From the NCBI GenBank assembly GCA_021160205.1, contig JAGHCZ010000101.1, positions 1 to 6,961 on the forward strand: a stretch of 6,961 nucleotides of DNA, given 5' to 3'. The DNA is from Nitrososphaerota archaeon. Lineage in GTDB: Archaea; Thermoproteota; Nitrososphaeria_A; Caldarchaeales; Wolframiiraptoraceae. Both the position numbers and the translations under genes were made by a program. This document shows positions 1 through 6,961 of this stretch, piece by piece. Below the pieces are notes generated by a model. The model was given only the letters and a program-made list of their open reading frames with translations. It had not been told where the DNA came from and ran no database searches. Positions within the stretch are counted from its first letter, which is position 1. Every line of letters starts with the position of its first letter.

Positions 1-204
1 TAAAATGATTTTTCTTGTTTGTTCGGGATACTGCTGTATGGCTGCGTTTAGAACTTCGTCTCCTCGATCACCCAGGTGCTCCTTAACTATCTTCAGCGCC
101 TCCTCAAAAGTGAACTCTTCTCTTTTTTCCTCATTCTTTTTAGATGCCATTAACTTCATCATTTTCTTAAGCTTCAGCGCCTTCAGCTCAAGATCATCCT
201 CCAT
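1..204 (-). CDS. Small charged helical protein, unknown function (3' part beyond window)
   Basis: Sixty-eight codons are visible from an ATG at 204-202 down to the window edge, so the C-terminus is missing. An in-frame TAA lies about 20 bases upstream and no other start lies between, so this ATG is well supported. The N-terminal half is very rich in Lys, Glu, Leu and Met (ELKALKLKKMMKLMASKK, residues 6-23), suggesting a long basic/amphipathic helix. After an acidic-basic linker comes a second helical stretch (residues 33-66) with LGDRGDE and AAIQQYPEQT. The Lys/Leu-rich start loosely resembles the N-terminal helix of archaeal PDCD5-type DNA-binding proteins, but the rest does not match that family as I know it, so I do not assign it. 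It is divergent from the winged-helix gene. A TATA-like TTAAAATC (240-233, minus strand) sits where a promoter with a few-base leader would be expected. Reading frame is well supported; function is unknown. Confidence 0.75.
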   Translation of the reverse strand, partial: MEDDLELKALKLKKMMKLMASKKNEEKREEFTFEEALKIVKEHLGDRGDEVLNAAIQQYPEQTRKIIL

Positions 205-232
205 AGCCGTGGCTAATATTAGTTAATGGCAG

Positions 233-240
233 GATTTTAA
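233..240 (-). promoter_or_regulatory. Putative TATA box of the gene at 204-1
   Basis: Minus-strand TTAAAATC, centred about 33 bases upstream of the ATG at 204. That spacing predicts transcription starting only a few bases before the start codon. Assigned on position and composition only. Confidence 0.35.
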
Positions 241-331
241 CATGATTTCGTGCTCCCCGGCCATATGGTATGACCCTTAGATTCCGCTTGTTAGAAACGC
301 GGCTAGCTGGTTTTTTCCGCCCAGTTGTAGA

Positions 332-340
332 TTTTTAATA
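332..340 (+). promoter_or_regulatory. Putative TATA box of winged-helix gene
   Basis: TTTTTAATA is centred about 26 bases upstream of the TTG start at 362, the usual archaeal TATA-to-TSS distance. Transcription should therefore begin at or next to the start codon, giving a leaderless transcript. No Shine-Dalgarno sequence precedes the start, which agrees with this. Confidence 0.5.
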
Positions 341-361
341 GACTTCGCTTATTTTTGAACG

Positions 362-649
362 TTGTCCAGCGACCGAGAGACGGTGATCCGCAGCCGAGCT
401 TTTCTCCGCAGCGTGAGGAACGTTAGAAAAGGAATACTAACGAGATCGAGGATAATAGAGCTTCTCTCAGAGAAAGCCTACACAGCCAATCAGATGGCTG
501 AAGAAGTGGGGTTAAGCGAGTCAGCAGTTCGTAGGCATCTGAAAAACATGCTTTCAGAGGGCATAGTCGAGAAAATAAGATATCGCGGAAAAGTGCTTTG
601 GAAGCTCAGCGGATACGGACAGCTCGCCTTGGAGGAGGCAATAAGCTAG
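362..649 (+). CDS. Small winged helix-turn-helix DNA-binding protein (ArsR/MarR-like fold)
   Basis: A 95-residue protein made almost entirely of one winged-helix domain. After a basic N-terminal arm (residues 8-30, many Arg) come a helix (IIELLSEK, 31-38), the helix-turn-helix (about 40-64, AEEVGLSESAVRRHLKNM) and a wing (67-84, GIVEKIRYRGKVLWKL). The pattern matches small archaeal ArsR-like regulators that bind DNA as dimers; the effector and targets cannot be read from the sequence. There are no Cys residues and no obvious metal site. The start is TTG at 362: an in-frame TGA at 356-358 lies only two codons upstream, so no longer version exists, and the TATA-like box at 332-340 places the transcript start at the codon itself. 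It is divergent from the gene at 204-1 across a 157-base region, the natural place to look for autoregulation. The stop TAG lies one base from the stop of sec61-beta on the other strand. Confidence 0.82.
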   Translation: MSSDRETVIRSRAFLRSVRNVRKGILTRSRIIELLSEKAYTANQMAEEVGLSESAVRRHLKNMLSEGIVEKIRYRGKVLWKLSGYGQLALEEAIS

Positions 650-650
650 C

Positions 651-818
651 TTAGAGGAAGATCTTGTTCATGATTATCGTCAAAGCCACCAAGGCCCCGG
701 CTAAAATCAAAATTATTTCAGGTCTAACCTTTATTCCCTTAGTTTCCTCCTCGAAGAATCTGAGGAGACCCGCAGCAGAAGCGGGCATCGGAGCCTGCCT
801 ACGCCTTCTCGCGCCCAT
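651..818 (-). CDS. Preprotein translocase subunit Sec61-beta (SecG-like)
   Basis: This 55-residue protein is the small tail-anchored subunit of the archaeal SecYE-beta translocon, which moves or inserts nascent proteins at the cytoplasmic membrane. It has the family's layout. A short basic N-terminus (GARRRRQ, residues 2-8) is followed by the signature SAAGLLRFFEEE (14-25), the GIKVRPE segment (28-34) that leads into the membrane, and one hydrophobic span (about 35-50), ending NKIFL. Length is normal for archaeal Sec61-beta. The ATG at 818 is the only start that gives the typical N-terminus; an ATG 14 bases upstream is in another frame. The gene lies 53 bases downstream of the beta-CASP nuclease gene on the same strand. 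It probably has its own promoter (ATAAAAG, 854-848), though read-through is possible. It ends one base from the convergent winged-helix gene. The plus-strand ORF over the same bases (664-921) is its antisense shadow. Confidence 0.93.
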   Translation of the reverse strand: MGARRRRQAPMPASAAGLLRFFEEETKGIKVRPEIILILAGALVALTIIMNKIFL

Positions 819-847
819 CGCTCTCGTTTCATCGATATGCTTGCCGG

Positions 848-854
848 CTTTTAT
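848..854 (-). promoter_or_regulatory. Putative TATA box of sec61-beta
   Basis: Minus-strand ATAAAAG within GAATAGATAAAAG, centred about 33 bases upstream of the ATG at 818. It lies in the 53-base gap after the nuclease stop codon, so sec61-beta may be transcribed independently with a leader of several bases. Positional evidence only. Confidence 0.4.
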
Positions 855-871
855 CTATTCGCTTCAAATTT

Positions 872-1822
872 TTACCGTAAACCGGTGGATTTTACCCCCA
901 TTTTTTGCAGATACTTCGTAAATTCTTCGACGAAGCCGTGAACTACGTAGACCTTTTTAGCCCGGCTTTCTACGACGTAGCTTAATAGCCCCGGGAAATC
1001 CGCGTGGCCGCTGAGCGGAAAGGAGGCGTCGTAGCCCGTGATTCGGTAGTGTAATGCCCATCCCGTCGCGATCGCCCATCTTAGTTTCCGCTTAGATGGA
1101 GGGTTTCTTCTCCTGCTAGAAATGTACACGCATTCCCCTTGATTGAATGCTTCGATGCCTTCCTCGGTGAAAATCGGAAGATGATCCAAGGTCAATCCAT
1201 GATCTTTGTGCTTTTCCGTAATCTTCGAAACAGTCCAGCTTGTAACCGCGGGTAACTTGAGATAATTATTAACTATGCTGATTATTTCTTGTGCCTTTCC
1301 AAGCGCATAGACTTTGAACGCCGGTATCTCTCCATTCTTGACGGTCTCCAAGATCCATCTAACTATTTCCGCATAAATTTCCTCTCTCTTCGGGAAGATG
1401 TAACGAGGTGATCCATAGGTCGATTCGATAATTAGCTCATCGGATTCTATGGCTTCAGCTCCATTTAAGAGGATGCTATCGTATGTGTTTAGATCCCCTG
1501 TGTAAACAATTTTTTCTCCTCCGCATTCTATCGAGAACTGGCTTGAGCCGAAAACATGGCCTGAAGGGTGAGCGGATATCTCTACGTCATCTATCTTCAA
1601 AGCCTCGCCATACCTGATGGTCTTTTCAACGTTTCCATCCCTAAATAATCCGAGGATACTCGCGGTTTCAGGGGTTGCTATGACCCTTGAAAGTTTTCTA
1701 GGTGAATGATCTGAATGGGCGTGCGTTATCAAGCTTACTCCACAGCCGCGCGGAGGAGAATCTAACCAAAACAAGGAATCTTTAGCCTCTACCAGGGCTC
1801 CACCCCTCCAAGCGACCCTCAT
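872..1822 (-). CDS. Beta-CASP metallo-beta-lactamase nuclease (COG1236-type, RNA/DNA processing exonuclease)
   Basis: A 316-residue member of the metallo-beta-lactamase/beta-CASP superfamily, whose members cleave or trim RNA or DNA with two zinc ions. Visible motifs are: Asp in FWLD (21, motif 1); HAHSDH (34-39, motif 2); the His in HPSGHVFGS (89, motif 3); the Asp in YTGDLN (110, motif 4); the Glu in IESTYGS (133, beta-CASP motif A); the His in LSGHAD (273, motif B); and the His in VVHG (295, motif C). All expected metal and catalytic positions are therefore present and an active enzyme is likely. It lacks the N-terminal KH domains of the roughly 630-residue archaeal CPSF1/aCPSF-type nucleases. 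It resembles the compact COG1236 type, which in bacteria is often found near DNA ligase; no ligase is visible here. Whether the substrate is RNA or DNA is open. The leader contains GGGAGGG (1842-1836) 13 bases before the ATG, longer than ideal for a Shine-Dalgarno. It is divergent from the DUF2070 gene. Confidence 0.9.
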   Translation of the reverse strand: MRVAWRGGALVEAKDSLFWLDSPPRGCGVSLITHAHSDHSPRKLSRVIATPETASILGLFRDGNVEKTIRYGEALKIDDVEISAHPSGHVFGSSQFSIECGGEKIVYTGDLNTYDSILLNGAEAIESDELIIESTYGSPRYIFPKREEIYAEIVRWILETVKNGEIPAFKVYALGKAQEIISIVNNYLKLPAVTSWTVSKITEKHKDHGLTLDHLPIFTEEGIEAFNQGECVYISSRRRNPPSKRKLRWAIATGWALHYRITGYDASFPLSGHADFPGLLSYVVESRAKKVYVVHGFVEEFTKYLQKMGVKSTGLR

Positions 1823-1897
1823 CGATCCGGAAAAACCCTCCCTATCTACGATCTAAGTCTTTCACAGTCTTTTAGACGGTTATCCCTAAATTTTATC

Positions 1898-1905
1898 TTT
1901 ATATG
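1898..1905 (+). promoter_or_regulatory. Putative TATA box of the DUF2070 gene
   Basis: TTTATATG is centred about 31 bases before the TTG start at 1933, predicting a leader of roughly five bases. It lies in the 110-base divergent region shared with the nuclease gene. The minus-strand promoter of that gene is less clear; TAAAAG near 1875-1868 is one candidate and would give a leader of about 24 bases. Confidence 0.45.
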
Positions 1906-1932
1906 GATGTTGCCCTCTGAGCGTTTGAAGGA

Positions 1933-3675
1933 TTGTCGGCTAAAAGCGCGACTTCGCGGCTATCATCGCTCTACAGTCTTCTTTGGGGCATCCCTCTACC
2001 CGGTGATCTATTAAACCTCGCTTTACTGATCTCTCTTATCGGATCGATAACGATAATTCATGCAGGCGGATACGGGGCAGCCTCGTTCATAATTATTCCC
2101 TGTTACATCTTAAGCGTCTTCGTGAATTGGTTCGTGAAAAAACTTGGCCTCGACCTCGGATCGTTAAACTTCAGGAGGATGAACCAGCTATCGATCGTAA
2201 ACATGATTTTTCTGATCATCGGGAACCTGATGTTTTCGTTCACAGGTACAGGGCTCGTCGCCTTCACGATATTCGCCACGGTAAGCGCATTCATAAGAGT
2301 GACGATTTATCTGGCTCTAGCAGGCAAACAAGCCAGAACGGCTTATCCGTTCATCGTTCTCGCGATGGCGGTTGAATCGATACCTCCGGCATGCTTCCTA
2401 AGCAACCAGCTCTACGGTTTCGCCTTCCTTAGAAGTTATGTCGTGGGCGGAGGCTTGGCCGTGATCTTAACATTAATTCTCGATAAATTAGTGTTCGTCA
2501 GCGAGATCTCCATTTGGAACCACGTGACCTCGGTTCTCGCTGTACTTCTCGACGGAAGAAACAGCTGGTTGGAGGAGATAGGTGAACAGCTCGATGAAGA
2601 GGCTGAGATTAAAATCGACATGTTTTCCTTTAGAAGAGAGGGCGAGGCGAAGCCTGAGCTAATGGTCTTAGTCCCCACATTTCATCCAGGTCCATTCAAA
2701 AATTTCGGAAGCAGCGAGTTAATGTATAGGATCGCGGATGAGCTGAAATCTATGGGAATTGAAACGATTTTCTTTAAGGGCCTCTCAAATCATGAAACAA
2801 ACGTGGTCGCGGTGAAAGATCGCGAACATATATTGAGAAAAGTCCTAGACGAGGCCAGGAGGTTTTATAACGCTCCGTATAAGTCTTCCATAAGCTCTCC
2901 CAAAATTTTCCTAGAAGACGATGCAAGGGGATTGCTGTTTTCAATATGTGGGTTAAAACTGTTATTTCTGACAAGCCATCCTATAGGAATGGAAGATATA
3001 CCGCCGTCAATAATGAAATCGATTAACGACGATCATTTGATACCCGTCGACGCGCATAACAGTTTCTCGGAAGAAGTTAGAGACTTGAGCGTAGAAACAA
3101 TAGCGGCTTTTTCGAAGATTTTAAAAAGAGCTTCTGAAACCACCTTGAACGAATCTCAGCCCATGTTCATAGGCTACGCGAGATCTCAGCTAGACCAATA
3201 TTCTCTAGAGGATGGGATCGGCGGCCTGGGCGTTTCAGCGCTGGTGATCGGCTCTGCGAGAAACCTTGCGGCCATAATAGTATTAGATGGGAATAATTGC
3301 CTCCCAACTGTAAGGGATAAAATAATTGAAAGGCTCAAGCCGCTCGGCTTTAAAGAGATAGAGGTCTTAACTACCGACACGCACATAGTAAACGGGCTGA
3401 AATTTGGAGGAAGAGGGTATCATCCGCTTGGGGAAGTCATTCCAGCCGAGGAATTAGCCGAAAAATCCCATGAAGCGGTTAAAAAGGCTCTCAGGTCGGT
3501 TCATCCCGCCGAAGTCGCATGGACTAGGTTAATCTTTAACGGCGTAAAGGTCATGTCCTCAAACTTCCTCGAAGAAGCCGCAGTTAAGGCGTATAGAAGC
3601 CTCGCGATCTTCCTAGCATTTTTCGCCACGAGCTTCTTCGCTGGGGTGATTCACGGATTACTGCTGGCCTGCTAG
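1933..3675 (+). CDS. DUF2070 / COG3356 membrane protein, predicted membrane-associated hydrolase (neutral ceramidase-like)
   Basis: A 580-residue membrane protein recognised by the DUF2070 hallmark VPTFHPGPFKNFGSSEL (247-263). About six hydrophobic spans precede residue 186 (roughly 25-42, 48-66, 87-102, 108-129, 138-155, 162-184). A large soluble domain follows (about 195-550), then one C-terminal span (557-578). The soluble part holds clustered His/Asp motifs that could bind metal: H251, SNHE with H287, VDAHNS (D373, H375), TDTHIVNG (D482, H484) and GYHPLG (H497). COG3356 has been described as a predicted membrane-associated lipid hydrolase of the neutral ceramidase superfamily; no activity is known to me. 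Loops 2-3 (Lys69, Lys70, Arg81, Arg82) and 4-5 (GKQAR) are positive. By the positive-inside rule this suggests N-terminus inside and a cytoplasmic soluble domain. The start is TTG: an in-frame TGA at 1918-1920 excludes the upstream ATG at 1903, and no other start lies between. It is 43 bases upstream of alba. Confidence 0.85.
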   Translation: MSAKSATSRLSSLYSLLWGIPLPGDLLNLALLISLIGSITIIHAGGYGAASFIIIPCYILSVFVNWFVKKLGLDLGSLNFRRMNQLSIVNMIFLIIGNLMFSFTGTGLVAFTIFATVSAFIRVTIYLALAGKQARTAYPFIVLAMAVESIPPACFLSNQLYGFAFLRSYVVGGGLAVILTLILDKLVFVSEISIWNHVTSVLAVLLDGRNSWLEEIGEQLDEEAEIKIDMFSFRREGEAKPELMVLVPTFHPGPFKNFGSSELMYRIADELKSMGIETIFFKGLSNHETNVVAVKDREHILRKVLDEARRFYNAPYKSSISSPKIFLEDDARGLLFSICGLKLLFLTSHPIGMEDIPPSIMKSINDDHLIPVDAHNSFSEEVRDLSVETIAAFSKILKRASETTLNESQPMFIGYARSQLDQYSLEDGIGGLGVSALVIGSARNLAAIIVLDGNNCLPTVRDKIIERLKPLGFKEIEVLTTDTHIVNGLKFGGRGYHPLGEVIPAEELAEKSHEAVKKALRSVHPAEVAWTRLIFNGVKVMSSNFLEEAAVKAYRSLAIFLAFFATSFFAGVIHGLLLAC

Positions 3676-3718
3676 AAAAAAATAACTACTCGTTTTCGCA
3701 GGTTTATTAGGCTTAAAC

Positions 3719-3988
3719 ATGGCAAGATCGCTGGTCATAGTGGGGAAAAAGGATGCTATGAGATATGTGACCGCGTGCGTGACCCTCTTCAATAGGGGTG
3801 AGCGCGAAATAGTTCTGAGGGCGAGGGGGAGAAACATAGAAAACTGCATAAGGGCCATCATGCTCCTCAGAAAAAGCTTCTACTCGAACCTCAGAATAAA
3901 GGAGATCAACATTGGAAGCGACAAGTTGGCGAGAGATGACGGAGGGGTCAGGTACGTGAGCTTCATCGAAGCCGTGATAACTTTATAA
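3719..3988 (+). CDS. albA: DNA/RNA-binding protein Alba
   Basis: An 89-residue Alba-family protein, an abundant archaeal chromatin protein that binds double-stranded DNA and RNA as a dimer. Conserved parts are visible: the N-terminal strand and VIVGKKDAMRYVTAC (6-20), with K10 and K11 matching K16 and K17 of Sulfolobus Alba, the DNA-contacting and acetylation-regulated lysines; IVLRARGRNIENCIRA (31-46); RKSFYSNLRIKEINIGS (51-67); and the flexible hairpin around ARDDGGVRYVS (71-81). F54 aligns with Sulfolobus Alba1 F60, which stacks at the dimer-dimer interface, so this copy looks Alba1-like. The N-terminus is about six residues shorter than in Sulfolobus, and the C-terminal basic tail is reduced to ITL. 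The ATG at 3719 starts directly before the conserved core. An A-rich stretch just after the DUF2070 stop (3676-3684) may serve as its TATA region. The aminotransferase-like gene follows after 19 bases. Confidence 0.95.
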   Translation: MARSLVIVGKKDAMRYVTACVTLFNRGEREIVLRARGRNIENCIRAIMLLRKSFYSNLRIKEINIGSDKLARDDGGVRYVSFIEAVITL

Positions 3989-3990
3989 TC
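3983..3990 (+). promoter_or_regulatory. Putative TATA box overlapping the alba stop codon
   Basis: TTATAATC includes the last coding base and the TAA stop of alba (3986-3988). It sits about 22 bases upstream of the ATG at 4008 and 31 upstream of the in-frame ATG at 4017. The downstream gene may thus have its own start point, leaderless at 4008 or with a few-base leader at 4017, besides any read-through from alba. Confidence 0.4.
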
Positions 3991-4007
3991 GCTCAACAAG
4001 TAAAATA

Positions 4008-5351
4008 ATGAGTTTCATGAAGAATCAGCTGCCCAAAATATCTAAGCCGCCTACTTCAGGCGAAGCGAAAAAGATAATCTCCCGAGACGTTGAGGTCATG
4101 TCGAGATCATATAGGCGGGCTTTTCCTCTAGTGATCAAAAGCATTCAAGGGCCGCTCGTCGAAGACATCAACGGCAACGTTTACATAGATTTCACAGCCG
4201 GGTTCGGAGCATTACCGCTCGGCGGAAGCCATCCAAAAATAATCGAAGCTTTAAGGGATCAAGTTAATGAGCTGCCATCGTATAGCTTACGGGCTGCCTA
4301 TTTCGAGAACGCGTTAAATCTAGTCGAAGAGATTTCGAAAATAGTTCCAATTAGAAGAAATGTGCGAGCGATCTTAACTAACAGCGGAGCTGAGGCCGTT
4401 GACATCGCTATGAGGGCTTTGAGGTGGCACTCCGGAAAGAACGTGGTCGTGAGTTTCATCGGAGCGTATCATGGATCGACGATCGCCACATTAGGCGTAT
4501 CATCGGATACGCGGGCAAGGAGGATCTCAACCAGAGTAAATGACGCGATTTACGCTCCAAATCCATATTGCTTTAGATGTCTCCTAGGATTAGACCCGGA
4601 GAACTGCGGGCTAAAATGCTTAGACTACCTCGAAGAACTCGCCGAAAAGCTAGCTCCAAGCGACGTCGCAGCCGTACTCACCGAACCCATTCAAGTAGAA
4701 GCGGGCGTAATCGTTCCGCCGGAGAAATATTTTGAAAAGCTCACCAGGATCCTAAAGAAAATTAAAGCTCTTTTCATCGCAGACGAGGTTTTTACGGCTC
4801 CGGCGAGAACTGGGCGATGGTTCGCGATCGACCACTGGAACGTGAACGCTGATGCCGTGTGTCTAGGCGCGCAGCTTTCCTCAGGCCTTCCACTAGGAAT
4901 ATTGCTCGCTAGGGAGGATCTTCTGGACTTAGAACCCGGAATGCACGAGCCCGACATCGCGGGTCTCCAGCTCTCGATTACGGCCGCTCTCGCTACGCTT
5001 CAAGTGATCAAGGAAGAGGGTTTGGTAGAGCGAAGCGAGAGGCTTGGGAGAATTCTTCAGAAAAGGCTCAGAGATCTTGTCGAGGAATCCGAGCTGAGTT
5101 GGAGGATTAGGGGGAGGGGAATGCTCGTCGGAATAGAGGTGGTTGGAGGAGATGAGGTGCTTGATGAAATGCTCGCTCGAAAAATAGTAGATGAGTGCTT
5201 CAGAATCGGTCTTCTAACAAGGAGAAAGGGTCCGACGGTAATCTTGACTCCTCCGCTAAACATAGAAGAAGAAGTTCTTGAAAGAGGGCTCCAACTATTC
5301 GAAGAAAAGGTTCTGGAGCTCAGCCGACGATCTCGAGCTTCCTCATCCTAA
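4008..5351 (+). CDS. Class III aminotransferase-fold protein lacking the PLP lysine (probable pseudoenzyme)
   Basis: A 447-residue fold-type I, class III aminotransferase homologue of full family length. Landmarks are retained: DFTAGFGALPLGGSHP (61-76), TNSGAEAVDIAMRAL (124-138), the cofactor-stacking GAYHGST (152-158), EPIQ (226-229), and IADEVFTAPARTGRWFA (257-273) with Asp259 for the pyridine nitrogen. The segment that normally reads like LGKAIASGLPLG here reads LGAQLSSGLPLG (286-297), putting Ala288 (GCG, 4869-4871) at the Schiff-base Lys position. Downstream, the usual HxxTFGGNP becomes HEPDIAGLQ (313-321), losing the phosphate-contacting Thr and GNP. Thus ordinary transamination is unlikely, although PLP might bind non-covalently. 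Four Cys (188, 191, 200, 204) form a CxxC-x8-CxxxC cluster of a type also found in catalytic relatives. The frame has no interruption, so this is not a decayed gene. The start is ATG 4008; ATG 4017 is possible. The last ten codons overlap rpl44e on the other strand. Confidence 0.88.
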   Translation: MSFMKNQLPKISKPPTSGEAKKIISRDVEVMSRSYRRAFPLVIKSIQGPLVEDINGNVYIDFTAGFGALPLGGSHPKIIEALRDQVNELPSYSLRAAYFENALNLVEEISKIVPIRRNVRAILTNSGAEAVDIAMRALRWHSGKNVVVSFIGAYHGSTIATLGVSSDTRARRISTRVNDAIYAPNPYCFRCLLGLDPENCGLKCLDYLEELAEKLAPSDVAAVLTEPIQVEAGVIVPPEKYFEKLTRILKKIKALFIADEVFTAPARTGRWFAIDHWNVNADAVCLGAQLSSGLPLGILLAREDLLDLEPGMHEPDIAGLQLSITAALATLQVIKEEGLVERSERLGRILQKRLRDLVEESELSWRIRGRGMLVGIEVVGGDEVLDEMLARKIVDECFRIGLLTRRKGPTVILTPPLNIEEEVLERGLQLFEEKVLELSRRSRASSS

Positions 5352-5598
5352 TGCCTTTCTTGTGAATGATGTAGCCGCATTCGTTGCATATCAGCTTAAG
5401 CGTCTGCTTCTGCGTCGTCTTCGACTTCTTCTTCTGAATCGGATACTTCTGGCCTCCATATCCATGGAGCTCTCGCTCGTGGTGCCTCGCCCCCCTCGCC
5501 AAAGCCCTATCCTTACCCTTCTTATACAAAGTAACCTTATGCTGCGTGTATTTCCGGCACCGCGGACAATACGTATTAATCTTCCCCGGGATCTTCAA
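5320..5598 (-). CDS. rpl44e: Large-subunit ribosomal protein eL42 (L44e)
   Basis: A 92-residue zinc-ribbon protein of the 50S subunit, located near the E site and tRNA 3' end in archaeal and eukaryotic ribosomes. The family start MKIPGKINTYCPRC is clear. The zinc ribbon is C11-P-R-C14 paired with C71-N-E-C74. The basic central region carries HHERELHGYGGQKYPIQKKK (39-58), typical of L44e, with KTTQK (60-64). The start is TTG at 5598-5596, fixed by the conserved N-terminus. A TATA-like CTTAAATATA (5630-5621) centred about 28 bases upstream implies a leader of at most a few bases. In many archaea rpl44e precedes rps27e in one operon. Here it is on the opposite strand and divergent from it, and its 3' end overlaps the convergent aminotransferase-like gene by 32 bases. 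Confidence 0.97.
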   Translation of the reverse strand: MKIPGKINTYCPRCRKYTQHKVTLYKKGKDRALARGARHHERELHGYGGQKYPIQKKKSKTTQKQTLKLICNECGYIIHKKGIRMRKLEIVG

Positions 5599-5782
5599 TC
5601 CACCGCTCTCTTCCCCGTCTTATATTTAAGGAATATCTGGAGAGATTGAGCAGCGGATCTCCACATTTTTACCTGCAAGATAAAAAACAGAAATTACGAA
5701 TCCCCCCGGCTCCGGTTTTATCGGCGGAAATAAAGGTTAATAAGTAAATTTGTGAGAGGGCTATTTTGCTGGTGACGTTGAG
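5599..5782. promoter_or_regulatory. Divergent promoter region between rpl44e and rps27e
   Basis: These 184 bases hold no gene I can support. On the minus strand, CTTAAATATA (5630-5621) is the likely rpl44e TATA box. On the plus strand, two A/T-rich candidates lie upstream of rps27e: AAATAAAGG (5728-5736) and TTAATAAGTAAATTT (5737-5751). The latter better fits a start point near 5766-5770 with a short leader. A C/G-rich block (5702-5715) separates the two sides. No tRNA, C/D-box RNA or long hairpin was recognised. Confidence 0.5.
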
Positions 5783-5983
5783 GTGGAAGTTGAGTGGGAG
5801 AAGCTTATTCCGAAGCCTAGGTCCTGTTTTCTTCTAGTTCAGTGCAACGAATGCGGTCATAAACAGGTCGTATTTGATCACGCGAAGATCGAGGTCAAAT
5901 GCCAGGTTTGCGGCGCAGCTTTGGCCGTGCCCCGAGGAGGTAAGGCCAAGATCTTGGGAAGGGTGCTTGAAGCGCTGAGCTGA
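5783..5983 (+). CDS. rps27e: Small-subunit ribosomal protein eS27 (S27e)
   Basis: A 66-residue zinc-finger protein of the archaeal 30S subunit. FLLVQCNECGHKQVVFDHA (16-34) is the S27e core. The zinc ligands are C21, C24, C40 and C43, the last pair in KCQVCGAALAVPRGGKA (39-55). The C-terminus ILGRVLEAL is family-like. The start is GTG at 5783: an in-frame stop at 5753-5755 bounds the frame and no other start codon lies between. It is the first gene of the visible translation cluster, followed after 66 bases by aIF2-alpha. That gene has its own TATA-like box, so the two may be transcribed partly independently. Confidence 0.95.
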   Translation: MEVEWEKLIPKPRSCFLLVQCNECGHKQVVFDHAKIEVKCQVCGAALAVPRGGKAKILGRVLEALS

Positions 5984-5999
5984 GAGTATCAATTCTCAG
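5980..5999 (+). terminator. Stem-loop over the rps27e stop codon, possible attenuator or weak terminator
   Basis: CTGAGAGT (5980-5987) pairs with ATTCTCAG (5992-5999) through seven Watson-Crick pairs and one G-U pair, with a four-base loop. The stem includes the TGA stop codon (5981-5983). A short T tract (6010-6013) follows. Archaeal termination depends mainly on U tracts, and this one is short, so read-through, RNA stabilisation or processing is equally possible. Confidence 0.35.
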
Positions 6000-6016
6000 A
6001 GGTTTCCGCTTTTCAG

Positions 6017-6024
6017 TTTAAATA
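6017..6024 (+). promoter_or_regulatory. Putative TATA box of the aIF2-alpha gene
   Basis: TTTAAATA is centred about 29 bases upstream of the ATG at 6050, predicting a transcript starting about three bases before the start codon. It lies in the 66-base gap after rps27e, suggesting separate transcription of aIF2-alpha and Nop10. Confidence 0.55.
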
Positions 6025-6049
6025 CGTCCTGCTAGAATGATTCCTCGGA

Positions 6050-6838
6050 ATGTCCGAATTCGCCGAGGTTGAGGCGCCTGAAGCCGGCGACCTAGTGGTC
6101 GGGGTGGTCAAGAGAATAGAGAGATACGGCGCGTACATAGATCTCCTCGAGTATCCGGGGTGGGGAGGGCTCGTCCACATCTCAGAGATCTCGCTTAAGT
6201 GGGTTAGAAATATAAAGGATTATCTGAGGGAGAATCAGCGGGAAATATTCAAAGTTCTCAGAGTTGATAAGGCATCTAGGCAAGTGGACGTCTCTCTTCG
6301 AAGGGTCTCGCAGAAGGAGAGAGAATGGAAGATACTCGAATGGAAAAGGAAACAGAAGGTTAGAAGGATCCTAAGCATTCTTGCCGAGAGGTCGGGTAAG
6401 CCCGAAGAGGAGTTTCGAAAAAAGATAGTTGAGCCCGCTCTAAAAAGAAATCTAAGCTTATATGATGTTTTCTTAGAGGTCGTTGAAAAGGACAAGCTTC
6501 CGAAGTGGATGAGGCTCGATGAGGATGAGGCTCGCCTCTTGATCCAACTCGTCAAACAAGAGATCAAGATAAAACGAGCGACCGTGAAGAAAACGCTGTT
6601 TATGAGCGTTCCTTTGGGAAACGGCGTTGAAGTAATTAAAAAGGCGGCTGAGCGCGGTCTACAAATAGCTAGAAAAGATGGGGCTGTATCTATAACTACC
6701 GTGGGGGCTCCGAAATATCTTTTAAGGGTTGAAGCTGAGGACGAAGAAAAGGCTAAGCAGCTTATCGACAAAATTTCTTCAGAATGCATTAAAATAATTA
6801 GAGAAGCCGGAGGAAAAGCCGAGCTCATGGAAGAGTGA
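6050..6838 (+). CDS. eif2a: Translation initiation factor aIF2, alpha subunit
   Basis: A 262-residue protein of normal family length; with aIF2-beta and aIF2-gamma it delivers initiator Met-tRNA to the small subunit. The S1/OB domain spans about 11-86 (GDLVVGVVKRIERYGAYIDL at 13-32, GLVHISEIS at 40-48, VDVSLRRVS at 79-87). A helical domain runs about 88-172 (EREWKILEWKRKQKVRRIL) and the C-terminal alpha/beta domain that docks on aIF2-gamma spans about 175-258 (IKIKRATVKKT, PKYLLRVEAEDEEKAKQLI). Ser48 (TCG, 6191-6193) lies at the position of eukaryotic eIF2-alpha Ser51, but the following RRRIRS of eukaryotes reads LKWVRN. The start ATG 6050 is preceded by a TATA-like box at 6017-6024. Nop10 begins four bases after the stop, so the two are almost certainly co-transcribed. 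This gene order is conserved in archaea. Confidence 0.97.
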   Translation: MSEFAEVEAPEAGDLVVGVVKRIERYGAYIDLLEYPGWGGLVHISEISLKWVRNIKDYLRENQREIFKVLRVDKASRQVDVSLRRVSQKEREWKILEWKRKQKVRRILSILAERSGKPEEEFRKKIVEPALKRNLSLYDVFLEVVEKDKLPKWMRLDEDEARLLIQLVKQEIKIKRATVKKTLFMSVPLGNGVEVIKKAAERGLQIARKDGAVSITTVGAPKYLLRVEAEDEEKAKQLIDKISSECIKIIREAGGKAELMEE

Positions 6839-6842
6839 AAAC

Positions 6843-6961
6843 ATGCCAGGCCTGCTCAACAAATGCACGAAATGTGGGAGATATACTCTTCGAAAGGATT
6901 CGTGTCCGATCTGCGGAGCGCCTGTGAAATCGGCTCATCCTCCAAGCATTTCGCTAAAGCA
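6843..6961 (+). CDS. nop10: Ribosome biogenesis protein Nop10 (partial, cut at window end)
   Basis: Thirty-nine full codons of Nop10 are visible. It is a small subunit of H/ACA ribonucleoprotein particles, which guide pseudouridylation of rRNA together with Cbf5, Gar1 and L7Ae. The zinc ribbon is complete: C8-T-K-C11 (KCTKCGRYTL) and C21-P-I-C24 (SCPICGAPV), followed by AHPPSISLK (31-39), where archaeal Nop10 usually has HPPRFSP. The ATG at 6843 lies four bases after the aIF2-alpha stop. GTGA (6835-6838), overlapping that stop, may act as a short Shine-Dalgarno element for coupled translation. The missing part should be about 20 residues, judging from the family's usual length of about 60. 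Confidence 0.95.
   Translation, partial: MPGLLNKCTKCGRYTLRKDSCPICGAPVKSAHPPSISLK

Follow-up and report, generated by a model that had tools for sequence, protein, structure and literature searches.

Gene content of the locus

The window, that is, the whole stretch of DNA analysed (6,961 nucleotides of contig JAGHCZ010000101.1 from a Nitrososphaerota archaeon), carries the genes and features collected in Table 1. The subject of this study is an open reading frame (ORF) for a homologue of class III aminotransferases in which the Schiff-base Lys is missing. The 3' ends of this gene and of the L44e gene overlap by 32 bp (5320-5351), tail to tail. Many relatives of the protein share a conserved tail resembling SRxSRASS, which is probably a side effect of the end of L44e being encoded on the opposite strand. 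A TATA-like stretch, TTTATAAT, lies ahead of the start codon and overlaps the end of the Alba gene; at nine other loci inspected by eye, a similar stretch was seen in some and was absent in others. Note that the metallo-beta-lactamase protein scored 183 bits against the ligase-associated exonuclease model TIGR04122, below the cut-off of 325.

Table 1. Genes and sequence features in the window, with the basis of each assignment
Feature	Position	Strand	Basis
ArsR-type winged helix-turn-helix protein, conserved neighbour	362..649	+	profile match, locus comparison
Metallo-beta-lactamase-fold protein (RMMBL), conserved neighbour	872..1822	-	profile match, locus comparison
DUF2070 membrane protein, often beside Alba-3 in the order	1933..3675	+	PF09843
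Third Alba paralogue (Alba-3), 19 bp upstream of the Lys-less gene	3719..3988	+	PF01918, neighbour, paralogue tree
Lys-less class III aminotransferase homologue (pseudo-aminotransferase), 447 aa	4008..5351	+	ORF, PF00202, clade, fold
Four-Cys cluster C188, C191, C200, C204 (CxxC-x8-C-x3-C)	4569..4619	+	row comparison
D-E-V-F, codons 259-262; Asp259 kept, Gln262 replaced by Phe	4782..4793	+	row comparison
LGAQLSSGLPLG, motif carrying the Schiff-base Lys in the family, residues 286-297	4863..4898	+	sequence, alignments
Codon 316, Asp in place of Thr	4953..4955	+	row comparison
Codon 412, Ile in place of Arg	5241..5243	+	row comparison
Ribosomal protein L44e, convergent	5320..5598	-	PF00935
Ribosomal protein S27e	5783..5983	+	PF01667
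Translation initiation factor 2 alpha	6050..6838	+	PF07541

An intact class III aminotransferase homologue without the Schiff-base lysine

The ORF starts with ATG and is intact. Its product matched PF00202 (Aminotran_3) with 258.9 bits (E = 8.9e-77; gathering cut-off 30.5) over residues 35-433, covering profile positions 6-401 of 403. An AlphaFold2 model, the structural check proposed by the sequence-only reading of this DNA, had an ordinary class III fold (pLDDT 93) and superimposed on 9wr1_B with a TM score of 0.91; the protein is thus predicted to adopt the class III aminotransferase fold of PF00202. Fold and length are shared with enzymes of the acetylornithine aminotransferase family (NF004426/PRK05769) and with Ala/Ser racemase (9wqz, 9wr1). 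Against NF004426 itself the protein scored 364.6 bits, below the curated cut-off of 552.

Within the family motif, codon 288 (4869-4871) is GCG, placing Ala in the column of the Schiff-base Lys. The motif aligned without gaps at this column to 66 Lys-bearing relatives among the best 120 of 4,728, and the column holds Lys in four solved structures among the matches listed (9wqz, 9wrf, 7vno and 3oks). A change to GCG takes two substitutions from AAG and three from AAA. The sequence-only reading had described a full-length class III homologue, intact over 447 codons, with Ala at the Lys position of a motif that aligns gaplessly and at least two substitutions away from a Lys codon, and all of this held. 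It had placed the motif at 4860-4896, the right site, two to three bases off its actual position.

Spread of the lysine loss and its phylogeny

Among the best 120 of the 4,728 relatives found, Lys was absent in 54 and present in 66. The 54 are those closest to the query within that list and include every listed protein of at least 40 per cent identity; in the Lys column they carry Pro (25), Ala (11), Glu (11), Ser (6) or Asp (1). Because so many of the relatives listed lack Lys and these are the closest in the list, its absence goes beyond chance. A second search, with a query from the Geocrenenecus-type branch, added eight clade members, all with Ser in this column. The clade thus comprises at least 62 database clusters among the matches listed, 62 of 62 without Lys, with membership based on trees for part of them and on similarity for the rest.

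The gene was present in 14 of 44 genomes of the order of Wolframiiraptor sinensis. In all 14 the Lys is replaced (by Ala, Glu, Pro, Ser or Asn), two of these genomes being judged from pieces at contig ends. The carriers named to genus are Ca. Wolframiiraptor (sp., allenii, gerlachensis and sinensis), Ca. Benthortus lauensis and Ca. Geocrenenecus dongiae, all members of Ca. Wolframiiraptoraceae (Nitrososphaerota), a group of heat-loving archaea; other carriers bear broad names. The window itself most likely comes from this family too. Close homologues that all carry Lys would have spoken against the sequence-only reading, which had suggested a search of archaeal kin for the same loss. The opposite was seen, as every clade member found lacks it. 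Since the former Lys position holds Pro, Glu, Ala, Ser, Asp or Asn across the clade, no new residue has become fixed there. In a tree of 80 sequences, the 36 Lys-less ones formed one group (support 100/100) whose stem measured 0.69 changes per site, and trees of 49 and 59 sequences agreed on this grouping.

Lys is also missing elsewhere in the subfamily. Among P0136 and 117 new relatives, the Lys column holds Lys in 103, Gly in 14 and Glu in one. The Gly-bearing class III homologues are P0136, P0227-P0232, P0246, P0249, P0275, P0286, P0293, P0311 and P0312. Thirteen of them, entered in the tree, formed one group (100/99) inside Lys-bearing proteins, and in their alignment the Gly and the ring-nitrogen Asp are invariant. 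Some members have much of the PLP pocket left; in P0286, P0311 and P0312 this includes Arg412, Thr316 and the phosphate loop. Some nearby Lys-bearing proteins are named Bathyarchaeota or Bathyarchaeia. A class-wide search seeded with a Bathyarchaeum genome (125 of 256 genomes matched at 1e-150) put the Gly family in no named genome: all of the 30 loci returned showed Lys, as did L217, L218 and two genes located by their motif in six more regions, for the most part with the best match per genome examined.

The Gly family lost Lys in the same motif as the Wolframiiraptoraceae clade but on a separate branch, and starred branches of the tree stand between the two. P0324, with Glu in the Lys column, lies apart from both. 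The best tree has three changes between Lys and its absence, which would most simply represent three losses; a single loss common to the Wolframiiraptoraceae clade and the Gly family was not formally rejected (AU p = 0.163, lnL 22.4 worse). The Gly family may represent an earlier stage of a similar change, or true Lys-free use of PLP.

Maintenance of the gene and its neighbourhood

For ten pairs of Lys-less genes (minimum identity 66 per cent, minimum length 100 codons; the pairs have sequences in common, and two are partial genes), dN/dS was 0.07-0.19 by NG86, and for nine of the same ten it was 0.09-0.22 by YN00. In four locus pairs the Lys-less gene had values of 0.07-0.18 versus 0.03-0.13 for neighbouring genes, and in two of the four it evolved faster than every neighbour. 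No internal stops occurred in clade matches from genomes of the order. The gene is clearly under purifying selection.

We compared 15 regions with the Lys-less gene (L143-L157) from 14 genomes. Wherever the contig reached far enough, an Alba gene lay directly upstream (12/12) and L44e lay convergently downstream (13/13). DUF2070 preceded Alba in 11 of 12 regions; in L151 it was not found within the 1.47 kb upstream. In all 12 regions the Alba gene beside the Lys-less gene fell into a paralogue group of its own (100/99, from few alignment columns). Another 29 regions, each centred on a third or additional Alba gene (L188-L216, from 27 genomes of the order), were compared: DUF2070 adjoined Alba in 22, and in none of the 29 did an aminotransferase directly follow Alba. 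In one of these regions (L188, genome G037), ~100 bp separate Alba-3 from L44e and the aminotransferase is missing. Because the Alba-3 of G037 groups inside the Geocrenenecus set, the absence looks like a secondary loss. Conserved synteny and the low dN/dS together bear out the earlier view of a maintained protein, including its proposed test by dN/dS.

The missing Lys might nonetheless reflect recent decay, a sequencing error or misassembly. The intact locus of G037 without the gene fits such decay, as does P0128, a later find outside the residue comparison below, in which the DEV-RTG motif is further degraded and P265 and R267 are lost. Against this stand the 62 clusters and 14 genomes that all lack Lys, the lack of internal stops and the dN/dS of 0.07-0.19. 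With Lys absent clade-wide, selection evident and synteny conserved, assembly error and decay are ruled out for the clade, and we assign them a negligible probability.

In genomes G033 and G034, an aminotransferase that has both Lys and the usual motifs (L122 and L123) lies directly behind an Alba gene that groups with Alba-3. This Alba grouping suggests that a Lys-bearing form may have occupied the Alba-3 locus before Lys was lost, and the arrangement in G033 and G034 may be the older state. L122 scored 638 against NF004426 (cut-off 552). Similarity of L122 and L123 to the query was 0.41-0.42 of aligned columns, versus 0.39-0.40 for distant Lys-less sequences. In the best trees they are not sister to the Lys-less clade; a joint grouping was not rejected (AU p = 0.404).

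Residues at the active-site positions

We aligned 58 Lys-less sequences (the query, 47 of P0002-P0049, P0050, P0051 and eight loci; near-copies and fragments were dropped, and P0121-P0128 lie outside the set) with 75 Lys-bearing ones. For the list of pocket residues and their roles we assumed those of E. coli GABA aminotransferase. The Schiff-base Lys is present in none of the 58 versus 74/75. Gln262, which we take to be the O3' Gln, and Arg412, presumably the substrate-carboxylate Arg, are likewise absent from all 58, versus 73/75 Lys-bearing sequences with each. Other positions are lost in part: Thr316, presumably a phosphate contact from the other subunit, is Thr in 24/58 versus 74/75; Asp259, which we assume to be the Asp at the pyridine ring nitrogen, is Asp in 40/58 (Asn in 18) versus 74/75; and Gly127 of the phosphate loop is kept in 37/58 and lost in 21, versus 75/75. 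Arg267 is present in all 58. From the set of ring-nitrogen Asp, Gln, Thr and Arg that would mark an active enzyme, the query has Asp only.

The landmarks SGxEA, HG, EPIQ, DE and SGLPLG of NF004426-type enzymes also occur in most Lys-less sequences, which differ from these enzymes in lacking the Schiff-base Lys, the Gln and the carboxylate Arg. The claim of the sequence-only reading that other family motifs are kept was therefore correct in part: the query retains six of nine non-Lys pocket residues (G127, Y154, H155, E226, E231 and D259), and Gln262, Thr316 and Arg412 are lost. Its proviso that another Lys might occupy the Schiff-base position found no backing, as no Lys column is invariant among the 58 clade sequences; the best are K44 (55/58) and K434 (56/58), both of which we take to lie outside the PLP site of the class III family.

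Changes in constraint were assessed by entropy in sets thinned to below 80 per cent identity (30 Lys-less and 50 Lys-bearing sequences, mean pairwise identity 0.50 and 0.51), with sites treated as independent, the tree ignored and the pocket list taken from GABA aminotransferase. Eleven non-Lys pocket sites gained a median of 1.74 bits in the Lys-less set versus 0.00 elsewhere (p = 5e-6). Residues 321-440, the small C-terminal domain, gained constraint relative to residues 53-320 (p = 1.7e-6), and this domain holds 14 of the 27 sites that became conserved (p = 0.009). A hypergeometric test for pocket sites among the lost conserved sites gave a weak signal (p = 0.048; 0.077 without Lys).

Each Cys of the four-Cys cluster is present in 58/58 Lys-less sequences and is shared with 67-71 of the 75 Lys-bearing sequences. 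The cluster is probably a metal knuckle that has outlived the active site.

PLP or PMP might still be bound non-covalently, serving Lys-free chemistry or a sensor of cofactor or amino acid. Ser126, Glu129, His155 and Glu260 are near-invariant (57, 58, 57 and 58 of 58), and the query has Asp259 and an intact SGAEA loop. Binding would be likeliest in the 20 of 58 sequences with seven of nine pocket residues. That a site without its Lys can hold the cofactor is indicated by PDB 5m4d, which by its title shows an external aldimine in the K241A variant of a related racemase. On the other hand, Gly127 is lost in 21/58, the ring-nitrogen Asp in 18/58 and the carboxylate Arg in 58/58, the pocket sites relax as a group, and the residues kept may be structural. 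We regard retained cofactor binding as unlikely, though worth keeping in mind.

A pocket rebuilt for PLP-independent catalysis would account for the clade-wide changes near the site (H73 to Gly, D55 to Asn and G264 to Ala) and for the presence of P265 and W271 in 58/58. However, there is free variation in the column that once held Lys and at other pocket sites, the gained conserved sites fall more often in the small domain, and P0128 has dispensed with P265 and R267, all of which makes new catalysis in the old pocket distinctly improbable.

Possible roles of the protein

Class III enzymes are dimers with active sites shared between subunits, so the Lys-less protein might pair with a Lys-bearing paralogue as the inactive subunit of a heterodimer. 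Six carriers (G002, G004 and G007-G010) do have extra Lys-bearing class III paralogues. A parallel is LCB1 of serine palmitoyltransferase, a PLP-enzyme homologue without Lys that is kept as a working subunit; according to PMC3794620, hLCB1 lacks key catalytic residues, the Lys included, and pairs with hLCB2. In contrast to the clade studied here, LCB1 belongs to a different family and has a close Lys-bearing partner, and we found none common to the carriers of the Lys-less gene. G001, G003, G005, G006 and G011 have few other PF00202 matches, and the 15 regions hold no second class III gene. Five paralogues from four genomes were typed (two from G003, one each from G001, G005 and G006), several carriers having further ones, and all five best matched LysJ/ArgD or HemL models; a dedicated partner common to all carriers is thus not apparent. 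Since, in addition, the cross-subunit Thr is absent in 34/58 sequences, help from a Lys-bearing paralogue is unlikely, and we give a heterodimer of the LCB1 kind very little weight.

We consider it probable that the protein is a lineage-specific pseudo-aminotransferase of Ca. Wolframiiraptoraceae that acts by binding or as a structural or regulatory subunit, by way of its retained scaffold and its more tightly constrained small domain. Its ancestor would have been an ordinary Lys-bearing class III aminotransferase of the acetylornithine aminotransferase family type. The Schiff-base Lys would have been lost, with a single event on the clade's stem as the simplest course, and further cofactor and substrate contacts would have gone as well; the fold and the putative four-Cys knuckle would have been retained, with the small C-terminal domain coming under tighter constraint. 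Such a protein would form no internal aldimine and perform no transamination, and might instead bind another protein (Alba-3, for example), a nucleic acid or some small ligand. The non-transaminase role proposed by the sequence-only reading gains support from the clade-wide absence of Lys, selection and synteny. Several points run counter to this pseudo-aminotransferase reading. Six of nine pocket residues persist in the query, and seven of nine in 20/58 sequences, so that a cofactor might be bound without a Schiff base. The entropy tests carry the simplifications given above, and the hypergeometric test is weak. L122 and L123, which have Lys, resemble the query as closely as the distant Lys-less sequences do. 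Loss of the gene is also possible, as in G037, which has Alba-3 and L44e yet no aminotransferase.

Because it is the neighbour in every checkable Lys-less region, Alba-3 is the first candidate partner, a shared neighbourhood being no proof of contact. That a class III enzyme has turned into a non-enzymatic partner of Alba-3, a chromatin- or RNA-binding paralogue, in Caldarchaeales is a speculative extension to which we assign a low probability. If true, it would mean that a component of the archaeal nucleoid or of a ribonucleoprotein derives from a dead vitamin-B6 enzyme. Charge gave no support for nucleic-acid binding: the median net charge is -4 for Lys-less versus -2 for Lys-bearing proteins, and the pI 6.0 versus 6.6.

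To our knowledge, few old, maintained pseudoenzymes of PLP enzymes are known. A whole archaeal family keeps such a pseudoenzyme at a fixed locus among translation and chromatin genes, and this family-wide retention makes it likely that the class III fold has acquired a new use outside catalysis. In kind, pseudoenzymes of PLP folds are already known, as LCB1 illustrates (PMC3794620). We found no description of a Lys-less class III aminotransferase family among the best-ranked titles and abstract openings listed from the open-licence literature. PMC7694997 concerns K386A and other made variants of a fused enzyme, not a natural Lys-less family, and in PMC9309667 'class III' denotes the BCAT class under another naming.

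One carrier, W. gerlachensis, is in cultivation according to PMC9246946, so that the protein and its partners can be sought there. The current database names are also affected: P0041 is called '4-aminobutyrate aminotransferase', and P0011 and P0028 'PLP-dependent enzyme', names that would insert a false step into metabolic models.
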